The notes beneath the pieces are model-generated. The model made no database searches. It was not told where the DNA came from and worked only from the letters and a program-made list of their open reading frames with translations. This document shows positions 1 through 63,540 of a stretch of 63,540 nucleotides of DNA, piece after piece; the stretch's first letter is position 1, and every line of letters begins with the position of its first letter. The stretch is from assembly GCA_001769655.1 (NCBI GenBank), contig MEPC01000037.1, positions 1 to 63,540 on the forward strand, read 5' to 3'. Origin of the DNA: Bacteroidetes bacterium RIFCSPLOWO2_12_FULL_37_12 (lineage in GTDB: Bacteria; Bacteroidota; Bacteroidia; 2-12-FULL-37-12). A program made the position numbers and the translations under genes.

Positions 1-2070
1 AAAATAAATTGCAATACTATATTTAATTGCCATTCTTTATTTTGTGTCACTTTCATTCTCATATCTATCATGTTTTTTCCTCTGCAAAAATCTTATTCTC
101 AAAATGACGGTAGTAATTGTGCCCAAAAAATCACTAAACCTCCTGCGGCTGAACTCTGCGCTAAAGATGTATATAAAATGGAAAAAGCAGAGATGTGGTT
201 TGAGTTTACAGCCAATGCGCCGGAGCATGAAATAATTGTATCACCATCGGAAACACAACCTCAGGCAGAAATCACAAAGCTAAAACTCTTTGAAAATACA
301 TGCCCCGATTTACATTTGCGTAAAGAAGTTTCCACCCAACCACCCGAACTTCCCCGGATGCGGATGGAACAATTAATTGTAGGAAAAAAATATATTGTGA
401 AGGCGGAGAGGGAACAATTTACCGAAGCCGCAAATTTTGAAATGTGTATCATTCGCGATAAAGTAGGAGGGGGAGATGGAGGAGATAATGGAAATGGAGG
501 AACTCAAACAGGCGGGGTGGAATGTAAAGGAGACAATGCCGCCAAAAACGCATGGATGGAAAATAAAACTTATCCCGACAAACTGTTTACATGTAATAAA
601 TACAAATTTGTGGGTATAGGGACAGATGACCCTCAATTCAAATTGGATGTAAATGGGAATATAAGAACACGGTTTAAGATGATTGCTGATGGGAATATTG
701 AGACCAAGGGAGTGATAAATTTTAAAGACAATTCAGGTACCACAACTGCATCAATAACTGCGGCTTCCTATTTGGGATTATTAAGCGGATGGCAAAAAAA
801 TTCAACAACAAATAAGATATACTATAATAGTGGAAATGTTGGAATAGGAACTAATGAACCGATAAGTGAATTACATGTGTTGTCAAACGGTACACCAAAC
901 GCGATATTTAATCCCGATGGAAATACAGTTGTAATTGTAAGAAACACGGGTACAGGCAGTGCAGAATTAAGTTTGCTTCCAACACCTGTATTGGGAATTG
1001 GCAGAAGATGGCAAATACAATCCACTAGTGCCAGCAATAGTTTTGGCGGTGGTAAATTGTTATTTAAACCAAGTGAAGGGGACCCATCATTGATTCTATC
1101 AAAAGTAGGAGATAGTTACAAAACAGAAATTAAAGGGGATTTGAATGTATCAGGAAAAATTATTTCAAGTTCTGCTTCTGATGCTGAATTTGCTGGAAAT
1201 ATTACTACGCCAGGGTATTTGAAGAGCGGGAATTCTATAATAATACAAGGGGGGGTAGCCGGTGGAGTTGGAGGAAATACAGATAATACTATCTATACAA
1301 CGGATGGTGTATTGTTGATTGGGAAGGGAACTCCAAGTGATTTGAGTAATTTTTCGAAAATTAAAATGGGAATTGGAGTACGTATTCCAGAAGCAACTTT
1401 AGATATAGCTGGGGATTTAAAAGTCCGTGGAGCAAATTTGCATTTTGGAACAAATTGCGACCTGAGTTGTTTTAATGGAGAATTAAACCCTCGAGTTGCA
1501 AATACATTTCATTTTTCTTCCTATACACCTCTTGATGATTGGGATCCTGCCGGTTTGGGTTTAGTTTTGGAAGATGGAAGGGGAGGGAAATGGTTATTGC
1601 TAAACAGAGGAACAGCAGAAGATTCTGATGATGCCGGACAATTTGAGTTAAGGTATGCAAGTTCAAGTGGAAGTCAGACCGCTTTCACAGCTTTTCAAGA
1701 TGGGCGCGTTAATTTTAACGGACGTGTTAATTTTAATGGAGGTTTTACTGCTGGAGAAATAATAGCATGCGAAATTACACTTCTTGATATTGACGGCTGT
1801 GATTTTGTTTTTGAAAAAAATTATTCTTTACCAAGATTTAGTGAAAGAATGGATGCTATTTTAAAGCAAAAGCATTTACCCTATATTCTGCCTGCAAAAG
1901 CTATGGAGGCAAACGGGGTAAATGTAGGTGAAAATTTTACCGGGCTACTTAGAAATATGGAGGAAATGTATTTATATATGAATGAGATGAATGAAAAGAT
2001 TGAGAAAATTGAAACGGAGAATAAAGAGTTAAAATCTAAAATCAAAGAAATGGAGGGTTTACGAAAATGA
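1..2070 (+). CDS. Secreted tail-fibre-like structural protein, 5' end cut by window edge
   Basis: The first internal ATG is at 70, but the frame is open to base 1. Codons 1-69 add a hydrophobic stretch that completes a signal peptide ending before SYSQND, so the true start lies left of the window. The mature part has a charged N-terminal region, a Gly/Asn-rich linker near residue 135, and at least two VGIGT-x-x-P-type repeats (near 180 and 256) plus a related MGIG repeat, as in phage tail-fibre-like trimeric beta structures. The C-terminal 90 residues carry the Bacteroidota pattern Y-x-L-P...KHLPYI...G-V-N-V-G-E...LLRNMEEMYLY followed by a heptad coiled coil (KIEKIETENKELKSKIKEME). That pattern is common at the end of surface proteins of this phylum. 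The stop overlaps the next start by 4 bases, implying translational coupling with the hydrolase. A surface structural or adhesive role is inferred. Confidence 0.72.
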   Translation, partial: KINCNTIFNCHSLFCVTFILISIMFFPLQKSYSQNDGSNCAQKITKPPAAELCAKDVYKMEKAEMWFEFTANAPEHEIIVSPSETQPQAEITKLKLFENTCPDLHLRKEVSTQPPELPRMRMEQLIVGKKYIVKAEREQFTEAANFEMCIIRDKVGGGDGGDNGNGGTQTGGVECKGDNAAKNAWMENKTYPDKLFTCNKYKFVGIGTDDPQFKLDVNGNIRTRFKMIADGNIETKGVINFKDNSGTTTASITAASYLGLLSGWQKNSTTNKIYYNSGNVGIGTNEPISELHVLSNGTPNAIFNPDGNTVVIVRNTGTGSAELSLLPTPVLGIGRRWQIQSTSASNSFGGGKLLFKPSEGDPSLILSKVGDSYKTEIKGDLNVSGKIISSSASDAEFAGNITTPGYLKSGNSIIIQGGVAGGVGGNTDNTIYTTDGVLLIGKGTPSDLSNFSKIKMGIGVRIPEATLDIAGDLKVRGANLHFGTNCDLSCFNGELNPRVANTFHFSSYTPLDDWDPAGLGLVLEDGRGGKWLLLNRGTAEDSDDAGQFELRYASSSGSQTAFTAFQDGRVNFNGRVNFNGGFTAGEIIACEITLLDIDGCDFVFEKNYSLPRFSERMDAILKQKHLPYILPAKAMEANGVNVGENFTGLLRNMEEMYLYMNEMNEKIEKIETENKELKSKIKEMEGLRK

Positions 2071-4985
2071 GAAAAAATATATTTCTTATCGTAATAATGT
2101 GCTTGATTCAGATAAAAGTGTTGAGTCAGGTTCAGAATAAGAGCGTTCTTACCAATAGCAAATATTTAGAAAATCCTAAAAAATATTTATCAAAAATTGA
2201 CTCAACTAAAATTTCGTCAGGTATTCTTATTGATAGAACTTTCTTCAACGATTTAGTTTTAAATGTTAACGGAAATGATTTGGTAACAGTAATTGATAAT
2301 TCACAGTGGACAAAAATTTATAACACTATGAAAGACGCAGTGTATGACACGGCTTTTTTTATTGGATGGAAAACCATGAATTTAATTATTGAAAATTATT
2401 ACCGTTCCCGAAAAACTCACTGCATAAGTTTATTGGATTTTACATTCAATAAAATTAAACAGGAAGCTCTTACAAATTCCGAATTAATCGAAGAAAATGA
2501 TTTTCTTAACGATACGGGTGCCACTATCCATTCATATTCTCAACACAGAGCGGTTGCGGCAAGTTGCAGGGACTTTAATATTACAGGCGATAATATAAAT
2601 TTTATCGTAAAAGATTTATTTTATTTTACAAATAATAAAACTCAGAAACTCAAAACGCTTGAAATTGATTTTGGCAATGGAGAGGGTTATAAAACGGTAA
2701 ATTTTAATGAAACGATAAATGTAAATTATGATTCTAACAGCGGTTATTTGGAATTAAAAGCAAGAATGACATTTGTAAGTTATAGTTCACATGAATCAGA
2801 GGTTTTATATTCTCATTTTTCGGTGTATAGAACCGGCACCTCTACGGTTCCACTACCTGATAATCCTCATTCAGGTTCAAATATGAGAACTTCTAATCTA
2901 GAAACTGATGGTGGATTACTTTATTACCCGGTAGGGGTTCAACGTGAAGAAATAATTACTGTAATAAAAATAAAAGAAGGTTGCTTTTACCCACCAGATT
3001 ATCCGGATGTGTGTATTCCTGTATTACTACCGATAGCTGAACAGGAAACTTTATATCATTGGGAAGGACGCGAATTAGAGTACAATTTTTTATTTTCACC
3101 TAACAATAATTCCGAAAAACTTAGACGACCTTTTATGCTGGTAGATGGCTTTGACCCGGGGAATATACGTGATTATTTTCAAACTCATATTGACTGCAGC
3201 GATGAAGATATATTACCTTATGACAAGGACTGCCGTGGATTATTTCAAATTCTGAACGGCGACCCGTCTCCCTGGTACCCGAATGACCCGGGCGTAAATC
3301 TTGTGCAAGCATTGCAAAATGATGGATACGATATTATATTTGTTAATTTTTTAAGTGGCTCAGGTGACATTCCTTCCAATGCTAATTCTATTAGAAATTT
3401 TCTCAATAATGTAATAAACAGCAATACCTATCGCGACAATAAAACGGAAGAAATTGTATTAGTAGGTCCCAGTATGGGTGGTTTGATTACAAGATATGCA
3501 CTAACATCTATGGAACAAGCCGACCCCAAAGAAGACCATTTTGTAAAAACGTGGATTTCATTTGATGGTCCGCATAAAGGGGCGAATATACCTATTGGGT
3601 TGCAGCTTGCTATAAAATTTCTTACAAAAATTCACGATGGGGGGATTGGTGCTATTGCTCAATCTAAAATAATGTTAAAAAACAATTTAGTTAAATTAAA
3701 TACCCCTGCCGCAAGACAAATGTTATTGACACATTTTGAATATGTAAGCGATCAGGCGTATCATACTCCTGATTTTGATAATTTTTATGCTCAACTTGAC
3801 CAATTAGGATATCCGAGATTTGCAAAAAATTATGCCATTTCTAATGGGGGAAAAGAGTTATTGTACAGCGGTACTGGCACCGAAATTTTAAGTTTTGAAC
3901 TATTATCATGGACATGGGTAAAAGCATGGGGATTAGTCAATTACGATGGTAATTTCAAAATTTTTGAAGGAAGCAGACAAGGGTTGGATAATGATGAAAC
4001 TGTTAAAGTTGGCAACCAAATTGCGTATGACAATGCACCGGGCGGCTGGTACACGGCTTTATATTCTATGAATTTTAACACGAATAATGGTTCTGTAGAT
4101 CTTTTTGCTCTTCGTGCTATAGAAGAATTAGAAGGATTTGAATTAGAACAAACTGTGCCATACAAAAAGGCAACTTTCATGGTGACACCCTCCGCATTTG
4201 GTATGCCCATAACAAGAGATAATGTTAATAAAACATGGGAAGCATTTACCGGATACAGCGATAATACCAGCGGTAAAATAAAAACTCCTTTTGATGAGGT
4301 GCATGGGATGGAAAAAAATGAAGAGCATATTAAAATAAGTGATAAAACAAAAAATTATTTAATTAAAGATGTTCTCCGAAACGACTTTGAAAATTCCCAA
4401 AGACCACGAATCAGAGAAGGTCAAACTTCAATACAAACAGTAAACGGAAATGTTGCCTATCTTGCCAAAAATAATATAACCTTCGCAGGAAATGGAAATA
4501 GTTTTACAGTTAAAAATGGCGCTGATGTAAATATCCTTTCTGGTAAAACAATACGCTTTTTACCCGGTTTTAAAGTAGAAAGAGGTGCCAAATTCCATGC
4601 ATCTATAGGAACAGTAGATTATAATACTACACTGCGATTAGCCCAGACACCTCTTAAACCCGCTAATTATTCCAAACTATCCCCTTATACGGGGAAAATA
4701 TACAATTATAAAGAAGATGAAATTCCAGTGTTAACTTTTAATCCTGTTAATTTGTCTATTTATCCTAATCCTATTCTAAACTATTTTCAAATTGAATCAG
4801 ATGATATTGGACAAGGGCTGATAAATTTTGAAATATTTAATAGTACAGGACAACGGGTGTATTTCTCTACTTTAATTAATAACCATAAACTTACCATAGA
4901 TGTTTCAAAATTTAGCAGTGGGGTTTATTTGCTGAAAACCGATAACGGGTTTCAGAATAAAATCTATAAGTTCATCAAATTTTAA
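2067..4985 (+). CDS. T9SS-secreted alpha/beta hydrolase (PGAP1/lipase-like) with C-terminal sorting domain
   Basis: A signal peptide (MRKNIFLIVIMCLIQIKVLS) is followed by about 300 residues without a recognised fold. An alpha/beta hydrolase core then begins near RPFMLVDGFDPGN (residue ~355). The nucleophile elbow is GPSMGG with Ser at about residue 469, and GP-H-K-G appears downstream as in PGAP1-type esterases and lipases. A stretch near 790-850 (NITFAGNG...GKTIRFLPGFKVERGAKFHA) matches the 3-coathanger-stack domain of Bacteroidota. The last ~75 residues (LSIYPNPILN ... SSGVYLLKT ... YKFIKF) are a type A T9SS sorting domain, so export across the outer membrane is expected. The substrate is unknown; an ester or lipid is likely. 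It overlaps the preceding tail-fibre-like gene by ATGA. Confidence 0.78.
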   Translation: MRKNIFLIVIMCLIQIKVLSQVQNKSVLTNSKYLENPKKYLSKIDSTKISSGILIDRTFFNDLVLNVNGNDLVTVIDNSQWTKIYNTMKDAVYDTAFFIGWKTMNLIIENYYRSRKTHCISLLDFTFNKIKQEALTNSELIEENDFLNDTGATIHSYSQHRAVAASCRDFNITGDNINFIVKDLFYFTNNKTQKLKTLEIDFGNGEGYKTVNFNETINVNYDSNSGYLELKARMTFVSYSSHESEVLYSHFSVYRTGTSTVPLPDNPHSGSNMRTSNLETDGGLLYYPVGVQREEIITVIKIKEGCFYPPDYPDVCIPVLLPIAEQETLYHWEGRELEYNFLFSPNNNSEKLRRPFMLVDGFDPGNIRDYFQTHIDCSDEDILPYDKDCRGLFQILNGDPSPWYPNDPGVNLVQALQNDGYDIIFVNFLSGSGDIPSNANSIRNFLNNVINSNTYRDNKTEEIVLVGPSMGGLITRYALTSMEQADPKEDHFVKTWISFDGPHKGANIPIGLQLAIKFLTKIHDGGIGAIAQSKIMLKNNLVKLNTPAARQMLLTHFEYVSDQAYHTPDFDNFYAQLDQLGYPRFAKNYAISNGGKELLYSGTGTEILSFELLSWTWVKAWGLVNYDGNFKIFEGSRQGLDNDETVKVGNQIAYDNAPGGWYTALYSMNFNTNNGSVDLFALRAIEELEGFELEQTVPYKKATFMVTPSAFGMPITRDNVNKTWEAFTGYSDNTSGKIKTPFDEVHGMEKNEEHIKISDKTKNYLIKDVLRNDFENSQRPRIREGQTSIQTVNGNVAYLAKNNITFAGNGNSFTVKNGADVNILSGKTIRFLPGFKVERGAKFHASIGTVDYNTTLRLAQTPLKPANYSKLSPYTGKIYNYKEDEIPVLTFNPVNLSIYPNPILNYFQIESDDIGQGLINFEIFNSTGQRVYFSTLINNHKLTIDVSKFSSGVYLLKTDNGFQNKIYKFIKF

Positions 4986-4998
4986 TAATTAAAGACCA

Positions 4999-5658
4999 AT
5001 GAAATATGTATTTTTATTGACAATGATTGCTTTTTTTTTCTTGAGCTGTAAAAAAGACCTTAATTACACCCGAATTGCCGGGAAAGTTATTAACATCGGC
5101 TCAAAACAACCCATTGATAGCGTATTGGTAATTTTGCAGGATGGAGTTGCCTCCGATTTTTTTGGAACACCGGGCAATACTTCTTCGGATAGAAAAAACC
5201 TTGCTTACACCGATAAAAATGGTTATTTTGATGTGGAACTGGAAGGAGAACACCGCGCATATATAGGTTTTAAAAAAGACAAATATTTATATGAATATGA
5301 CGAAGGGGGTTCTGTAATTGGAATTAAGCCCTACCCTGAAGGTACATTTTTAAATGAGGTATTTGAGATGGAAGCGGAGGCGTTTTTTAATGGAATTTTC
5401 GTAAATAAGCAACCGAATGAAAATGACTCTCTTTATTTAAACGTTTATACTACATATTATTGGAGTAGCGATTGGCTTTTAGTTGGAACTGGCCCATTTC
5501 GACCATTTGGAGAGTATGAGGATGAAGGATATCTTGCAACTGGAGATAAATTTTCTCTTATTAAATTACGCTTTACAAGAAACAACAAATGGTACACAAA
5601 AATTGACAGTGTATATATTAAATCTTTAGAGATTTATAGGGATACGATTTTTTACTGA
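4999..5658 (+). CDS. Lipoprotein with carboxypeptidase-regulatory-like domain
   Basis: The N-terminus is a lipobox signal peptide (KYVFLLTMIAFFFLSCKKD, Cys 17), so the protein is probably lipid-anchored. Residues ~25-95 (IAGKVINIGSKQPIDSVLVI ... YTDKNGYFDVEL) have the CarboxypepD_reg/peptidase-associated beta-sandwich pattern usual in Bacteroidota lipoproteins. The rest is unrecognised beta-rich sequence. It starts 13 bases after the T9SS hydrolase, so the two are probably co-transcribed. No catalytic motif is visible; a binding or structural role is inferred. Confidence 0.65.
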   Translation: MKYVFLLTMIAFFFLSCKKDLNYTRIAGKVINIGSKQPIDSVLVILQDGVASDFFGTPGNTSSDRKNLAYTDKNGYFDVELEGEHRAYIGFKKDKYLYEYDEGGSVIGIKPYPEGTFLNEVFEMEAEAFFNGIFVNKQPNENDSLYLNVYTTYYWSSDWLLVGTGPFRPFGEYEDEGYLATGDKFSLIKLRFTRNNKWYTKIDSVYIKSLEIYRDTIFY

Positions 5659-5780
5659 GATTAAATCAACTTCTGTTTCCCTATAAATTGTTAATGTATC
5701 CAATTCCTATTCCAATGTTGATATATATATATTAAGTGATACCTTACACAATTGGATTACAAAATTATAAAAAATATTTT

Positions 5781-6275
5781 ATGATAAAGAAAATAGTTAT
5801 TTTTTTAAATTTTCTTACGATAATTATTAATGGATTTGCCCAAGCTTCCGATTCATTAAAAATATCTAAAAACACTATATACGTTGAGATATTGGGTTCA
5901 GCTGGATATTTATACAACGTTTCGTTTGATAGGATTTTCTACAAACAAAACCGGCATAAAATCTCAGGTGGTTTAGGAGTTCAATATTACGAAGGAGATT
6001 TATCCTACCGTACTTTACAAACGGCAAGCCCTCAATTAAATTATTTATTAGGATTAGACAGACACTTTTTAGAATTTGGAGTTGGTTATATCTGGAATTT
6101 CTTGAATACTTATGAGAATAGTATTATAATGCGGTTTGGATACCGATATCAAAGATTTAAAGGATTGTTTTTTAAAATAGGAATAACTCCGTTTTTGACA
6201 AAATCATATCGAATTTTTGGAGTGGGATATAAGATTATACCATGGGGAGGGATTGCATTAGGATATTCATTTTGA
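5781..6275 (+). CDS. Putative small outer-membrane beta-barrel protein
   Basis: An ATG exists at 5736, but the one at 5781 is followed directly by a signal peptide (MIKKIVIFLNFLTIIINGFA, Q-A-S), so 5781 is preferred; this gives 164 residues. The mature part alternates polar and aromatic residues (GYLYNVSFDRIFY, GLGVQYYEGD, MRFGYRYQRFKGLFFKIG) and ends GGIALGYSF with a terminal Phe, typical of outer-membrane barrels. It may be an 8-strand barrel. No enzyme motif is seen. It is the last gene of the secreted-protein block before a stretch of decayed genes. Confidence 0.55.
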   Translation: MIKKIVIFLNFLTIIINGFAQASDSLKISKNTIYVEILGSAGYLYNVSFDRIFYKQNRHKISGGLGVQYYEGDLSYRTLQTASPQLNYLLGLDRHFLEFGVGYIWNFLNTYENSIIMRFGYRYQRFKGLFFKIGITPFLTKSYRIFGVGYKIIPWGGIALGYSF

Positions 6276-6399
6276 AAATTTAAAAAAAAATTTGAAACTA
6301 CTAAATCCATCATCAACCCCTGTTCAAAAAGTTTCACATTTATATTGCAATTTTTTTCTGCTAATTCCTTTTTCAGATTTACTTAAAATGTATGTTTAT

Positions 6400-6482
6400 T
6401 CACTTCAACGTATTCACATACTCCACCACCGCTTTTACATTTTCCTCCGGCATAAATGAATAATTCGGCATGACACCCTTGT
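6400..6482 (-). repeat. Displaced copy 3 of the cytochrome c gene 3' end
   Basis: On the minus strand this reads in frame KGVMPNYSFMPEENVKAVVE then YVNTLK and a stop. These are the last 26 codons of the cytochrome c gene at 8644-9279, with one D-to-E change. No start or haem motif is attached. Similarity stops abruptly near 6482, where unrelated sequence begins. It is closer to the copy at 7054-7158 than to the intact gene (shared catactccac and cctccggcat variants). Confidence 0.85.
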
Positions 6483-6574
6483 CTCTGCCAGTTCCAAAAG
6501 AGGGACATTAAGGAAGTTTTTTGAGATAACCTTAAAGTTGTAATTTAGTATTTTTTAAGAGAAAGTTTAAAAGT

Positions 6575-6829
6575 TCATATACGATAAACTTCTCTGCGAT
6601 GCCCGACAAATTGTATTACAATAGTATTTTTTTCCAAAGTATAAATACATCTGAAATCTCCAACTCTGAATTTTTAGGTTCCTTTTAACATTCCACTGAG
6701 TGGTTCTGGTATTATATTATTAAAATTTTCAGCGAACCACGATAATTTTTTTACAATTCTTACAGATACATTTCTATCCAATCTTTCAAGGTCAGCTAAT
6801 GCATCTTTGGTCCATTCAATACTTACCAT
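6575..6829 (-). pseudogene. ParE/RelE-family toxin interrupted by an in-frame stop
   Basis: The reading frame starts at the ATG at 6829 inside the antitoxin gene (MVSIEWTKDALADLERLD). It runs to LSGMLKGT, where codon 52 is TAA (6674-6676), and continues in the same frame KFRVGDFRCIYTLEKNTIV to FVGHRREVYRI and a TGA at 6575. The uninterrupted 84-residue protein has the classic RelE/ParE ending (LKG-Y-K-F-R-V-G-D-F-R ... VGHRREVY), with the stop replacing the usual aromatic residue. A single substitution (TAT or TAC to TAA) explains it. The toxin is therefore probably inactive. Confidence 0.8.
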
Positions 6830-7007
6830 ACATTTCAAGAATTTTTTTATGAGAAATACGCTGGGACTGCTTTTTAAGCCGTTCTTTTATTTTTTGAACA
6901 AAACTTGTGGTAAATTTCAATCCAGAATCAGGATCTCCCAATATTTCTATTAATTTTTGTTCAATTAATAGTTCAATTTCTGTTTTGGATATGGTTGCTG
7001 TCTGCAT
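6816..7007 (-). CDS. Antitoxin of a decayed ParE/RelE-type module
   Basis: A 63-residue protein beginning MQTATISKTEIELLIEQKLI, mostly helical and charged, with a basic C-terminal half (KIKERLKKQSQRISHKKILE). It resembles the small antitoxins encoded before ParE/RelE toxins. Its last 14 bases overlap the start of the broken toxin, the usual toxin-antitoxin arrangement. It lies between two displaced copies of the cytochrome c 3' end. It may be a leftover with no function now that the toxin is interrupted. Confidence 0.6.
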   Translation of the reverse strand: MQTATISKTEIELLIEQKLIEILGDPDSGLKFTTSFVQKIKERLKKQSQRISHKKILEMYGKY

Positions 7008-7053
7008 ATTATCTTTGCTTTATTCAACAAATATAGCGTTTATTTTTCGCTTG

Positions 7054-7158
7054 TCAACGTATTCACATACTCCACTACCGCTTTTTATATTTTCCTCCGG
7101 CATAAATGAATAATTCGGCATAACCCCTTTGCCCTCTGAAATCAGTTTCATTTTTTCC
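7054..7158 (-). repeat. Displaced copy 2 of the cytochrome c gene 3' end
   Basis: About 105 bases match the last third of the cytochrome c gene (8644-8752) at roughly 90% identity. The minus strand reads EKMKLISEGKGVMPNYSFMP then EENIK. One extra A in an A-run then shifts the frame, so the final YVNTLK is read out of frame. This is a non-coding duplicate, not a gene. It separates the toxin-antitoxin remnant from the BRO/rhuM/methylase remnants. Confidence 0.85.
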
Positions 7159-7193
7159 ATTTCATCCCAGTTCTTTTCTTCTCTTTCCCTGTA

Positions 7194-7395
7194 TCAATTG
7201 TTTTGCGTTTTGAGTTGTCCCAATTTTTGGGACAACTCATTTCCTTCTGCAATTAACTTTGTTTTTAAAGCATTCCAATATTTTCTTGGTATAGGACTAT
7301 CCGTTAAAATTTCTATCACATCCACAATAGAGAAATACCATTTCTCAAGTTCCGTGTCCCAGTGACTGCGGATTTTTTCTTTTGCTGAAAGGATT
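7194..7395 (-). pseudogene. Remnant of a BRO-N / phage antirepressor-like gene
   Basis: Minus-strand translation gives IRSHWDTELEKWYFSIVDVI then EILTDSPIPRKYWNALKTKL and a stop shortly after LGQLKTQNN. W-Y-F-S-I-V-D-V-I-E-x-L-T-D-S-x-x-P-x-x-Y-W is the signature of the BRO-N domain in Bacteroidota antirepressor-like proteins. No start codon is present: the reading frame begins straight after the rhuM-like stop. The C-terminal half is missing; it runs into the displaced cytochrome c copy. It is probably a truncated phage- or island-derived gene. Confidence 0.6.
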
Positions 7396-7403
7396 TTTCT
7401 AAT

Positions 7404-8438
7404 TTATTTTTTTAATTTATTTAATGCCTTATCAAAATCCGATTCTATTAATTTATCCTGTTCAATACGATATTTTTCAAATTCATTTTCAGCAAGCGCT
7501 AAAGCAACTGCATGCGAAACTTTTCCCTGATGTTTTAAAACCGCTTCTTCGTTAAACTGTAAAAAAGTATCTAATTTCTTCGCCCAATCTTTCATATACA
7601 TTACTACTCCTTTCAAAACCTGACTTTCTGCATAATCCAAATACATCACAACTATTCTGTTCAATCCATTCAACTCTTTTTCGGTCAAATAATTTTTTGC
7701 AATGCCTACATCTGTTTTTCTGATGCTTCCTTTTGGCGCGTTTTTCCATGTGGTTAAGCCCATATTTTTTTTCTTACTGTCAACTCTTGTTACAATCAGC
7801 TCGGCTGATGTTTGCCCTGTTATTGCCCAATGCAATTTGTTTTGAACTGTTGCAAAAAAATCTTTTGTAACTTGTGTTTCCACATTATAGTCGGCACTGC
7901 ATTGCGAATAGATGTCTGTAATTTTTTGATAAAATCTTCTTTCGCTACTGCGTATATCACGGATACGGGCAAGCTGTTCTTCAAAATAATCTTTACCAAA
8001 AATATTATTCGGATCTTTCAGCCGTTCATCATCCATCGTAAAACCTTTGATGATGTATTCCTTCAACCGTTCCGTAGCCCATATCCGAAATGCTGTTGCC
8101 TGTGTGCTGTTGACGCGGTAGCCAACTGAAATAATTGTATCAAGGTTATAAAATCTGGTAATCGTTTCCTGTGTTTTACCTTTGATAGCACCGTGTTGAG
8201 TGGTATGTGCAAAATTTGCACATACCAGTTGCTCATCCAATTCTCCTGATTTGAAGATATTGCCAATGTGTTTGGTAACAACGGTTCTGTCCACACCAAA
8301 TAAATCAGCAATTTTTTGTTGCGTTAACCAGATGGTTTCGTTTTGCAAATAGATTTCAACTTTTACTTTTCCATTGGGTGTTGTGTAAAGCAATATTTCG
8401 TTGAAGCCCCCTTTTGAAGGTTTTGTTTTTTTGTTCAT
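7404..8438 (-). CDS. RhuM-family virulence-type protein
   Basis: The ATG at 8438 (MNKKTKPSKGGFNEILLYTT) is chosen over the one at 8522, because 8488-8522 still belongs to a methylase remnant; the product is 344 residues. Residues ~35-70 (ETIWLTQQKIADLFGVDRTV) form a helix-turn-helix typical of RhuM proteins. Conserved family stretches follow (FRIWATERLKEYIIKGFTMD, ERRFYQKITDIY, KNYLTEKELNGLNRIVVMYL). RhuM proteins are found on pathogenicity and mobile islands and beside phage-like or restriction genes; their activity is not settled. It is the only apparently intact gene among fragments, which supports the idea of a decayed mobile island. Confidence 0.85.
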   Translation of the reverse strand: MNKKTKPSKGGFNEILLYTTPNGKVKVEIYLQNETIWLTQQKIADLFGVDRTVVTKHIGNIFKSGELDEQLVCANFAHTTQHGAIKGKTQETITRFYNLDTIISVGYRVNSTQATAFRIWATERLKEYIIKGFTMDDERLKDPNNIFGKDYFEEQLARIRDIRSSERRFYQKITDIYSQCSADYNVETQVTKDFFATVQNKLHWAITGQTSAELIVTRVDSKKKNMGLTTWKNAPKGSIRKTDVGIAKNYLTEKELNGLNRIVVMYLDYAESQVLKGVVMYMKDWAKKLDTFLQFNEEAVLKHQGKVSHAVALALAENEFEKYRIEQDKLIESDFDKALNKLKK

Positions 8439-8487
8439 GGCTTTATTTTCTATTTTCAAAGGTTCCAGTTTTCTCCTCCGTCTGCAC

Positions 8488-8622
8488 TCATATCCCGACA
8501 TTCGCGGGATACTCGAAACCATAATTCAATTTATCATACCCGGCAAAGCTCATCTCTTTTTCAAATTCTTTGTTGACCTCCAGAACTTCATCGTAGGACA
8601 GTTTGTAGAGTTTGTAAACCAC
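8488..8622 (-). pseudogene. 3' remnant of a restriction/modification methyltransferase
   Basis: The minus strand reads VVYKLYKLSYDEVLEVNKEF then EKEMSFAGYDKLN and a stop at 8488. L-V-Y-x-L-Y-x-L-(T/S)-x-x-E-(I/V) is the usual C-terminus of Eco57I-like/type IIG restriction-methylases. A stop codon (TAG) lies just upstream of 8622, and no other part of such an enzyme is present. The last codons lie in a small palindrome (ATCCCG...CGGGAT, near 8491-8511). It appears to be the tail left when most of an R-M gene was lost. Confidence 0.5.
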
Positions 8623-8643
8623 CTAATTAAGTAAGCTCAGGAA

Positions 8644-9279
8644 TTACTTCAACGTATTCACATAATCCACTACCGCTTTTACATTTTCTTCCGGCATAAA
8701 TGAATAATTCGGCATAACCCCTTTGCCCTCAGAAATTAGTTTCATTTTTTCCGCATCTGATAATTTGCTTTCGCTTAATTTTTTTGCGCCATATACTCCC
8801 ATGTTTCCATCTTCACCATGGCACCGCTGGCAGGTTAACGTGTAGATTTTTTTCCCTTCTGCAATAGGGTCACTTACTTCGATGTCTTGTTGTATTTGTT
8901 TTTTCAGCATGCTTCTTGCCGAACGGAAAACAGGGCTTTTTGTTTCTGAAATTCCATACAGGTAAACAAATCCTATAAACGAAATAACTACAAGCAATGG
9001 CTTTTGTTTTTTAAATCCTATGATTGCTAATGGAAGCAGTATCATAAATAAAATTATCTTTACAATAAACCAACTTTCCTTCAATGCCGGGCTGAAAAAT
9101 AATGCTATGATTCCGCTTAGTAACATCAAAGAATCAATGACGGTATTGTAAGCCCTGTTTTTTGAAAGAAATGTTGCAAGTTTTTCTTTGTTCGAAAATA
9201 AAAGAATCAATTTATATAACATCAATAGGATGAAAATAAATGAAGTAAAAATATGCAGTTTGAGAAGTAGTGACATCAT
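8644..9279 (-). CDS. Membrane-anchored cytochrome c with SirB-like transmembrane part
   Basis: Residues 1-125 hold about four hydrophobic helices (LHIFTSFIFILLMLYKLILL; SLMLLSGIIALFF; IVKIILFMILLPLAIIGF; VVISFIGFVYLYG) with the spacing of the SirB family. Residues ~145-211 form a small class I cytochrome c: haem motif CQRCH, then the sixth ligand in GVMPNYSFMPEENVKAVVDY. Such proteins pass electrons at the periplasmic face of the inner membrane. Its final ~35 codons occur twice more downstream, at 7054-7158 and 6400-6482. It ends normally with YVNTLK. A gap of 47 bases separates it from the upstream gene on the same strand. Confidence 0.85.
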   Translation of the reverse strand: MMSLLLKLHIFTSFIFILLMLYKLILLFSNKEKLATFLSKNRAYNTVIDSLMLLSGIIALFFSPALKESWFIVKIILFMILLPLAIIGFKKQKPLLVVISFIGFVYLYGISETKSPVFRSARSMLKKQIQQDIEVSDPIAEGKKIYTLTCQRCHGEDGNMGVYGAKKLSESKLSDAEKMKLISEGKGVMPNYSFMPEENVKAVVDYVNTLK

Positions 9280-9326
9280 GGGATTAATTTGTTTAGTTTA
9301 TATTACGAAAGAAGTTGTTTCAAATA

Positions 9327-10823
9327 TTAAAAATCATTCAACCATCCTAAATAATTAAAATAGTCGGTATTATTCCTTTCCGCAGGATTATCCTTGTAAA
9401 TAATTCCAATTTCACGCCTCAAAGATAATAATTCTATTTTTAAGTTTTCTAGGGTAGAAGCGTTTATTTTAATAAATCCTTTTAACCGGTTGAGTATTAA
9501 TTTTTCAGTTTCAAAATATCGTTTGTGCTTTTTAAAAAACCGTTCAACGGAAGGAATCTTATAAGAAAGCACTTTTAAATCCGGTATGGAAAAAAATACG
9601 AGTAATTCGAGCATAAGGGTCTGACAATAAAGATCCATCACTTCACTTTTTTTGTATTCGTTCAAAATACGGTTTATCCAGACAAACGCATGGGAATATT
9701 TTTTTAATCGAAACAATGCGGCGGCGAAAAGGTAGAAGAATGGCACAAGGTCCCTGTTGCTGATTTTTCCCTGAAAATTTTCAAATCCTGTTGTACACCT
9801 GCTTATCATTCGTTCCATTTCTTCAAATTTATCCTGCTTATAATACAATAGCAATTCAAGGTAATTGGACCGGATAAAAAGCCGGATGTTCACATCTTCT
9901 GTAAATAATTTTTTCTTTCGTGTATCTGAATTTAATTGCTTCAATGAAAGGAGATATTTTTTTGATACATTAAATTTACTTAGTCGGATTGTCTTAAAAA
10001 TAATATTGTTTAATCCGGCAATGTAAATTCTGTGATTATCCAGAAGCTGGTAGGAATGGGCATGAAGATGGTCAACCAGCAATTTATCATAATTGAAACT
10101 TTCTTCCAATCTGCCTGAGAAAAGATGGTAACTGCTGAGTATGTAATACTGTATTGCTTTGATAAAAAATGGTTCGTTTTTCGAGCCGTTTACTTCCGGT
10201 TTATTAACAATATCCTGAAACTTTCTGAGAAGGATTTCTTTCCCAAGTGAGGAATTCGTATTGATAAAAACAATATCAATGGAGTCCTTTTTCAATTGAG
10301 CGTTTTTAGTAAGAATTTTTAATGCATTCAATTCTTCCTGAAAGGCAGTTCCTATAAACTTTCTGAGAAATGAGGGATCTTTGCGGGTGTGGGCAAGCCG
10401 GTTTTCCCATTCAATCAGATTTAATAATTTTAAATACTTTTCAAATTGTATTGCTGATTTTTTTGCATTTAACAGGGTTTTATAACTTTGAATATATAGC
10501 CCTTTATGAAATAAAATCTCAATCTCGTCTATGGCAGTATTTAACTTTCTTTCTACAGAATGTTCCTGATAAAATGAACTTAATGCTTTTAATATAAGAT
10601 GGTAAAGATAATTTTTGGCGACATGAAATTGTTTCAACTTAAATTCTTTTCTGAATTTTTCACGAAGTAATGATTCATCATATACTTTATTTTTATTTAT
10701 TTCATCAAATAGTAAAATACTCAGATTTTTACTTTTATGCGTTGAAGCAAAAACCTTGAAATATCTTTTTTCCGGCTTAGTTAATGAAAGTATTAGTTCT
10801 TTCAGGTAATTTGATTGTTTCAT
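9327..10823 (-). CDS. Uncharacterised helical repeat (TPR-like) protein
   Basis: A 498-residue protein without signal peptide or membrane segments, beginning MKQSNYLKELILSLTKPEKR. It is almost wholly helical, with repeated aromatic and leucine spacing (YLYHLILKALSSFYQ, FIKAIQYYILSSYHLFSGRL, PFFYLFAAALFRLKKYSHAF) suggesting TPR-like solenoid packing. Proteins of this shape are frequent and unnamed in Bacteroidota. No catalytic motif is visible. It lies just upstream of the cytochrome c gene on the same strand and may share its transcript. The function is unknown. Confidence 0.6.
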   Translation of the reverse strand: MKQSNYLKELILSLTKPEKRYFKVFASTHKSKNLSILLFDEINKNKVYDESLLREKFRKEFKLKQFHVAKNYLYHLILKALSSFYQEHSVERKLNTAIDEIEILFHKGLYIQSYKTLLNAKKSAIQFEKYLKLLNLIEWENRLAHTRKDPSFLRKFIGTAFQEELNALKILTKNAQLKKDSIDIVFINTNSSLGKEILLRKFQDIVNKPEVNGSKNEPFFIKAIQYYILSSYHLFSGRLEESFNYDKLLVDHLHAHSYQLLDNHRIYIAGLNNIIFKTIRLSKFNVSKKYLLSLKQLNSDTRKKKLFTEDVNIRLFIRSNYLELLLYYKQDKFEEMERMISRCTTGFENFQGKISNRDLVPFFYLFAAALFRLKKYSHAFVWINRILNEYKKSEVMDLYCQTLMLELLVFFSIPDLKVLSYKIPSVERFFKKHKRYFETEKLILNRLKGFIKINASTLENLKIELLSLRREIGIIYKDNPAERNNTDYFNYLGWLNDF

Positions 10824-10916
10824 AGAAAACTACACTATATAACAGAAATTGATAAATACATAATTAATATTAATTGTTGGGTATCAATAAATTATAATTT
10901 TATAACAAGAATTTTG

Positions 10917-11034
10917 GTACTATTCAAAGCTATGTGTTTTCCCTATGTAACTATGTGCCTATGTGGCAAAAGTGAAGTTAAAATTTTACCATATAGGCAC
11001 ATAGAAATTCACATAGAAATGACTGAATAGTAAT
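10917..11034. repeat. Intergenic hairpin element A
   Basis: In the 339-base gap 10824-11162. Inner arms 10951-10966 (ctatgtgcctatgtgg) and 10989-11004 (ccatataggcacatag) pair at 15 of 16 positions around a 22-base loop. The outer ends, 10917-10926 (gtactattca) and 11020-11034 (tgactgaatagtaat), are also inverted relative to each other. Nothing else is recognisable in the gap. Confidence 0.7.
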
Positions 11035-11162
11035 AGAATATTTTAAAACGAAAATTATGTTTAGAAACCTACAAAATTAATAATTTAATATTTAATAAAT
11101 GCATATCTATCGGTACTTTTATCCTGTAGAAAAAAACAAGATTTTCTAAATCTCAAAAAAAT

Positions 11163-11804
11163 ATGAAAAAACTATTTTTAGTATTGGTTGCTATCCAGAT
11201 AATTGCACCGGTATTATATTCGCAACAAAATGAAAAAAATCAATCGTTCAGGGTTTTTGAAAATAATCTTGAAAAGGATTACCGCTCCTACATGGATAAT
11301 TCCCTCAATCCGGCATTGGATAATAATTTGTTGTTAATGGGATTTGCAACAGGTAATGACGGAAATGAATATATGTACTGGACTATAAGTGGAAAAGTGC
11401 AATTGAACCATTTTGTCATTGAGAAATTTTATATGAATCATTGGGAGTACATTTCCGGGATTGAAGCCCAGGATAATTTCAATGAACCATCCGGCTACCA
11501 GGTTCCTGTTACACACACCCACGGTAAAAATCAATACCGGTTAAAAATGGTTGACAGTTCAGGAGGAATCAGTTATTCAAAAATTATGGAAGTTGTCTAT
11601 AATGAAAATTCTGAGGGTGCTGAAAAAACGCTGGTGATTTTAAATGATAATAGTGGAAATTTTGTAGCATTTAAGGCAAGAATAATCCGTGAGAAAGGTT
11701 ATCTTGTCGCTTTAAATAAACCGCAAAATGTAAGTTCAGGCATTTACCGTATTGTGGGTTCTACCGATGTTCAAATTGATGGAAGAGTGCTTGCTGTGAA
11801 GTAA
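11163..11804 (+). CDS. Secreted protein of unknown function
   Basis: An N-terminal signal peptide (MKKLFLVLVAIQIIAPVLYS, cut before QQNEK) leads to a 190-residue secreted protein. The middle part (ISGKVQLNHFVIEKFYMNHW ... HTHGKNQYRLKMVDSSGGIS) has the alternating pattern of a fibronectin-like beta sandwich. The last residues (SSGIYRIVGSTDVQIDGRVL AVK) recall the end of T9SS sorting domains, but the usual YPNP start is missing, so type IX export is uncertain. It has no obvious partner: the next gene, lpxK, begins 50 bases on. Confidence 0.55.
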   Translation: MKKLFLVLVAIQIIAPVLYSQQNEKNQSFRVFENNLEKDYRSYMDNSLNPALDNNLLLMGFATGNDGNEYMYWTISGKVQLNHFVIEKFYMNHWEYISGIEAQDNFNEPSGYQVPVTHTHGKNQYRLKMVDSSGGISYSKIMEVVYNENSEGAEKTLVILNDNSGNFVAFKARIIREKGYLVALNKPQNVSSGIYRIVGSTDVQIDGRVLAVK

Positions 11805-11853
11805 GGACTTGTAACTCTCCTCCATTCCACCGTAATTTGCCTGTTTTAAACCC

Positions 11854-12900
11854 ATGTTTCTTTTACGCCCCTTCTCACTGATCTGGTATTTAATTTCGAC
11901 TACCCGGAACACATTATATAATATAGGACTGCTTGATTCTGTTGCTTTTGATTTACCTATTATTTGTGTTGGAAATCTTTGCGCCGGGGGATCCGGGAAA
12001 ACAACTATCACTGAATATTTGACCCGTTTGCTTTTTAAAAACAATCAGGTTGGCGTATTAAGCAGGGGATACATGAGAAAAACAAGGGGATATGTTCTTG
12101 CCAATCATACCAGTACTGCCGAAGAGATTGGAGACGAACCATTGCAGATAAAAAAAAACTTTCCAACTATCACAGTAGCAGTATGTGAACAACGTGCTAT
12201 TGGTGTCCCAACTATGTTGTGTGATAATCCACAAATGAATTTAATCATCATGGATGATGGGTTTCAGCATAGAAGCGTAAAACCATTTATTAATATTTTA
12301 CTTACGGAATATCATCGCCCTTTTTATAATGATTATTTATTGCCTTATGGCAGATTAAGAGAATCGCGCAACGGAGTAAGGCGGGCGGATGCTGTCATCA
12401 TCACCAAATGCCCCGAACATGCAGATTTTGATAAGATAAAATTTAAGGTCTGGGAATACGCTGATGAAAGTATCCCCATATTTTTTTCAAGGGAGGTTTA
12501 CAAATCACCGGTTAATTTTTTTGGAAATCATGTAATCATTTTTCCCGGGACAACCGGAGTGACACTCAGTGGCATTGCCCATCCTGAACATTTTGAAAAA
12601 CATTGTTCTTCCCTTGTTTCCATACAAAAAAATTTCAGATTTCCGGATCATTATCAATTTAAAGAGAGTGACCTGAAAAAAATGAACCGCGAATTCGATG
12701 AAATGAAAGAAAAAGGGAAAATTATATTTACTACCAGAAAGGACTTTATGCGGCTTCAACATCCCGGCATAATAAATCAGGTTGCCTCCTTGCCCCTTGC
12801 CATCATACCTGTGGAAGCGGAATTTATTCAGGAACCGGATTCACCAATTAATTTCGATAATTTTATCTTTAATAAACTCCGGCAATGGAAAAATGAATGA
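11854..12900 (+). CDS. lpxK: Tetraacyldisaccharide 4'-kinase
   Basis: LpxK phosphorylates the 4' position of the tetraacyl disaccharide to make lipid IVA, at the inner face of the inner membrane. The 348-residue length fits. An N-terminal membrane-associated helix (LLRPFSLIWYLISTTRNTLY) is followed by a Walker A loop (GNLCAGGSGKTT, ~residues 42-53), then LSRGYMRKTRGY, GDEPLQI, and the conserved IIMDDGFQHRSVKPFINILL and LLPYGRLRESRNGVRRADAV. The 3' end overlaps the following glycosyltransferase by ATGA, so the two are translated together, consistent with envelope glycolipid synthesis. Confidence 0.95.
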   Translation: MFLLRPFSLIWYLISTTRNTLYNIGLLDSVAFDLPIICVGNLCAGGSGKTTITEYLTRLLFKNNQVGVLSRGYMRKTRGYVLANHTSTAEEIGDEPLQIKKNFPTITVAVCEQRAIGVPTMLCDNPQMNLIIMDDGFQHRSVKPFINILLTEYHRPFYNDYLLPYGRLRESRNGVRRADAVIITKCPEHADFDKIKFKVWEYADESIPIFFSREVYKSPVNFFGNHVIIFPGTTGVTLSGIAHPEHFEKHCSSLVSIQKNFRFPDHYQFKESDLKKMNREFDEMKEKGKIIFTTRKDFMRLQHPGIINQVASLPLAIIPVEAEFIQEPDSPINFDNFIFNKLRQWKNE

Positions 12901-14081
12901 GCCATACCTGTTTACATATTATAGCTTTTTCTATCCCCTATCCGCCGGACTATGGCGGGGTCATTGATGTATTTTACAAAATAAAATCATTGAATAATGT
13001 TGGTATAAAAGTTATTTTACATGCTTTTGAATATGGCGGTAGAAAAAGATCTGAGGAACTGGAAAAAATCTGCAAAAAAGTTTATTACTATCCAAGAAGT
13101 TCTTTTCTTGAGGCATATTTTTCAAAAATTCCTTACATAGTCCAAAGTAGAAAATCTCATCAGCTACTTATCAATCTGCAAAATGATAATTTTCCTGTTT
13201 TATTTGAAGGGATACATACCACCGCGTTTATTGAATCCTCCGAATTAAAACAGCGGCTCAAAATAGTCAGGATGCACAATCTGGAAGACGAATATTATTC
13301 CCATCTTGGCAACAGGGAAAAAAACATTTTTAAAAAATATTATTATACATCAGAGGCAATTAAATTAAAATTCTACCAGCAGAAACTTTCTTTTGCTGAC
13401 TACATTCTTTGTCTAAGTGAAAATGATAAGGAAAAATTAATAAAAACCGTTCATGGTTTGACTAACGAAAAAATTTTAGTGTCACCGGTTTTTCATCCTT
13501 TCTCGGACGTTGTCAGCAAAGAGGGGAGGGGAGAGTATGTTCTTTTTCATGGTGACCTGAGTGTGAATGAAAATCAGACAGCAGTTTATTTTTTGCTTAA
13601 CGAGGTCTTTAATGATTTGAAAGTTCCATTGACCATAGCCGGGAAGAAACCTTCACGAAAATTAGTTTCGTTTGTTGAGAATAAAATAAAGGAAGGAAAA
13701 AATGAAGGTCTCAAACTCATTTCAAATCCTGATGAAGTTCAAATGAGTTCCTTAATCGAATATGCTCATATAAATATTCTACCGGCATTTCAGGAAACCG
13801 GTATTAAACTGAAGCTGATATACAGTTTATTTTCCGGAAGATTTTGCATAGTAAATCCACAAATGCTTTATGGAACCAACCTGGATGATTTATGTGTTAT
13901 CTTTCATTCTCCAAAGGAATTAAAAGAATTAATTCTCAATATTGTGCAAATAGATTTTACAAAAGAAATGATAAGCAGAAGGAGGGAGGTACTGAATAAA
14001 AAATATAATAATTTAGAGAATGTTAAAATGATTTTATCGTCTATATTTAAGAGCGGGATTTCTGCTAGTGTGAAAAACTGA
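12897..14081 (+). CDS. Glycosyltransferase family 4-like protein
   Basis: A 394-residue cytoplasmic protein that starts with the donor-domain-facing motif SIPYPPDYGGVIDVFYKIKS, typical of GT4-like enzymes. A second Rossmann half begins near VLFHGDLSVNENQTAVYFLL. The usual E-x7-E nucleotide-sugar motif is weak (HINILPAFQETGIKLKLIYS), so the donor cannot be named. It is coupled to lpxK by a 4-base overlap, suggesting a sugar transfer in LPS or glycolipid assembly. Its last 48 bases overlap the converging toxin gene 14034-14339. Confidence 0.8.
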   Translation: MSHTCLHIIAFSIPYPPDYGGVIDVFYKIKSLNNVGIKVILHAFEYGGRKRSEELEKICKKVYYYPRSSFLEAYFSKIPYIVQSRKSHQLLINLQNDNFPVLFEGIHTTAFIESSELKQRLKIVRMHNLEDEYYSHLGNREKNIFKKYYYTSEAIKLKFYQQKLSFADYILCLSENDKEKLIKTVHGLTNEKILVSPVFHPFSDVVSKEGRGEYVLFHGDLSVNENQTAVYFLLNEVFNDLKVPLTIAGKKPSRKLVSFVENKIKEGKNEGLKLISNPDEVQMSSLIEYAHINILPAFQETGIKLKLIYSLFSGRFCIVNPQMLYGTNLDDLCVIFHSPKELKELILNIVQIDFTKEMISRRREVLNKKYNNLENVKMILSSIFKSGISASVKN

Positions 14082-14339
14082 ATAGATGGTTATACTCTTC
14101 TTTCTTTTATAAATTTTATAAACAATGACATAAGGAAAAACATCTATCACTGCCTCACGAAACATTTGTTTTTTTATAGGATATAAATACGGATTGGTTT
14201 CTATGATATTCAATTTTTTTTCTATTTCCCGTATAAATTGAATGCCTAACCCTGTACGGTTATCTTCATACCATGAAACTGAATCAAGATACTCAATTTC
14301 TGCTAAAGGATGGAAAATAATCCGGTAATTGTCTGTCAT
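14034..14339 (-). CDS. RelE/ParE-family toxin
   Basis: A 101-residue basic protein: RIIFHPLAEIEYLDSVSWYE, GLGIQFIREIEKKLNIIE and ending SVFHTSRNPALKYRR. This is the ParE/RelE type II toxin fold, whose members inhibit gyrase or cleave mRNA on ribosomes. The antitoxin lies immediately upstream, ending 5 bases before this start. The 3' end overlaps the converging glycosyltransferase by 48 bases. It looks intact, unlike the toxin at 6575-6829. Confidence 0.85.
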   Translation of the reverse strand: MTDNYRIIFHPLAEIEYLDSVSWYEDNRTGLGIQFIREIEKKLNIIETNPYLYPIKKQMFREAVIDVFPYVIVYKIYKRKKSITIYSVFHTSRNPALKYRR

Positions 14340-14344
14340 GTTAA

Positions 14345-14581
14345 TTATTTTTTTAACAATGACAATGCTCTGTCTGTTACTTCTTTTCGGTTTTTACCTT
14401 GTACTTTTCCAGATTCAATTTCGTTGTCTCTTCTTAACATTTCTTTTGTAAATGTCTTGTCCCAAAAATCCTGTTTTTCTTTTATTTCATCTTCAACAAT
14501 GGTGAAAATTGCTTTTACTTTTTTCTCTTCGGCAAAACGGATGTATTCGTACAATTGATGTCGGATTTGAGCAGTACTCAT
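14345..14581 (-). CDS. Antitoxin partner of the RelE/ParE toxin
   Basis: A 78-residue protein (MSTAQIRHQLYEYIRFAEEK ... VTDRALSLLKK) of the addiction-module-component type: helical, acidic in the middle, with KKVKAIFTIVEDEIKEKQDF. It precedes the toxin gene by 5 bases on the same strand. A TATATTTG box on the minus strand at 14610-14603 lies about 22 bases upstream of its ATG and is the likely promoter. Antitoxin genes of this layout usually repress their own operon; no operator was identified here. Confidence 0.8.
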   Translation of the reverse strand: MSTAQIRHQLYEYIRFAEEKKVKAIFTIVEDEIKEKQDFWDKTFTKEMLRRDNEIESGKVQGKNRKEVTDRALSLLKK

Positions 14582-14602
14582 GAATTAGTTTTTGTTTTTT
14601 TA

Positions 14603-14610
14603 CAAATATA
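14603..14610 (-). promoter_or_regulatory. Promoter -7 box for the antitoxin-toxin pair
   Basis: The minus strand reads TATATTTG, matching the Bacteroidota TAnnTTTG box, about 22 bases before the antitoxin ATG at 14581. No clear TTTG at -33 is seen, so only the -7 element is supported. Confidence 0.45.
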
Positions 14611-14666
14611 CTGTTTTAATTATATTTACTGTAAGTTCTTTCATTCCTCTACTACTTCACCATTTC

Positions 14667-15350
14667 CTACCTCCCCTCCACCAACCGCCCCCCCTCACAT
14701 CTGACCACCCTTGCCGGATAATCAGTAATCAAACTGTAATCATGTGTTGCCATTAATAATGCAGTTCCCATCCGGTTAATGTCAAATAATAGTTTCATAA
14801 TTTCACGACTTACTTCTGGGTCAAGATTGCCTGTTGGTTCGTCCGCAAGAATAATTTTTGGCTCGTTGATTAATGCACGGGCTATCACAACACGCTGTTG
14901 CTCGCCCCCCGATAATTGATGAGGCATTTTATCTTCTTTGCCGGCTAATCCCACCCTATTCATCACTTCCATAAGACGGTTTTTAATTTTGCTTTTATCA
15001 TTCCATCCTGTGGCACGCATCACAAAAATCAGGTTGTCTGAAACCGTTCTGTCGGTCAGGAGTTGAAAATCCTGAAATACAATTCCCAACTGTCGTCGCA
15101 ACAACGAAATTTTTTTCCGTTTTAAATTATTCAAATCAAAACCAACTACTTGTCCAATGCCGGATTGAAGTGGTAAATCTGCGTAAATGGTTTTTAACAG
15201 AGAACTTTTGCCGCTCCCTGTTTTTCCAACCAGATAAACAAATTCACTTTTTTCTATTCTCAGATTAACGTCAGATAATACAGGAATGGTGTCCTGAAAA
15301 ATTGTGACATTTACAAATTGGATGACCGGCTCTGAAGAGATTCCTTGCAT
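14667..15350 (-). CDS. ftsE: Cell-division ATP-binding protein FtsE
   Basis: A 227-residue ABC ATPase with Walker A GKTGSGKSSLLKTIY (~residues 42-56), Q-loop VFQDFQLL, signature LSGGEQQRVVIARAL and Walker B KIILADEPTGNLDP, ending in the H-loop MATHDYSL. The sequence and short length fit FtsE, which pairs with FtsX at the division site to drive peptidoglycan hydrolases. FtsX is not in this window. A small conserved gene (15382-15585) lies 31 bases upstream on the same strand and likely shares its promoter. Confidence 0.9.
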   Translation of the reverse strand: MQGISSEPVIQFVNVTIFQDTIPVLSDVNLRIEKSEFVYLVGKTGSGKSSLLKTIYADLPLQSGIGQVVGFDLNNLKRKKISLLRRQLGIVFQDFQLLTDRTVSDNLIFVMRATGWNDKSKIKNRLMEVMNRVGLAGKEDKMPHQLSGGEQQRVVIARALINEPKIILADEPTGNLDPEVSREIMKLLFDINRMGTALLMATHDYSLITDYPARVVRCEGGRLVEGR

Positions 15351-15381
15351 GGGGGTTATTTAGTTTAAAGTTATAGAGTTT

Positions 15382-15585
15382 TTAGTTATCCAATCGTTTC
15401 AACATTCCAAAAGGCATATTTTTGATAAGTTCCTCTAACCATTTTTCTTTGCCTTGCATGCCATATTGCTCCAAACTTTTTAGTGGTCTGTCGGCTCTGA
15501 AATAAGCAAGCAAAACAAAATCGTTGTCGCGGATTTGTACATAATCGGGGATTTTTGCTTTACCTTTGATTTTGATGATATACAT
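15382..15585 (-). CDS. Small conserved Bacteroidota protein of unknown function
   Basis: The ATG at 15585 (MYIIKIKGKAKIPDYVQIRD) is chosen over one at 15603, because a promoter box (minus strand 15608-15601) would fall on the latter. The 67-residue protein is charged and ends KNMPFGMLKRLDN; it has no signal peptide or membrane segment. It is followed by ftsE after 31 bases. Short proteins like this beside ftsE seem conserved in the phylum, but I do not know a function. Confidence 0.65.
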   Translation of the reverse strand: MYIIKIKGKAKIPDYVQIRDNDFVLLAYFRADRPLKSLEQYGMQGKEKWLEELIKNMPFGMLKRLDN

Positions 15586-15600
15586 GGGGAGGTTTATTCG

Positions 15601-15608
15601 CAAAGATA
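15601..15608 (-). promoter_or_regulatory. Promoter -7 box for the small gene and ftsE
   Basis: The minus strand reads TATCTTTG, a perfect TAnnTTTG box, about 15 bases before the ATG at 15585. It implies a very short leader and supports that start over the one at 15603. Confidence 0.6.
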
Positions 15609-15679
15609 CAAGATATTTGTAAGATAATTTTAAATCTGTTAAATTTGAAATTATTAAAAAATAAAAGATTAAAATAATT

Positions 15680-15841
15680 GTAACTACTAAGAATAAAAAA
15701 AGTTTTCACGCAAAGTCGCAAAGAACGCAAAGAAAAAAAACATAAATGATTTTTTTTCTCTGCGAACTTAATTCTTTGCGCACTTAGCGCCTTTGCGTGA
15801 CATAATATTTGCGAGAAATAATACCCAACTGAGTAGTTATA
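15680..15841. repeat. Intergenic hairpin element B (GCAAAG type)
   Basis: Arms of repeated GCAAAG words (cacgcaaagtcgcaaag from 15707; ctttgcgtgac ending 15801) form a long imperfect hairpin. The outer ends, gtaactactaagaa at 15680 and aactgagtagttat ending 15840, are inverted copies at about 11 of 14 positions. Similar GCAAAG hairpins occur at 30046-30142 and 32634-32729. Confidence 0.75.
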
Positions 15842-15880
15842 AATAATTTTTCCTTTCGTCTGAAAATTCAACACAAATAA

Positions 15881-16552
15881 ATGTCTGAAATAAAACCCAA
15901 TCTTGAACCAGGGTGGTATTCTGCTCTGAAAGAAGAATTCCAAAAAAAATATTTTTTAATGCTGAAAGAATTTTTAATTGAGGAAAAAAAGAAATATGCA
16001 ATTTTTCCGCCGGGCGCATTGATTTTTAATGCCTTTAATACAACTCCGTTTAATGAAGTTAAAGTAGTCATCATAGGTCAGGACCCGTATCATGGGAAAG
16101 GTCAGGCACACGGGTTAAGTTTTTCTGTTCCTGATTCGGTTGCGCTCCCCCCATCGTTAAAAAATATTTTTGCAGAACTTAATAGTGACACAGGGACTTC
16201 CGTTCCTCAAAGTGGAAATCTTTCACATTGGGCTAAACAAGGTGTTTTGCTGTTGAATGCTGTGTTAACAGTCAGAGAAAATCAAGCGGCTTCGCATCAG
16301 GGAAAAGGGTGGGAAAATTTTACGGATGCAGTGGTTAGCAAGCTAAATGATGAAAAAGAAAAAATTGTATTTATATTGTGGGGCAGATATGCTCAGGAAA
16401 AAGGGTCATTGATTAATCGTAGCAGACATTTAGTGCTTACAGCGGCACATCCTTCTCCATTTTCGGCTTATCATGGCTTTTTTGGATGCAGGCATTTTTC
16501 AAAAACAAATGAGTATTTGAAGGGAAACGGGGTGGAAGAGATTATTTGGTGA
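15881..16552 (+). CDS. ung: Uracil-DNA glycosylase, family 1
   Basis: Ung removes uracil from DNA in base-excision repair. The 223 residues carry the catalytic water-activating loop GQDPYHGKGQAHGLSFS (Asp near residue 68), the PPSLKNIF segment, LLLNAVLTVRENQAASHQGK, and the minor-groove loop HPSPFSAYHGFFGCRHFSKT with its His. All family-1 motifs are present and the length is normal. It starts with ATG at 15881, close after hairpin element B. Confidence 0.97.
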   Translation: MSEIKPNLEPGWYSALKEEFQKKYFLMLKEFLIEEKKKYAIFPPGALIFNAFNTTPFNEVKVVIIGQDPYHGKGQAHGLSFSVPDSVALPPSLKNIFAELNSDTGTSVPQSGNLSHWAKQGVLLLNAVLTVRENQAASHQGKGWENFTDAVVSKLNDEKEKIVFILWGRYAQEKGSLINRSRHLVLTAAHPSPFSAYHGFFGCRHFSKTNEYLKGNGVEEIIW

Positions 16553-16579
16553 ATAAAATACGTAACAAATATATATTTG
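16545..16579 (+). promoter_or_regulatory. Putative promoter upstream of the ABC-2 exporter genes
   Basis: TTTG (16545-16548) lies 23 bases before TATATTTG (16572-16579), in the Bacteroidota -33/-7 pattern at the long end of the usual spacing. The TTTG overlaps the end of ung. The leader would be about 100 bases and include a CCCCTCTCCA hairpin. Confidence 0.45.
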
Positions 16580-16592
16580 CACTTTTCAAAAA

Positions 16593-16630
16593 GACCTCAC
16601 CCCAGCCCCTCTCCAAAATGGAGAGGGGTT
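16593..16630. repeat. Dispersed CCTCACCCCAGCCCCTCTCC hairpin repeat, copy 1
   Basis: The sequence starts gacctcaccccagcccctct and continues ccaaaatggagaggggtt. CCCCTCTCCA and TGGAGAGGGG pair perfectly over a short A loop. Copies 2 and 3 are at 18438-18480 and 62921-62971. A downstream T-run is absent, so it is not an obvious terminator. Confidence 0.8.
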
Positions 16631-16690
16631 AAAAATATGAAACCCTAACCCCAGAGTTTATCCAAAAAACATCCATTTATCCACAACCGT

Positions 16691-17593
16691 ATGTCCCCGT
16701 TTCTTGAAGTAAAATCTCTTAAAAAATCTTTTAAAGGAAAACCCGCTGTGGACGGGCTGAGTTTTTCTCTCGCAAGGGGAGAATGTCTCGCATTGCTTGG
16801 TGCAAACGGAGCAGGTAAAACTACAACCATAAGGATGTTGTATGGTTTTCAGACACAGGAAGAAGGTGAAATAGTGTACGAAGGAAAAAATTTTTCGGAG
16901 AATAAATCAACTATCAAAAGAATGTTGGGGGTGTGTACTCAGGAAGATAACCTGGATCATGATTTCACGGTACGTAGAAATATGGAAATCTACGCTTCCT
17001 ATTTTAATCTGAGTAAAAATGAGGTTCAATTAAGGATTAATGAATTGCTTGAATTAGTAGAATTGAAAGAAAAAGAAAATTCTGATATACGAGAATTGTC
17101 CGGTGGGATGAAAAAGCGATTGCAAATTGTGAGGACCTTATTGCATAAACCAACGGCTCTTTTTTTAGACGAGCCAACTACCGGACTTGACCCTGAAGCC
17201 CGAAGGAGTGTATGGGAAGTCATTAACCGTTTGAAGGAAAAAGAAAATTTAGCCATTATTCTGACTACCCATTACATGGATGAAGCGGAGAAGTTATCCG
17301 ATAAGATTATTCTGATAAAAAACGGGAAAAAAATTCTGGAAGGTTCCTGGCTGAATCTGGAAAGAGAATATTTTAGGGATAAAATTCTCGTGACACAGAG
17401 TGACATTGAAATAGAACGTTGGGCAACTTCGCATAACATTCAATTTTTCAAAATATTGGATGAAATTCATATTGATGCATCTGTGACACAACGGGAAATG
17501 TTTTTCACAAATTTTCCAGAAACGGTAGCGGGTGTCAGACCGCCTACACTGGAAGATTTATATATGAAGGTAAGTGCAATTTCAATAAAATGA
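16691..17593 (+). CDS. ABC-2 type exporter, ATP-binding subunit (NodI/DRA-like)
   Basis: A 300-residue ATPase with Walker A LLGANGAGKTTTIRMLYGFQ, signature LSGGMKKRLQIVRTL, Walker B ALFLDEPTTGLDPEARR and H-loop TTHYMDEAEKLSDKI. The C-terminal ~80-residue extension is usual for the CcmA/NodI/DRA group. It drives export by the permease encoded immediately after (4-base ATGA overlap). The substrate cannot be read from sequence; drugs or lipid-linked glycans are typical. Confidence 0.9.
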   Translation: MSPFLEVKSLKKSFKGKPAVDGLSFSLARGECLALLGANGAGKTTTIRMLYGFQTQEEGEIVYEGKNFSENKSTIKRMLGVCTQEDNLDHDFTVRRNMEIYASYFNLSKNEVQLRINELLELVELKEKENSDIRELSGGMKKRLQIVRTLLHKPTALFLDEPTTGLDPEARRSVWEVINRLKEKENLAIILTTHYMDEAEKLSDKIILIKNGKKILEGSWLNLEREYFRDKILVTQSDIEIERWATSHNIQFFKILDEIHIDASVTQREMFFTNFPETVAGVRPPTLEDLYMKVSAISIK

Positions 17594-18411
17594 AAGAAAT
17601 CTATAAAATATTTTACACATTTCTGGATTGGCGTTCAAAAGCGGTCTTAAGAAGGCATTTGATGGTGTTTATTAAAACCTGGAAAACGGCGTTTATCCCT
17701 CCTTTAATGGAACCCATAGTGACACTATTCTCATTTGGTCTTGGAGTAGGATTGTTTGTGAACAATATGACTTATCATGAACATACATTTTCATACCTCG
17801 AATACATTGTACCCGGAATTATGGTGAACACTTTTTTTTATACCTCCTTTTTTGAAGGATTGTATGGTTCTTATGTTCGAATGATATACCAAAAAACTTT
17901 TGATGGAATGTTGACTACGCAACTTGAAATGCCAAATATTATATGGGGGGAAATATTATGGGGTTCCTCAAGGGCTTTAATCAATGCCATGGTATTGTGT
18001 TTGGTTTTAATAGGAATGAATCTCATGGGATTGATTCAGATTCATTTATGGTTTCTGTTTCCCTGCTTGTTAATAGGATTTTTAGCATGTATATTATTTA
18101 CTTCTACAGCGCTTATCATTGCTTCTTCAGTACCCACTATTGACCATTTATCTTACGGTGTGTTTCTGATTGCCATTCCCTTGTCTTTCATTTCAAATAC
18201 ATTCTTCCCGATGGACCGTTTTGGAAACATATTTAATATAATTCAGCAAATAAATCCTGTTTATCATCTGTCTGAGTTTATGCGCGGAGGATTGCTTTTA
18301 GGTGGCTTTAACAGAACTTTTCTGATTCATATACTTGTTATTTTAGTGTTTATACCTGTGCCTGTTTATTTTTCACATATTTCCATGCGAAAAAGGGTAT
18401 TGGGTGAATAA
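17590..18411 (+). CDS. ABC-2 type exporter, permease subunit
   Basis: A 273-residue membrane protein with about six hydrophobic helices (PLMEPIVTLFSFGLGVGLFV; FFYTSFFEGLYGS; ALINAMVLCLVLIGMNLMGL; FPCLLIGFLACILFTSTALI; SYGVFLIAIPLSFISNTFF; TFLIHILVILVFIPVPVYF). The NodJ-type motif SNTFFPMD is followed by a proline/histidine loop INPVYHLSEFMRGGL. It overlaps its ATPase by 4 bases and completes a two-gene exporter. Confidence 0.9.
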   Translation: MKEIYKIFYTFLDWRSKAVLRRHLMVFIKTWKTAFIPPLMEPIVTLFSFGLGVGLFVNNMTYHEHTFSYLEYIVPGIMVNTFFYTSFFEGLYGSYVRMIYQKTFDGMLTTQLEMPNIIWGEILWGSSRALINAMVLCLVLIGMNLMGLIQIHLWFLFPCLLIGFLACILFTSTALIIASSVPTIDHLSYGVFLIAIPLSFISNTFFPMDRFGNIFNIIQQINPVYHLSEFMRGGLLLGGFNRTFLIHILVILVFIPVPVYFSHISMRKRVLGE

Positions 18412-18437
18412 GAAATTTCTAAATACATTTTAAAACC

Positions 18438-18480
18438 GACCTCACCCCAACCCCTCTCCAAAAAAATGGAGAGGGGCGAG
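18438..18480. repeat. Dispersed CCTCACCCCA hairpin repeat, copy 2
   Basis: gacctcaccccaacccctct then ccaaaaaaatggagagggg, with a perfect CCCCTCTCCA/TGGAGAGGGG stem. It sits between the exporter permease and ispH, a pair of positions (before and after the exporter) shared with copy 1. Confidence 0.75.
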
Positions 18481-18529
18481 AAATATATTGAATTTTGATT
18501 CAGTGTATTCGGAAATCAAAATTTTCAAG

Positions 18530-18537
18530 TAAATTTG
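18530..18537 (+). promoter_or_regulatory. Promoter -7 box of ispH
   Basis: TAAATTTG ends 8 bases before the ATG at 18546, so the transcript would be leaderless or nearly so. It argues for 18546 as the start and against 18495. No -33 TTTG at normal spacing was found. Confidence 0.4.
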
Positions 18538-18545
18538 TCAAACCA

Positions 18546-19472
18546 ATGCTTAAAGTAACTATAGATACCAACTCCGGATTCTGTTTTGGGGTTGTTTTTG
18601 CCATTCAGATGGCTGAAGATGAATTAAACGAAACAGGATTACTGTATTGTCTTGGTGATATTGTACATAATTCGAAGGAAGTGGAACGTCTTGCCAAAAA
18701 AGGATTGAAAATCATTGACAAAGATGAATTCAAACAATTAAAGAATTGTAAAGTGTTAATTAGGGCTCATGGAGAGCCACCGGAGACCTATAAAATTGCA
18801 ATGGAAAATAATATTGAATTGATTGACGCATCTTGCCCGGTGGTGTTAAAGCTCCAGAATCGGATTAAAAAATCGTTTGATAAAATTAATGAAAAAGACG
18901 GGCAAATAGTTGTTTATGGGGAAAAAGGTCATGCGGAAGTCAACGGACTAATTGGTCAAACAAAAGGTAAGACCATATTGATTTCAAAAGAAGAGGATTT
19001 GAATCAGATAGATTTTTCGCGTCCTATTTCTTTATATAGCCAAACCACCAAAAGTACGGAAGGATTCTACAAAATGGTAAAATTAATCAATCAAAGAATA
19101 TCTTTAAGTAATGATATTCAAAATACTGATAATGTAGATTTTAATGATACAATTTGTCGTCAGGTATCCAACAGAGATTATCAGTTAAGAGATTTTGCAA
19201 ATATGCATGATGTGATAATTTTTGTGTCGGGCAGAAAAAGTTCAAACGGAAGGGTTTTATTTCAGGTATGTAAATCGGTGAATGAAAGATCGTTTTTAGT
19301 AGAGGATGAAACTGAGATAAATTCCGAATGGTTCAATGAGAATGATTCAGTAGGAATATGTGGAGCCACCTCAACGCCCTCCTGGTTAATGGATCAAGTT
19401 GCACACGTTATAAATAAATTAGGAGAAACTTTAATATTATCCAAAAAAACACTACCTTTGCCGACCTTTTAA
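18546..19472 (+). CDS. ispH: 4-Hydroxy-3-methylbut-2-enyl diphosphate reductase
   Basis: IspH is the last enzyme of the MEP isoprenoid pathway, making IPP and DMAPP with an iron-sulfur cluster. The ATG at 18546 (MLKVTIDTNSGFCFGVVFAI) gives the normal N-terminus; the upstream ATG at 18495 adds 17 unrelated residues. The three cluster cysteines are in SGFCFGV, DASCPVVLKL and GICGATSTPSWLMDQV, and the acid/His features RAHGEPPE and GHAEVNGL are present. rpsA starts 15 bases after its stop, so the two may be co-transcribed. In many Clostridia the same two proteins are fused. Confidence 0.93.
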   Translation: MLKVTIDTNSGFCFGVVFAIQMAEDELNETGLLYCLGDIVHNSKEVERLAKKGLKIIDKDEFKQLKNCKVLIRAHGEPPETYKIAMENNIELIDASCPVVLKLQNRIKKSFDKINEKDGQIVVYGEKGHAEVNGLIGQTKGKTILISKEEDLNQIDFSRPISLYSQTTKSTEGFYKMVKLINQRISLSNDIQNTDNVDFNDTICRQVSNRDYQLRDFANMHDVIIFVSGRKSSNGRVLFQVCKSVNERSFLVEDETEINSEWFNENDSVGICGATSTPSWLMDQVAHVINKLGETLILSKKTLPLPTF

Positions 19473-19487
19473 TTAACAAAATAAAAA

Positions 19488-21551
19488 ATGACCGAAGAAA
19501 CGACTTTAACCAGCCCAGTTCAAACTATTGAAAACACTACAAGTGACCAGAAAACTAATTCAGGAACTCCTCTTGATACAACTTCTGATATAAAATCACA
19601 AACGCCCTCCGTTCCAAGAATCCCTTTAAATCCACCCGATATTGATTGGAGCAAGTTAGATAAAATAAAATTTGGTGTCTATACACCTGAAGAGAGAGAA
19701 AAATTAGTAAAATCCTACGAATCTACTATTACTCAATTAACTGAACACGAGATTATCCCTGGAAGAATTGTTTCAATAACTGATAAATACGTCGTACTTA
19801 ACATTGGTTTTAAGTCAGATGGGTTGGTTTCATTAACAGAATTTAAAGATGCTCCGGAACAATTATCTATAGGAAACACGGTTGACGTTTATCTCGAATC
19901 ATTAGAAGATAAAAACGGACAATTAGTGCTTTCCAGAAAAAAGGCAAAGATTGTCAGAATTTGGGATAAAATAAACGGCGCATTGCAAAACGAAGAAACC
20001 ATTGATGGCGTTGTCAAACGCAGAACAAAGGGAGGATTAGTAGTTGATCTTTTCGGCGTGGAGGCATTTTTGCCAGGTTCTCAGATAGATATTAAACCTG
20101 TGCGCGATTTTGATATTTATGTTGGAAAGAAGATGCAATTCAGAGTGGTAAAAATAAATCACCCACACGAAAATGTTGTTGTATCCCATAAAATTCTTAT
20201 TGAAAAAGATATTGAAGAACAAAAATCTAATATTCTCAAGAATCTTGAGAAAGGGCAAGTACTTGAGGGAATAGTTAAAAATATCACTGACTTTGGAGTT
20301 TTTATTGACTTAGGAGGATTAGACGGACTTTTACATCTTACCGATTTAACCTGGGGTAGAATTAATCACCCGAGCGACCTTCTCAAATTAGATCAGAAAA
20401 TAAATGTGGTGGTTCTTGATTTTGATGATAATAAAAAAAGAATTTCACTTGGCATGAAGCAGTTGGAGCCACACCCATGGGATAATCTTCCAGCCGATTT
20501 AACTGTAGGTTCTAAAGTGGTCGGCAAAGTGGTTACCGTTACCGAATATGGTGTTTTTATGGAAATCAGACCAGGAATAGAAGGGTTAATTCATATTTCA
20601 GAACTTTCATGGTCGTCCCATCCTAAAAACCCACAGGAATACATAAAGCCAAACGACAATCTTGATGCTGTAATTTTAACGATGGAGAAGGAAGAGAGAA
20701 AGATGTCATTAAGTATCAAACAACTAACCGAAGATCCTTGGAAAAACATAAATGAAAAATATCCTGTTGGAACTAAATTTAAAGGAGTAGTTAAAAACAT
20801 GACAAATTTTGGATTATTTGTTGAATTGGAAGAAGGAATAGACGGTTTAGTTCACATTTCCGATTTATCATGGACAAAGAAAATAAACCATCCATCAGAG
20901 TTTATTCAAAAAGAACAATCGTTGGATGTCATAGTAACGGAAATAGATACCGCCAATCGCCGGTTAGCGCTTGGTCATAAACAGCTTGAGGAAGATCCTT
21001 GGGAGACCTTTACTACTATTTTTACAACCGGTTCTATTCATAAATGCACTATTATCAAGATGACAGAAAAAGGTGCGGTTTGTGAATTACCGTATGGATT
21101 GCAAGGATTTGCACCTATTAAGCAATTAAAGAAAACGGATGGCACGCAGGCACAGTCGGGTGAAACGCTACCATTCAAAGTCGTTGATTTCTCTAAAGAA
21201 TCAAAAAAAATAACGTTATCCCACACACGTATTCAGCAGGATTTAGACAAAGATTCAAAGAATGATACTGACTCCAAAAAAGAAATGGAAGAAAAAGAAA
21301 TAGCTGAAGATGTTAAAAAAGTAAAATCGAAAGTCGAGAAAACAACTCTTGCTGATACGCATGAAAATCTTAAAAAATTAAAAGATAAAATTACTAATGA
21401 GGATAATAAGGAATTAAAGGACGAGGCAACTGTATCAGATGAACCAAAAACTGCTAAGGCATCCAAAAGCAAAAAAAGCAAAACCGAAGATGGCTCAGAA
21501 GATGAAGGTGAAAAAACTAAAAAGACAAAAAAATCAAAAACGGATGATTGA
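19488..21551 (+). CDS. rpsA: 30S ribosomal protein S1
   Basis: S1 delivers mRNA to the 30S subunit and is central where Shine-Dalgarno pairing is weak, as in Bacteroidota. The 687 residues contain an acidic/Thr-rich N-terminus, then six S1 (OB-fold) domains starting near GRIVSITDKYVVLNIGF, DGVVKRRTKGGLVVDLF, EGIVKNITDFGVFIDLG, GKVVTVTEYGVFMEIRP, KGVVKNMTNFGLFVELE and CTIIKMTEKGAVCELPY. A long Lys/Glu/Asp-rich disordered tail of ~110 residues ends KKTKKSKTDD. A strong terminator follows at 21622-21655. Confidence 0.95.
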   Translation: MTEETTLTSPVQTIENTTSDQKTNSGTPLDTTSDIKSQTPSVPRIPLNPPDIDWSKLDKIKFGVYTPEEREKLVKSYESTITQLTEHEIIPGRIVSITDKYVVLNIGFKSDGLVSLTEFKDAPEQLSIGNTVDVYLESLEDKNGQLVLSRKKAKIVRIWDKINGALQNEETIDGVVKRRTKGGLVVDLFGVEAFLPGSQIDIKPVRDFDIYVGKKMQFRVVKINHPHENVVVSHKILIEKDIEEQKSNILKNLEKGQVLEGIVKNITDFGVFIDLGGLDGLLHLTDLTWGRINHPSDLLKLDQKINVVVLDFDDNKKRISLGMKQLEPHPWDNLPADLTVGSKVVGKVVTVTEYGVFMEIRPGIEGLIHISELSWSSHPKNPQEYIKPNDNLDAVILTMEKEERKMSLSIKQLTEDPWKNINEKYPVGTKFKGVVKNMTNFGLFVELEEGIDGLVHISDLSWTKKINHPSEFIQKEQSLDVIVTEIDTANRRLALGHKQLEEDPWETFTTIFTTGSIHKCTIIKMTEKGAVCELPYGLQGFAPIKQLKKTDGTQAQSGETLPFKVVDFSKESKKITLSHTRIQQDLDKDSKNDTDSKKEMEEKEIAEDVKKVKSKVEKTTLADTHENLKKLKDKITNEDNKELKDEATVSDEPKTAKASKSKKSKTEDGSEDEGEKTKKTKKSKTDD

Positions 21552-21621
21552 TTATTTGATATGGCTTACTAACGGACCTTTTAATGTATTGTACTTTCCG
21601 TTAATTTTTTTAAAAGTTAAA

Positions 21622-21655
21622 AGACCTTCGGTAATTTTGCCGAAGGTTTTTTTTT
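21622..21655 (+). terminator. Rho-independent terminator of rpsA
   Basis: Stem ACCTTCGG (21624-21631) pairs perfectly with CCGAAGGT (21640-21647) over an 8-base loop and runs straight into nine T residues. It lies about 70 bases after the rpsA stop. Confidence 0.85.
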
Positions 21656-21715
21656 GTGATGTTATAGTTCAATGCCAACAAAATAAACCGCTGATTGTAC
21701 AAGAAAAAAAATAGT

Positions 21716-21903
21716 TAGCCACTGATTACACAGATTTAAATGGGTTTATAATTTTATACTATTGTCCGGCTAAAGCATATACTTGTAGCATATTTAGGAA
21801 AATTAATTTTTAAGCCCTGAAAGGGCGTAATATAATAACATAGGGCAAAGCCCTATGAAGAAACAGCAAACCTTATTAAAACCCTGAAAGGGCGTAATAG
21901 AAA
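21716..21903. repeat. Intergenic palindrome cluster (GCCCTGAAAGGGCG type)
   Basis: This fills the second half of the 352-base gap 21552-21903. It opens with half of a known-type hairpin (gccactgattacacagatt). Then come gccctgaaagggcgtaatat, agggcaaagccct, and a second ccctgaaagggcgtaata that ends a few bases before the EVE gene ATG. The three short palindromes are 11-14 bases each. No reading frame is supported in this gap. Confidence 0.7.
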
Positions 21904-22341
21904 ATGCCGAATCACTGGTTAACCAAAACGGACCCTGAAACATTTTCATGGGATAATTTAGAAAAAGAGGGTAAGACAATCTGGGATGGAGTTAGAAATT
22001 ATCAGGCAAGAAATAATTTAAAAAATATGATAAAGGGGGATAGGGTATTGATTTATGAAAGCAATATCAGACCTGCAGTTGTAGGAACCGGTGAGGTTAT
22101 AAAAGAATATTTTCAGGACCCAACAACTACAGACACACGTTGGGTAGCAGTAGAAATTAAAGCCGGTAAAAAATTCAGTAATCCGGTATTGCTTTCTGAA
22201 ATTAGAAAAGATGTTCTTCTCAGTGAGATGATATTATTGCGAAATTCCCGGCTATCCGTTTTTCCCGTTACTTTAAATGAATTTAATAGAATAAATTTTC
22301 TTGGCAATGCACATACAAAAAAAGAAAAAATTATTGTTTGA
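21904..22341 (+). CDS. EVE domain protein
   Basis: A 145-residue single-domain protein starting MPNHWLTKTDPETFSWDNLE, followed by WDGVRNYQARNNLKNMIKGD and VGTGEVIKEYFQDPT. These are the hallmarks of the EVE (PUA-like) fold, which binds modified bases in nucleic acids. A full-length EVE protein is about this size. Its 3' end overlaps pyrR by 35 bases in another frame, so expression of the two is linked. The ligand is unknown. Confidence 0.9.
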   Translation: MPNHWLTKTDPETFSWDNLEKEGKTIWDGVRNYQARNNLKNMIKGDRVLIYESNIRPAVVGTGEVIKEYFQDPTTTDTRWVAVEIKAGKKFSNPVLLSEIRKDVLLSEMILLRNSRLSVFPVTLNEFNRINFLGNAHTKKEKIIV

Positions 22342-22855
22342 TAAAAAGATTCTCGAATTGACAATTAACAGATTGTGTCAGCATCTTATTGAGAATCATG
22401 ATCAGTTTAAAAATACTGTACTGATTGGGTTACAGCCCAGAGGCACACAGTTTGCCCTAAGAATAAAAAACCGGTTGATGGAATTACTTAAATGTGAGAT
22501 TCATTGCGGATTTCTTGATATTACTTTTTACAGAGATGATTTCAGAAGATCCACCCATCCACTGTCACCTAATTCAACAAAAATTGACTTTTTAATTGAA
22601 GGGAAAAAAGTTGTTCTGATAGATGATGTGCTTTGCACCGGAAGAACGGTTCGCTCAGCGCTTGATGCGCTTACCGCTTTCGGAAGACCTGAAAAAATTG
22701 AACTTCTGGTGTTGATTGACAGAACCTATAACAGGGAATTACCGATTGAACCTACGTACATCGGTATAAGGGTAAATACATTGGATACGCAAAAAATTAT
22801 TACTGAAATAGACGATAATGGTTTTAATGATAAAATATGGATTGTGGATAAATGA
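22307..22855 (+). CDS. pyrR: PyrR-type uracil phosphoribosyltransferase / pyr regulator
   Basis: The ATG at 22307 (MHIQKKKKLLFDKKILELTI) is preferred to the TTG two codons earlier. The 182-residue protein has the PRPP loop VVLIDDVLCTGRTVRSALDA, the GLQPRGTQFALRIKNRL segment and the C-terminal NTLDTQKIITEIDDNGFNDK typical of PyrR. PyrR binds pyr mRNA leaders in some bacteria and has weak UPRTase activity. pyrB follows after 51 bases, which supports the assignment. No attenuator hairpin was recognised in that gap. Confidence 0.9.
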   Translation: MHIQKKKKLLFDKKILELTINRLCQHLIENHDQFKNTVLIGLQPRGTQFALRIKNRLMELLKCEIHCGFLDITFYRDDFRRSTHPLSPNSTKIDFLIEGKKVVLIDDVLCTGRTVRSALDALTAFGRPEKIELLVLIDRTYNRELPIEPTYIGIRVNTLDTQKIITEIDDNGFNDKIWIVDK

Positions 22856-22906
22856 ATTATTTGAGATAAAGTAGAATATTTATTATATTATAATTTTCTT
22901 ATTAAT

Positions 22907-23833
22907 ATGACTAAACTATCTGTCAAACATCTTCTCTCCATCAAACCGCTGACCCCTGCAGATATTGAACTTATTTTCAAAACGTCTGAAAATTTCAAGT
23001 CAGTGATTAACCGTCCAATAAAAAAGGTTCCCTCTATGAGAGATGTAACTATTGCCAATGTATTTTTTGAAAATTCAACGCGAACAAGAATATCTTTTGA
23101 ACTTGCGGAGAAAAGATTATCGGCAGATGTTATCAATTTCTCAGCATCTTCTTCGTCGGTTACTAAAGGAGAAACCCTGGTGGATACAGCCAATAACATC
23201 ATTTCTATGAAAGTTGACATGATTGTTATGAGACATCCTAACCCGGGTGCCGCTGAGTTTCTTTCAAAGAAAGTAAATGCGATAGTTATTAATGCAGGCG
23301 ATGGCACTCACGAACATCCTACACAGGCACTACTTGATTGTTTTACCATTCAGGAAAAATTCGGAAAAGTCAAAGGACTTAAGGTAGCTATAATCGGGGA
23401 CATTATTCATTCAAGAGTGGCTCTCTCAAACATTTTTTGTCTGAAAAAACTGGGAGCAAGTGTCAGGGTTTGCGGACCCCCGACTCTCATTCCGAAATTT
23501 ATTGAAAAATTAGATATAGACGTTAGTTACAATATTGATGAAACTTTAAATTGGTGCGATGTAGCTAATGTGCTAAGAATACAGGCGGAAAGGCAGGAAA
23601 TTCGTTATTTCCCTTCTTTACGGGAATATTCCATGTATTATGGAATAAACAAACAGCGGTTAGATAAAATTGGTAAGAAAATTATGATTATGCACCCAGG
23701 TCCTATAAACCGTGGCATAGAACTCACAAGTGACGTTGCCGACTCAGAACATTCCGTGATACTGGAACAAGTGGAAAACGGAGTAGCCGTACGCATGGCG
23801 GTGTTGTATTTGCTTTCGCCGCCTATGGTTTAA
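22907..23833 (+). CDS. pyrB: Aspartate carbamoyltransferase catalytic subunit
   Basis: PyrB condenses carbamoyl phosphate with aspartate in pyrimidine synthesis. The 308 residues are full length. The carbamoyl-phosphate site is FENSTRTRISFELAEKRL (~residues 49-66), followed by HEHPTQALLDCFTIQEKFG, the aspartate-binding RIQAERQE and IMHPGPINRGIEL. A regulatory PyrI gene is not adjacent. It follows pyrR on the same strand, forming a small pyrimidine operon with the EVE gene. Confidence 0.96.
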   Translation: MTKLSVKHLLSIKPLTPADIELIFKTSENFKSVINRPIKKVPSMRDVTIANVFFENSTRTRISFELAEKRLSADVINFSASSSSVTKGETLVDTANNIISMKVDMIVMRHPNPGAAEFLSKKVNAIVINAGDGTHEHPTQALLDCFTIQEKFGKVKGLKVAIIGDIIHSRVALSNIFCLKKLGASVRVCGPPTLIPKFIEKLDIDVSYNIDETLNWCDVANVLRIQAERQEIRYFPSLREYSMYYGINKQRLDKIGKKIMIMHPGPINRGIELTSDVADSEHSVILEQVENGVAVRMAVLYLLSPPMV

Positions 23834-23839
23834 AGGGAT

Positions 23840-26014
23840 TTATAAAACTTCAATCTTTACTTTCACCGACTTAAAGGCCGGGGTTTTACTTTTAGTGTCA
23901 CGCAGACGTGGCACCAATACGTTTCCTTCAGGGTAATAAACAGCTAAATTCCCGACAGGAATTGAATAAGACCTTGCTAAAACATTTACCATTTTTCCCG
24001 TTTCATTGTAAAGCGTAATTTTTTGATTTTCATAAATCGTTTCCTTTTCCATATCATTTTTATTCATTAAAACAATCCAACGGTGCGCCTGTCCGCGGTA
24101 AACGTCTTCCTCTTCGTATATTACTGTGTTAAATTGTCCTTCGGAGCGAATGCTCATAAGACAATAAAAACCGGTTTCCAATTTTTCAATAGTAACAGGA
24201 GTGACACTGAAATTTGCTTTGTTATTTGAAGTGTTAAAAAACGGCTCGTGAAAAATCCTGCCTTCAATAGTAAATTCATTTTTTGTTTTATCAATTTCAG
24301 CCAGATTTTTCATTCCGGGAATAATTTCTGCAATTGCTTCCCGTACTGTTATATGGTCTTTAAATTTTTTAAAGGAAGGAAAGTGGTTGGGCAATGTTCC
24401 CTCCGCAATGTCACTTAGGATATCAGTTTCTGATCTGACATTATTTAACCTTGTAATCCCTCCTTCGCTCAACCGCACAAAGCTAAACATGGATTCCTGG
24501 GTGGTACTTTGTTTTTCTTCATCCCTTGCCGTAACCGGTAAAATGATAGATTCTTTACCGGCACCGAGAAAATGCCCTTTGTTCAGTGTTGTGCTTAGAT
24601 AAACTGTTAAGCCAATAGTTGAAAATGCTTCCATTGAATATTTTGAATCAGGGTTTGCACTAAAAAGATTTCCACCCAATAAAAAAGCTAAATCAACATC
24701 ACCCTGATGCGCTTTTTCAACGGCAGTTAATGTATCCCAACCCGGCTCATTTGGTAGGGTTATGTTATAATATTTCTGAATATTTTCAAACACTTTTGTT
24801 TTTAATTCTGGTGTCATACCTACAGTACCTATTCCCTGTACATTGCTGTGTCCTCTCAGCGGCAATAAACCGGCTCCTTGTTTTCCAACCATTCCTCTCA
24901 TGAGCGCAAGGTTTACTATGGATTTCACATTTTCTACTCCATGTACATGATGAGTTACACCCATGGACCATGCAAAAATTGTATTTTTTGATTGAGAATA
25001 AACCATCGCTGTATTTTCAAATTCAGATTTTGAAATACCGGAACTATGGATTATTTCATCCCAGGATGATTGAATAACATCGTCATAAAATAATTTCCAG
25101 CCCTCTGTATAATTTTGAATATAATCCTCATTAAATAATTTATTTTCAATTAAAAATTTTGCAATTCCTTTTAATAAGGAAATATCTCCACCTATTTTTA
25201 CCTGAAGATATATAGATGCCACCTCAGAACCTCCTGTAAATAATGAGGATAATTTCTGTGGCAGTGTAAAACGAACTAGCCCGGGTTCTTTTAATGGATT
25301 TATGATAATTACTTTTCCACCTCGTTTCCGGCATTGAATTAATTCAGTGAGAAATCGCGGATGGTTGGATGCAGGATTAGCACCGATGACAAAAATAGTA
25401 TCCGCTTTACCAATGTCAGACAATTGTATGGTAGCAGTACTTGTCCCTATGGATTCTGATAAACCTACTCCGGATGCCTGATGACAATAATAGGAACAGT
25501 TGTTTACGTTATTCGTTCCGTAACATCGTGCAAAAAGATGCATAAGAAAACCGGCTTCATTGGATGACCTTCCTGAGCTATAAAAAAATGTTTTTGATGG
25601 AGTTGTATTTTTTAATTTATTAATTATGTATGCAAGTGCTTTTTCCCAGGAAACTACTTCATAAAAATCTGAATCGTACTTTTTGAATAAGGGGGTGTTT
25701 AAACGTCCTAATCTTTCGAGGTCTTTTCCATTCATTCTTGCAAAGTCCGGGATCCGGATTTTCTCAAATTTTTCTTCTGGAATTGCTTTTTGAATGTCTG
25801 TAAGTTGTGCTTGAATGCTTTTCTTACAAATCTCCGGAAAACCGGATTGTTCATTCTTCATTCCTCCTTTTTGTCCACCCATTCCGTAAGCGCAGGTTTT
25901 GCATGTATTTTTGGAAAATACTGTTTTTAAAAAAGAGAATATACCCACCCGGAGTGCCACTTTGATAGTGTAGAAAATTGACCGGATTCCACCACCTGAA
26001 ATTTTATTTTTCAT
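23840..26014 (-). CDS. FdhF/YdeP-family molybdopterin oxidoreductase
   Basis: A 724-residue enzyme that fits the YdeP branch of formate-dehydrogenase-like molybdoproteins. An N-terminal CKTCAYGMGGQKGGM (Cys 38 and 41) is followed by FYSSGRSSNEAGF, the signature NNCSYYCHQASGVGLSESIG, VIGANPASNHPRFL and MRGMVGKQGAGLLPLRGHSN, with a C-terminal dinucleotide-binding domain. No UGA selenocysteine codon interrupts it. The family's substrate is poorly known; acid stress roles are reported for E. coli YdeP. Its start overlaps the end of the TPR gene by 4 bases. Confidence 0.88.
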   Translation of the reverse strand: MKNKISGGGIRSIFYTIKVALRVGIFSFLKTVFSKNTCKTCAYGMGGQKGGMKNEQSGFPEICKKSIQAQLTDIQKAIPEEKFEKIRIPDFARMNGKDLERLGRLNTPLFKKYDSDFYEVVSWEKALAYIINKLKNTTPSKTFFYSSGRSSNEAGFLMHLFARCYGTNNVNNCSYYCHQASGVGLSESIGTSTATIQLSDIGKADTIFVIGANPASNHPRFLTELIQCRKRGGKVIIINPLKEPGLVRFTLPQKLSSLFTGGSEVASIYLQVKIGGDISLLKGIAKFLIENKLFNEDYIQNYTEGWKLFYDDVIQSSWDEIIHSSGISKSEFENTAMVYSQSKNTIFAWSMGVTHHVHGVENVKSIVNLALMRGMVGKQGAGLLPLRGHSNVQGIGTVGMTPELKTKVFENIQKYYNITLPNEPGWDTLTAVEKAHQGDVDLAFLLGGNLFSANPDSKYSMEAFSTIGLTVYLSTTLNKGHFLGAGKESIILPVTARDEEKQSTTQESMFSFVRLSEGGITRLNNVRSETDILSDIAEGTLPNHFPSFKKFKDHITVREAIAEIIPGMKNLAEIDKTKNEFTIEGRIFHEPFFNTSNNKANFSVTPVTIEKLETGFYCLMSIRSEGQFNTVIYEEEDVYRGQAHRWIVLMNKNDMEKETIYENQKITLYNETGKMVNVLARSYSIPVGNLAVYYPEGNVLVPRLRDTKSKTPAFKSVKVKIEVL

Positions 26015-27522
26015 TTCTTTTGATTTATTTCTTTTAATTTCTGTTTCACTTCATATTGCAACGACTTCTCATATTGAAAATTTCTAAACGTTAACGATTT
26101 CGCATAATAATATTTTGCAGAATCAATGTTACCCAAATCAAAAAATACATTTCCTGTCTGAAAACAGGAATAGGGAACAAAATAAGTAGTTGATTCCTTT
26201 AAATGAGGAGAAAGTTGAAGCGCTTTACGGAATTGGAGAATTGCTTTCGGATTCTGCTTTTGTTTTTGATAAATTCTTCCCAGACGATACAGGTATTCGA
26301 GGTGATTTTCTCTTGACTGCAATCCGGCTGAAAGAGAAAAGTTCTTTAAACCCGAAACTGATAATAATGATTCTGCTTTTTCGTAATATCCTCCATCAAA
26401 ATAGAAGCGCGAAGACAAAAGTAAACGGTTGGGAAAACCCTTTTTACAAAACCCAATTAATCTTTCATATTCAGAATTATCCTCGCTACATATTTTATTT
26501 TTTATTTCATTAGCATTTTTTTCATCTTTTAATAACCAATAACAATGGGCAATCTGGTAAAAGGCATCTGCTTTTTCCTCCTTATTTTTAGCATTTTCAA
26601 GATATATTTTATAATTAACAATGCTTTTTTCATACTCCCCTTTATTTCGCTGACATTCTCCCTTCATATAATATATGTAATTGAATGCTGTATAGTTTTT
26701 AGTAATCTGAAAATTTTCAAGTAACCGGAGCGCTGATTCATTATGTCCTTCTTTTTGAAGTATGATTGCAGTTATAAATAAACTAAGCAGATTTCTTTTA
26801 TCTTTCTCATAAACCCGTTGAGTCATTTCGACGGCTTTTTTAGTATCAATATCGAGAAATGAAAGTATTGCAGGGTATAAAATCTGCGCTTCCAAATGAA
26901 ACATGGACGCATCACCCATTGCCAATGCCATCTCTTTCAATCCTAAATTTCTGGCACCTTCCATGCCCAACAATTGATTAAACCATTGAAATTCATCGGG
27001 AATGGTTCCAAGGATAATGTGGTAAAGTCCCAAAGATTTTTTATTCGGTAACCACTCAGGAAACTTTTTTTCGTTCTCTGATAATAGTTGAAATCCTTTT
27101 CTGAAATCAAGTCCTCCTTTAATATAATGATTGAACTGAAATCGTATCATGGAACGATGAAATAATATTTCTCCATAAATAAATGCGTAAGCAGGTGAAT
27201 TTTTTTCCAGTTTTTGCAAGTTTGTAACCCGTGCTTCAATTTTTTTTTCAGTGTCATCATACATATTTTTATCCTGACTGATTATAATATTAAGAAAATC
27301 ATACAAGTCCTCTAGATATAAATTCCAACCTTTGCTGAATGTGGTGTTTTTTTGTTCTTCTTCAAGCAACTTTTTAGCGGTGGGAAGGCGGAGTGAAATC
27401 AATTCCTCATATATTTTTTTCTGAGAAGAAGAAATATCCCAATTTTGGGAAAAGGAATTGAATGGTAGAATAAAAATGTATATAAATAAAACAAAAGGCA
27501 GAATTGATTTTATTTTTATCAC
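26011..27522 (-). CDS. Exported tetratricopeptide-repeat protein
   Basis: The longest frame begins at 27672 inside the zinc-ribbon gene and has 50 residues of low-quality sequence. A GTG at 27522 is followed at once by a good signal peptide (IKIKSILPFVLFIYIFILPF, S-F-S-Q), and no ATG lies between, so GTG 27522 is chosen. The 503-residue product is helical, with TPR-like units such as YEKSIVNYKIYLENAKNKEE, YRLGRIYQKQKQNPKAILQF and NIDSAKYYYAKSLTF. It overlaps the FdhF/YdeP gene by 4 bases. Its role is unknown; an envelope scaffold is possible. Confidence 0.7.
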   Translation of the reverse strand: MIKIKSILPFVLFIYIFILPFNSFSQNWDISSSQKKIYEELISLRLPTAKKLLEEEQKNTTFSKGWNLYLEDLYDFLNIIISQDKNMYDDTEKKIEARVTNLQKLEKNSPAYAFIYGEILFHRSMIRFQFNHYIKGGLDFRKGFQLLSENEKKFPEWLPNKKSLGLYHIILGTIPDEFQWFNQLLGMEGARNLGLKEMALAMGDASMFHLEAQILYPAILSFLDIDTKKAVEMTQRVYEKDKRNLLSLFITAIILQKEGHNESALRLLENFQITKNYTAFNYIYYMKGECQRNKGEYEKSIVNYKIYLENAKNKEEKADAFYQIAHCYWLLKDEKNANEIKNKICSEDNSEYERLIGFCKKGFPNRLLLSSRFYFDGGYYEKAESLLSVSGLKNFSLSAGLQSRENHLEYLYRLGRIYQKQKQNPKAILQFRKALQLSPHLKESTTYFVPYSCFQTGNVFFDLGNIDSAKYYYAKSLTFRNFQYEKSLQYEVKQKLKEINQKK

Positions 27523-27620
27523 ACGAAAAAAATGAAAATATGAATTTTGGTTTTCCGTCTTCTGACAACGGTCTTCCGAATTATTTTTTCTATTAACTGA
27601 GCAATATTGAAAACAATAAA

Positions 27621-28370
27621 TTAAACTACTACCACTTCCGGCATTTCCACATCCGCTAATATCCTTCCGCAATTTTCACAAACAATGATGCTCTTTTTAG
27701 CGCGAATTTCAACCTGGCGTTGAGGTGGAACCTGAGCAAAACATCCCCCGCACGCATTACGCCTTACGGTTACAATAGCAAGCCCGTTTCTGGCATTTTT
27801 CCTGATTTTTTTATAAGCAGTCAGCAACCGTTCTTCTACAATTTTGCTGGCTTTTTCTGCATTTTGCAATAATTTTTTTTCCTCTTCATCAAATTCTGCG
27901 GAAATTACTTCTAATTCCGATTTTTTTACTTTCAAGTTGTTTTCAAGGTCATCTAATTTTGTTTGTGTTTCCTTGATTTCTGATTCTTTAAGCTCAACCT
28001 GAGTGGAATAATCTTTAATTCTACGTTCTGCCGCTTGAATCTCAAGTGTTTGCAATTCAATTTCTTTACCAAGCGCTTCGAATTCACGGTTGTTTTTTAC
28101 GTTATTCTGTTGTTGCTTGTATTTTTTAATTAATTCACCGGCATTTTTAATCACTTGTTTTTTTCCGGTTATTTCTCCCTGAATAAATTTGATTTCTTCC
28201 TCAAATTTTTTCAGACGGGTTTTTAATCCGGTCCCATCATCTTCAATGTCTCTTACTTCCTGCGGTAAGTCGCCTTTTAATTTTGCAATCTGGTCAATTT
28301 TTGAATCTAACTGCTGTAATTTTAACATGGCAGTGAGTTTGTCGGAAACGGAAATGTCGGATTTTTGCAT
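27621..28370 (-). CDS. C4-type zinc-ribbon coiled-coil protein
   Basis: A 249-residue protein whose first ~190 residues are a long helical hairpin/coiled coil (QQLDSKIDQIAKLKGDLPQE ... ELKESEIKETQTKLDDLENN). The C-terminal ribbon has two CxxC pairs, in ACGGCFAQVPPQ and VCENCGRILAD. This is the DUF164/CdsZ family, a nucleic-acid-associated group. In Bacteroidota it commonly follows a nif3 gene; here the pair is kept on the same strand but a repeat element (28457-28854) lies between them. Confidence 0.88.
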   Translation of the reverse strand: MQKSDISVSDKLTAMLKLQQLDSKIDQIAKLKGDLPQEVRDIEDDGTGLKTRLKKFEEEIKFIQGEITGKKQVIKNAGELIKKYKQQQNNVKNNREFEALGKEIELQTLEIQAAERRIKDYSTQVELKESEIKETQTKLDDLENNLKVKKSELEVISAEFDEEEKKLLQNAEKASKIVEERLLTAYKKIRKNARNGLAIVTVRRNACGGCFAQVPPQRQVEIRAKKSIIVCENCGRILADVEMPEVVVV

Positions 28371-28456
28371 TTTTTGATTTGGTTAAATGAAAATGATAAA
28401 GTATTAAAATATTAAAAGGTTTAATTGTTGAGTAATTACTAAATTTTCAAACAATC

Positions 28457-28854
28457 GGCTAATTCTTTTTTTGAAGTGTTGGTGAAATTTGCTTAATTTG
28501 ATTTTATCAGAATAAAAAAACTAAGGTTTAAAAGCGCCCTTCTTGGTTAAAAGTGCCGTAGGCACTACATTATTTTGTAAGGATGAACTTTAGTCCGTCC
28601 TTACAATATATCCGACTTATGGTTAAAAGTGCCGTAGGCACGGTACATTTAAATTTATTAAAAATGTATCGTTCCTACGGAACTAACTACCTGAAGACAG
28701 GCATTTCAACAACGGACTGAAGTCCGTTGTTATAATATAATTCGTTCCTACGGAACTGATTTTATGCATCTGCAGTATAGAACCAGTTGTTATTACGGAT
28801 AAAATAAAGGAGCAAGGATAAATCTTTTCAAGCACCTCAAAAAAAGAATTAGCC
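28457..28854. mobile_element. Putative non-autonomous element with terminal inverted repeats, copy 1
   Basis: Left end 28457-28480 (ggctaattctttttttgaag, tgtt) and right end 28831-28854 (agcacctcaaaaaaagaatt, agcc) are inverted copies at 22 of 24 positions. The interior is an ordered series of palindromes: agtgccgtaggcact (28552), a 32-base palindrome around ctttagtcc (28575-28606), agtgccgtaggcacg (28628), cgttcctacggaact (28670), a perfect 11-bp stem aacaacggact/agtccgttgtt (28708-28731) and cgttcctacggaact (28743). There is no reading frame and no transposase. The right end is 6 bases from the nif3 stop. No convincing target-site duplication was found. It fills most of the 490-base gap 28371-28860. 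Confidence 0.7.
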
Positions 28855-28860
28855 AACCAA

Positions 28861-29958
28861 TCAACAATAATAATTAACCGGGTTACTATCTGAATCAGCC
28901 AAAAACGCCGCTAAATTATGAAACTTTTTTTGTATTAATCTTAAAATTAAATTTTTAGTTCCTACCTCACTTTCCCAATGTCCTACGTCTAGCAATAAAA
29001 GTTTATTTTCTGTCTCAAAAAAAGTGTGATATTTTATATCTGCAGTTATAAAAACGTCTGCCTTCGACTTAATTGCATGTGGTAATAGAAAACTTCCTGC
29101 TCCTCCACATACTGCAATCCGCTTTACGGTTCCCTCTGTTTTTCCCGAATACCGGATGCATTTTACTTCCAATTTTGATTTAACCCTCTCTAAAAATTCG
29201 GGAATTGCTAGTGACTCTGATAAATTTCCAATCATTCCGGCGCCTGCTGATTGAAAAGGATTTGATAAATCAGAAAGGTAATAAGCCACTTCTTCGTAAG
29301 GATGGCTTTTATGGAGAGCATCAAGAATTTTATTCGTATTCACGGAAGGGAAAATAACTTCTACCCTTTTTTCTTTTACAGTAGAAATTTTACCCGATTT
29401 CCCAATGTGAGGGTTTGCATCTGCATTGGGTATAAATGTTCCTGTGCCATCTGTTTGAAAACTGCACTGGCTGTAATTTCCTATATTTCCTGCTCCGGCT
29501 GTCCAAAGCGCCTTCATAACCTGTAGTGAGTTTTTCCCCGGAATAAAAGTGACCAATTTACTTAGTTTATTATTCATAGGGGCTAAAATCTTTAGATTAC
29601 TTAATCCCAACAAAGTAGCTAACTGATGATTAACCCCCTCAAAAACATTATCGAGATTTGTATGAATAGCATAAATGGAAATCCCGTTTCTTATAGCTGA
29701 AATCAACGTACGACCGATAGCATGAGTAGTTGAAATCTTTTTAATAGTTGGAAAAATAGGAGGGTGGTGAGAAATAATCAGGTTACATTTCTTTTTTACT
29801 GCTTCGTTGACCACTGCTTCTGTGCAATCTAAAGAAATCAGGATATTTGACACTTCACCTTGTGAATCACCGGCAATAAGACCGGCATTATCATAAGATT
29901 CCTGGTAATCTAAAGGGGCGATGGATTCAAGGTAAGAGGTAACCTCTTCTATTTTCAT
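28861..29958 (-). CDS. Nif3-like dinuclear metal centre protein
   Basis: A 365-residue NIF3/YbgI/GTP-cyclohydrolase-I-type-2-like protein. The N-terminal half carries DYQESYDNAGLIAGD and the metal ligands IISHHPPIF and AIHTNLDNV. A central insertion (PII-like, ~residues 125-230) contains YLSDLSNPFQSAGAGMIGNL. The C-terminal half has VCGGAGSFLLPHAI, TADIKYHTFFE and LLDVGHWESE. It is long because of the insertion, normal for this subfamily. Substrate unknown. A textbook Bacteroidota promoter lies just upstream (29970-30000). Confidence 0.92.
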   Translation of the reverse strand: MKIEEVTSYLESIAPLDYQESYDNAGLIAGDSQGEVSNILISLDCTEAVVNEAVKKKCNLIISHHPPIFPTIKKISTTHAIGRTLISAIRNGISIYAIHTNLDNVFEGVNHQLATLLGLSNLKILAPMNNKLSKLVTFIPGKNSLQVMKALWTAGAGNIGNYSQCSFQTDGTGTFIPNADANPHIGKSGKISTVKEKRVEVIFPSVNTNKILDALHKSHPYEEVAYYLSDLSNPFQSAGAGMIGNLSESLAIPEFLERVKSKLEVKCIRYSGKTEGTVKRIAVCGGAGSFLLPHAIKSKADVFITADIKYHTFFETENKLLLLDVGHWESEVGTKNLILRLIQKKFHNLAAFLADSDSNPVNYYC

Positions 29959-29969
29959 ATTTGGGATGG

Positions 29970-30000
29970 CAAAGATACACTATTATCTGTATATTTCAAA
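29970..30000 (-). promoter_or_regulatory. Promoter of nif3
   Basis: The minus strand carries TTTG (30000-29997), exactly 19 bases, then TATCTTTG (29977-29970), the consensus Bacteroidota -33/-7 pair. The -7 box ends 11 bases before the nif3 ATG, so the leader is very short. Confidence 0.7.
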
Positions 30001-30022
30001 TATGTAGTATTTTTGTTCTTTT

Positions 30023-30167
30023 GTTACTCCTTAGGTGGTTTTTATGTAACGCAAAGGCGCAATGATCGCAAAGTATTAAGTTCGCAGAGTAAAAAAATCA
30101 TTTATGATTTTTTTCATTGCGTTCTCTGCGACTTTGCGTGATAATTTTTTTTATGCAGAATAGTTGC
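30023..30167. repeat. Intergenic hairpin element D (GCAAAG type)
   Basis: gtaacgcaaaggcgcaatga at 30046 pairs with the rightmost ctttgcgtgat near 30142, with gttcgcagagt and ttctctgcgac inside. The outer ends gttactccttag (30023) and gcagaatagttgc (30155) only weakly resemble those of elements A-C. It lies in the 240-base gap between the divergent nif3 and phosphohexomutase genes. Confidence 0.65.
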
Positions 30168-30198
30168 AAATAATCAATTTTAAATTAAATTAAATAAA

Positions 30199-31599
30199 AT
30201 GTCACAACAAATCAAATTCGGAACCGATGGATGGCGCGGCATAATTGCTCAGGATTATACGCTTGAAAACTTAGACCGCGTGGTAACTGCCTGTTCAAAA
30301 TGGCTTAAAAAGAAATCACCAAATCCCAGCTTGGTGATCGGGTATGATTGCCGTTTTGGAGGTGAGCTTTTTACAAATCGTTGTGCAGAAGTTTTTGCCT
30401 CGAACGGAATTAAAGTATATGTACCGTTCAGATATGCTTCTACTCCGATGGTTTCTTTTGCTACAAACCGTCTGAAAGCTGACATGGGTATAGTCATTAC
30501 GGCAAGTCATAATCCCCCTTTATACAACGGTTTCAAAATAAAAGGTCCTCATGGAGGTCCTGCCTCTGAAGAATTGACAAAAGAAGTAGAGGCGTTGATT
30601 GAAACTACTCAGGAATTAAATACAAAGTCATTTAAACAATACACGGATGAAGGGAAAATTATCAAAACCGACCTTGAAGATATGTATCTTAAACACATTG
30701 AAGCAAATTTTGATTTGAATTCCATTAACAATTCTACCATGAAACTTGCTTATGATGGGATGTTCGGTGCAGGACAAGGAGTATTTAAAAAAATATTAAG
30801 GAATGTTGAAATGATTCATTGTGAAATAAATCCTTATTTTAATGGAACTCCTCCTGAGCCCCTCTTAAAAAACCTGAAGGAACTGCAAGCGTTGGTAATA
30901 AATAAAAAATTAGATAGCGGTCTGGCAACGGATGGTGACGCAGACCGGTTGGGTATGTTCGATGAAAAAGGCAGATTCGTATCCTCTCATCATATTATTG
31001 CATTATTAATTCATTATTTGCATAAATACAAAGGGTTGGATGGAAAAGTATGTACTGCTTTTTCTTCCTCTTCACGGATAGCTAAATTGTGCAAACATTA
31101 CGGTCTTTCTCTCGACATTGTGAAAATCGGCTTTAAATATATTTGTCAGATTATGATTCATGAGAAGGTAATGGTAGGAGGGGAGGAGTCGGGTGGAATT
31201 GCTATTACAGGGCATGTTCCTGAGCGGGATGGCATTTTTATAGGACTAACGCTATGGGAATTTATGGCTAAAACCGGTCGTTCATTATCGTCTCTTATAG
31301 ACGAAGTTTATGAAATTACCGGACCATTTTCAGTGGAACGAAACGATTTACATCTTCAGGATGAGATGAAAAATAAAATTGTTGAAAATTGCAAGAATGG
31401 AAAATATACTCATTTCGGGAGTTATAAAGTTGAGAAAGTTGAAAACCTTGACGGGTTTAAATATCACCTCGGAAATGAAGAATGGGTCATGATAAGAGCG
31501 TCGGGCACTGAGCCGCTTTTGCGGACGTATGCTGAGTCAACTACTTCTGAAAAAGCCGTAGAGATTTTGAGGGCGACGGAGAAGGAGATATTGGGTTAA
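30199..31599 (+). CDS. Phosphoglucomutase/phosphomannomutase family (GlmM-like)
   Basis: A 466-residue alpha-D-phosphohexomutase: KFGTDGWRGIIAQDYT at the start, phosphoserine loop VITASHNPPLYNGFKIKGPH, metal loop TDGDADRLGMFDEKG, sugar loop VGGEESGGIAI and C-terminal phosphate loop MIRASGTEPLLRTYAEST. It interconverts hexose 1- and 6-phosphates; whether glucose, mannose or glucosamine is the substrate is not decided by these motifs. It is the first gene of a long rightward block. Confidence 0.92.
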   Translation: MSQQIKFGTDGWRGIIAQDYTLENLDRVVTACSKWLKKKSPNPSLVIGYDCRFGGELFTNRCAEVFASNGIKVYVPFRYASTPMVSFATNRLKADMGIVITASHNPPLYNGFKIKGPHGGPASEELTKEVEALIETTQELNTKSFKQYTDEGKIIKTDLEDMYLKHIEANFDLNSINNSTMKLAYDGMFGAGQGVFKKILRNVEMIHCEINPYFNGTPPEPLLKNLKELQALVINKKLDSGLATDGDADRLGMFDEKGRFVSSHHIIALLIHYLHKYKGLDGKVCTAFSSSSRIAKLCKHYGLSLDIVKIGFKYICQIMIHEKVMVGGEESGGIAITGHVPERDGIFIGLTLWEFMAKTGRSLSSLIDEVYEITGPFSVERNDLHLQDEMKNKIVENCKNGKYTHFGSYKVEKVENLDGFKYHLGNEEWVMIRASGTEPLLRTYAESTTSEKAVEILRATEKEILG

Positions 31600-31681
31600 A
31601 ATGACTTTGATTCCGTTAAGCTTTAAATAAGGGCTTGGCATTAGATTTCTTAGTTTTTGAGTATTTATAGTTTCTAAAAAA

Positions 31682-32611
31682 ATGAAGCTCCTCATCCATC
31701 CTATTTCCAAATCCCAAGGTCATAAAGATTCTATCTATTCATTAGAAAAGGGAACCGGAGAAAATCACTTTTATTCTGGCTCAGGGGATGGCTTTTTGGT
31801 CTGTTGGGATTTACTGAATCCTGATAACGGGAAAGTTGTTGCAAAAATTCCGGCACCTGTTTATTCGTTGAAATACTTGCCGACTCAAAATTGCATAATT
31901 GCAGGTCAAAGAAATGGCGGACTTCATATTATTGATTTGAACACTAATAAAGAAACTCATTTTATACAGGCATTCGCTAATTCAATTTTTGATATTATTC
32001 TGGGTGAGAAGGTGGGAACATTCTATGTGGCTTCAGGCGATGGCTCAGTTTCTTTATGGCATATTGATTCATTACATTCTATTAAAATCCAAAAAGCAAC
32101 CTCACAAAGTAGTAGAACATTAGCTTATAATTCTAATAGCCATGAGTTAGCTGTAGGGTATAGTGACCATAAAATCAGGATTTTTGATAGTGATGAACTT
32201 AAACCAAAAATTACTCTTTCCGGTCATAAAAATTCGATTTTTTCTCTTTCCTATACTCCCGATAATAAATATTTGCTTAGTGGCGGGCGTGATGCTCAAA
32301 TAAAAATCTGGGAAGTGGCATCCGATTATAAAGAAGTAACATCAATTGCCGCTCATACTTTTGCCATTAATCATATTTCATTCCGACCTGATGGGAAATA
32401 TTTTGCTACCGCCAGCATGGATAAAAATGTTAAAATCTGGAAAACGGAAGATTTTCAGTTAGTAAAAGTTATAAATCAAACAAAGTTGGATTTTCATACA
32501 AGCTCTGTGAATAAGCTATTATGGACTTCCGATAACCTGCACCTGATTACTTGCGGGGATGATAGGTTGATTTTTATTCTTGCGGTTTTGGAGGTGCAAG
32601 ATAGTTTGTAA
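31682..32611 (+). CDS. WD40-repeat protein
   Basis: A 309-residue beta-propeller with about seven WD-type blades, e.g. SGSGDGFLVCWDLLNP, TLSGHKNSIFSLSYTPDNKY then LLSGGRDAQIKIWEVA, and FRPDGKYFATASMDKNVKIW. There is no signal peptide, so it is probably cytoplasmic. Such stand-alone propellers are scaffold proteins; a partner cannot be named. Similar genes are widespread in Bacteroidota. It is followed by a GCAAAG hairpin (32634-32729). Confidence 0.85.
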   Translation: MKLLIHPISKSQGHKDSIYSLEKGTGENHFYSGSGDGFLVCWDLLNPDNGKVVAKIPAPVYSLKYLPTQNCIIAGQRNGGLHIIDLNTNKETHFIQAFANSIFDIILGEKVGTFYVASGDGSVSLWHIDSLHSIKIQKATSQSSRTLAYNSNSHELAVGYSDHKIRIFDSDELKPKITLSGHKNSIFSLSYTPDNKYLLSGGRDAQIKIWEVASDYKEVTSIAAHTFAINHISFRPDGKYFATASMDKNVKIWKTEDFQLVKVINQTKLDFHTSSVNKLLWTSDNLHLITCGDDRLIFILAVLEVQDSL

Positions 32612-32633
32612 CTTTTCATAATAAATAAAGGTT

Positions 32634-32729
32634 GTCACGCGAAGTCGCGGAGAACGCAAAGAAAAAATCATTTATGATTTTTTTACTTTGCGGACTTGAT
32701 GCTTTGCGTTCTTTGCGTCTTTGCGTGAC
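32634..32729. repeat. Intergenic GCAAAG hairpin (element E)
   Basis: gtcacgcgaagtcgcggaga at 32634 pairs with ctttgcgtctttgcgtgac ending 32729, with aaaatcatttatgatttttt in the loop region. It is the same sequence family as 15707-15801 and 30046-30142. It has no clear inverted outer ends. Confidence 0.7.
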
Positions 32730-32806
32730 ATTTTAACTATCAGATTTAATACACTTCAGTGTAATAATGTTATTCTCAATAAAATAAAAATTAACATAAT
32801 AATCTG

Positions 32807-32814
32807 TATCTTTG
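32807..32814 (+). promoter_or_regulatory. Promoter -7 box of the divIVA-mqnD pair
   Basis: TATCTTTG, a consensus -7 box, ends 25 bases before the divIVA-like ATG. No TTTG at -33 is apparent. Confidence 0.5.
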
Positions 32815-32839
32815 CTTCCTTTATAATCTTTCAAAAACC

Positions 32840-33565
32840 ATGCGCATTACTCCCTTAGAAATCAAACAAAAATCCTTTGAAAAAGAACTCAGAGGATTCA
32901 GCAAGGCAGAAGTCACTTCTTTTTTACAACTTCTTAGCCAGGAATGGGACCGGATGCTGGAAGAAAGTCAGAAATTAAATTCCGATTATGATAAAAGTAA
33001 AGCTGAAATTGCCAAATTCAGGGAAGTGGAAGAAGCTCTTCACCGGACTTTATTGCAAGCAGAAGAACAAAGCAAAACTACCGTGGATAATGCGAACAAA
33101 TCTGCTGAATTAACTATTAAAGAAGCAAAAATAAAAGCATCCACCATTGTAAAAGACGCAGAAGATAATGCTGCCCAAATGGTAGCAGAAGCCGAGCAAA
33201 AATTGAAAGACATGATTACTACTGTGCAAAATGAGAAAAAGATAGTCGAACGGGAACTGATAACCCTTTCACAAAAACGGGATGATTTTGTTTTCCAGAC
33301 CAAAAGTTTGCTGACACTCGCCCTTGACCAGATAACCCGGCTTGAAAATATTAATATACCTATCGTTCCTCATACACTTGACACTGCAAGTTCCCACCCT
33401 AAGTTTAGTGCTCAAAAGAATGTTGAAAACAAAAGTAATTTTGAAGTGACATCTGAAACATTTCAAAATGCCGGAAATGATAAAACAGCAAATACTCATG
33501 CTACAGAAATAGAATCTAATTCAACATCTAAAGAGAAAGAATCTTTTTTTGATAAATTGGAATAA
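32840..33565 (+). CDS. DivIVA domain-containing protein
   Basis: A 241-residue protein that begins with the DivIVA/GpsB lipid-binding motif: MRITPLEIKQKSFEKELRGF then SKAEVTSFLQLLSQEWDRM. A long coiled coil to ~residue 170 (AKFREVEEALHRTLLQAEEQ ...) and an unstructured Ser/Thr-rich tail ending KESFFDKLE follow. DivIVA proteins recognise curved membranes and recruit division or growth proteins in Gram-positives; the role in Bacteroidota is little studied. The TAA stop shares its last A with the mqnD ATG. Confidence 0.85.
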   Translation: MRITPLEIKQKSFEKELRGFSKAEVTSFLQLLSQEWDRMLEESQKLNSDYDKSKAEIAKFREVEEALHRTLLQAEEQSKTTVDNANKSAELTIKEAKIKASTIVKDAEDNAAQMVAEAEQKLKDMITTVQNEKKIVERELITLSQKRDDFVFQTKSLLTLALDQITRLENINIPIVPHTLDTASSHPKFSAQKNVENKSNFEVTSETFQNAGNDKTANTHATEIESNSTSKEKESFFDKLE

Positions 33566-34398
33566 TGACATCTCTCTCCCTCGTCTTTTCCCCTTGCCCG
33601 AATGACACTTTTATCTTTGATGCTTTCGTAAATGATAAAATTAAGAAAACTTTTCATCTTACGTATCGCATGCTTGATATTGAAAAATTAAATAAATCAG
33701 CAATTAGCAGAAAATTTGATATTATAAAAATAAGCGTTCCTTTATATTCAAAAATTTACAAAGAATATCAATTGTTAACTGCTGGCTCGGCACTGGGTGA
33801 AAATAACGGACCTTTATTAGTAGCCGGAAATCAATTTGATTTATCTGAATTGAAAAAAAAGTTGGTGGCAATACCCGGTAAAAACACTACTGCTAATTTT
33901 TTGCTTGATTTATTTTATCCTAATTTAAAAAGAAAGAGAAGTATTCTATTCTCAGAAATTATTAATCATATTAAGAATGGGAGTGTTTCTGCCGGTCTTT
34001 TAATTCACGAAACAAGGTTTACTTACAAATCCCAACGATTGATTTGTCTGGCAGATTTTGGAAAGATGTGGAAGAAAAAAACCGGGAAGATGCTTCCGCT
34101 TGGGGTCATTGCTGTACGGAGAAATCTGTCGGATGAATTAAAAAAAGAAATTAACCGGAAAATCTCTGAAAGCATTAAATTTGCACAGAAAAACCCGACT
34201 CTAAGCAAAGATTTTATTCAGAAACATGCTGCTGAAATGGACGTGAAAGTTCAACGAAAACATATAAATTTATACGTAAACAATTATTCGGTAAATATGG
34301 GTGAAAAAGGTAAAAGGGCAGTAGAGATGTTATTGAAATTGTATTCTGAAAGGCAAAAAATCAATTGTCCGGATTTTAAGGGTATGTGGGTGGGGTGA
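33565..34398 (+). CDS. mqnD: 1,4-Dihydroxy-6-naphthoate synthase
   Basis: MqnD acts in the futalosine route to menaquinone, converting cyclic dehypoxanthinylfutalosine to 1,4-dihydroxy-6-naphthoate. The 277 residues begin with the family hallmark LVFSPCPNDTFIFDAFVNDK. They also hold DIIKISVPLYSKI, TAGSALGENNGPLLVA and the dehydroshikimate-lyase-like VAIPGKNTTANFLLDLF and GVIAVRRNLS. No other mqn genes are in this window. It starts on the last base of the DivIVA gene stop codon, so it is translationally coupled to it. Confidence 0.92.
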   Translation: MTSLSLVFSPCPNDTFIFDAFVNDKIKKTFHLTYRMLDIEKLNKSAISRKFDIIKISVPLYSKIYKEYQLLTAGSALGENNGPLLVAGNQFDLSELKKKLVAIPGKNTTANFLLDLFYPNLKRKRSILFSEIINHIKNGSVSAGLLIHETRFTYKSQRLICLADFGKMWKKKTGKMLPLGVIAVRRNLSDELKKEINRKISESIKFAQKNPTLSKDFIQKHAAEMDVKVQRKHINLYVNNYSVNMGEKGKRAVEMLLKLYSERQKINCPDFKGMWVG

Positions 34399-34413
34399 AA
34401 CATTCAAATTTTA

Positions 34414-34565
34414 GTAACTATTCAGTAGCTGTAATTTTATGCCACTAAAGCACTAAAACACTAAATTTCACCAAAGGATTAAGTCAGAATAAATAATTTG
34501 TTTAGTGTGATTTTGTGTTATTAGTGTTTTGGTGGCTAAATATCATGTGAGTGCTGAACAGTGAC
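34414..34565. repeat. Intergenic hairpin element C (CACTAAA type)
   Basis: gccactaaagcactaaaaca (34441) pairs with the right arm gtgttattagtgttttggtggc (ending ~34537). Outer ends gtaactattcagtagctg (34414) and gtgctgaacagtgac (34551-34565) are inverted copies at about 11 of 14 positions and resemble the ends of elements A and B. Confidence 0.7.
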
Positions 34566-34588
34566 AAATTTTATAAATTAAACTAACA

Positions 34589-35551
34589 ATGATAATCATC
34601 ACAGGCGCCTGCGGATTTATTGGAAGTTGTCTTATTTCCCGTTTAAATCAGAATAACTTTAATACAATTGTTGCAGTAGATGAATTTTTAAGTAAAAATA
34701 AATTAAAAAACTTGAATGGGAAAAGAATACTTAAAAGAGTTCAACGTGATAATTTTTTTGAGTGGTTGGATGAATGGCAACAGGAAGTGGAATTTATTTT
34801 TCACCTTGGAGCCCGTACAGATACTACTGAAAAAAATGAAGAAATTTTTGACCGATTAAATTTTTCGTACAGCAAAAAAATATGGAATGCATGTTGTCAC
34901 TATCACATCCCACTCATTTATGCATCCTCTGCCGCAACGTATGGTGATGGTAAAAATGGATTTGATGACGATATGTCTCCTGAAAATCTTAGGCCCCTTA
35001 ACCCTTATGGTGTCTCAAAAAATAATTTTGACAAATGGGTTTTAAAACAAAAGAAGAAACCATTTTTCTGGGCTGGTCTAAAATTCTTCAATGTTTATGG
35101 ACCCAACGAATATCACAAAGGGAGAATGGCATCCGTCATTTTTCATGCCTATAACGAAATAAAAAAAAATGGCTATTTAAAACTTTTTAAATCCCATAAC
35201 CCCTGTTTTAAAGATGGTGAGCAGTCACGGGATTTTATTTATGTAAAAGATATTCTGGATGTCTGTATATTTTTTATGCATCACCGTAAAAACTCCGGAA
35301 TATACAATCTTGGTACTGGGCAAGCAAATACTTTTTTAGATCTGGCAGATTCATTGTTTTCTGTCATGAATATTAAAAAAGATATACGGTTTATTGATAC
35401 ACCTTTTGATATTCGTGAAAATTATCAGTACTTCACACAGGCAAAAATGAATAAACTTTGTGCTCTATCCTTAAAGTATCCTTTTCTCCCTCTGCAGGAT
35501 GGCATTAAGGATTATGTAACGAAATATTTGAATGATGGGAAGTATTATTAA
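34589..35551 (+). CDS. hldD: ADP-L-glycero-D-manno-heptose 6-epimerase
   Basis: HldD makes the heptose donor for the LPS inner core. The 320 residues start with the NADP-binding MIIITGACGFIGSCLISRLN. The catalytic Tyr/Lys are in NPYGVSKNNFDKWV, and the family-specific FNVYGPNEYHKGRMASVIFH and GEQSRDFIYVKDILDVCIFF follow. Length and motifs fit HldD rather than a general UDP-sugar epimerase. The next gene is a GT2 polyprenyl-sugar transferase after 136 bases. Confidence 0.92.
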   Translation: MIIITGACGFIGSCLISRLNQNNFNTIVAVDEFLSKNKLKNLNGKRILKRVQRDNFFEWLDEWQQEVEFIFHLGARTDTTEKNEEIFDRLNFSYSKKIWNACCHYHIPLIYASSAATYGDGKNGFDDDMSPENLRPLNPYGVSKNNFDKWVLKQKKKPFFWAGLKFFNVYGPNEYHKGRMASVIFHAYNEIKKNGYLKLFKSHNPCFKDGEQSRDFIYVKDILDVCIFFMHHRKNSGIYNLGTGQANTFLDLADSLFSVMNIKKDIRFIDTPFDIRENYQYFTQAKMNKLCALSLKYPFLPLQDGIKDYVTKYLNDGKYY

Positions 35552-35552
35552 A

Positions 35553-35635
35553 AGGTATATGGTATAAAGGTATAAGGGTATAAGGTATAAAGGAATAAAA
35601 TACAACCACCTTATACCCCTATACCTTATACCCAT
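35553..35635. repeat. GGTATAAGG-type palindromic repeat
   Basis: Repeated ggtataaag/ggtataagg words (35553-35600) are followed by the inverted form accttatacccctatacctt atacc (35610-35634), giving a hairpin in the gap between hldD and the GT2 gene. Confidence 0.6.
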
Positions 35636-35645
35636 TTTCTTTCCA

Positions 35646-35653
35646 TATATTTG
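35646..35653 (+). promoter_or_regulatory. Promoter -7 box of the GT2 gene
   Basis: TATATTTG, a consensus -7 box, about 34 bases before the ATG at 35688, just after the GGTATAAGG hairpin. No -33 box is clear. Confidence 0.45.
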
Positions 35654-35687
35654 TACCTTTTCCAACATTTATAATCACATTTTCTCA

Positions 35688-36659
35688 ATGAACCTTTCCA
35701 TCATCATCCCTGTTTATAACGAAGAAGAATCCCTCAAAGAATTATCTGCATGGATTGAAAGAGTGATGAATGAAAATAATTTGTCCTACGAAGTTTTTTT
35801 TATGGATGATGGAAGTACCGATAGTTCATGGAATATCATTGCTGAAATATCAAAAACAAATCCCTTAATAAAAGGAATCAGATTTCTTAGAAATTATGGC
35901 AAATCAGCCGCCCTAAGCGTTGGTTTTGAAAATGCAATGGGGGATGTAGTATTTACCATGGACGCTGATTTACAGGATTCACCGGAAGAAATACCTGCCA
36001 TGTATAACATGATTGTCAAAGAAAAGTATGATTTGGTTTCCGGTTGGAAAAAAATTCGCCATGACCCGTACAGCAAAACGCTTCCTACCCGTTTATATAA
36101 TTTTGTGACACGAAAAATGTCAGGAATTCATTTACACGATTTTAATTGCGGATTAAAAGCATACAGGAAAGAGGTGGTTAAGAATGTGGAAGTTTATGGT
36201 GAAATGCACAGATATATCCCTTTAATTGCCAAATGGTCGGGATTCAGAAAAATAGGGGAGAAGGTGGTTAAACATTATCCTAGAAAATTTGGAAAAACAA
36301 AATTCGGATGGGAGCGGTTTATTAACGGATTTCTTGATTTTCTGAGCATTTCATTTGTCACCCGTTTTGAAAAAAAACCCATGCACTTTTTTGGAACGTT
36401 TGGAACATTATCTTTCCTCACCGGATTTTTAATTTCTATCTGGCTGATTCTTGATAAATTAGTTAAATTGAATGGCTGGTTTGGAAATGAAATTTCAATT
36501 CCCCGTGACGTTACAGTACAACCTCTTTTTTACTTTGCACTTGTGCTGTTGATAATCGGTACTCAACTTTTCCTTGCCGGTTTTCTTGGTGATATGATAT
36601 CTCGTAATTCAATGTCTCGGAATGTTTATAAAATAGCAGAGAAAACTGAAAACATTTAA
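35688..36659 (+). CDS. Family 2 glycosyltransferase, polyprenyl-phosphate sugar type
   Basis: A 323-residue membrane GT2. The N-terminal catalytic domain has SIIIPVYNEEESLKELSAWI, FFMDDGSTDSSWNII, and the metal-binding FTMDADLQDSPEEIP. An amphipathic region (HDPYSKTLPTRLYNFVTRKM) and two C-terminal transmembrane helices (FGTFGTLSFLTGFLISIWLI; FYFALVLLIIGTQLFLAGFL) follow. This is the DPM1/GtrB/ArnC layout: a nucleotide sugar is transferred to a polyprenyl phosphate. The sugar is not determined. The next gene starts 13 bases later. Confidence 0.9.
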   Translation: MNLSIIIPVYNEEESLKELSAWIERVMNENNLSYEVFFMDDGSTDSSWNIIAEISKTNPLIKGIRFLRNYGKSAALSVGFENAMGDVVFTMDADLQDSPEEIPAMYNMIVKEKYDLVSGWKKIRHDPYSKTLPTRLYNFVTRKMSGIHLHDFNCGLKAYRKEVVKNVEVYGEMHRYIPLIAKWSGFRKIGEKVVKHYPRKFGKTKFGWERFINGFLDFLSISFVTRFEKKPMHFFGTFGTLSFLTGFLISIWLILDKLVKLNGWFGNEISIPRDVTVQPLFYFALVLLIIGTQLFLAGFLGDMISRNSMSRNVYKIAEKTENI

Positions 36660-36672
36660 AACTATTCCGTTC

Positions 36673-37542
36673 TTGGGAAATCAAACTTCTGCAATTAAAA
36701 CCACTTACATCAGCATCACTGGGAACGCAGGGCTTGCTATTATTAAATGGATTACAGGTTATCTGGGAAACTCTTTCGCTTTAATTTCAGATGCAATTGA
36801 GTCATCAGCTGATATTTTGTCATCTATTCTTGTTTTGTTCGGTATAAAATATTCCTTAAAACCACCAGACAGAAATCATCCCTACGGTCACGGGAGAGCT
36901 GAGCCGCTTTTTACATTTCTTGTGGTTGCCTTTTTAATGATATCTGCGGTTATAATCGCATGGCAAAGCATTATTAATATCACCACTCCCCATCAATTAC
37001 CTAAGTCATATACGCTTATTATTCTTGGTTTTATTATCATTATCAAAGAAATATTTTATCGTTTTATAGTAAAAAAGAGCAAGGAAACAAAAAGTTCCAT
37101 CCTGAAAGCAGATGCCTGGCATCATCGTAGCGATGCCATCACTTCTCTTGCCGCTTTTATAGGAATTTCCATTGCATTAATTTTTGGTAAAGGATATGAA
37201 TCAGCAGATGATTGGGCGGCACTTTTTGCATCCTTAATAATTTTTTATAACAGCTATAAGATTTTCAGACCGGCGCTCAGTGAAATTATGGATGAAAATT
37301 TATATGATGATTTGATTTTTCAAATAAAAAGTACAGCGAAAACAGTGGAAGGAGTACTCGATACAGAAAAATGTTATTTTAGAAAAACCGGATTAAAATT
37401 TTATATGGACCTTCATATTTCAGTAGATGCAGCTATTACAGTTAAAGAAGGTCACGATATATCGCATAAACTCAAGGATAAGTTGAAACAGAATTTTCCT
37501 GCTCTTGCTGATGTTCTAATTCATGTTGAACCTGACTCATAA
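36673..37542 (+). CDS. Cation diffusion facilitator transporter
   Basis: A 289-residue CDF protein starting at a TTG (MGNQTSAIKTTYISITGNAG); no ATG lies earlier in this frame before a stop. Six hydrophobic segments are present. The TM2 site is SDAIESSADI (Glu/Asp instead of His/Asp) and the TM5 site is DAWHHRSDA. The motif NHPYGHGRAEPLFTFLVV and a C-terminal cytosolic ferredoxin-like domain (GVLDTEKCYFRKTGLKFYMD) are typical. It exports divalent metals (Zn, Fe or Mn) with protons; the atypical TM2 site makes the metal uncertain. Confidence 0.9.
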   Translation: MGNQTSAIKTTYISITGNAGLAIIKWITGYLGNSFALISDAIESSADILSSILVLFGIKYSLKPPDRNHPYGHGRAEPLFTFLVVAFLMISAVIIAWQSIINITTPHQLPKSYTLIILGFIIIIKEIFYRFIVKKSKETKSSILKADAWHHRSDAITSLAAFIGISIALIFGKGYESADDWAALFASLIIFYNSYKIFRPALSEIMDENLYDDLIFQIKSTAKTVEGVLDTEKCYFRKTGLKFYMDLHISVDAAITVKEGHDISHKLKDKLKQNFPALADVLIHVEPDS

Positions 37543-37661
37543 TCACTGTGTAACTCTGTGTTTTCTGTGCCTCTGTGGTGAGTATTTCTTTTCATGCCCT
37601 TAATTTAATCTGCAATTTAATTAGTAATTTCGTATTTTAATTCTAAACTTTTTAATTATAC

Positions 37662-39056
37662 ATGAATACAAATTTTGATCTTATTATTATCGGTAGTGGT
37701 CCCGGCGGTTATGTTGCCGCCATCCGTGCTTCTCAACTCGGAATGAAAGTGGTTGTGGTAGAAAAAGCTGAATTAGGGGGGATCTGTCTTAATTGGGGTT
37801 GCATTCCTACCAAAGCATTATTGAAAAGCGCGCAGGTTTTCGAATACCTTAAACATTCAGAAGATTATGGGATAACTACATCAGATCCGAAAGTTGATTT
37901 CACTGCCATCGTTAAGAGAAGCCGTGATGTGGCTGGGGGTATGAGTCGCGGAATACAATTTCTTTTTAGAAAAAATAAGATTGAGCATGTAAATGGGTTT
38001 GCAAAATTAACTCACGATAAAAAAATTGAAGTCACTGCTCCCGATGGAAATAATACAATGTATTCAGCTCCTCACATTATAATTGCTACCGGAGCACGGG
38101 CACGGGAATTACCCAATCTTAAAATTGATGGAAACAAAATAATCGGTTACCGTAAAGCAATGACCCTCGAAAAATTACCGGAACAAATGGTGGTAGTTGG
38201 CTCAGGTGCCATCGGTTCTGAATTCGCTTATTTTTATCAGTCGCTTGGCACAAAAGTAACTTTAATTGAATTTATGCCGAACCTCGTTCCACTGGAAGAT
38301 GAAGAAATTTCCAAGCAACTGCTTCGGAATTTTAAGAAACAAGGGATGAACATTAAACTTGAATCTACGGTAGAAAATGTGAGTGTCACAGATGATAAAT
38401 GCCATGTTTCGATAAAAACCAAAACAGGAATTGAAAATATAGAAACAGATATTGTTTTATCTGCTGTTGGCATTACTCCTAATACTGAAAATATCGGATT
38501 GGAATCAGCTGGAGTAAAAACAGATAAGGGAAGAATTTCAGTAGATGAATTTTATAAGACCAACGTCCTGGGCATTTACGCCATTGGAGATGTTTTACCT
38601 ACACCCGCACTTGCCCACGTTGCATCTGCCGAAGGTATTATTTGCGTTGAGAAAATTGCAGGTAAAAATACACAACCTTTAAATTATGATAATATTCCCG
38701 GTTGTACGTATTGTCAACCCGAGATTGCATCTGTAGGATTAACTGAAAAATCAGCAAAAGAGAAGGGAATTGAAATAAAGGTAGGGAGATTTCCATTCTC
38801 TGCATCAGGCAAAGCATGCGCGGCAGGAACGAAAGATGGATTTGTTAAGGTAATTTTTGATGCAAAATACGGAGAATGGCTCGGCGCCCACATGATAGGA
38901 GCAAATGTCACTGAAATGATAGCAGAAGTGGTTGTGGCAAGAAATCTTGAAACAACTGGACATGAAATTATTAAATCCATACATCCGCATCCTACAATGT
39001 CTGAAGCCATCATGGAAGCAGTGGCGGATGCGTATGGAGAAGTAATACATTTGTGA
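37662..39056 (+). CDS. lpdA: Dihydrolipoyl dehydrogenase
   Basis: The E3 subunit of 2-oxoacid dehydrogenases and the glycine cleavage system, a flavoprotein. The 464 residues contain FAD motif LIIIGSGPGGYVAAIRASQL, redox disulfide GGICLNWGCIPTKALL (Cys 42/47), NAD motif VVVGSGAIGSEFAYFYQSLG, GIYAIGDVLPTPALAHVASA and the C-terminal His-Glu pair in SIHPHPTMSEAIMEA. No E1 or E2 gene is adjacent. Confidence 0.95.
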   Translation: MNTNFDLIIIGSGPGGYVAAIRASQLGMKVVVVEKAELGGICLNWGCIPTKALLKSAQVFEYLKHSEDYGITTSDPKVDFTAIVKRSRDVAGGMSRGIQFLFRKNKIEHVNGFAKLTHDKKIEVTAPDGNNTMYSAPHIIIATGARARELPNLKIDGNKIIGYRKAMTLEKLPEQMVVVGSGAIGSEFAYFYQSLGTKVTLIEFMPNLVPLEDEEISKQLLRNFKKQGMNIKLESTVENVSVTDDKCHVSIKTKTGIENIETDIVLSAVGITPNTENIGLESAGVKTDKGRISVDEFYKTNVLGIYAIGDVLPTPALAHVASAEGIICVEKIAGKNTQPLNYDNIPGCTYCQPEIASVGLTEKSAKEKGIEIKVGRFPFSASGKACAAGTKDGFVKVIFDAKYGEWLGAHMIGANVTEMIAEVVVARNLETTGHEIIKSIHPHPTMSEAIMEAVADAYGEVIHL

Positions 39057-39060
39057 TTTA

Positions 39061-39144
39061 CTAATTACTAATAACCAATTCCTTCGTTTGTGAGGACACA
39101 AACGAAGGTGACCAATGACCAATGGCTAATTACTAATAACCAAT
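39061..39144. repeat. Perfect hairpin flanked by 19-bp direct repeats
   Basis: A perfect 12-bp stem (ccttcgtttgtg 39081-39092; cacaaacgaagg 39097-39108) with an agga loop is flanked by identical 19-mers ctaattactaataaccaat at 39061-39079 and 39126-39144. The second copy contains the AT of the serA start codon. Confidence 0.8.
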
Positions 39145-40369
39145 GTCTAAATTCTCCTATCCCAAAGAAAAAATTAAAGTTCTTCTCCTGGAAAATATTC
39201 ATCCTGTCGCAATTAAATTATTCCGCGATTCCGGTTATACGAACATTGAATCGGTAAACAGTTCATTAGATGAACTTTCATTGTCAGAAAAACTTGCTAA
39301 TACAAGGATTTTAGGTTTCCGTTCAAAAACTGAGATACGCTCTTCATTATTGCAAAAATTCCCTAAACTTCTTACTCTTGGAGCATATTGCATTGGTACA
39401 AATCAAATTGATTTGGGACAAGCAACTCAACAGGGATTGGCTGTATTTAATTCTCCTTATTCAAATACACGTTCAGTAGCTGAATTAGTAATTGGTTTAT
39501 CTATAATGCTTCTAAGAAAAATCTTTCATAAAAGCACCCTTGCCCATCAGGGAATTTGGGATAAGGAAAGTAAGTCCTGCTACGAGCTCCGTAATAAAAC
39601 TATCGGTATTATTGGGTATGGCAGAATCGGTTCCCAGGTTTCTGTTCTGGCAGAATCATTAGGAATGAAAGTGGTTTATTACGATGTTGAACCTAAACTG
39701 GCGCTTGGAAATGCCACTCCAGTGTCATTGGAAAAATTATTGAAGATGAGTGACATTATTACCCTGCATGTTCCTGAAAATAAGACAACCTGTAATATGA
39801 TCGGCAAAAAGGAACTTAAAAAAATTAAAATAGGTGCTGTTTTATTGAATATAGCAAGAGGTTCAGTGATTTCTGCTACGGAAGTGGCACAAGCAATTAA
39901 AGAGGGACGTTTGGGCGGACTTGCTGTAGATGTTTTTGAAAATGAACCTAAAAGTAAAAATGAGAAATTTACAAGTGTTTTCCAGAATCTTTCTAATACC
40001 ATATTAACCCCTCATATCGGTGGTTCCACCGAAGAAGCACAGGAAAATATCGGTTTGGATGTCACTTCAAAAATAATCAACTATCTCGACAAAGGAATTT
40101 CTCTTGGCTCTCTAACTGTTCCCGACTTAAATCTTCCATTACAAAAAAATGCGCATAGATTTCTTCATATTCATTTCAATGTTCCAGGCGTACTTTCTGA
40201 TTTGAATCACCGGTTATCAGCATTGAATGTCAATATTCTCGGACAATATCTTAAGACCAATGAAAAAATCGGGTACGTGGTTTTCGATATTGATAAAGGA
40301 AATTCTTCAACCGTTCTGAAAGAGCTCAAACAGGTAAAAAACACTATTCGCGCAAGAGCACTTTATTAA
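39143..40369 (+). CDS. serA: D-3-phosphoglycerate dehydrogenase
   Basis: SerA makes 3-phosphohydroxypyruvate, the first step of serine synthesis. The 408 residues match the E. coli-type enzyme with a C-terminal ACT domain (HIHFNVPGVLSDLNHRLSAL, ~residues 335-408) that binds serine for feedback inhibition. The NAD-binding fold has IGIIGYGRIGSQVSVLAESL, catalytic Arg in NIARGSVISA, and Glu/His in FENEP and LTPHIGGSTEEAQENIG. The ATG lies in the second 19-bp direct repeat. The 3' end overlaps the converging aminopeptidase gene by 26 bases. Confidence 0.95.
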   Translation: MSKFSYPKEKIKVLLLENIHPVAIKLFRDSGYTNIESVNSSLDELSLSEKLANTRILGFRSKTEIRSSLLQKFPKLLTLGAYCIGTNQIDLGQATQQGLAVFNSPYSNTRSVAELVIGLSIMLLRKIFHKSTLAHQGIWDKESKSCYELRNKTIGIIGYGRIGSQVSVLAESLGMKVVYYDVEPKLALGNATPVSLEKLLKMSDIITLHVPENKTTCNMIGKKELKKIKIGAVLLNIARGSVISATEVAQAIKEGRLGGLAVDVFENEPKSKNEKFTSVFQNLSNTILTPHIGGSTEEAQENIGLDVTSKIINYLDKGISLGSLTVPDLNLPLQKNAHRFLHIHFNVPGVLSDLNHRLSALNVNILGQYLKTNEKIGYVVFDIDKGNSSTVLKELKQVKNTIRARALY

Positions 40370-41813
40370 AAAAACTTTCCTCTTTTATTAACTTTTCAAT
40401 TTCTTCTACCTCTCTTGGCGCCAGCACTGACAAGTTTTCCCACCCTTTTTCTGTTATCAGAATGTCATCTTCAATTCTTACCCCGATACCCCACCACTTC
40501 TTGTCACAATCACTGTTTTCGGTAATATAAATTCCGGGTTCAACCGTAATTACCATTCCTGGTTGTAATTTCCCGTAATTCCCTTTATCGTGAACATCTA
40601 ATCCTAAATAATGGGAGGTGCCATGCGGAAAATATTTTCTGGCATCTTCTTTTGTTTTAATAATTCCCAATTCTAGTAATCCATTTGAAATAACTTCCAA
40701 TGCCGCTTTATGTGGTGCCTTAAATTCCTGTCCTGGTTGGCATTTTTCAATTCCTGCATTTTGTGCTTTTAAAACAAGAGCATAAATTTTCTTTTCCTCT
40801 TCTGAGAATTTACCATTAGCAGGTATTGTCCGTGTAACATCCGCAGTGTATCCCCCATATTCAGCTCCTACATCCATCAATACAAGATTATTTCCTACTT
40901 TATTTTTATTATTGGAGGTGTAATGAAGAACGCAGGCATTACTTCCTCCTCCTAAAATAGATGGATATCCCTCTTCTCCGGCGCCAAATTTTTTATGGAT
41001 AAACTCATGCATCCCCTGAATTTCACGCTCCGACATATCGGGTGTCACTGCTTTCATAACTTCAATCTGCGCTAAACAAGAGATATTGATTGCTTTTTTC
41101 AATATTTCTAATTCTTCCGGTTGCTTTAATTGACGTAATTCCCCCATCAGTGAATCCAATGTTTCATGCCTGTCTTTTGGAAAATAAATAGAATTTTCTG
41201 TTGCATGTACATGTTGTTTATCCGATGACAACCAAACCGGTTTTTCCATTTTATTGAATTTGTTTACCAAATCAAATAAATCTGTCTTATTGTAGTTCTC
41301 ATTTCTAATATCTTCCGGTAAGTCATAATAAAGGATTGTTTGTAAATTTTTTAAATTACTTTTTATAGAATCAAGTTGAAACGCATTTAAAACCAATTTT
41401 ATTCCTAAATATTTTTTTGCCTCGTATGGTCCCATGCGTTTACCGACCCACATTTCCGTATGAGGATTCCGCTCCTGAACAAACAAGACCTCGTTAGTAG
41501 TGTCATTTCCGATTTTAACATTTTCTTTGAAAATCATAAACACGGCATCTTCTTCCGTGAATCCAGTCAGGTAATATAAATCAGGATCCTGGTGATAAGG
41601 ATAATCAACATCATTGGAACGGTTTCTTATGGGGTTACTGAAAAATACAGCACAGGAATTTAGTGGGAGTTCTTCCCGGAGTGCTTGTCTTCTGCTGGCA
41701 TGAAATGAAGGGTTTAGTTTTTCGGGTATAACATCGGCGATTTGTGCGTGAAGTAATGAAATATTGAAAATCAAAATTATTAAAAAAAACTGAACATAAA
41801 GAGAGCTTCGCAT
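40344..41813 (-). CDS. Exported Xaa-Pro aminopeptidase (aminopeptidase P, M24B)
   Basis: The ATG at 41813 starts a clear signal peptide (MRSSLYVQFFLIILIFNISL, L-H-A-Q); the ATG at 41846 adds 11 residues without reason. The 489-residue precursor has an N-terminal creatinase-like domain and a C-terminal pita-bread domain with two-metal ligands Asp/Asp (LMDVGAEYGGYTADVTRTIP), His (FPHGTSHYLGLDVHD), Glu (TVEPGIYI) and Glu (GVRIEDDIL). It releases N-terminal residues preceding proline, probably in the periplasm. It converges on serA with a 26-base overlap. Confidence 0.93.
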   Translation of the reverse strand: MRSSLYVQFFLIILIFNISLLHAQIADVIPEKLNPSFHASRRQALREELPLNSCAVFFSNPIRNRSNDVDYPYHQDPDLYYLTGFTEEDAVFMIFKENVKIGNDTTNEVLFVQERNPHTEMWVGKRMGPYEAKKYLGIKLVLNAFQLDSIKSNLKNLQTILYYDLPEDIRNENYNKTDLFDLVNKFNKMEKPVWLSSDKQHVHATENSIYFPKDRHETLDSLMGELRQLKQPEELEILKKAINISCLAQIEVMKAVTPDMSEREIQGMHEFIHKKFGAGEEGYPSILGGGSNACVLHYTSNNKNKVGNNLVLMDVGAEYGGYTADVTRTIPANGKFSEEEKKIYALVLKAQNAGIEKCQPGQEFKAPHKAALEVISNGLLELGIIKTKEDARKYFPHGTSHYLGLDVHDKGNYGKLQPGMVITVEPGIYITENSDCDKKWWGIGVRIEDDILITEKGWENLSVLAPREVEEIEKLIKEESFFNKVLLRE

Positions 41814-41906
41814 GGGAATAAAATTTTTATTTTTACAAACATACAAAAATATAAAATCATAGCACCTTGAAAAAATTAGATATGTGCAGTTTAATTTTAA
41901 AATCAG

Positions 41907-41914
41907 TACTTTTG
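41907..41914 (+). promoter_or_regulatory. Promoter -7 box of the epimerase gene
   Basis: TACTTTTG fits TAnnTTTG and lies about 61 bases before the ATG at 41976. No -33 box at normal spacing was seen. Confidence 0.35.
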
Positions 41915-41975
41915 TTTTTTAAGGGGGAGTATCAAAAAAAATTTGTTTCCCCCGTGTTTTAATATCCCAACACCC

Positions 41976-42377
41976 ATGCTCACCCAAATAGACCACATCG
42001 GCATCGCTGTCAAAAATCTTGACACTGCTATCCCGTTATATGAAAAACTTTTAGGATGTGTTTGCTATAAAAAAGAAACTGTCCCCACAGAAGGTGTCAC
42101 TACCGCTTTCTTTAAATGCGGCGAAACTAAAATTGAATTATTAGCCGCAACCGGTTCAGATAGTGCTATAGCCCGTTTTATTGAGAAAAGAGGGGAGGGG
42201 ATACATCATATTGCATTCAGAACTGATAATATAAATTCAGAAATGTTAAGAATTATTAAAGAGGGTTTCAAACTAATCCATTCGGAACCCATGGAAGGGG
42301 CTGATAATATGATGATAAATTTTATTCATCCGAAGAGTGCTGGGGGTGTTTTAGTAGAATTGTGTATGGAAAAGTAA
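41976..42377 (+). CDS. mce: Methylmalonyl-CoA epimerase
   Basis: The ATG at 41976 (MLTQIDHIGIAVKNLDTAIP) gives the usual 133-residue glyoxalase-fold protein; a TTG at 41943 is less likely. Metal ligands fit DHIGIAV, IELLAATGSDS, GEGIHHIAFRT and LVELCMEK. It interconverts (R)- and (S)-methylmalonyl-CoA in propionate metabolism. The mutase subunits are not in this window. It converges on the kinase gene with only 24 bases between. Confidence 0.9.
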   Translation: MLTQIDHIGIAVKNLDTAIPLYEKLLGCVCYKKETVPTEGVTTAFFKCGETKIELLAATGSDSAIARFIEKRGEGIHHIAFRTDNINSEMLRIIKEGFKLIHSEPMEGADNMMINFIHPKSAGGVLVELCMEK

Positions 42378-42401
42378 GTATGGGCACTTCAAAAAATTTA
42401 G

Positions 42402-44714
42402 TCAAATGTCTCCCAGTGGCACTTTTAATTCTACCTCAGTCCCCTCTCCGGGATTTGATTTGAAATTTACAAGTTTATTATCCCCATAATGTTCCAAAAA
42501 CCGGCTTTGAATATTTATTAACCCATGTCCATGTTTCATTTTTTCTAAATTAAAACCGGAGCCATTATCTGTAATTAATATTTTTAAAAATCCCGCCTCT
42601 TTTTTGATGGAAATTTCAATAATCCCTTTTTTAATTTCTTTACTTATTCCATGCTTAATGCTATTTTCAATGAGCGTTTGGATGCATAATGCCGGAATTT
42701 CAATGTTTTCTGTTCCGTTTTCAATATTCCATTTGATTTGCAATCGTTCCCCAAACCTTGCTTTTTCTATCGTAAGATAATCTTTTACCAATCCTATTTC
42801 TTCTTCTAACTTCAATAAATTTTTATCAGATAAATTTAGGGTTTTACGAAACATGGATGCCAAGCTATCTACGATTTTTTCTGCCAACTCAGGTTTTTCG
42901 CGTATCAGAGATGAAATAGTATTTAGCGTGTTAAATAAAAAATGCGGATTGATTTGCGCTCGTAATGCCTTTAGATTGGCTTCTATCCGTTGATTGGAGA
43001 GCACTTTCTCTTTTTCAAGAAGAGTTAATAAATCTAATGATAATTTTGCCTGCTTTATGAGAGCGGTTATTTTTTCCACTTCTCCGAGAGTATATTTACC
43101 ATTTTTCTTCCTTTCAACTAATACTTCAAGGTATTTTCCTTCTTTCAGCGACTCGATAAATAGTAGTTGAACATCATTCTGAAATAATTTTTTTTCAATC
43201 TCACTTTCAAAAATTTGAGGGCTTAGAATTTTATTCTGAGACCATATAAATAGTTTGTTTTTTTGCATTGGAAATTCAACATCATAAATATTTTTCTCTG
43301 CTAAATTCACAATAATATTTTTTGAATTTAGAAATTCCGTCAGACCGTTTGAAAATTCATCTAATAAAACCAAGGAGGAGGAAGAATTTATTATTTTTTG
43401 TGTTAACTCTTTAAAGTTTTGTTCCTTTTTAGCGGCAGGTGTAGTGAAAAATTTTGAAAATAACCGGATGTTTAACCTGTAAAATCCATAGATGATTATC
43501 CCGATAACCATCAATAGCAGGATTTCAGATAATCCGGCGTAGGGTGACTTCAGGATGATATCAGGTAAAATGGAATGAATGCTGAAATAAAAAAGTATTA
43601 GTATGATAAAAATGAAAGTTATTAACAATGTGTTAGTGAGCACTACCCTTACATTTCCTAACTGCCAAACTCTGAAAGAAGAAATACCCGATGGGATCGA
43701 CAGTAAAAGGATAGCAGCCAGTGAAAAATTTTGAACGGGATGACGGTATATCCATGTAAGAATAATGGAAAAGCCGGATAGTGCAATAATCAGGATAGCT
43801 TGTAATTTTTTTCCAGTGAAAAATAAACGGAAACATAATCCTGAAAAATAAATAAATAGAGCGGTAAGAGTAGTAAGCAGTAAATAATTTGAATATTGTT
43901 CCAGATTAATTCCAATCACTTCCTGAATATGGTAAAGATATTCAAAAACAAAAAATGGGAAAAGCGATGTAAAACTTATAAAATAGCTAAATTTGTTATT
44001 CAAGTCAGTGTTTGACATGAACCATCCTGAAATGGTTAAACATATACTTAAAATCCAAAGCTCGATACCTATAGAATCTAAAAATTGAAAAGCCAAACTC
44101 CATCCGGTTATAATGCCAAGTTGTCTGAAAAGCCCCGTAAAAAATAATAAAATAGTACAGGAAATCGTTAGTAAAAAAGGAATGGAACTTTTTATATTTT
44201 GTCTTCTGAAAAATGGGAATAAAATTAAGGCAACAATCATATAAAACATGAATCCCATCAAATTTATAACAAGTTGTAAATTCCAGCTTTTTGGATTTTC
44301 TATTAGTAAAAATAAAGGAGATGATTTAATCTCAATCAGATAGTTTAAAACAAGCGGAACTGCTAAATCCGGTTCATCCCTTTCAATAGTATAATTGTAA
44401 ATTTGGTTTTCCGATGATTTTTTAAGGACTTCGTTTAATTCATAAAGACGGGTAACAGGTTTAAAATCAACAGCAGTTAATAAATCACCTGGTTTTAGAA
44501 GATGTGCTTGTCCTTTTGTCTTATATTCAAAAAGAAAATTTTTTTGAGAAAGTATTAATCCTTTTGAGGTCTCTTTCCATTTGATGAAATCAGTTAAAAC
44601 ATAGTTGTTTGATTTTGTTTCAGACAGATATTTATATTTTGGCAGATACCATGAAAACAGTAAAATCAATAAACAGCCCCCTGTAATTATTAGATAATTC
44701 AGAATTTTTTTCAT
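42402..44714 (-). CDS. LytS/YehU-type sensor histidine kinase with multi-TM sensor
   Basis: A 770-residue kinase. After an N-terminal helix there is a periplasmic stretch that resembles a PDZ domain (LLKPGDLLTAVDFKPVTRLY, ~residues 75-110), then about nine hydrophobic helices between residues ~140 and ~410. The cytoplasmic part ends in a His_kinase domain with RAQINPHFLFNTLNTISSLI (phospho-acceptor His 591) and an ATPase domain (LCIQTLIENSIKHGISK, ITDNGSGFNLEKMKHGHGL). The family signals to LytTR response regulators, but none is adjacent. A hairpin plus T-run lies 68 bases upstream. The signal is unknown. Confidence 0.88.
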   Translation of the reverse strand: MKKILNYLIITGGCLLILLFSWYLPKYKYLSETKSNNYVLTDFIKWKETSKGLILSQKNFLFEYKTKGQAHLLKPGDLLTAVDFKPVTRLYELNEVLKKSSENQIYNYTIERDEPDLAVPLVLNYLIEIKSSPLFLLIENPKSWNLQLVINLMGFMFYMIVALILFPFFRRQNIKSSIPFLLTISCTILLFFTGLFRQLGIITGWSLAFQFLDSIGIELWILSICLTISGWFMSNTDLNNKFSYFISFTSLFPFFVFEYLYHIQEVIGINLEQYSNYLLLTTLTALFIYFSGLCFRLFFTGKKLQAILIIALSGFSIILTWIYRHPVQNFSLAAILLLSIPSGISSFRVWQLGNVRVVLTNTLLITFIFIILILFYFSIHSILPDIILKSPYAGLSEILLLMVIGIIIYGFYRLNIRLFSKFFTTPAAKKEQNFKELTQKIINSSSSLVLLDEFSNGLTEFLNSKNIIVNLAEKNIYDVEFPMQKNKLFIWSQNKILSPQIFESEIEKKLFQNDVQLLFIESLKEGKYLEVLVERKKNGKYTLGEVEKITALIKQAKLSLDLLTLLEKEKVLSNQRIEANLKALRAQINPHFLFNTLNTISSLIREKPELAEKIVDSLASMFRKTLNLSDKNLLKLEEEIGLVKDYLTIEKARFGERLQIKWNIENGTENIEIPALCIQTLIENSIKHGISKEIKKGIIEISIKKEAGFLKILITDNGSGFNLEKMKHGHGLINIQSRFLEHYGDNKLVNFKSNPGEGTEVELKVPLGDI

Positions 44715-44781
44715 AATCCTGTAAAAATAGGAGTACTTTTTCAGAAAAAGAAATTTATTAACTTAGATTGAAGCAGATGAC

Positions 44782-44826
44782 AAAAAAAAAGTTAGCAGAA
44801 CCATCATCTAGAGTGATCCCGCTAAC
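44782..44826 (-). terminator. Strong hairpin plus T9 terminator, possibly of a small RNA
   Basis: On the minus strand GTTAGC and GCTAAC pair around an inner ATCA/TGAT stem, followed immediately by nine T residues (44790-44782). It is about 150 bases past the coiled-coil gene stop and 68 bases before the kinase ATG. A second hairpin (CTTTG...CAAAG enclosing TGTAG/CTACA, 44827-44868) sits directly before it, giving a compact two-hairpin structure. Confidence 0.7.
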
Positions 44827-44972
44827 CTTTGCTCTCTTAAATTGTAGTCGTTAAACTACATTACAAAGATAAAAATGATTATTACGTGGAAAACTTACAC
44901 TTACTTGAATAGTAGAAATCCGAGTATGAATGGTTTGAGGGTACGGGTGAAAAATTTTTCGCCCTTAAAAAA

Positions 44973-45905
44973 TTAAAACAAATTCTTCTTCACCATCAAC
45001 TTCTCTTCCGCCACTTTTACCCCTTCCGAATAGATGTTAATAGTATGCATGCCAGGTTTAAAACCGGCTTCATTTTGCCATAAAATGCAAATTTTTTGTC
45101 CTGAATTATCAAAGGTAAAATCCTCTTTTAAGGTAAAAAGCACCTGCTTCCCTTCCATTTCAAACACATTCGTACCGTTAGTTTGTGGCAAACAAGCGCC
45201 GGATGGGTCAATGACACGTACAAAGAAACTCTTTGAACCTTGGCTCGCTACCTTATTGTCTGCCAGGTTAAAACATATCTTTACTTTATCTAAATGTTTA
45301 ACCCTGTAATAATCCTGGTCCTTTCTCTCTTTCCCATTTTTGCTGATAGCTGAAATAGCCATCTTGCCTGGAATCAATACCGAACCCTTTTTAAATAAGT
45401 CCTCTTTTTCCACCTTGAGGGTTTTTACATTTTCATCTAAAGTCGCTACTTGAGTGGTTAACTCTTCATTGGCTTTCTTTAATTCCGAATTTTCTTTTGA
45501 CAGACGGGAAATCTGCTCATCCCTTTCCGATAGAAGGTTTTTATATTCAGATAGTTTCTCCTTTAAAGTGGCAATTTCTGACAAATTTCTTTTTTGCTTT
45601 GCCAGTAAATTCCTTATTTCTTTCTCTTTTTCCTCTAATTCCACCTTTTTTGACTCAATCTCAAATTTCATCTGTGAATTTGAAAAATCCAACGAATCAA
45701 CCTTTTGATCCAATTGCTTTTTAACCCCGCTTAATTCGTCAAACTCCTTCTTGGCATTGTCAATAATTTCTGTTTTTTGCTCTATATCCTTTTTATGGGA
45801 TATATTTACCCATAATTGCAAGGCATTTAAAATTAATAGCAGGATAATAAAAAGAATGAAAATCCCTTTTTTACTGCTTTTCTGTGGTGTTTGCTCGGTA
45901 CTCAT
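44973..45905 (-). CDS. Membrane-anchored coiled-coil protein
   Basis: A 310-residue protein: short cytoplasmic Lys-rich N-terminus, one transmembrane helix (GIFILFIILLLILNALQLWV, ~residues 14-33), then a long heptad coiled coil to ~residue 175. A compact C-terminal beta domain (MAISAISKNGKERKDQDYYR ... GQKICILWQNEAGFKPGMHT) ends VAEEKLMVKKNLF. The topology suggests an inner-membrane anchor with a periplasmic sandwich domain. I do not recognise a named family. It is divergent from kdsA, with a TAAGTTTG box on its own strand between them. Confidence 0.65.
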   Translation of the reverse strand: MSTEQTPQKSSKKGIFILFIILLLILNALQLWVNISHKKDIEQKTEIIDNAKKEFDELSGVKKQLDQKVDSLDFSNSQMKFEIESKKVELEEKEKEIRNLLAKQKRNLSEIATLKEKLSEYKNLLSERDEQISRLSKENSELKKANEELTTQVATLDENVKTLKVEKEDLFKKGSVLIPGKMAISAISKNGKERKDQDYYRVKHLDKVKICFNLADNKVASQGSKSFFVRVIDPSGACLPQTNGTNVFEMEGKQVLFTLKEDFTFDNSGQKICILWQNEAGFKPGMHTINIYSEGVKVAEEKLMVKKNLF

Positions 45906-45981
45906 GGTGGTATGATTAATTTTTCATTATTTTTGCAAACTTACATAATATTTTTTAATATTCACAACCTAACCCGGAACA

Positions 45982-46797
45982 ATGATACCCGCCATAGAGA
46001 AAATAACCTCTTACACTGCTGGAAATTTTTTTCTCATTGCAGGACCCTGCGTGGTTGAAAATGAAGAAATTACCAATAACATTGCCCAACATCTGAAAAA
46101 AATCTGTCATGCCCTCGAAATCCCATTCATTTTCAAAGCATCTTACCGGAAAGCAAACCGTACCCGCCTTGATTCTTTTCAAGGTATCGGAGATGAACAG
46201 GCGCTGAATATATTGGCAGAAACCGGAAAGAAATATTCCATTCCTGTTATTACGGATGTTCATGAGTCATCTGAAGTGAAATTAGCTACCAACTATGTGG
46301 ATGCATTGCAAATACCTGCTTTCTTATGCCGTCAAACAGACCTCTTGGTAGCCGCCGCTAAAACAAGCAAATGGGTTAATATCAAAAAAGGGCAGTTTTT
46401 ATCTGCAAAATCCATGAAATTCTCAGTCGAAAAGATATTGAAAAGTGGAAATCGTCAGGTGATGCTTACTGAGAGAGGTACTTTTTTGGGATATAATGAT
46501 TTAGTGGTTGATTTCAGAAATATTCCTATCATGAAATCATTCCGTATTCCTGTGGTGGTGGATATAACTCATTCCCTTCAACAACCCAATGCTGATTCAG
46601 GTGTCACCGGCGGACAACCACAGATGATAGAAACTATTGCCCTTGCGGCAGTTGCTTCAGGAACAGACGGCATTTTTCTTGAAACCCATCCGGAACCATC
46701 TAAAGCATTATCAGATGGAGCAAACATGCTGGCGCTTGATAAGGTTGAGGGGCTCCTTAAGAAACTTGTTTCGGTGAGAAAATGTTTACAGGTTTAG
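45982..46797 (+). CDS. kdsA: 3-Deoxy-8-phosphooctulonate synthase
   Basis: KdsA condenses PEP with arabinose 5-phosphate to Kdo-8-phosphate for LPS. The 271 residues show LIAGPCVVENEEI, FKASYRKANRTRLDSFQGIG, VITDVHESSEVKLA, KKGQFLSAKSMKF, DITHSLQQPNADSGVTGGQP and LETHPEPSKALSDGANMLAL. A Cys in AGPCVVE (residue 23) at the metal position suggests the metal-dependent class, as in Aquifex, rather than the Asn type of E. coli. A TATTTTTG box lies about 40 bases upstream. Confidence 0.95.
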   Translation: MIPAIEKITSYTAGNFFLIAGPCVVENEEITNNIAQHLKKICHALEIPFIFKASYRKANRTRLDSFQGIGDEQALNILAETGKKYSIPVITDVHESSEVKLATNYVDALQIPAFLCRQTDLLVAAAKTSKWVNIKKGQFLSAKSMKFSVEKILKSGNRQVMLTERGTFLGYNDLVVDFRNIPIMKSFRIPVVVDITHSLQQPNADSGVTGGQPQMIETIALAAVASGTDGIFLETHPEPSKALSDGANMLALDKVEGLLKKLVSVRKCLQV

Positions 46798-46952
46798 GCA
46801 CTTACTAAATGAATCCTTCAAACATGTTGTCAATATAGAAATCTGAGGAGTTTATTTCAACATTCATTATTCCTTGTTCGATATTCGTTATTCCTTATTC
46901 CTTTTTGGTTCTGGCTTGTCCAGCTAAGGGTACATAATCATTTACCAACCCA

Positions 46953-48023
46953 ATGAATTTCTTCCGAATTTGGCTATTATGCTTTTTGACTCTCCCTGTA
47001 TTTGCACAGAAACAAGGGTTGGGCTTCCATTATTATCATGGGAACATCTTTCGTGACAGCCGGCAAATGGTTCATCTGATCAAAGGATTTCCCAATATGT
47101 ATGAATTTCAATGGAAATATAAACGGACAGGCATTAGCTCATGGGAACGTGTTTATAATTTTCCTTTCACCGATATTGCTGTTATAATAACTGACTTTGC
47201 CAACAAAAATGATTTGGGATATGCCATTAGCATAATTCCACAACTACAGATTTTGTTTTATGAAAAATCATTTCTATCACCTTCTTTCACCGCTGGAACT
47301 GGGGTATCGTATCTCACAAAAATATTTCACCCCGTCGAAAACCCTTTAAATGTCACTTTCGGCTCCAGATTTAATATTGTATTGCATGGTTACTTAGGTC
47401 TTCAATTAAGAATAAAGAAGAATTTTTTGATGGATGTTGGTTATGGAATAACTCATTTCAGCAACGGAAACATCAAAGAACCCAATACAGGATTGAATCT
47501 TATTTTATGGAAAGCAGGTCTGAATTATTTATTCTTCGGAAAAACTCTTAAAAATATTTCTGATACAATTGCTATTGTTCCACTTAAAAATTTTTATAGC
47601 ATCAGATTAAATCAATCCTTCAAACAACTCCCTTCAGCCGGAAATAAATTTTTTTATATTGTGAGTGTTTCCGGAAATTATAATTACCCTTTAACAAATT
47701 TGGGATACATCACTACAGGATTTGATTTATTTATGGATTATGCGGTTAAATATCTTATGATTAATGAAACAACAACCTATAAAAGCTCTGTTCAACTATT
47801 TCGTTCAGGTATTACTGCCGGCTATGTTTTTAAGATTAACCGGGTTGAAATCCCAGTTCAATTTGGATATTATATTTATTTACCATTCAAAAATGTGACA
47901 TCCACCTATCAAAGGGCAGGAGTTCAATATGCTGTTACAAAGAATTTTACAGCCGGATTATATTTGAAAACTCATTATGGGCATGCAGATTATCTGGAAT
48001 GGACGGCTGGGTGGGGGTTTTAA
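46953..48023 (+). CDS. PagL-like lipid A 3-O-deacylase / acyloxyacyl hydrolase family outer-membrane protein
   Basis: A 356-residue protein with signal peptide (MNFFRIWLLCFLTLPVFAQ). The centre has SRFNIVLHGYLGLQLRIKKN and YGITHFSNGNIKEPNTGLNL. H-x-S-N-G-N is the PagL active-site pattern, carrying the catalytic His and Ser. Both halves have barrel-like strands; PagL itself is about 150-190 residues, so this is a longer Bacteroidota relative. It may trim the 3-acyl chain of lipid A at the outer membrane. kdsA upstream fits an LPS setting. A repeat element begins 36 bases after its stop. Confidence 0.75.
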   Translation: MNFFRIWLLCFLTLPVFAQKQGLGFHYYHGNIFRDSRQMVHLIKGFPNMYEFQWKYKRTGISSWERVYNFPFTDIAVIITDFANKNDLGYAISIIPQLQILFYEKSFLSPSFTAGTGVSYLTKIFHPVENPLNVTFGSRFNIVLHGYLGLQLRIKKNFLMDVGYGITHFSNGNIKEPNTGLNLILWKAGLNYLFFGKTLKNISDTIAIVPLKNFYSIRLNQSFKQLPSAGNKFFYIVSVSGNYNYPLTNLGYITTGFDLFMDYAVKYLMINETTTYKSSVQLFRSGITAGYVFKINRVEIPVQFGYYIYLPFKNVTSTYQRAGVQYAVTKNFTAGLYLKTHYGHADYLEWTAGWGF

Positions 48024-48058
48024 GTTTACGGCTAAAAGGGCAGGGGGTGGATTTTTTT

Positions 48059-48568
48059 ACCTAATTCTTATTTTGAAGAGCTGGAAAAATTGTCCTAAAA
48101 TGAATTTTTGGTATAAAAAAGATATGTTATAAATCATCCTTTAAACTTCAAAAATGCCTTAAATACGATTTAATTTTGTAAGTATGTACTTTAAAGTCCG
48201 TCCTCAATTCTGTACGTTTTATGGGCAATAGTGCCGGAGGCACGATTTAATTTTGTAAGGATGGACTTTAGTCCGTCCTTCAAAGCTGTACGTTTTATAG
48301 GCAGAAGTGCCGTAGGCACGGCTCATATCAGGTCTTTAAAAAGGTATCTCTCCTCATACGATACTTCATGCTTTTTCAAAAACTCAAGAAATTGCCATAG
48401 TATTGTTTTCTTTATGATTCGTTCCTACGGAACTCATTTGTCTGAATTCAGACGTTGTAATAACGGACTGAAGTCCGTTGTTACAACATGGCTCGTTCCT
48501 ACGGAACGCAAAGGCAAAGATTTATCATTTCTAACATTACTTTTAACACCTCAAAATAAGAATTATCC
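48059..48568. mobile_element. Putative non-autonomous element with terminal inverted repeats, copy 2
   Basis: Left end (acctaattcttattttgaag, agct, from 48059) and right end (aacacctcaaaataagaatt, atcc, ending 48568) are inverted copies with a 15-base identical core taattcttattttga. The interior repeats the module order of copy 1: gtgccggaggcac, a palindrome around ctttagtcc (48256-48282), agtgccgtaggcacgg, cgttcctacggaactc, aataacggactgaagtccgt (to gttac), cgttcctacggaacg. It fills most of the 665-base gap 48024-48688. The 121-codon frame across it (48231-48596) is an artefact of the repeats. Confidence 0.7.
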
Positions 48569-48606
48569 TTTTTTACACCGTTTATGTATAATTTAAAAAT
48601 TTCACG

Positions 48607-48614
48607 TAAATTTG
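48607..48614 (+). promoter_or_regulatory. Promoter -7 box of the small membrane protein gene
   Basis: TAAATTTG (TAnnTTTG) lies 75 bases before the ATG at 48689, just outside the right end of element copy 2. No clear -33 box. Confidence 0.4.
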
Positions 48615-48688
48615 TAACTATTAACATTTATCAATTTAACAATTTAACCCCCGGGTCTTTTTAAGTACCGGACAAACCCAAAAAAATC

Positions 48689-49126
48689 ATGGAAAAAAAT
48701 CTGAATTTTAAACGCATCCTCCTCGGTGGATTAGCCGGCGGAGTTGCCATGTTCGTAGTTGGAATGATTATTCACGGCGGAATACTTGAAGAAAGTTATA
48801 ATAATTTAATGAGTTCCCATGTATTAAAAACTCACGAAGAAGTAAATATGACAGCCATGTGGTTGCATCATATTTTCCTGCTTGTATCCGGTATCCTATG
48901 CACCGCTCTTTATGCCATCGCAAGAACGCATCTTGGGGCAGGAGCAAAAACAGCAATCATTACCGGGCTTTTAGTGGGTCTCATTGCCTCCGGAACACCG
49001 ATTGCCATGTACGTTTTTTATAATGTAGGCGCTAAAGTTCCTTTCTTTACTATGCTTGATGTTATTCTTGAAATCACCTTAGGCACGTTGGTTGGCGGAT
49101 GGATTTATAAGGAACAAACAGCATAG
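48689..49126 (+). CDS. Small four-helix membrane protein of unknown function
   Basis: A 145-residue protein with four hydrophobic helices (ILLGGLAGGVAMFVVGMIIH; WLHHIFLLVSGILCTALYAI; TAIITGLLVGLIASGTPIAM; TMLDVILEITLGTLVGGWIY) and glycine-rich starts, resembling small DUF-type inner-membrane proteins. No catalytic residues stand out. It is not obviously linked to the protease genes that follow. Confidence 0.65.
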   Translation: MEKNLNFKRILLGGLAGGVAMFVVGMIIHGGILEESYNNLMSSHVLKTHEEVNMTAMWLHHIFLLVSGILCTALYAIARTHLGAGAKTAIITGLLVGLIASGTPIAMYVFYNVGAKVPFFTMLDVILEITLGTLVGGWIYKEQTA

Positions 49127-49133
49127 TTATCTG

Positions 49134-49188
49134 AATTACAACTGAATTACAACCGTTTTACAACCGTATTACAATCGTATTACAACTG
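49134..49188. repeat. Five 11-bp direct repeats upstream of the first M43 protease
   Basis: Units aattacaactg, aattacaaccg, ttttacaaccg, tattacaatcg and tattacaactg follow with an exact 11-base period (49134, 49145, 49156, 49167, 49178). The last ends 7 bases before the ATG at 49196. The core TTACAA(C/T)(C/T)G is conserved. A period of one helical turn would put every unit on the same DNA face. Confidence 0.85.
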
Positions 49189-49195
49189 CATTCCC

Positions 49196-50662
49196 ATGCA
49201 TTATTTACACTCAAAACCGGTTCTAACACTATTATTTTTATCAATCTTGTCACTCAACTGTCTTTCCGCACAGTCGCTTGAAGATTTTTGTGGCACTACA
49301 CCTTATCCTGTTTCTTCTACCGACTTAATTTTGAAAAGACATAAAGACATTGAAAATTTTACAAAAAACAGCCGGAAAACTGATGTGTGGATACCTGTCC
49401 AATTTCACATTGGCGGCAACGATGATAGTACCGGTTATTACACTATTGATAATCTTATGACACTTATTTGCAACTGGAATAAGAGGTACGAACCCGTGGG
49501 CTTTAAATTTTATCTTTACGATATGCCCATTTATTTTAATAAAACATTGTATTATGATCATACCCAACAAGAAGGTTATAATATGATTCAGAATTATAAT
49601 ATTAATAATGTGATGAATGTATATCTGGTAGGTAACCCAAAAGGAGTTTGCGGATATGCTTATTATCCAGGTGCTGGTCCGCGTCAAGGCGCTGTCGTAT
49701 TAAAAAATTCCTGCGCACTTTCTTCCTCTACAACCATTGACCATGAAGCCGGTCATTATTTTAATTTACCGCATACGTTCAGCGGATGGGAGGGCTTGGA
49801 TACCAATGCCGCTTTTCCGCCAAACACTGAATATGTAAACGGTTCAAATTGCCAGTTTACCGGCGATAATTTCTGTGACACTCGCGCCGATTTTATTTCT
49901 GACCGCTGGTACTGCCCTTATTCATGGAATTTTCGCGACCCCAACGGGGATTTATATAACCCGGATGAGGGTCTGTACATGTCGTATTCTACCGATAATT
50001 GTCAGAAATATTTCTCTCTCTCACAGATAAATGCAATGAATTATTCCCTTCAATACGATAGAAATTATTTAATCTCACCTCCAGCGCCCGACACAGTGAC
50101 GCCCATTCCCCCTGAATTAACTTATCCGGTGAATGACGATACGATTCCCGCCTATCCGGTTACTTTTCATTGGAGAAAATCGGAAGGCGCTATGTTTTAT
50201 ATTTTAACTCATCAAAAAGGCACAGGCGCTTTTAAACGGACCTTTGTCACTACCGACACATTTTTTACATCTACTTTCATTTTTAAATACCAGTATTATA
50301 AATGGCGTTGGAAAGTTCAGGCAATTTCACAAACAAACACTTGCACCGATTTAGCGGAATCAACTTTTGTAACCGATACTAATCTGGTAGCGCCTGTTTC
50401 CGAAAATTATTTTGAACCACTTGATGAGAATCCCCCTATTTTGGTTTATTCAAATAAAAAAATAAAAATTATTAATTTCCAGAAAAACCTGCCCCTTTCC
50501 ATGGAATTGTATAATTTACAAGGGCAACGTGTGGTATTTATTAATGCAAACTCTTCCAACGAATTTATTTTTGATGTTAGAAATATCAAATCAGGGTTAT
50601 ATTTTGTAAAACTATCTTGTAAAGGAAAAATTATCATGATTTCTAAAATAAGTATGTTTTAA
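49196..50662 (+). CDS. T9SS-secreted pappalysin-like (M43) metalloprotease, paralogue 1
   Basis: The signal peptide (PVLTLLFLSILSLNCLSAQ) is followed by a zincin domain: HEAGHYFNLPH (His 183, Glu 184, His 187, His 193) and Met-turn LYMSYS (Met 262), with Cys pairs SNCQFTGDNFCDTRADF as in M43 cytophagalysins. In the usual motif HExxHxxGxxH the Gly is Asn here. A Fn3-like domain (~300-395) and a T9SS-type C-terminal domain ending GLYFVKLSCKGKIIMISKIS, M-F follow. It is probably exported to cleave external proteins. A close paralogue lies at 50856-52418. Five direct repeats precede the ATG. Confidence 0.82.
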   Translation: MHYLHSKPVLTLLFLSILSLNCLSAQSLEDFCGTTPYPVSSTDLILKRHKDIENFTKNSRKTDVWIPVQFHIGGNDDSTGYYTIDNLMTLICNWNKRYEPVGFKFYLYDMPIYFNKTLYYDHTQQEGYNMIQNYNINNVMNVYLVGNPKGVCGYAYYPGAGPRQGAVVLKNSCALSSSTTIDHEAGHYFNLPHTFSGWEGLDTNAAFPPNTEYVNGSNCQFTGDNFCDTRADFISDRWYCPYSWNFRDPNGDLYNPDEGLYMSYSTDNCQKYFSLSQINAMNYSLQYDRNYLISPPAPDTVTPIPPELTYPVNDDTIPAYPVTFHWRKSEGAMFYILTHQKGTGAFKRTFVTTDTFFTSTFIFKYQYYKWRWKVQAISQTNTCTDLAESTFVTDTNLVAPVSENYFEPLDENPPILVYSNKKIKIINFQKNLPLSMELYNLQGQRVVFINANSSNEFIFDVRNIKSGLYFVKLSCKGKIIMISKISMF

Positions 50663-50710
50663 ATATTTTTTAGGGTACTGTTCCGTCCAAAATAAAAAAA
50701 ATTAAATTTT

Positions 50711-50778
50711 GCCACAGATTACACGGATTATTGTTACAAAAATCTCAAAAACCGTTTTTAATCAGTGTAATCAGTGGC
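50711..50778. repeat. GCCACAGATTACACGG hairpin repeat
   Basis: gccacagattacacggatta (50711) pairs with taatcagtgtaatcagtggc (ending 50778), in the 193-base gap between the two M43 genes. A half copy (gccactgattacacagattt) is at 21717. Confidence 0.7.
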
Positions 50779-50855
50779 TAATTTTTTTTTTTGTTCAATT
50801 AGTGGTATAATTAATTTGGATATTAAACTGTAACTTTTGTAGTACGGATAAAATT

Positions 50856-52418
50856 ATGCAAAACTTTATTTATATCTCGCTCATAGCCGCTCTTCAATTT
50901 TTCTTTTGCAATCAAAATTTATACTCTCAAAACCCACCATCCTCTTTTTGTGCCACAGAAAATTTTCAGATACAAGACGAAAAGGTTTTGTCTTTCTATA
51001 AAAATCTGAAAAAAAACATTCGTCTCGGAGAAAAGTTTTACATACCGGTGCAGTTTCATATTACCGGCTCCATGAAGGCATCAAAATACATTTGCGGCTC
51101 CGACTCGGGTTATTTTTGCACGAAAGATCTTTTAACACTGATGTGTGAACTGAATAACCGTTTTAGTTCCATGAATATTCAGTTTTTTTTGTATGATTTA
51201 CCCATCTATATTCCCAATTCAAAATATCATAATTTTACATGGGAGAATAATGCCAATATTATTTATGCAAGTTATGTATGGGATGTCTTGAATGTTTATA
51301 TCACCGGTAATGCGGCAGGTAATTGCGGATATGCATGGCCTCTTGGAGTTTATCCGAACGAACCCAACCAGGGTGGAGTTGTGCTAAACAAAGATTGTAC
51401 TAAGCCGGGTTCATCTACATTAGCTCATGAATTAGGTCATCATTTTTCGCTTTTTCACCCATTCCATAATTGGAAAACCATACCTGAATTTGTAAAAAGG
51501 GATTCCGGAGCAAACTGTGACACTCATGGTGACTTCTTCTGCGATACACCCGCCGATTTTCTGGACTATCGCTGGAATTGTCCATATACCCAAACAAAAG
51601 CGGATGTTGAAGGCGATTTGTATGAACCCGATGGCTCTTTATATATGTCTTATTCCAATGACGAATGTCAGAATAGATTTTCTCTTCAGGAACAATCTGC
51701 CATTGTTCACTCTTTGCTTACCGAACGGAATGAATTGTTAAATCATCCTCTACCTGATACCCTTAGCGATTCTCTCTTTTCGCAACCTGTTCTGTATTCT
51801 CCTTCTGATAGTGACACTGTATCCCGTGATACCGTGGTTTTCCGGTGGTCATCAGTACCTGGCGCTACGTGGTATGTAATAACACAATGGAAATTTACCA
51901 ACGCTTTTTTGCAGTCATTCATCACCTGTGACACCTTTTATGCTTCGGTCTATAATTATGGAAGCAGTTATTGGAAGTGGAACGTAAAAGCAATCACCGA
52001 ATCCCGTTTTTGCCAATCAATGCCTTCTCCTGTTAGTAATTTTAAAGGAAGTAATTTGGTTTATTTTAATGACTCGTTGCCTAAGATGTCTATTTCTTGC
52101 CCTTTTAATCGAAAGGAAACTTCTTCAATCAATAAATCAAAATTACCGCAAAACGTTTTTCAGGCAACTCTTTTTCCTAACCCGGGAAATGTGGATGTTC
52201 ATCCTCAACTTAGGATTTACAGTCCTGCCTCTGAAGAGGTGAGTGTCACTATATATTCTATAGAGGGTAGAAAAATTTATGAAGAACTTTTAAATATTCA
52301 CACAGGGTTGAACCGGATTCATTTGACATCAACGCCCAATCACAAGGGTATTTATCTGATTCAACTTATCTCAAAGGAACATGGGCAATGGATATTTTTG
52401 AAGTGGGTGGTGTTGTAA
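50856..52418 (+). CDS. T9SS-secreted pappalysin-like (M43) metalloprotease, paralogue 2
   Basis: A 520-residue paralogue of the previous gene with the same order: signal peptide ending NQNLYSQ, zinc site HELGHHFSLFH (His 191, Glu 192, His 195, His 201), Cys-rich GANCDTHGDFFCDTPADFLD, Met-turn LYMSYS (Met 264), a Fn3-like domain and a T9SS C-terminal domain beginning LFPNPGNVDVHPQLRIY. The Gly of HExxHxxGxxH is Ser. A TAACTTTTG sequence 20 bases upstream is close to a promoter box. The 193-base gap holds a hairpin repeat, so it may be transcribed independently. Confidence 0.85.
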   Translation: MQNFIYISLIAALQFFFCNQNLYSQNPPSSFCATENFQIQDEKVLSFYKNLKKNIRLGEKFYIPVQFHITGSMKASKYICGSDSGYFCTKDLLTLMCELNNRFSSMNIQFFLYDLPIYIPNSKYHNFTWENNANIIYASYVWDVLNVYITGNAAGNCGYAWPLGVYPNEPNQGGVVLNKDCTKPGSSTLAHELGHHFSLFHPFHNWKTIPEFVKRDSGANCDTHGDFFCDTPADFLDYRWNCPYTQTKADVEGDLYEPDGSLYMSYSNDECQNRFSLQEQSAIVHSLLTERNELLNHPLPDTLSDSLFSQPVLYSPSDSDTVSRDTVVFRWSSVPGATWYVITQWKFTNAFLQSFITCDTFYASVYNYGSSYWKWNVKAITESRFCQSMPSPVSNFKGSNLVYFNDSLPKMSISCPFNRKETSSINKSKLPQNVFQATLFPNPGNVDVHPQLRIYSPASEEVSVTIYSIEGRKIYEELLNIHTGLNRIHLTSTPNHKGIYLIQLISKEHGQWIFLKWVVL

Positions 52419-52429
52419 ATTTTCCAAAC

Positions 52430-52460
52430 TTGCTTTTCTCATAAATATATCCTACCTTTG
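52430..52460 (+). promoter_or_regulatory. Promoter of the HYC_CC_PP gene and metal-efflux cluster
   Basis: TTG (52430-52432), 20 bases, then TACCTTTG (52453-52460) form a standard Bacteroidota pair. It lies mostly in the gap after paralogue 2. Transcription would begin a few bases before the TTG at 52470, supporting that start and a leaderless mRNA. Confidence 0.6.
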
Positions 52461-52469
52461 TACTCAATC

Positions 52470-52877
52470 TTGAAAACAATACTATCCATACTGCTGTCGC
52501 TACCCTTGTTTTTCTCACAAGCAGGAATCTACATTCATACCCATTTTTGCGGAGGTCAAATAGCAGATGTTGAGTTCATTACCGGAACTCAAACCTCTTC
52601 CTGCGGCATGGAAGATGAATCAGGCGCTTGCGTAAATTTACCTAATTCTGCTTTTAGTCAAATCCCTTGCTGTAAAGATGAACTAAAAGGATTTGTTACC
52701 GACAATTTCTTACCCATCCTGAAATTAATTCCAGTTTCATTTGAATTTTCTTATGTTATTCTTCCTGGGTTTATCAACGTGGGAAGTTTTTACAACTTTT
52801 TTACATCTCTCCATTACATATCCCCACCTGGTTTAAATTCTGTTTTCCTACCTTTTATTCAATCCTTCCTGTTCTGA
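52470..52877 (+). CDS. HYC_CC_PP family protein
   Basis: The likely start is TTG at 52470 (MKTILSILLSLPLFFSQ...), because a TTG at 52458 lies within the promoter box. The ~135-residue exported protein shows HTHFCGGQIADVEF, SCGMEDESGACVNLP and IPCCKDE, the His/Cys signature for which this family is named. It is typical of Bacteroidota and often next to TonB receptors or metal genes. The Cys/His pairs suggest metal binding (inference). It is the first gene of a locus continuing into the HMA chaperone and CusABC. Confidence 0.78.
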   Translation: MKTILSILLSLPLFFSQAGIYIHTHFCGGQIADVEFITGTQTSSCGMEDESGACVNLPNSAFSQIPCCKDELKGFVTDNFLPILKLIPVSFEFSYVILPGFINVGSFYNFFTSLHYISPPGLNSVFLPFIQSFLF

Positions 52878-52975
52878 TTTATTCCTTTTGTTTTTTCCGT
52901 AGAGCCAATTGTAGAAACACGGTGCGCAATTATTTGTGGACTTGGTGTATTATTTTTCAAACAATTCGGCTATAC

Positions 52976-53003
52976 GTAGAAGCACGGTGCATCGTGTTTC
53001 TAC
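52976..53003. repeat. GTAGAAxCACGGTGC palindrome, copy 1
   Basis: gtagaagcacggtgcatcgt (then gtttctac) is a 28-base imperfect palindrome in the gap before the HMA gene. A half copy (gtagaaacacggtgcgcaat) is at 52911. Confidence 0.75.
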
Positions 53004-53046
53004 ACACAAAAAAAAATTAAAATTTAATCTTTAAAATATCAAAACA

Positions 53047-53451
53047 ATGAAATCAACAATAAAATTAATTGCAATTGGGATAATTTTCCTTTGCTCGTTT
53101 TTCACCAATGGCATTTCTAAAAATTGCCTTTCTATCACTAATTATTCATTTTATATGCATTCCTCCAATGACACGCTAAATAAAACCATAACCTTCAAAG
53201 TTTTTGGTAATTGTGATATGTGCAAAAGCCGGATTGAGAAATCATTAAAAATTAATGGTGTCACAGAGGCAGAGTGGGACAAGAAATCAAAAATAATGAC
53301 AGTCAAATTTGATTCATCCGCAATATCTGAATCAAAAATTCACGAGTGCATTTCCGCAGTGGGGCATGATACCGAGAAACAAAAAGCGCCCGATAAAGTT
53401 TATAATAAATTACATAAATGCTGTAAATACGATCGGAATACAAATTTGTAA
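53047..53451 (+). CDS. Exported heavy-metal-associated (HMA) domain protein
   Basis: A 134-residue protein with a signal peptide (STIKLIAIGIIFLCSFFTNG). One ferredoxin-like HMA domain (~residues 55-118) has the metal loop FGNCDMCKSRIEKSLKING with CxxC, and the second half EAEWDKKSKIMTVKFDSSAI. The C-terminal tail adds KLHKCCKYDR. Periplasmic metal delivery to the CusABC exporter encoded downstream is inferred. Copper is most likely given the CusA/CusB neighbours. Confidence 0.85.
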   Translation: MKSTIKLIAIGIIFLCSFFTNGISKNCLSITNYSFYMHSSNDTLNKTITFKVFGNCDMCKSRIEKSLKINGVTEAEWDKKSKIMTVKFDSSAISESKIHECISAVGHDTEKQKAPDKVYNKLHKCCKYDRNTNL

Positions 53452-53514
53452 TTTAGTTATTATGATCAATTAGTTAATAGTGTACATTAAATAAGATAGA
53501 TATGAATGTTAATT

Positions 53515-53542
53515 GTAGAGACACGGTGCGCCGTGTCTCTAC
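53515..53542. repeat. GTAGAGACACGG palindrome, copy 2, before cusA
   Basis: gtagagacacggtgcgccgt (then gtctctac) is a 28-base near-perfect palindrome (13 of 14 pairs) ending 17 bases before the cusA ATG at 53560. Half-site words occur at 52911 and near 60405. Confidence 0.8.
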
Positions 53543-53559
53543 TTAGGTCCAACAAAACC

Positions 53560-56500
53560 ATGCTCAACAAAATCATACGATATTTCTTAGAGAATCGCTT
53601 TATTGCCATTCTTATCCTACTGGGTTTTATCGGTTGGGGAATCGCCAATGCTCCATTTAACTGGAAAATGAATTGGTTCCCGAAAGATCCGGTGCCGGTT
53701 GATGCTATTCCTGATATTGGAGAAAATCAGCAGATTATTTCTACCGAATGGATGGGTAGAAATCCGGAAGACATAGAAAATCAAATCACCTATCCCTTAA
53801 CAACTGCTTTGCTTGGTATTCCAGGTGTAAATGATATTCGCAGTACCTCTATGTTTGGAATGTCATTCATCTATGTCATCTTCGATGAAAAAATTGATTT
53901 TTATTGGAGTCGTTCACGTATCCTTGAAAAATTAAATTCATTGCCACCGGGTACTTTGCCACAAAGCGTGCAACCCGTTATGGGACCCGATGCTACCGCC
54001 TTAGGACAGGTTTTTTGGTACACTCTCGAAGGACGTGATCCAAAAACGGGAAAAGCAACAGGAGGTTGGGACCCTCAGGAACTACGTACCATTCAGGATT
54101 TTTATCTGAAGTACTCACTCAACTCAGTGCCGGGTGTTTCAGAAGTTGCTTCTGTCGGAGGATTTGTAAAAGAATACCAGGTAGATATTGACCCCCAGGC
54201 GCTTAAAGCGCATAATATTGATGCTATGCAGGTGATGAATGCGGTGATGAAAAGCAATATTGATATCGGTGCTCAGACCATTGAAATTAACCGGGCACAA
54301 TACTACATACGCGGAATAGGGTATATCAAAAAAATTCAGGATTTAGAAGAGGCAGTTGTGGATGTTCGTGAAAATGTGCCCATACGAATTAAAGAAGTCG
54401 CAAAGGTGAATTTTGGTCCTGCAAACCGCATTGGTGGCTTAGACAAAGAGGGATCGGAGGCAGTGGGAGCTGTGGTCGTGGCACGGTACAAATCAAATCC
54501 TATGGATGTGATTGATAAAGTGAAGAAGAAAATTATTGAGATTGCCCCTGGTCTCCCTTCTAAAACACTTTCAGATGGCACTGTTTCCAAAGTCACCGTA
54601 GTGCCATTTTACGACAGAACCGGATTAATCAAGGAAACCATCGGAACGCTTGAGTCAGCATTATCACATGAAACACTGATTTCAATTATTGTTATTATAG
54701 TTCTTCTGATGAACCTAAGAGCATCTATCATAGTGTCACTGTTTCTACCCGTTGGAGTGCTGATGGCATTTAGCGCAATGAAATTATTTGGGATAGATGC
54801 CAATATTGTTGCATTATCCGGAATTGCAATTGCCATAGGGGTGATGGTTGACCTTGGGATTGTAGATGTAGAAAATGTCATTAGACATCTCCAAATGCCT
54901 GAAAATCACAACGTGCGTGGAAGAAAACTGCTCGAAGTAATTTACACGGGTATCTCCGAAGTAAGAATGGCAGTGACAGTAGCTCTTTCAACTACGATTG
55001 TAAGCTTTCTGCCTGTTTTTACAATGGAAGCCGCTGAAGGAAAATTATTTGGTCCCCTGGCATACACGAAAACGTTCGCTATGGTTGCCACTTACATTTC
55101 AGGGATGATTGCCTTGCCTGCTATAACCTATTATATTTTTTCTATTCGGTCTGACTCTAAAAAAATTCGCAATGTATTGAACTTGGTAATGATTACCGGC
55201 GGTTTATTAATTGGATTGGGATGGGGAAAATATACTCTATTGGCTCTTGTGGCACTCGGAATTAATAATTATTTTGAAAATCATTGGACAGAAAAAAGAA
55301 AAAATATTCCAAATCTTATTAATAACGGAATTATTTTATTAGTGGCACTGTATTATTTAACGGTAGAATGGCTTCCCCTTGGAGCGCATAACAGTACGTT
55401 TATCAACTATTTATTTGTGGGTGGATTAGTTTCAGTAATTCTTGGTAGTGTGTCACTCGTCGTTTATACGTATGAAAAAGTCCTCCGTTGGTGTTTGGTT
55501 AATAAAATGAAATTCATGTTGATCCCCTTTGTGACACTTTTGATTGGATTTACCGTATGGCTGGGAAGTGAAAAAATGTTTGGATGGCTCGCTAATGCTT
55601 CCGGTAAACTCGGAATTAATCTGAGACAAACGGAAGGTTGGGAATTTTTAATTCATAAGTTTCCCGGAGTAGGAAAAGAATTTATGCCTTCGTTAAACGA
55701 GGGCTCGTTCCTGCTGATGCCAACAACAATGGCACATTCAGGTGTAGAAGAGAATCTCGATGTAATAGCGCTTTTGGATAAACGGGTTCGTGCCATTCCT
55801 GAAGTTGAACAAGTGGTTGGAAAGTGGGGGAGGGTCAATTCCGCTTTAGATCCCTCACCGGTGTCAATGTTTGAAAATCTGATTAATTACAAACCGGAGT
55901 ATATTCTGAATGAAGAAGGACACCGGGAAAAATTTAAAACTGATAAAGATGGGAGTTTTATTTTATCTGATTCCGGAAAAGAACAATTTAAAAAGTCAAC
56001 CTATAATGTAACCACTGACGGATATAAAAATATTTTGCCTGTTCATTTATTACCTGACGTAAATGGAGAGTATTTCCGGCAATGGAGACCGGAAATTAAA
56101 AAAGCAGACGATATCTGGAATGAAATAGTAAAAACAGCAACCATACCCGGAATGACATCGGCGCCTAAAATACAACCCATCGAAACCCGTTTGATTATGT
56201 TACAAACAGGAATGCGTGCACCTATGGGAATAAAAGTTTATGGTCCGGATAATTATACTATTGAAAAAGTAGGAATACAAATTGAAAATATACTGAAAAA
56301 TGTGCCTTCTGTTTCCGCGCCTTCCGTATTTGCTGAACGAATAGTTGGAACTCCCTATCTTGAAATTGAAATAAACAGGGCATCAATTGCAAGATATGGA
56401 TTGACGATAGAAGATGTTCAGAATACGATTAATTCAGTAATCGGTGGAATGAAAATTACAACCACCGTTGAAGGTCGTGAAAGATTTGCAGTCAGGGTGC

Positions 56501-57399
56501 GTTATCCGAGAGAGTATCGTGACACTCCGGAAGAGTTAAAAAAGATTCTGATTCCATCTCATAATATGGTGCAGATTCCTCTGGGTGAAATTGCAGAAAT
56601 CAAATACAGGAAGGGTCCACAGATGATCCGGGGTGAAAATACATTTCTTACAGGGTATGTACTGTTTGATAAAAAACCGGATTTTGCAGAAGTGGATGTT
56701 GTGGAAGAAGCGGATCGTTTTATCCAACATAAAATAAATTCAGGTGAATTTGTAATCCCAGCCGGGGTGTCCTATAAATTTTCAGGAAATTTTGAGAATC
56801 AGGTACGTGCCACTAAACGGCTAATGCTGGTGGTCCCGCTTTCACTGCTTTTGGTTTTTATGCTTTTATATTTCCAATTTAAAACCATAACTGCCTCTTG
56901 CATTCATTTCTCAGGAGTATTTGTAGCATTCGCTGGGGGCTTTATCATGATTTGGCTTTATGGTCAGGATTGGTTCATGAATTTTTCTGTTGCAGGAATG
57001 AATATGCGTGATTTATTTCAGGTTCATACCATTAATTTAAGTGTGGCTGTATGGGTGGGATTTATTGCTTTGTTTGGCATTGCCACAGATGACGGCGTGA
57101 TCATGGGTACCTATATCCACCAGACCTTTGAAAGTTTAAATCCAAAAACTATAGAAGAAGTCCGGGAAGCAGTAATAGTAGCAGGTAAAAAACGGGTACG
57201 TCCGGCAATGATGACTGCCTCTTGTGCCATTATCGCTTTATTACCGGTGCTCACTTCCACCGGAAAAGGAGCAGAAATCATGATTCCCATTGCTATTCCT
57301 ACGTTTGGTGGAATGGTTATTCAAATGATGACCATGTATATTGTTCCGATTTTACAGTGTGTGTGGAGAGAGAACAGCATTAAAAAACAAACCATATAA
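53560..57399 (+). CDS. cusA: CusA/CzcA-type heavy-metal RND efflux pump
   Basis: The ATG at 53560 (MLNKIIRYFLENRFIAILIL) is chosen because the upstream ATG at 53506 reads through the palindromic repeat. The 1279-residue inner-membrane pump has the HME-RND markers: PDIGENQQIISTEWMGRNPE, proton-relay GIAIAIGVMVDLGIVDVENV, and VWVGFIALFGIATDDGVIMG. It is longer than E. coli CusA (~1050) because of an insert with extra hydrophobic helices near residues 560-670, as in other Bacteroidota homologues. The adaptor starts 5 bases after its stop. Cu(I)/Ag(I) is the likely substrate; the motifs do not exclude Co/Zn/Cd. Confidence 0.93.
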   Translation: MLNKIIRYFLENRFIAILILLGFIGWGIANAPFNWKMNWFPKDPVPVDAIPDIGENQQIISTEWMGRNPEDIENQITYPLTTALLGIPGVNDIRSTSMFGMSFIYVIFDEKIDFYWSRSRILEKLNSLPPGTLPQSVQPVMGPDATALGQVFWYTLEGRDPKTGKATGGWDPQELRTIQDFYLKYSLNSVPGVSEVASVGGFVKEYQVDIDPQALKAHNIDAMQVMNAVMKSNIDIGAQTIEINRAQYYIRGIGYIKKIQDLEEAVVDVRENVPIRIKEVAKVNFGPANRIGGLDKEGSEAVGAVVVARYKSNPMDVIDKVKKKIIEIAPGLPSKTLSDGTVSKVTVVPFYDRTGLIKETIGTLESALSHETLISIIVIIVLLMNLRASIIVSLFLPVGVLMAFSAMKLFGIDANIVALSGIAIAIGVMVDLGIVDVENVIRHLQMPENHNVRGRKLLEVIYTGISEVRMAVTVALSTTIVSFLPVFTMEAAEGKLFGPLAYTKTFAMVATYISGMIALPAITYYIFSIRSDSKKIRNVLNLVMITGGLLIGLGWGKYTLLALVALGINNYFENHWTEKRKNIPNLINNGIILLVALYYLTVEWLPLGAHNSTFINYLFVGGLVSVILGSVSLVVYTYEKVLRWCLVNKMKFMLIPFVTLLIGFTVWLGSEKMFGWLANASGKLGINLRQTEGWEFLIHKFPGVGKEFMPSLNEGSFLLMPTTMAHSGVEENLDVIALLDKRVRAIPEVEQVVGKWGRVNSALDPSPVSMFENLINYKPEYILNEEGHREKFKTDKDGSFILSDSGKEQFKKSTYNVTTDGYKNILPVHLLPDVNGEYFRQWRPEIKKADDIWNEIVKTATIPGMTSAPKIQPIETRLIMLQTGMRAPMGIKVYGPDNYTIEKVGIQIENILKNVPSVSAPSVFAERIVGTPYLEIEINRASIARYGLTIEDVQNTINSVIGGMKITTTVEGRERFAVRVRYPREYRDTPEELKKILIPSHNMVQIPLGEIAEIKYRKGPQMIRGENTFLTGYVLFDKKPDFAEVDVVEEADRFIQHKINSGEFVIPAGVSYKFSGNFENQVRATKRLMLVVPLSLLLVFMLLYFQFKTITASCIHFSGVFVAFAGGFIMIWLYGQDWFMNFSVAGMNMRDLFQVHTINLSVAVWVGFIALFGIATDDGVIMGTYIHQTFESLNPKTIEEVREAVIVAGKKRVRPAMMTASCAIIALLPVLTSTGKGAEIMIPIAIPTFGGMVIQMMTMYIVPILQCVWRENSIKKQTI

Positions 57400-57404
57400 A
57401 AAAT

Positions 57405-59132
57405 ATGAAAAACTATAAATCTCTTTTGAAGACAACCGGTATTTTAATACTGGGAATTATTATCGGATGGCTTATTTTTAAAAGTGACTCTGAAGTTATA
57501 CCGATAAAAGAAAATTCGGACACAGAAGCAACTAGTAAAGCAAGTATTTTTACTTGTTCTATGCACCCGCAAATCAGACAAAATAATCCGGGCAAATGTC
57601 CAATTTGTGCTATGGATCTTATTCCTCTTGATTTAGAATCCGGGGAAAGTGATGATATCAACCAAATCCAGATAAGCGAAAGTGCTATTAAAATTGCGGA
57701 GGTTCAAACAACGTTAGTACAAAGGGCAGTTCCAGAAAAAGAAATCTTTCTCTCGGGGAAAGTAAAAGCAGATGAGCGCAGAATGTCTGTAATCACCTCT
57801 CGCTTTCACGGAAGAATCGAAAAATTATTTGTCAATTATACCGGACAGAATGTTAAGGAAGGTGAAAAACTTGCCACTATTTATTCACCTGAACTGATAT
57901 CTGCTCAAAAAGAACTTTTTCAGGTAATTGAATTAAAACAGTCAAACCCCGACTTATATAAATTGACAAGAAACAAATTAAAACTTCTGTCATTGAGTGA
58001 CACTCAAATTGATAATATTGAAAAGAAAGGTGAACTACAGTATTATTTCGAAATTCTCTCTCCTGCAACAGGTACTGTTATGAAAAAAATGGTCGCTGAT
58101 GGTGACATGATTGAAGAAGGAATGATGATATTTGAATTAATTGATTTATCATCCTTGTGGGTGCTTTTTGAAGTGTATGAAATTGATTTACCGTGGATAA
58201 AAATAGGAGACGTCATCCATTTCGAAGTACCTGCAAATCCCGGAAAAAAGTTTACAAGTAAAGTTACTTTTATTGACCCGATGGTTGACCACATGATGAG
58301 AGTTGCATTTGTCCGTTCGGAGATTAACAATTCCGGATTTAATCTTAAACCGGAAATGTTTGTAAAAGGGATGATTAAATCAGCTATCCCTCATGTTAAA
58401 AACTCATTGATAATTCCAAAGACCTCTGTTCTTTGGACGGGCAAAAAATCAGTTGTTTATGTAAAGAAAAAGGAATCTGAAAAACCCACTTTTGAATACA
58501 GGGAAGTCAATCTTGGAGAAGAAACAGGAAACTTTTATACGGTAGGGGGTGGCTTGGAAGAAGGAGAAGAAATTGTTACAAATGGTGTTTTTAAAATAGA
58601 TGCCGCCGCACAGCTTGCAGGTAAAAACAGTATGATGACCGCCCCTGAGATTAATAAATTAATTGTAACTCAAAATTTCTCTACTTTATTTGAAAAGATA
58701 ATGAAAAATTATTTTTCGGTAAAGAACGCATTGATAGATGACAATGTCGAAAAGGGAAAAAAAGCAACCGGGGAAATAATCAACTTATTATTATTGATTA
58801 AAAAAGAAAGTAGACACTTAACTCAACCGGCGAAGGAAAAGTGGCTTGAAAAAGAAAAACTGCTTAGCAAATCTTTTGAAAATATTTATAAAGGAAAAAA
58901 TATAGAAGATCAACGGTTGCATTTTGCCGTGTTAACCAACCCTTTGCAGGAAATTATCGAAAGTTTTGAAATGAATTTTGAAACAATATATCTTGACTTT
59001 TGTCCGATGGCATTCGATGATAAAGGTGCTGACTGGCTCAGTGAATTTTCTGAAATTAAAAATCCATTTTTTGGAGAGTCAATGCTGAATTGCGGTGAAA
59101 TAAAGAAAAGGATTGTGGGAATTGAGAAATAA
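57405..59132 (+). CDS. cusB: Efflux RND periplasmic adaptor with metal-binding and DUF3347 domains
   Basis: The adaptor linking CusA to an outer-membrane channel. After an N-terminal membrane anchor (TGILILGIIIGWLIF) comes a heavy-metal-binding YHS-like loop FTCSMHPQIRQNNPGKCPIC, then the barrel-sandwich and alpha-hairpin core (RRMSVITSRFHGRIEKLFVN; VMKKMVADGDMIEEGMMIFE), beta-barrel and membrane-proximal domain. The C-terminal ~150 residues are DUF3347-like (YFSVKNALIDDNVEKGKKAT ... FCPMAFDDKGADWLSE), often copper-linked. The 575-residue length fits Bacteroidota CusB. Confidence 0.92.
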   Translation: MKNYKSLLKTTGILILGIIIGWLIFKSDSEVIPIKENSDTEATSKASIFTCSMHPQIRQNNPGKCPICAMDLIPLDLESGESDDINQIQISESAIKIAEVQTTLVQRAVPEKEIFLSGKVKADERRMSVITSRFHGRIEKLFVNYTGQNVKEGEKLATIYSPELISAQKELFQVIELKQSNPDLYKLTRNKLKLLSLSDTQIDNIEKKGELQYYFEILSPATGTVMKKMVADGDMIEEGMMIFELIDLSSLWVLFEVYEIDLPWIKIGDVIHFEVPANPGKKFTSKVTFIDPMVDHMMRVAFVRSEINNSGFNLKPEMFVKGMIKSAIPHVKNSLIIPKTSVLWTGKKSVVYVKKKESEKPTFEYREVNLGEETGNFYTVGGGLEEGEEIVTNGVFKIDAAAQLAGKNSMMTAPEINKLIVTQNFSTLFEKIMKNYFSVKNALIDDNVEKGKKATGEIINLLLLIKKESRHLTQPAKEKWLEKEKLLSKSFENIYKGKNIEDQRLHFAVLTNPLQEIIESFEMNFETIYLDFCPMAFDDKGADWLSEFSEIKNPFFGESMLNCGEIKKRIVGIEK

Positions 59133-59158
59133 AAAAAGTTGATATAACAGAAGATTTT

Positions 59159-60400
59159 ATGAAAAACATATTGATAATAAAATTTTATTATGTGATCGCA
59201 TTTGGGTTGCTTCTAATTTTTTCCAAAGTAACTATTGCCCAGCAGTCCTTATTCGATCTTTTACAGGAAGCAGAAAAAAATAATCCTGCTTTGATATCCC
59301 AGCACAACAAATACCTGGCGGCAATGGAAAAAGTAAATCAAATTTCACTTCCAGAGCCAATGGGTGGACTAGGGTATATGCTTATGCCTGCAGAAATGCG
59401 ACAAGGTCTGCAATTTTCATTGATGCAGGATTTACCCTGGTTTGGAATGTTAGCACTCCGGCGTGAAGAATTAAAAGTGATGGCGGAAATGGAGGAACTT
59501 GTTTACCGGGAAAAAAAGAATAATCTGATAGCAACCATTAAAGAGAAATGGTTTATGTTGTTTGCAATGGATAGAATGATGGTGTCTGAACAGCATCACC
59601 TTGAAAATTATCAGAATATTGAAAAAGTAGTTTCTTCCAGGTATGAAACCGGAAAAAGTTCCCTGGGCGAATTATTGGAGGTTAAATTTATGATAGAAGA
59701 AATTAAGAATGAAATAACTAAAATTACCAAGGAAAAAGAACTTATTAAAGATGAAATACTTCTTCTCTTAAATCGAAAATCAGGGGATTCGCTGTTTCAA
59801 CCCTTCACACTCGATTTGTTTTATTTACCTTATCCGGATTCTACTTTAAAAAATTACATCCTTACAAACAATCCGATGATATTACGTATGGAAAAGATGA
59901 TATATGCCACTGAGTTAGGCAGACAAATGTTAAAAAAGGACTCAAAACCAATGTTCACACTCGGGTTCGATTACGCCATTTTAAATCAGGCAGAAACACA
60001 TGGAAGTTCCGGAGGATATGAATCGTTTCTGATGCCTTCAATAAAGTTAAAACTTCCTATAAAACGTAAGAAATACAATTCCTGGCAGAAAGAAAAAGAA
60101 TTTGAAATAGTAATGTTAAATGCCGATAAAGAAAACGTAAAAAATGAAATGCTTAATGAATTAAACAAGATGCTTTTTGAATATAGGAATAACGAAAGGA
60201 ACATAGAACTTTATTTAAAGCAAATCGAACTTACTCAGCAAATGGTGGAATTAATGAAAACTGAATATGAAAGTATGGGGATGGGCTTTGATAAAATACT
60301 ACACATGGAACATGAAATCCGTGAATTAACCGTTAATGTTGAAAAAAGTTATATTGAAATGAGTGTGATGGCTTTTAAGATTCAAGCCATGTATGAGTAG
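59159..60400 (+). CDS. TolC-family outer-membrane efflux protein
   Basis: The outer-membrane channel of the Cus-type system (CusC role). A 413-residue protein with a signal peptide ending LLIFSKVTIAQQ and two TolC repeats of long helices (NPALISQHNKYLAAMEKVNQ ... NLIATIKEKWFMLFAMDRMM; NELNKMLFEYRNNERNIELY). It follows cusB after 26 bases. No lipobox Cys is seen, unlike E. coli CusC. Confidence 0.88.
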   Translation: MKNILIIKFYYVIAFGLLLIFSKVTIAQQSLFDLLQEAEKNNPALISQHNKYLAAMEKVNQISLPEPMGGLGYMLMPAEMRQGLQFSLMQDLPWFGMLALRREELKVMAEMEELVYREKKNNLIATIKEKWFMLFAMDRMMVSEQHHLENYQNIEKVVSSRYETGKSSLGELLEVKFMIEEIKNEITKITKEKELIKDEILLLLNRKSGDSLFQPFTLDLFYLPYPDSTLKNYILTNNPMILRMEKMIYATELGRQMLKKDSKPMFTLGFDYAILNQAETHGSSGGYESFLMPSIKLKLPIKRKKYNSWQKEKEFEIVMLNADKENVKNEMLNELNKMLFEYRNNERNIELYLKQIELTQQMVELMKTEYESMGMGFDKILHMEHEIRELTVNVEKSYIEMSVMAFKIQAMYE

Positions 60401-60474
60401 CGAAAGGTGCACCGTGTCGATACACCACGATTTATAGCAGAAATTTACACTAATCTATTCGTGTTAATTAGGTG

Positions 60475-60930
60475 CTATTTGTGACTCCGCAATTTATCCA
60501 ACAGTTTATTCAACGTTGATGCTTCCCTGGCTGAAAGCGAAAACAATAATTTATCTGCCTTTTTTTGTACCGGGTCAAGTTTTTTAAGAATATTCAGCCC
60601 TTTGGAAGTGATAATGACTTCCACTTCGCGCCTGTCTTTTTTATTCAACGTTCTTTGTACGATTCCCTTTTTTCTTAAACGTTCTACCAAACGCGAAGCA
60701 TCAGACATTTTATCAAGCATTCTCTCTTTTAAAAAGTTGAGAGTAGCAGGGGAGGGGGAATAACCTCTAAGTATCCGTAATATATTATATTGCTGTAAAG
60801 TGATATCATGTTTTTCAAACGATTTTCTGAAATGGGCATTCAACCAATTCGTTGTATAAATCAGATTCACCGCTAGCTTGTGATAATTATTACGGAACTT
60901 CTTTTGAAATATTTCTTTTTCTAACAGCAT
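60475..60930 (-). CDS. MarR-family transcriptional regulator
   Basis: A 151-residue winged-helix protein: helix-rich N-terminus, recognition region SPATLNFLKERMLDKMSDAS and RLVERLRKKGIVQR, wing NKKDRREVEVIITSKGLNIL. It begins 2 bases after yceI on the same strand, so the two form one operon. Two palindromic TGTT-A-(T/C)-AACA boxes overlap the yceI promoter and are probable operators, suggesting autoregulation. The ligand is unknown. Confidence 0.9.
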   Translation of the reverse strand: MLLEKEIFQKKFRNNYHKLAVNLIYTTNWLNAHFRKSFEKHDITLQQYNILRILRGYSPSPATLNFLKERMLDKMSDASRLVERLRKKGIVQRTLNKKDRREVEVIITSKGLNILKKLDPVQKKADKLLFSLSAREASTLNKLLDKLRSHK

Positions 60931-60932
60931 TA

Positions 60933-61526
60933 TTACTTACCTTTTGCCAATTCAATATTCGCCATGATCATAACTTCGTCGCTAACAACCATGCTACCCG
61001 ATTCCATAACGTTATTCCATTTTAAACCGTAATCAAAACGCATGATTTTGCCTGTTATCTTAAAACCTGCTTTTGTATTTCCCCAGGGATCTTTTACTAT
61101 GCCATTGTAAACAACATCCAATTCAATTTTTTTGGTGACATCTTTAATGGTTAATTCACCTGTCAGTTTCCACATATTATCTTTCACTTTTTTCATTCCT
61201 TTCCCCTTAAAGGTAATGGAAGGAAATTTGGCGGCATCAAAAAAATCTGTTCCCTTCAGGTGATTGTCACGCATTTCATTATCAGTACTTAATGAATTAG
61301 CATCCAGAACTAAATTTATGTCAGCATCTGAAAAGTCATCCGGTTTAGAAGTAGTAATAGTGGCAGAGTACTTTGCAATTTTTCCTTCCACATCGGCAAT
61401 CACCATGTGTTTTACGGAAAAAGATATTTTGCTGTGTGACTCATCTATGTTCCAGGTAGTTTGTGCTTGAATAGTTGTACCGGTGGACAACATTATAAAA
61501 ATACCGGAATAAAATAGTTTTCTCAT
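60933..61526 (-). CDS. YceI-family exported lipocalin-like protein
   Basis: A signal peptide (FYSGIFIMLSTGTTIQAQT) precedes the YceI beta barrel: TTWNIDESHSKISFSVKHMV, STDNEMRDNHLKGTDFFDAA, FPSITFKGKGM, TGELTIKDVTKKIELDVVYN, YGLKWNNVMESGSMVVSDEV. YceI proteins bind isoprenoid-type amphiphiles. The 197-residue length is normal. In the same operon as the MarR regulator; a consensus promoter lies 32 bases upstream. Confidence 0.92.
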   Translation of the reverse strand: MRKLFYSGIFIMLSTGTTIQAQTTWNIDESHSKISFSVKHMVIADVEGKIAKYSATITTSKPDDFSDADINLVLDANSLSTDNEMRDNHLKGTDFFDAAKFPSITFKGKGMKKVKDNMWKLTGELTIKDVTKKIELDVVYNGIVKDPWGNTKAGFKITGKIMRFDYGLKWNNVMESGSMVVSDEVMIMANIELAKGK

Positions 61527-61557
61527 TTTTTGTGTGTGATTAAGTTTAAAATTTTTA

Positions 61558-61590
61558 CAAATATATGTTATAACAATTAATGTTACAACA
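61558..61590 (-). promoter_or_regulatory. yceI-marR promoter with two candidate MarR operators
   Basis: The minus strand carries TTG (61588-61586), 20 bases, then TATATTTG (61565-61558). Between and over these boxes lie a perfect palindrome TGTTATAACA (61566-61575) and a near-identical TGTTACAACA (61581-61590), start to start 15 bases. A bound dimer pair would cover the promoter. Confidence 0.6.
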
Positions 61591-61650
61591 TTTATTTAAA
61601 AATAATTTACAAATGAACTATATTCTGAGTATTCCGGCATCCCCTCCCCA

Positions 61651-62877
61651 TTACCCCCCCTTACGGTTTCTTGAACCCTTCAGCTTTAATTCATGCCCCA
61701 TTTTGTCTCTTTTGGTTTTGAGATACTTTAGGTTATGACGGTTTGCTTTTATTTCAATAGGTATATTTTCAATGATATGTATTCCATATCCCTCTAGTCC
61801 TGCTCTTTTCTTTGGATTATTTGTAATTAAGCGGATTTTCCTAATGTTTAGGTCACGTAAAATCTGCGCACCTACTCCAAAATCCCTTTCGTCCATCTTA
61901 AATCCCAACTTCAGGTTTGCCTGTACCGTATCGTAGCCGTCCTCCTGCAATTTATATGCTTTCAATTTATTCAACAGCCCAATCCCTCTCCCTTCCTGGT
62001 TCATATACAAAACGACTCCTTTCCCTTCCTTTTCCACCATTCGCAAGGATGCATGCAATTGCTCCCTGCAATCACATCGTAAAGAGCCCAATAAATCGCC
62101 TGTAAGGCAACAGGAATGTACTCTGACCAGCACAGGACTATTTGTTTTCCATTTCCCTTTAACCAATGCGATATGCAGAGCGCCAGTCAGATTATGGCTG
62201 TAAGCAACTAGTTCAAATTCACCGAAAATTGTCGGGAGTTTTACCGAAACTTCGCGGGTAATCTGATTTTCTTTCGAAAGACGGTATGAAATTAAATCTT
62301 TGATGGAAATAATTTTTAATGAAAAACGTTTAGCAATTTTTTTCAAATCATTTAAGCGTGCCATGCTCCCGTCTTCTTTCATTATTTCAACTAAAACGCC
62401 GGAAGGATAAAAACCTGCCATTCTTGCTAAATCCATGGATGCCTCTGTATGACCGGAACGCCTGAGCACGCCCCCGTCTTTCGCCATTAACGGAAATATA
62501 TGTCCGGGTCTGCCAAAATCCTGCGGCTTAGATTTCTGGTCAATCAATTTTAAAATTGTTTTGGCTCTGTCATGAGCGGAAATCCCGGTTGTAGTTCCTT
62601 CGTGTTTAAAATCAACAGAAACGGTAAATGAGGTATTATGCAAAGCCGTATTGTTTTCAACCATTGCGTTCAGATTTAATTCCGTACACCTTTTTTCGGC
62701 AAGAGAAATGCATATCAACCCCCTGCCTTCCTTTGCCATAAAGTTTACTTTTTGTGGAGTAATACATTCGGTAGGACAAATAAAATCTCCTTCGTTTTCA
62801 CGGTTTTCATCGTCAACTACGATAATCATTTTTCCTTTTCTAAGGTCTTTTAAAGCGGATTCTATGGTACTTAGCAT
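61651..62877 (-). CDS. ribBA: Bifunctional 3,4-dihydroxy-2-butanone 4-phosphate synthase / GTP cyclohydrolase II
   Basis: RibBA supplies both precursors of riboflavin. Residues 1-205 are the DHBP synthase: [61 protein letters not shown]. Residues 206-408 are GTP cyclohydrolase II, with Zn ligands in [20 protein letters not shown], active-site [20 protein letters not shown], and [17 protein letters not shown]. The length is normal. No FMN riboswitch was recognised upstream. Confidence 0.96.
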
Positions 62878-62920
62878 GATGGGTTTATGAGAAAATTATG
62901 AATTCGATATGAAAAAATTT

Positions 62921-62971
62921 TCACCCCTCTCCCTACCTTCTTAAAGTAGAGAGAGGGGCTGGGGTGAGGTC
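62921..62971. repeat. Dispersed CCTCACCCCA hairpin repeat, copy 3, in a glycosyltransferase 3' end
   Basis: cacccctctccctaccttct followed by tggggtgaggtc: the same family as 16593-16630 and 18438-18480, reversed. On the minus strand it encodes the last residues of the GT4 protein (DLTPAPLSTLRR). Confidence 0.75.
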
Positions 62972-63463
62972 TTGGCTGGAAATTAATTTTTCAAGATTGC
63001 CAACGATTATATCCCAGTCGAAATTTTTTTTGACAAACTCAAAACCTGCGTTTCCAATTATCTTGGCTTTTTCAGGATTATTCAGCAAATATAAAATTTG
63101 TTTTGTAAATTCTTCTGGTGTATTTGCAATTAAAACCGTCTCTGTATCAATTGCATTGATGGCATTATTGGCAAGCGTAGAGGTGACACATGGTATTTTC
63201 ATAGCCATTGCCTCTAATAATTTATTTTGCAATCCGGAACCGGTTTGCATTGGAGCGATAAAAATTTTTGATGCATTATAATAAGGACGTATATCTTGCA
63301 CCCAACCGGTTACGACGATATGTTTGGTGGATAATTTTGTAATTTCTCTGGCTGGATTTGTACCCGCTATGCAAAACGAAATTTCCGGTTTGTGTATTCT
63401 GATAAGAGGTAAAATCTTTTTACAAATAAACAGTACCGCCTCAATATTTGGTGGATAATTCAT
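62933..63463 (-). CDS. Glycosyltransferase family 4, C-terminal half (interrupted or partial)
   Basis: This frame (MNYPPNIEAVLFICKKILPL ... VVTGWVQDIRPYYNASKIFI) is the C-terminal Rossmann domain of a GT4, with the motif FIAPMQTGSGLQNKLLEAMA carrying the donor-binding Glu. The ATG used here is not a natural start: the frame extends upstream with typical sequence (NGVDFDHFSPSGSEKKFDLL, F-T-G-N) to a TAA at 63536-63538, two bases from the window end. The N-terminal domain lies outside the window or is lost. The last ~12 residues come from a dispersed repeat. Sugar and acceptor are unknown. Confidence 0.75.
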   Translation of the reverse strand: MNYPPNIEAVLFICKKILPLIRIHKPEISFCIAGTNPAREITKLSTKHIVVTGWVQDIRPYYNASKIFIAPMQTGSGLQNKLLEAMAMKIPCVTSTLANNAINAIDTETVLIANTPEEFTKQILYLLNNPEKAKIIGNAGFEFVKKNFDWDIIVGNLEKLISSQDLTPAPLSTLRR

Positions 63464-63540
63464 ATTGCCCGTGAATAATAAATCAAATTTTTTTTCTGAA
63501 CCCGATGGAGAAAAATGATCAAAATCAACTCCATTTTAAA

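Follow-up and report, generated by a model that had tools for sequence, protein, structure and literature searches.

A MITE is usually regarded as what deletion has left of the element that supplied its ends. Y1 transposase genes lying between terminal inverted repeats (TIRs) have been described as TIRtrons/TIRYT; their TIRs are unrelated to REPs and many of them share GGGGWSAS (Di Nocera et al. 2013; PMC3733652). Target duplication, ISL3 and DDE go unmentioned in the text of that paper, and the repeats are not linked there to another transposon. Y1 subclass 1.2 is described as being, in general, without typical IS200 terminal secondary structures (Quentin et al. 2018; PMC6006769). Among DDE-type elements, the ISL3 member ISAeme19 has an 8-bp duplication together with short imperfect ends (PMC12554700). 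In the open-access literature, neither ISAon1 MITEs nor Y1 units within ISL3 ends turned up as the subject of a paper, which does not prove that none exists. The element analysed here is most probably a non-autonomous MITE of ISL3 type which carries a gutted Y1/REP-like unit and was likely inserted in trans by an ISAon1 transposase.

The element (398 bp) is located at positions 28457-28854 of the window, that is, the whole stretch of 63,540 nucleotides analysed (contig MEPC01000037.1, positions 1-63,540, forward strand), in the genome of Bacteroidetes bacterium RIFCSPLOWO2_12_FULL_37_12 (GCA_001769655.1; 3.94 Mb, 43 contigs, 97.9% complete), hereafter the host genome. An earlier note, made from the sequence, had described terminal inverted repeats and nested palindromes at this place, and both were recovered. 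The 24-bp inverted ends, of ISAon1/ISL3 type, occupy 28457-28480 (plus strand) and 28831-28854 (minus strand), with 28457-28478 and 28833-28854 complementary at 95% over 22 nt (21/22 core); three end-like sites were found in the window against 0.03 expected. Between them, on the plus strand, hairpin A1 (GTGCCGTAGGCAC, 28553-28565), the central hairpin C of the A module (core TAAGGATGAACTTTAGTCCGTCCTTA, 28571-28610) and hairpin A2 (GTGCCGTAGGCAC, 28629-28641) are followed by hairpin B1 (GTTCCTACGGAAC, 28671-28683), the central hairpin C of the B module (AACAACGGACTGAAGTCCGTTGTT, 28708-28731) and hairpin B2 (GTTCCTACGGAAC, 28744-28756). The repeated motifs are gtgccgtaggcac at 28553 and 28629, gttcctacggaac at 28671 and 28744, and acggactgaagtccgt at 28712. 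The A and B 13-mers form perfect 5-bp stems with GTA at the apex, and the fold energy of the element reached -74.8 kcal/mol, against -35.0 +/- 4.1 for shuffled sequences (z = -9.8), with none of 100 shuffles equalling it. A second copy of the element family is present in the window (48059-48568, plus strand), with a longer Y1 tail (~29 codons) in its spacer; it is flanked by ORFs 46953-48023 and 48689-49126, and a spurious 121-aa ORF (48231-48596) crosses it. Elsewhere in the window, an Acido-Lenti-1 RNA was detected at 21813-21857 with 43.7 bits, above the Rfam gathering score, in this Bacteroidota genome.

The earlier note would have been refuted had the genome contained no further copies with the shared ends; such copies were found. 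At the DNA level, 115 pieces of the host genome, distributed over some 35 places, matched the element, which is one of about 30 or more dispersed relatives. The end pattern (up to 3 mismatches) was matched 20 times, against a single match with the reversed control, and the 13-mer GWKCCGTAGGMWC 72 times against none. Where they align, the better-matching copies and the window copy are 74-89% identical, and the family is therefore old. The layout of the copies is end, A-C-A, spacer, B-C-B, end; many are truncated, many have one end missing, and a clear duplication was seen in only some. In most copies the modules lie at a set distance, 61 or 95-98 bp, from the ends, and at least one end was kept at 22 of the 28 module loci, against 0.1 false ends per locus. 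Thus, ends and modules moved as a single unit, although the modules may in addition have spread independently, given the 6/28 loci with no recognisable end. One B hairpin was expanded in tandem inside a copy (L036, 1374-1530) with a spacing of ~48 bp. Other elements of the host genome with the same or similar ends (L061, L062, L063, L064, L055 and L058) carry another hairpin family (GTCCC..GGGAC with ATATCGGTAGAAA), as does L101 of another genome, G007. Tandem arrangements were also observed at a contig start, where a 21-bp unit (GAACGAACCCATTCCGATTTC) forms an array beside a partial Y1-like gene (L070, 300-640), and in genome G001, where ten ACCCCGAAGGGGT hairpins stand in tandem-like order 54-57 bp apart (C43:92592-93105).

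The origin of the ends was examined by scanning the 24-base end pattern against 84,980 species genomes. At least 115 stretches were found and, among the matches listed, all records were Bacteroidota. Other Bacteroidota carry full-length ISAon1-family elements (L155, L125, L131 and L198; 1438-1451 bp) bounded by these same 25-bp ends. Three of them (L155, L125 and L198) contain a two-ORF transposase, which is degraded in L131; of the two frames, the larger encodes an ISL3 transposase and the smaller the ISAon1 N-terminal protein. The L155 ORFs (124 and 326 aa) matched PF01610 DDE_Tnp_ISL3 (7.5e-49), NF049916 ISAon1_upstream (1.7e-23, above its cut-off) and NF049917 (1.4e-46, below its cut-off). 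The element thus has the same 24-25-bp ends, starting with GGCTAATTC, as the ISAon1 family (ISL3, DDE; NF049916/NF049917, PF01610). It differs by its length (398 versus ~1450 bp), by lacking a transposase gene and by its Y1-derived interior, which is unrelated to ISL3.

Target-site duplications, for which the earlier note had suggested a check, were present and of 8 bp. At the window copy, the left one (AAACAATC, 28449-28456) is identical to the right one (AACCAATC, 28855-28862) at 7 of 8 positions, in the 8-bp register supported by 45 end pairs. At register 0, flanks matched at 7/8 or better in 12 of these 45 pairs (other registers: 0-1; shuffles: mean 0.65, maximum 5 in 5000); the 45 pairs cover all loci and include a few alternative pairings within one locus, which weakens the signal instead of inflating it. 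Duplications in the host genome were also seen at L034 (8/8), L053 (7/8) and L055 (7/8). This length matches the one reported for an ISL3 member (PMC12554700). Accordingly, the element combines the features of an ISL3/ISAon1 MITE: ends matching those of an autonomous ISL3 element, an 8-bp duplication, and a short, multi-copy body with no transposase. A cognate transposase in the same genome is not strictly defining for a MITE, and bears on present mobility; in the host genome (97.9% complete assembly) PF01610 gave no match and the best protein match to an ISL3 transposase had an E value of 0.04. Relic MITEs can outlive their source element, and the copies in the host genome are probably immobile now, since the ISL3 gene is missing. 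The plasmid collection contained no match to the element, and the ISL3 protein matches there all fell below 60% identity.

The core has a different origin. The earlier note had held that no protein is encoded: there is indeed no transposase gene, but 28645-28671 (minus strand) is what remains, in degenerate form, of the 3' end of a Y1 (IS200-like) transposase gene (RYIFNKFK, from ..ERYIFEDLI*), joined to the B module via an internal deletion. The core therefore consists of two hairpin modules, A-C-A and B-C-B, of the kind that border an IS200-like Y1 transposase gene; the gene itself is reduced to its last ~9 codons in the window copy. In longer sister copies the spacer encodes the Y1 C-terminus on the minus strand, with ~33 codons kept; these copies retain KKQTFREEYLQLLKKFEVSYDERYIYEDLI*, alignable with the intact Y1 of genome G046, and the L034 spacer shows 76% identity to the last 34 aa of that protein. 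The region of the start codon is also preserved in two copies (L047 and L055). In G046, B-C-B immediately precedes the intact gene and A'-C-A' immediately follows it. The second half of the element had been read as approximating the reverse complement of the first. This is not simply so: the A module once lay downstream of the deleted gene and the B module upstream of it, and the halves look like approximate reverse complements because the modules mirror each other on either side of it. The palindromes would be former recognition hairpins of the Y1 enzyme, carried as passengers.

Deletion junctions were shared among copies. The window copy, L031 and L036 have B joined directly to the TACATTTTT tail, and L045 and L051 have another junction in common; deleted forms were therefore copied after deletion. 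Three Y1_Tnp matches were obtained in the host genome, two of them with complete frames (L068 and L069). These were rejected as the autonomous source, since neither has the modules of the element and both have other flanking palindromes. At L069, the full Y1 gene lies between its own P-C-P palindromes (1318-1400 and 1910-2000; GCCCTGAAAGGGC around ACACAGGGC..GCCCTGTGTT), an architecture of the same kind built from unrelated sequence. Both source types suggested by the earlier note, RAYT and DDE, thus turned out to be involved, with ends that match DDE elements (ISL3/ISAon1) and a core derived from a Y1 (IS200-like) unit.

Short palindromes flanking a Y1 gene, with extra copies elsewhere, recall the REP/REPIN/RAYT systems. 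The stems here are however of 5 bp, with GTA/GAA at the apex, instead of GTAG-footed imperfect palindromes, and they are enclosed by DDE-type ends with target duplication. No GTAG or CGTC foot tag was found on the element 13-mers and, when RAYT genes were sought in the host genome, the two full Y1 genes were not flanked by the repeats of the element. Similarly, a Y1 gene between TIRs, as in TIRtrons, is seen in L101, L102, L126 and L186 and has been lost in the window copy; the ends here are nevertheless recognisably ISL3, with GGCTAATTC and not GGGGWSAS. The existence of TIRtrons as TIR-flanked Y1 genes (PMC3733652), together with the G046 Y1 unit and some host-genome modules that lack these ends, could suggest that the Y1 transposase itself moved the element in an IS200/REPIN or TIRtron manner, the outer repeats being its own recognition structure. 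We consider this unlikely, as the outer ends carry the 8-bp target duplication, are identical to those of ISL3 elements with no Y1 gene, and were found at none of the 30 intact Y1 relative loci. IS200/IS605-type Y1 transposition is not known to make an 8-bp target duplication.

The insertion site was then compared with that of relatives, the nearest of which belong only to the same class. The nif3 ORF (28861-29958, minus strand; DUF34_NIF3) has its stop at 28861, 6 bases away from the right end of the element, in agreement with the earlier reading, and the right target-site duplication overlaps the end of this stop codon. The zinc-ribbon gene (Zn_ribbon_9 in Pfam) starts at 28370, also on the minus strand. 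These genes had been said to be normally close, and so they are in the 27 same-class relatives with a measurable join: the median gap is 20 bp, with extremes of -7 and 235 bp. Here they stand 490 bp apart, with the element in between. Sitting in the minus-strand transcript between genes that adjoin in relatives, and folding strongly, the element might be thought to be retained for a host function, as a terminator, an RNA stabiliser or a protein-binding site. Such a role is highly improbable: relatives have only the ~20-bp gap at this site, Rfam gave no match to the element at the gathering threshold, and copies occur at dozens of other places, diverged, often truncated and with deletions. In an AT-rich genome, where weak inverted repeats are common, unrelated palindromes and a REP cluster might also have come together by chance, with end repeats that are accidental. 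This reading can be dismissed: the end pairs are exact, the distances are fixed, duplications are present and the order recurs in multiple copies; the number of copies with shared ends already contradicts it.

We thus return to the non-autonomous ISL3-type MITE with a gutted Y1 unit, to which the copy number, ISAon1 end identity, 8-bp statistics, Y1 tail homology, module order as in an intact Y1 locus and common junctions all point. A Y1 unit (upstream B-C-B, downstream A-C-A) would have come to sit between ISAon1-type ends, and its gene would then have been removed by internal deletion, down to the last ~9 codons in the window copy. The deleted forms would have been multiplied by an ISL3 transposase acting in trans, leaving 8-bp duplications; insertion beside nif3 by the ISAon1 (DDE) transposase most likely produced the duplication seen there. 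The source enzyme would later have been lost from the host genome, as its missing gene suggests. We propose the ISL3 step because of the 8-bp duplication and the end identity, and the order of events because of the deletion junctions; to judge from sequence comparison, mobilisation would have been in trans by ISAon1, and movement by either enzyme is likewise presumed.

The nesting of Y1 genes within ISL3-type ends is not confined to this genome. Three such elements were found in G007 (L101, L102 and L186). The first carries a broken Y1 and a duplication (AATAATAA/AATAATCA); L186, from the same genome and hence not a separate lineage, is 832 bp long, with an 8/8 duplication (CTTTTTAT) and an open 210-aa RAYT-like Y1. 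L102 and L186 are ~92% identical over most of their length and lie at different places; therefore the nested unit itself has moved. A Chitinophagaceae MAG has a 765-bp element with a 153-aa Y1 inside ISL3-type ends (L126). Across three Bacteroidota lineages, at least three types of Y1 are nested in ISL3-type ends. These ends are rare in the class: an even sample of 395 genomes had them in three, one of which is doubtful. The third class-survey match, in G114, is a single end-like site with no partner and was set aside as probably due to chance. In other Bacteroidota, MITEs with these ends contained 2.45 short hairpins per kb inside, against 0.68 in flanks and 0.34 in shuffles.

We finally examined the relatives of the lost Y1 gene, homologues of which occur in 191 of 395 class genomes. 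The Y---Q--HH signature was present in 29/30 homologous loci (30 genomes) and the DH[VI]H motif in most. By these motifs and by Bacteroidetes distribution, the lost gene fits subclass 1.2 (PMC6006769). It differs from the description of that subclass by the paired hairpins on both sides of the genes and by a derivative that has multiplied. Within 260 bp either side, oriented by gene strand, a mean of 5.33 short hairpins was counted per Y1 locus versus 0.41 around a control gene, and hairpins stood on both sides at 20/30 Y1 loci versus 2/29 control loci; these loci were the top 30 matches to a single query and so do not sample the subclass at random. Apices were GAA/GTA mainly upstream and TTC/TAC mainly downstream, hence mirrored. 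The paired hairpins are a candidate addition to the description of subclass 1.2, and such mirrored pairs across the class are candidate DNA targets for enzymes described as having none.

In the present element, ends and core derive from two mechanistically unrelated transposons, one DDE and double-strand, the other Y1 and single-strand. It is a tentative and rather doubtful extension that DDE-type ends and single-strand Y1/REP units repeatedly form two-handled elements in Bacteroidota, with ISL3 ends serving long-range insertion and Y1 hairpins local copying or rearrangement. If true, some 'TIRtrons' of the literature would be Y1 genes riding on borrowed DDE ends. From the ISL3/Y1 nesting, an origin of TIR-flanked Y1 genes can be stated in concrete terms and put to the test.
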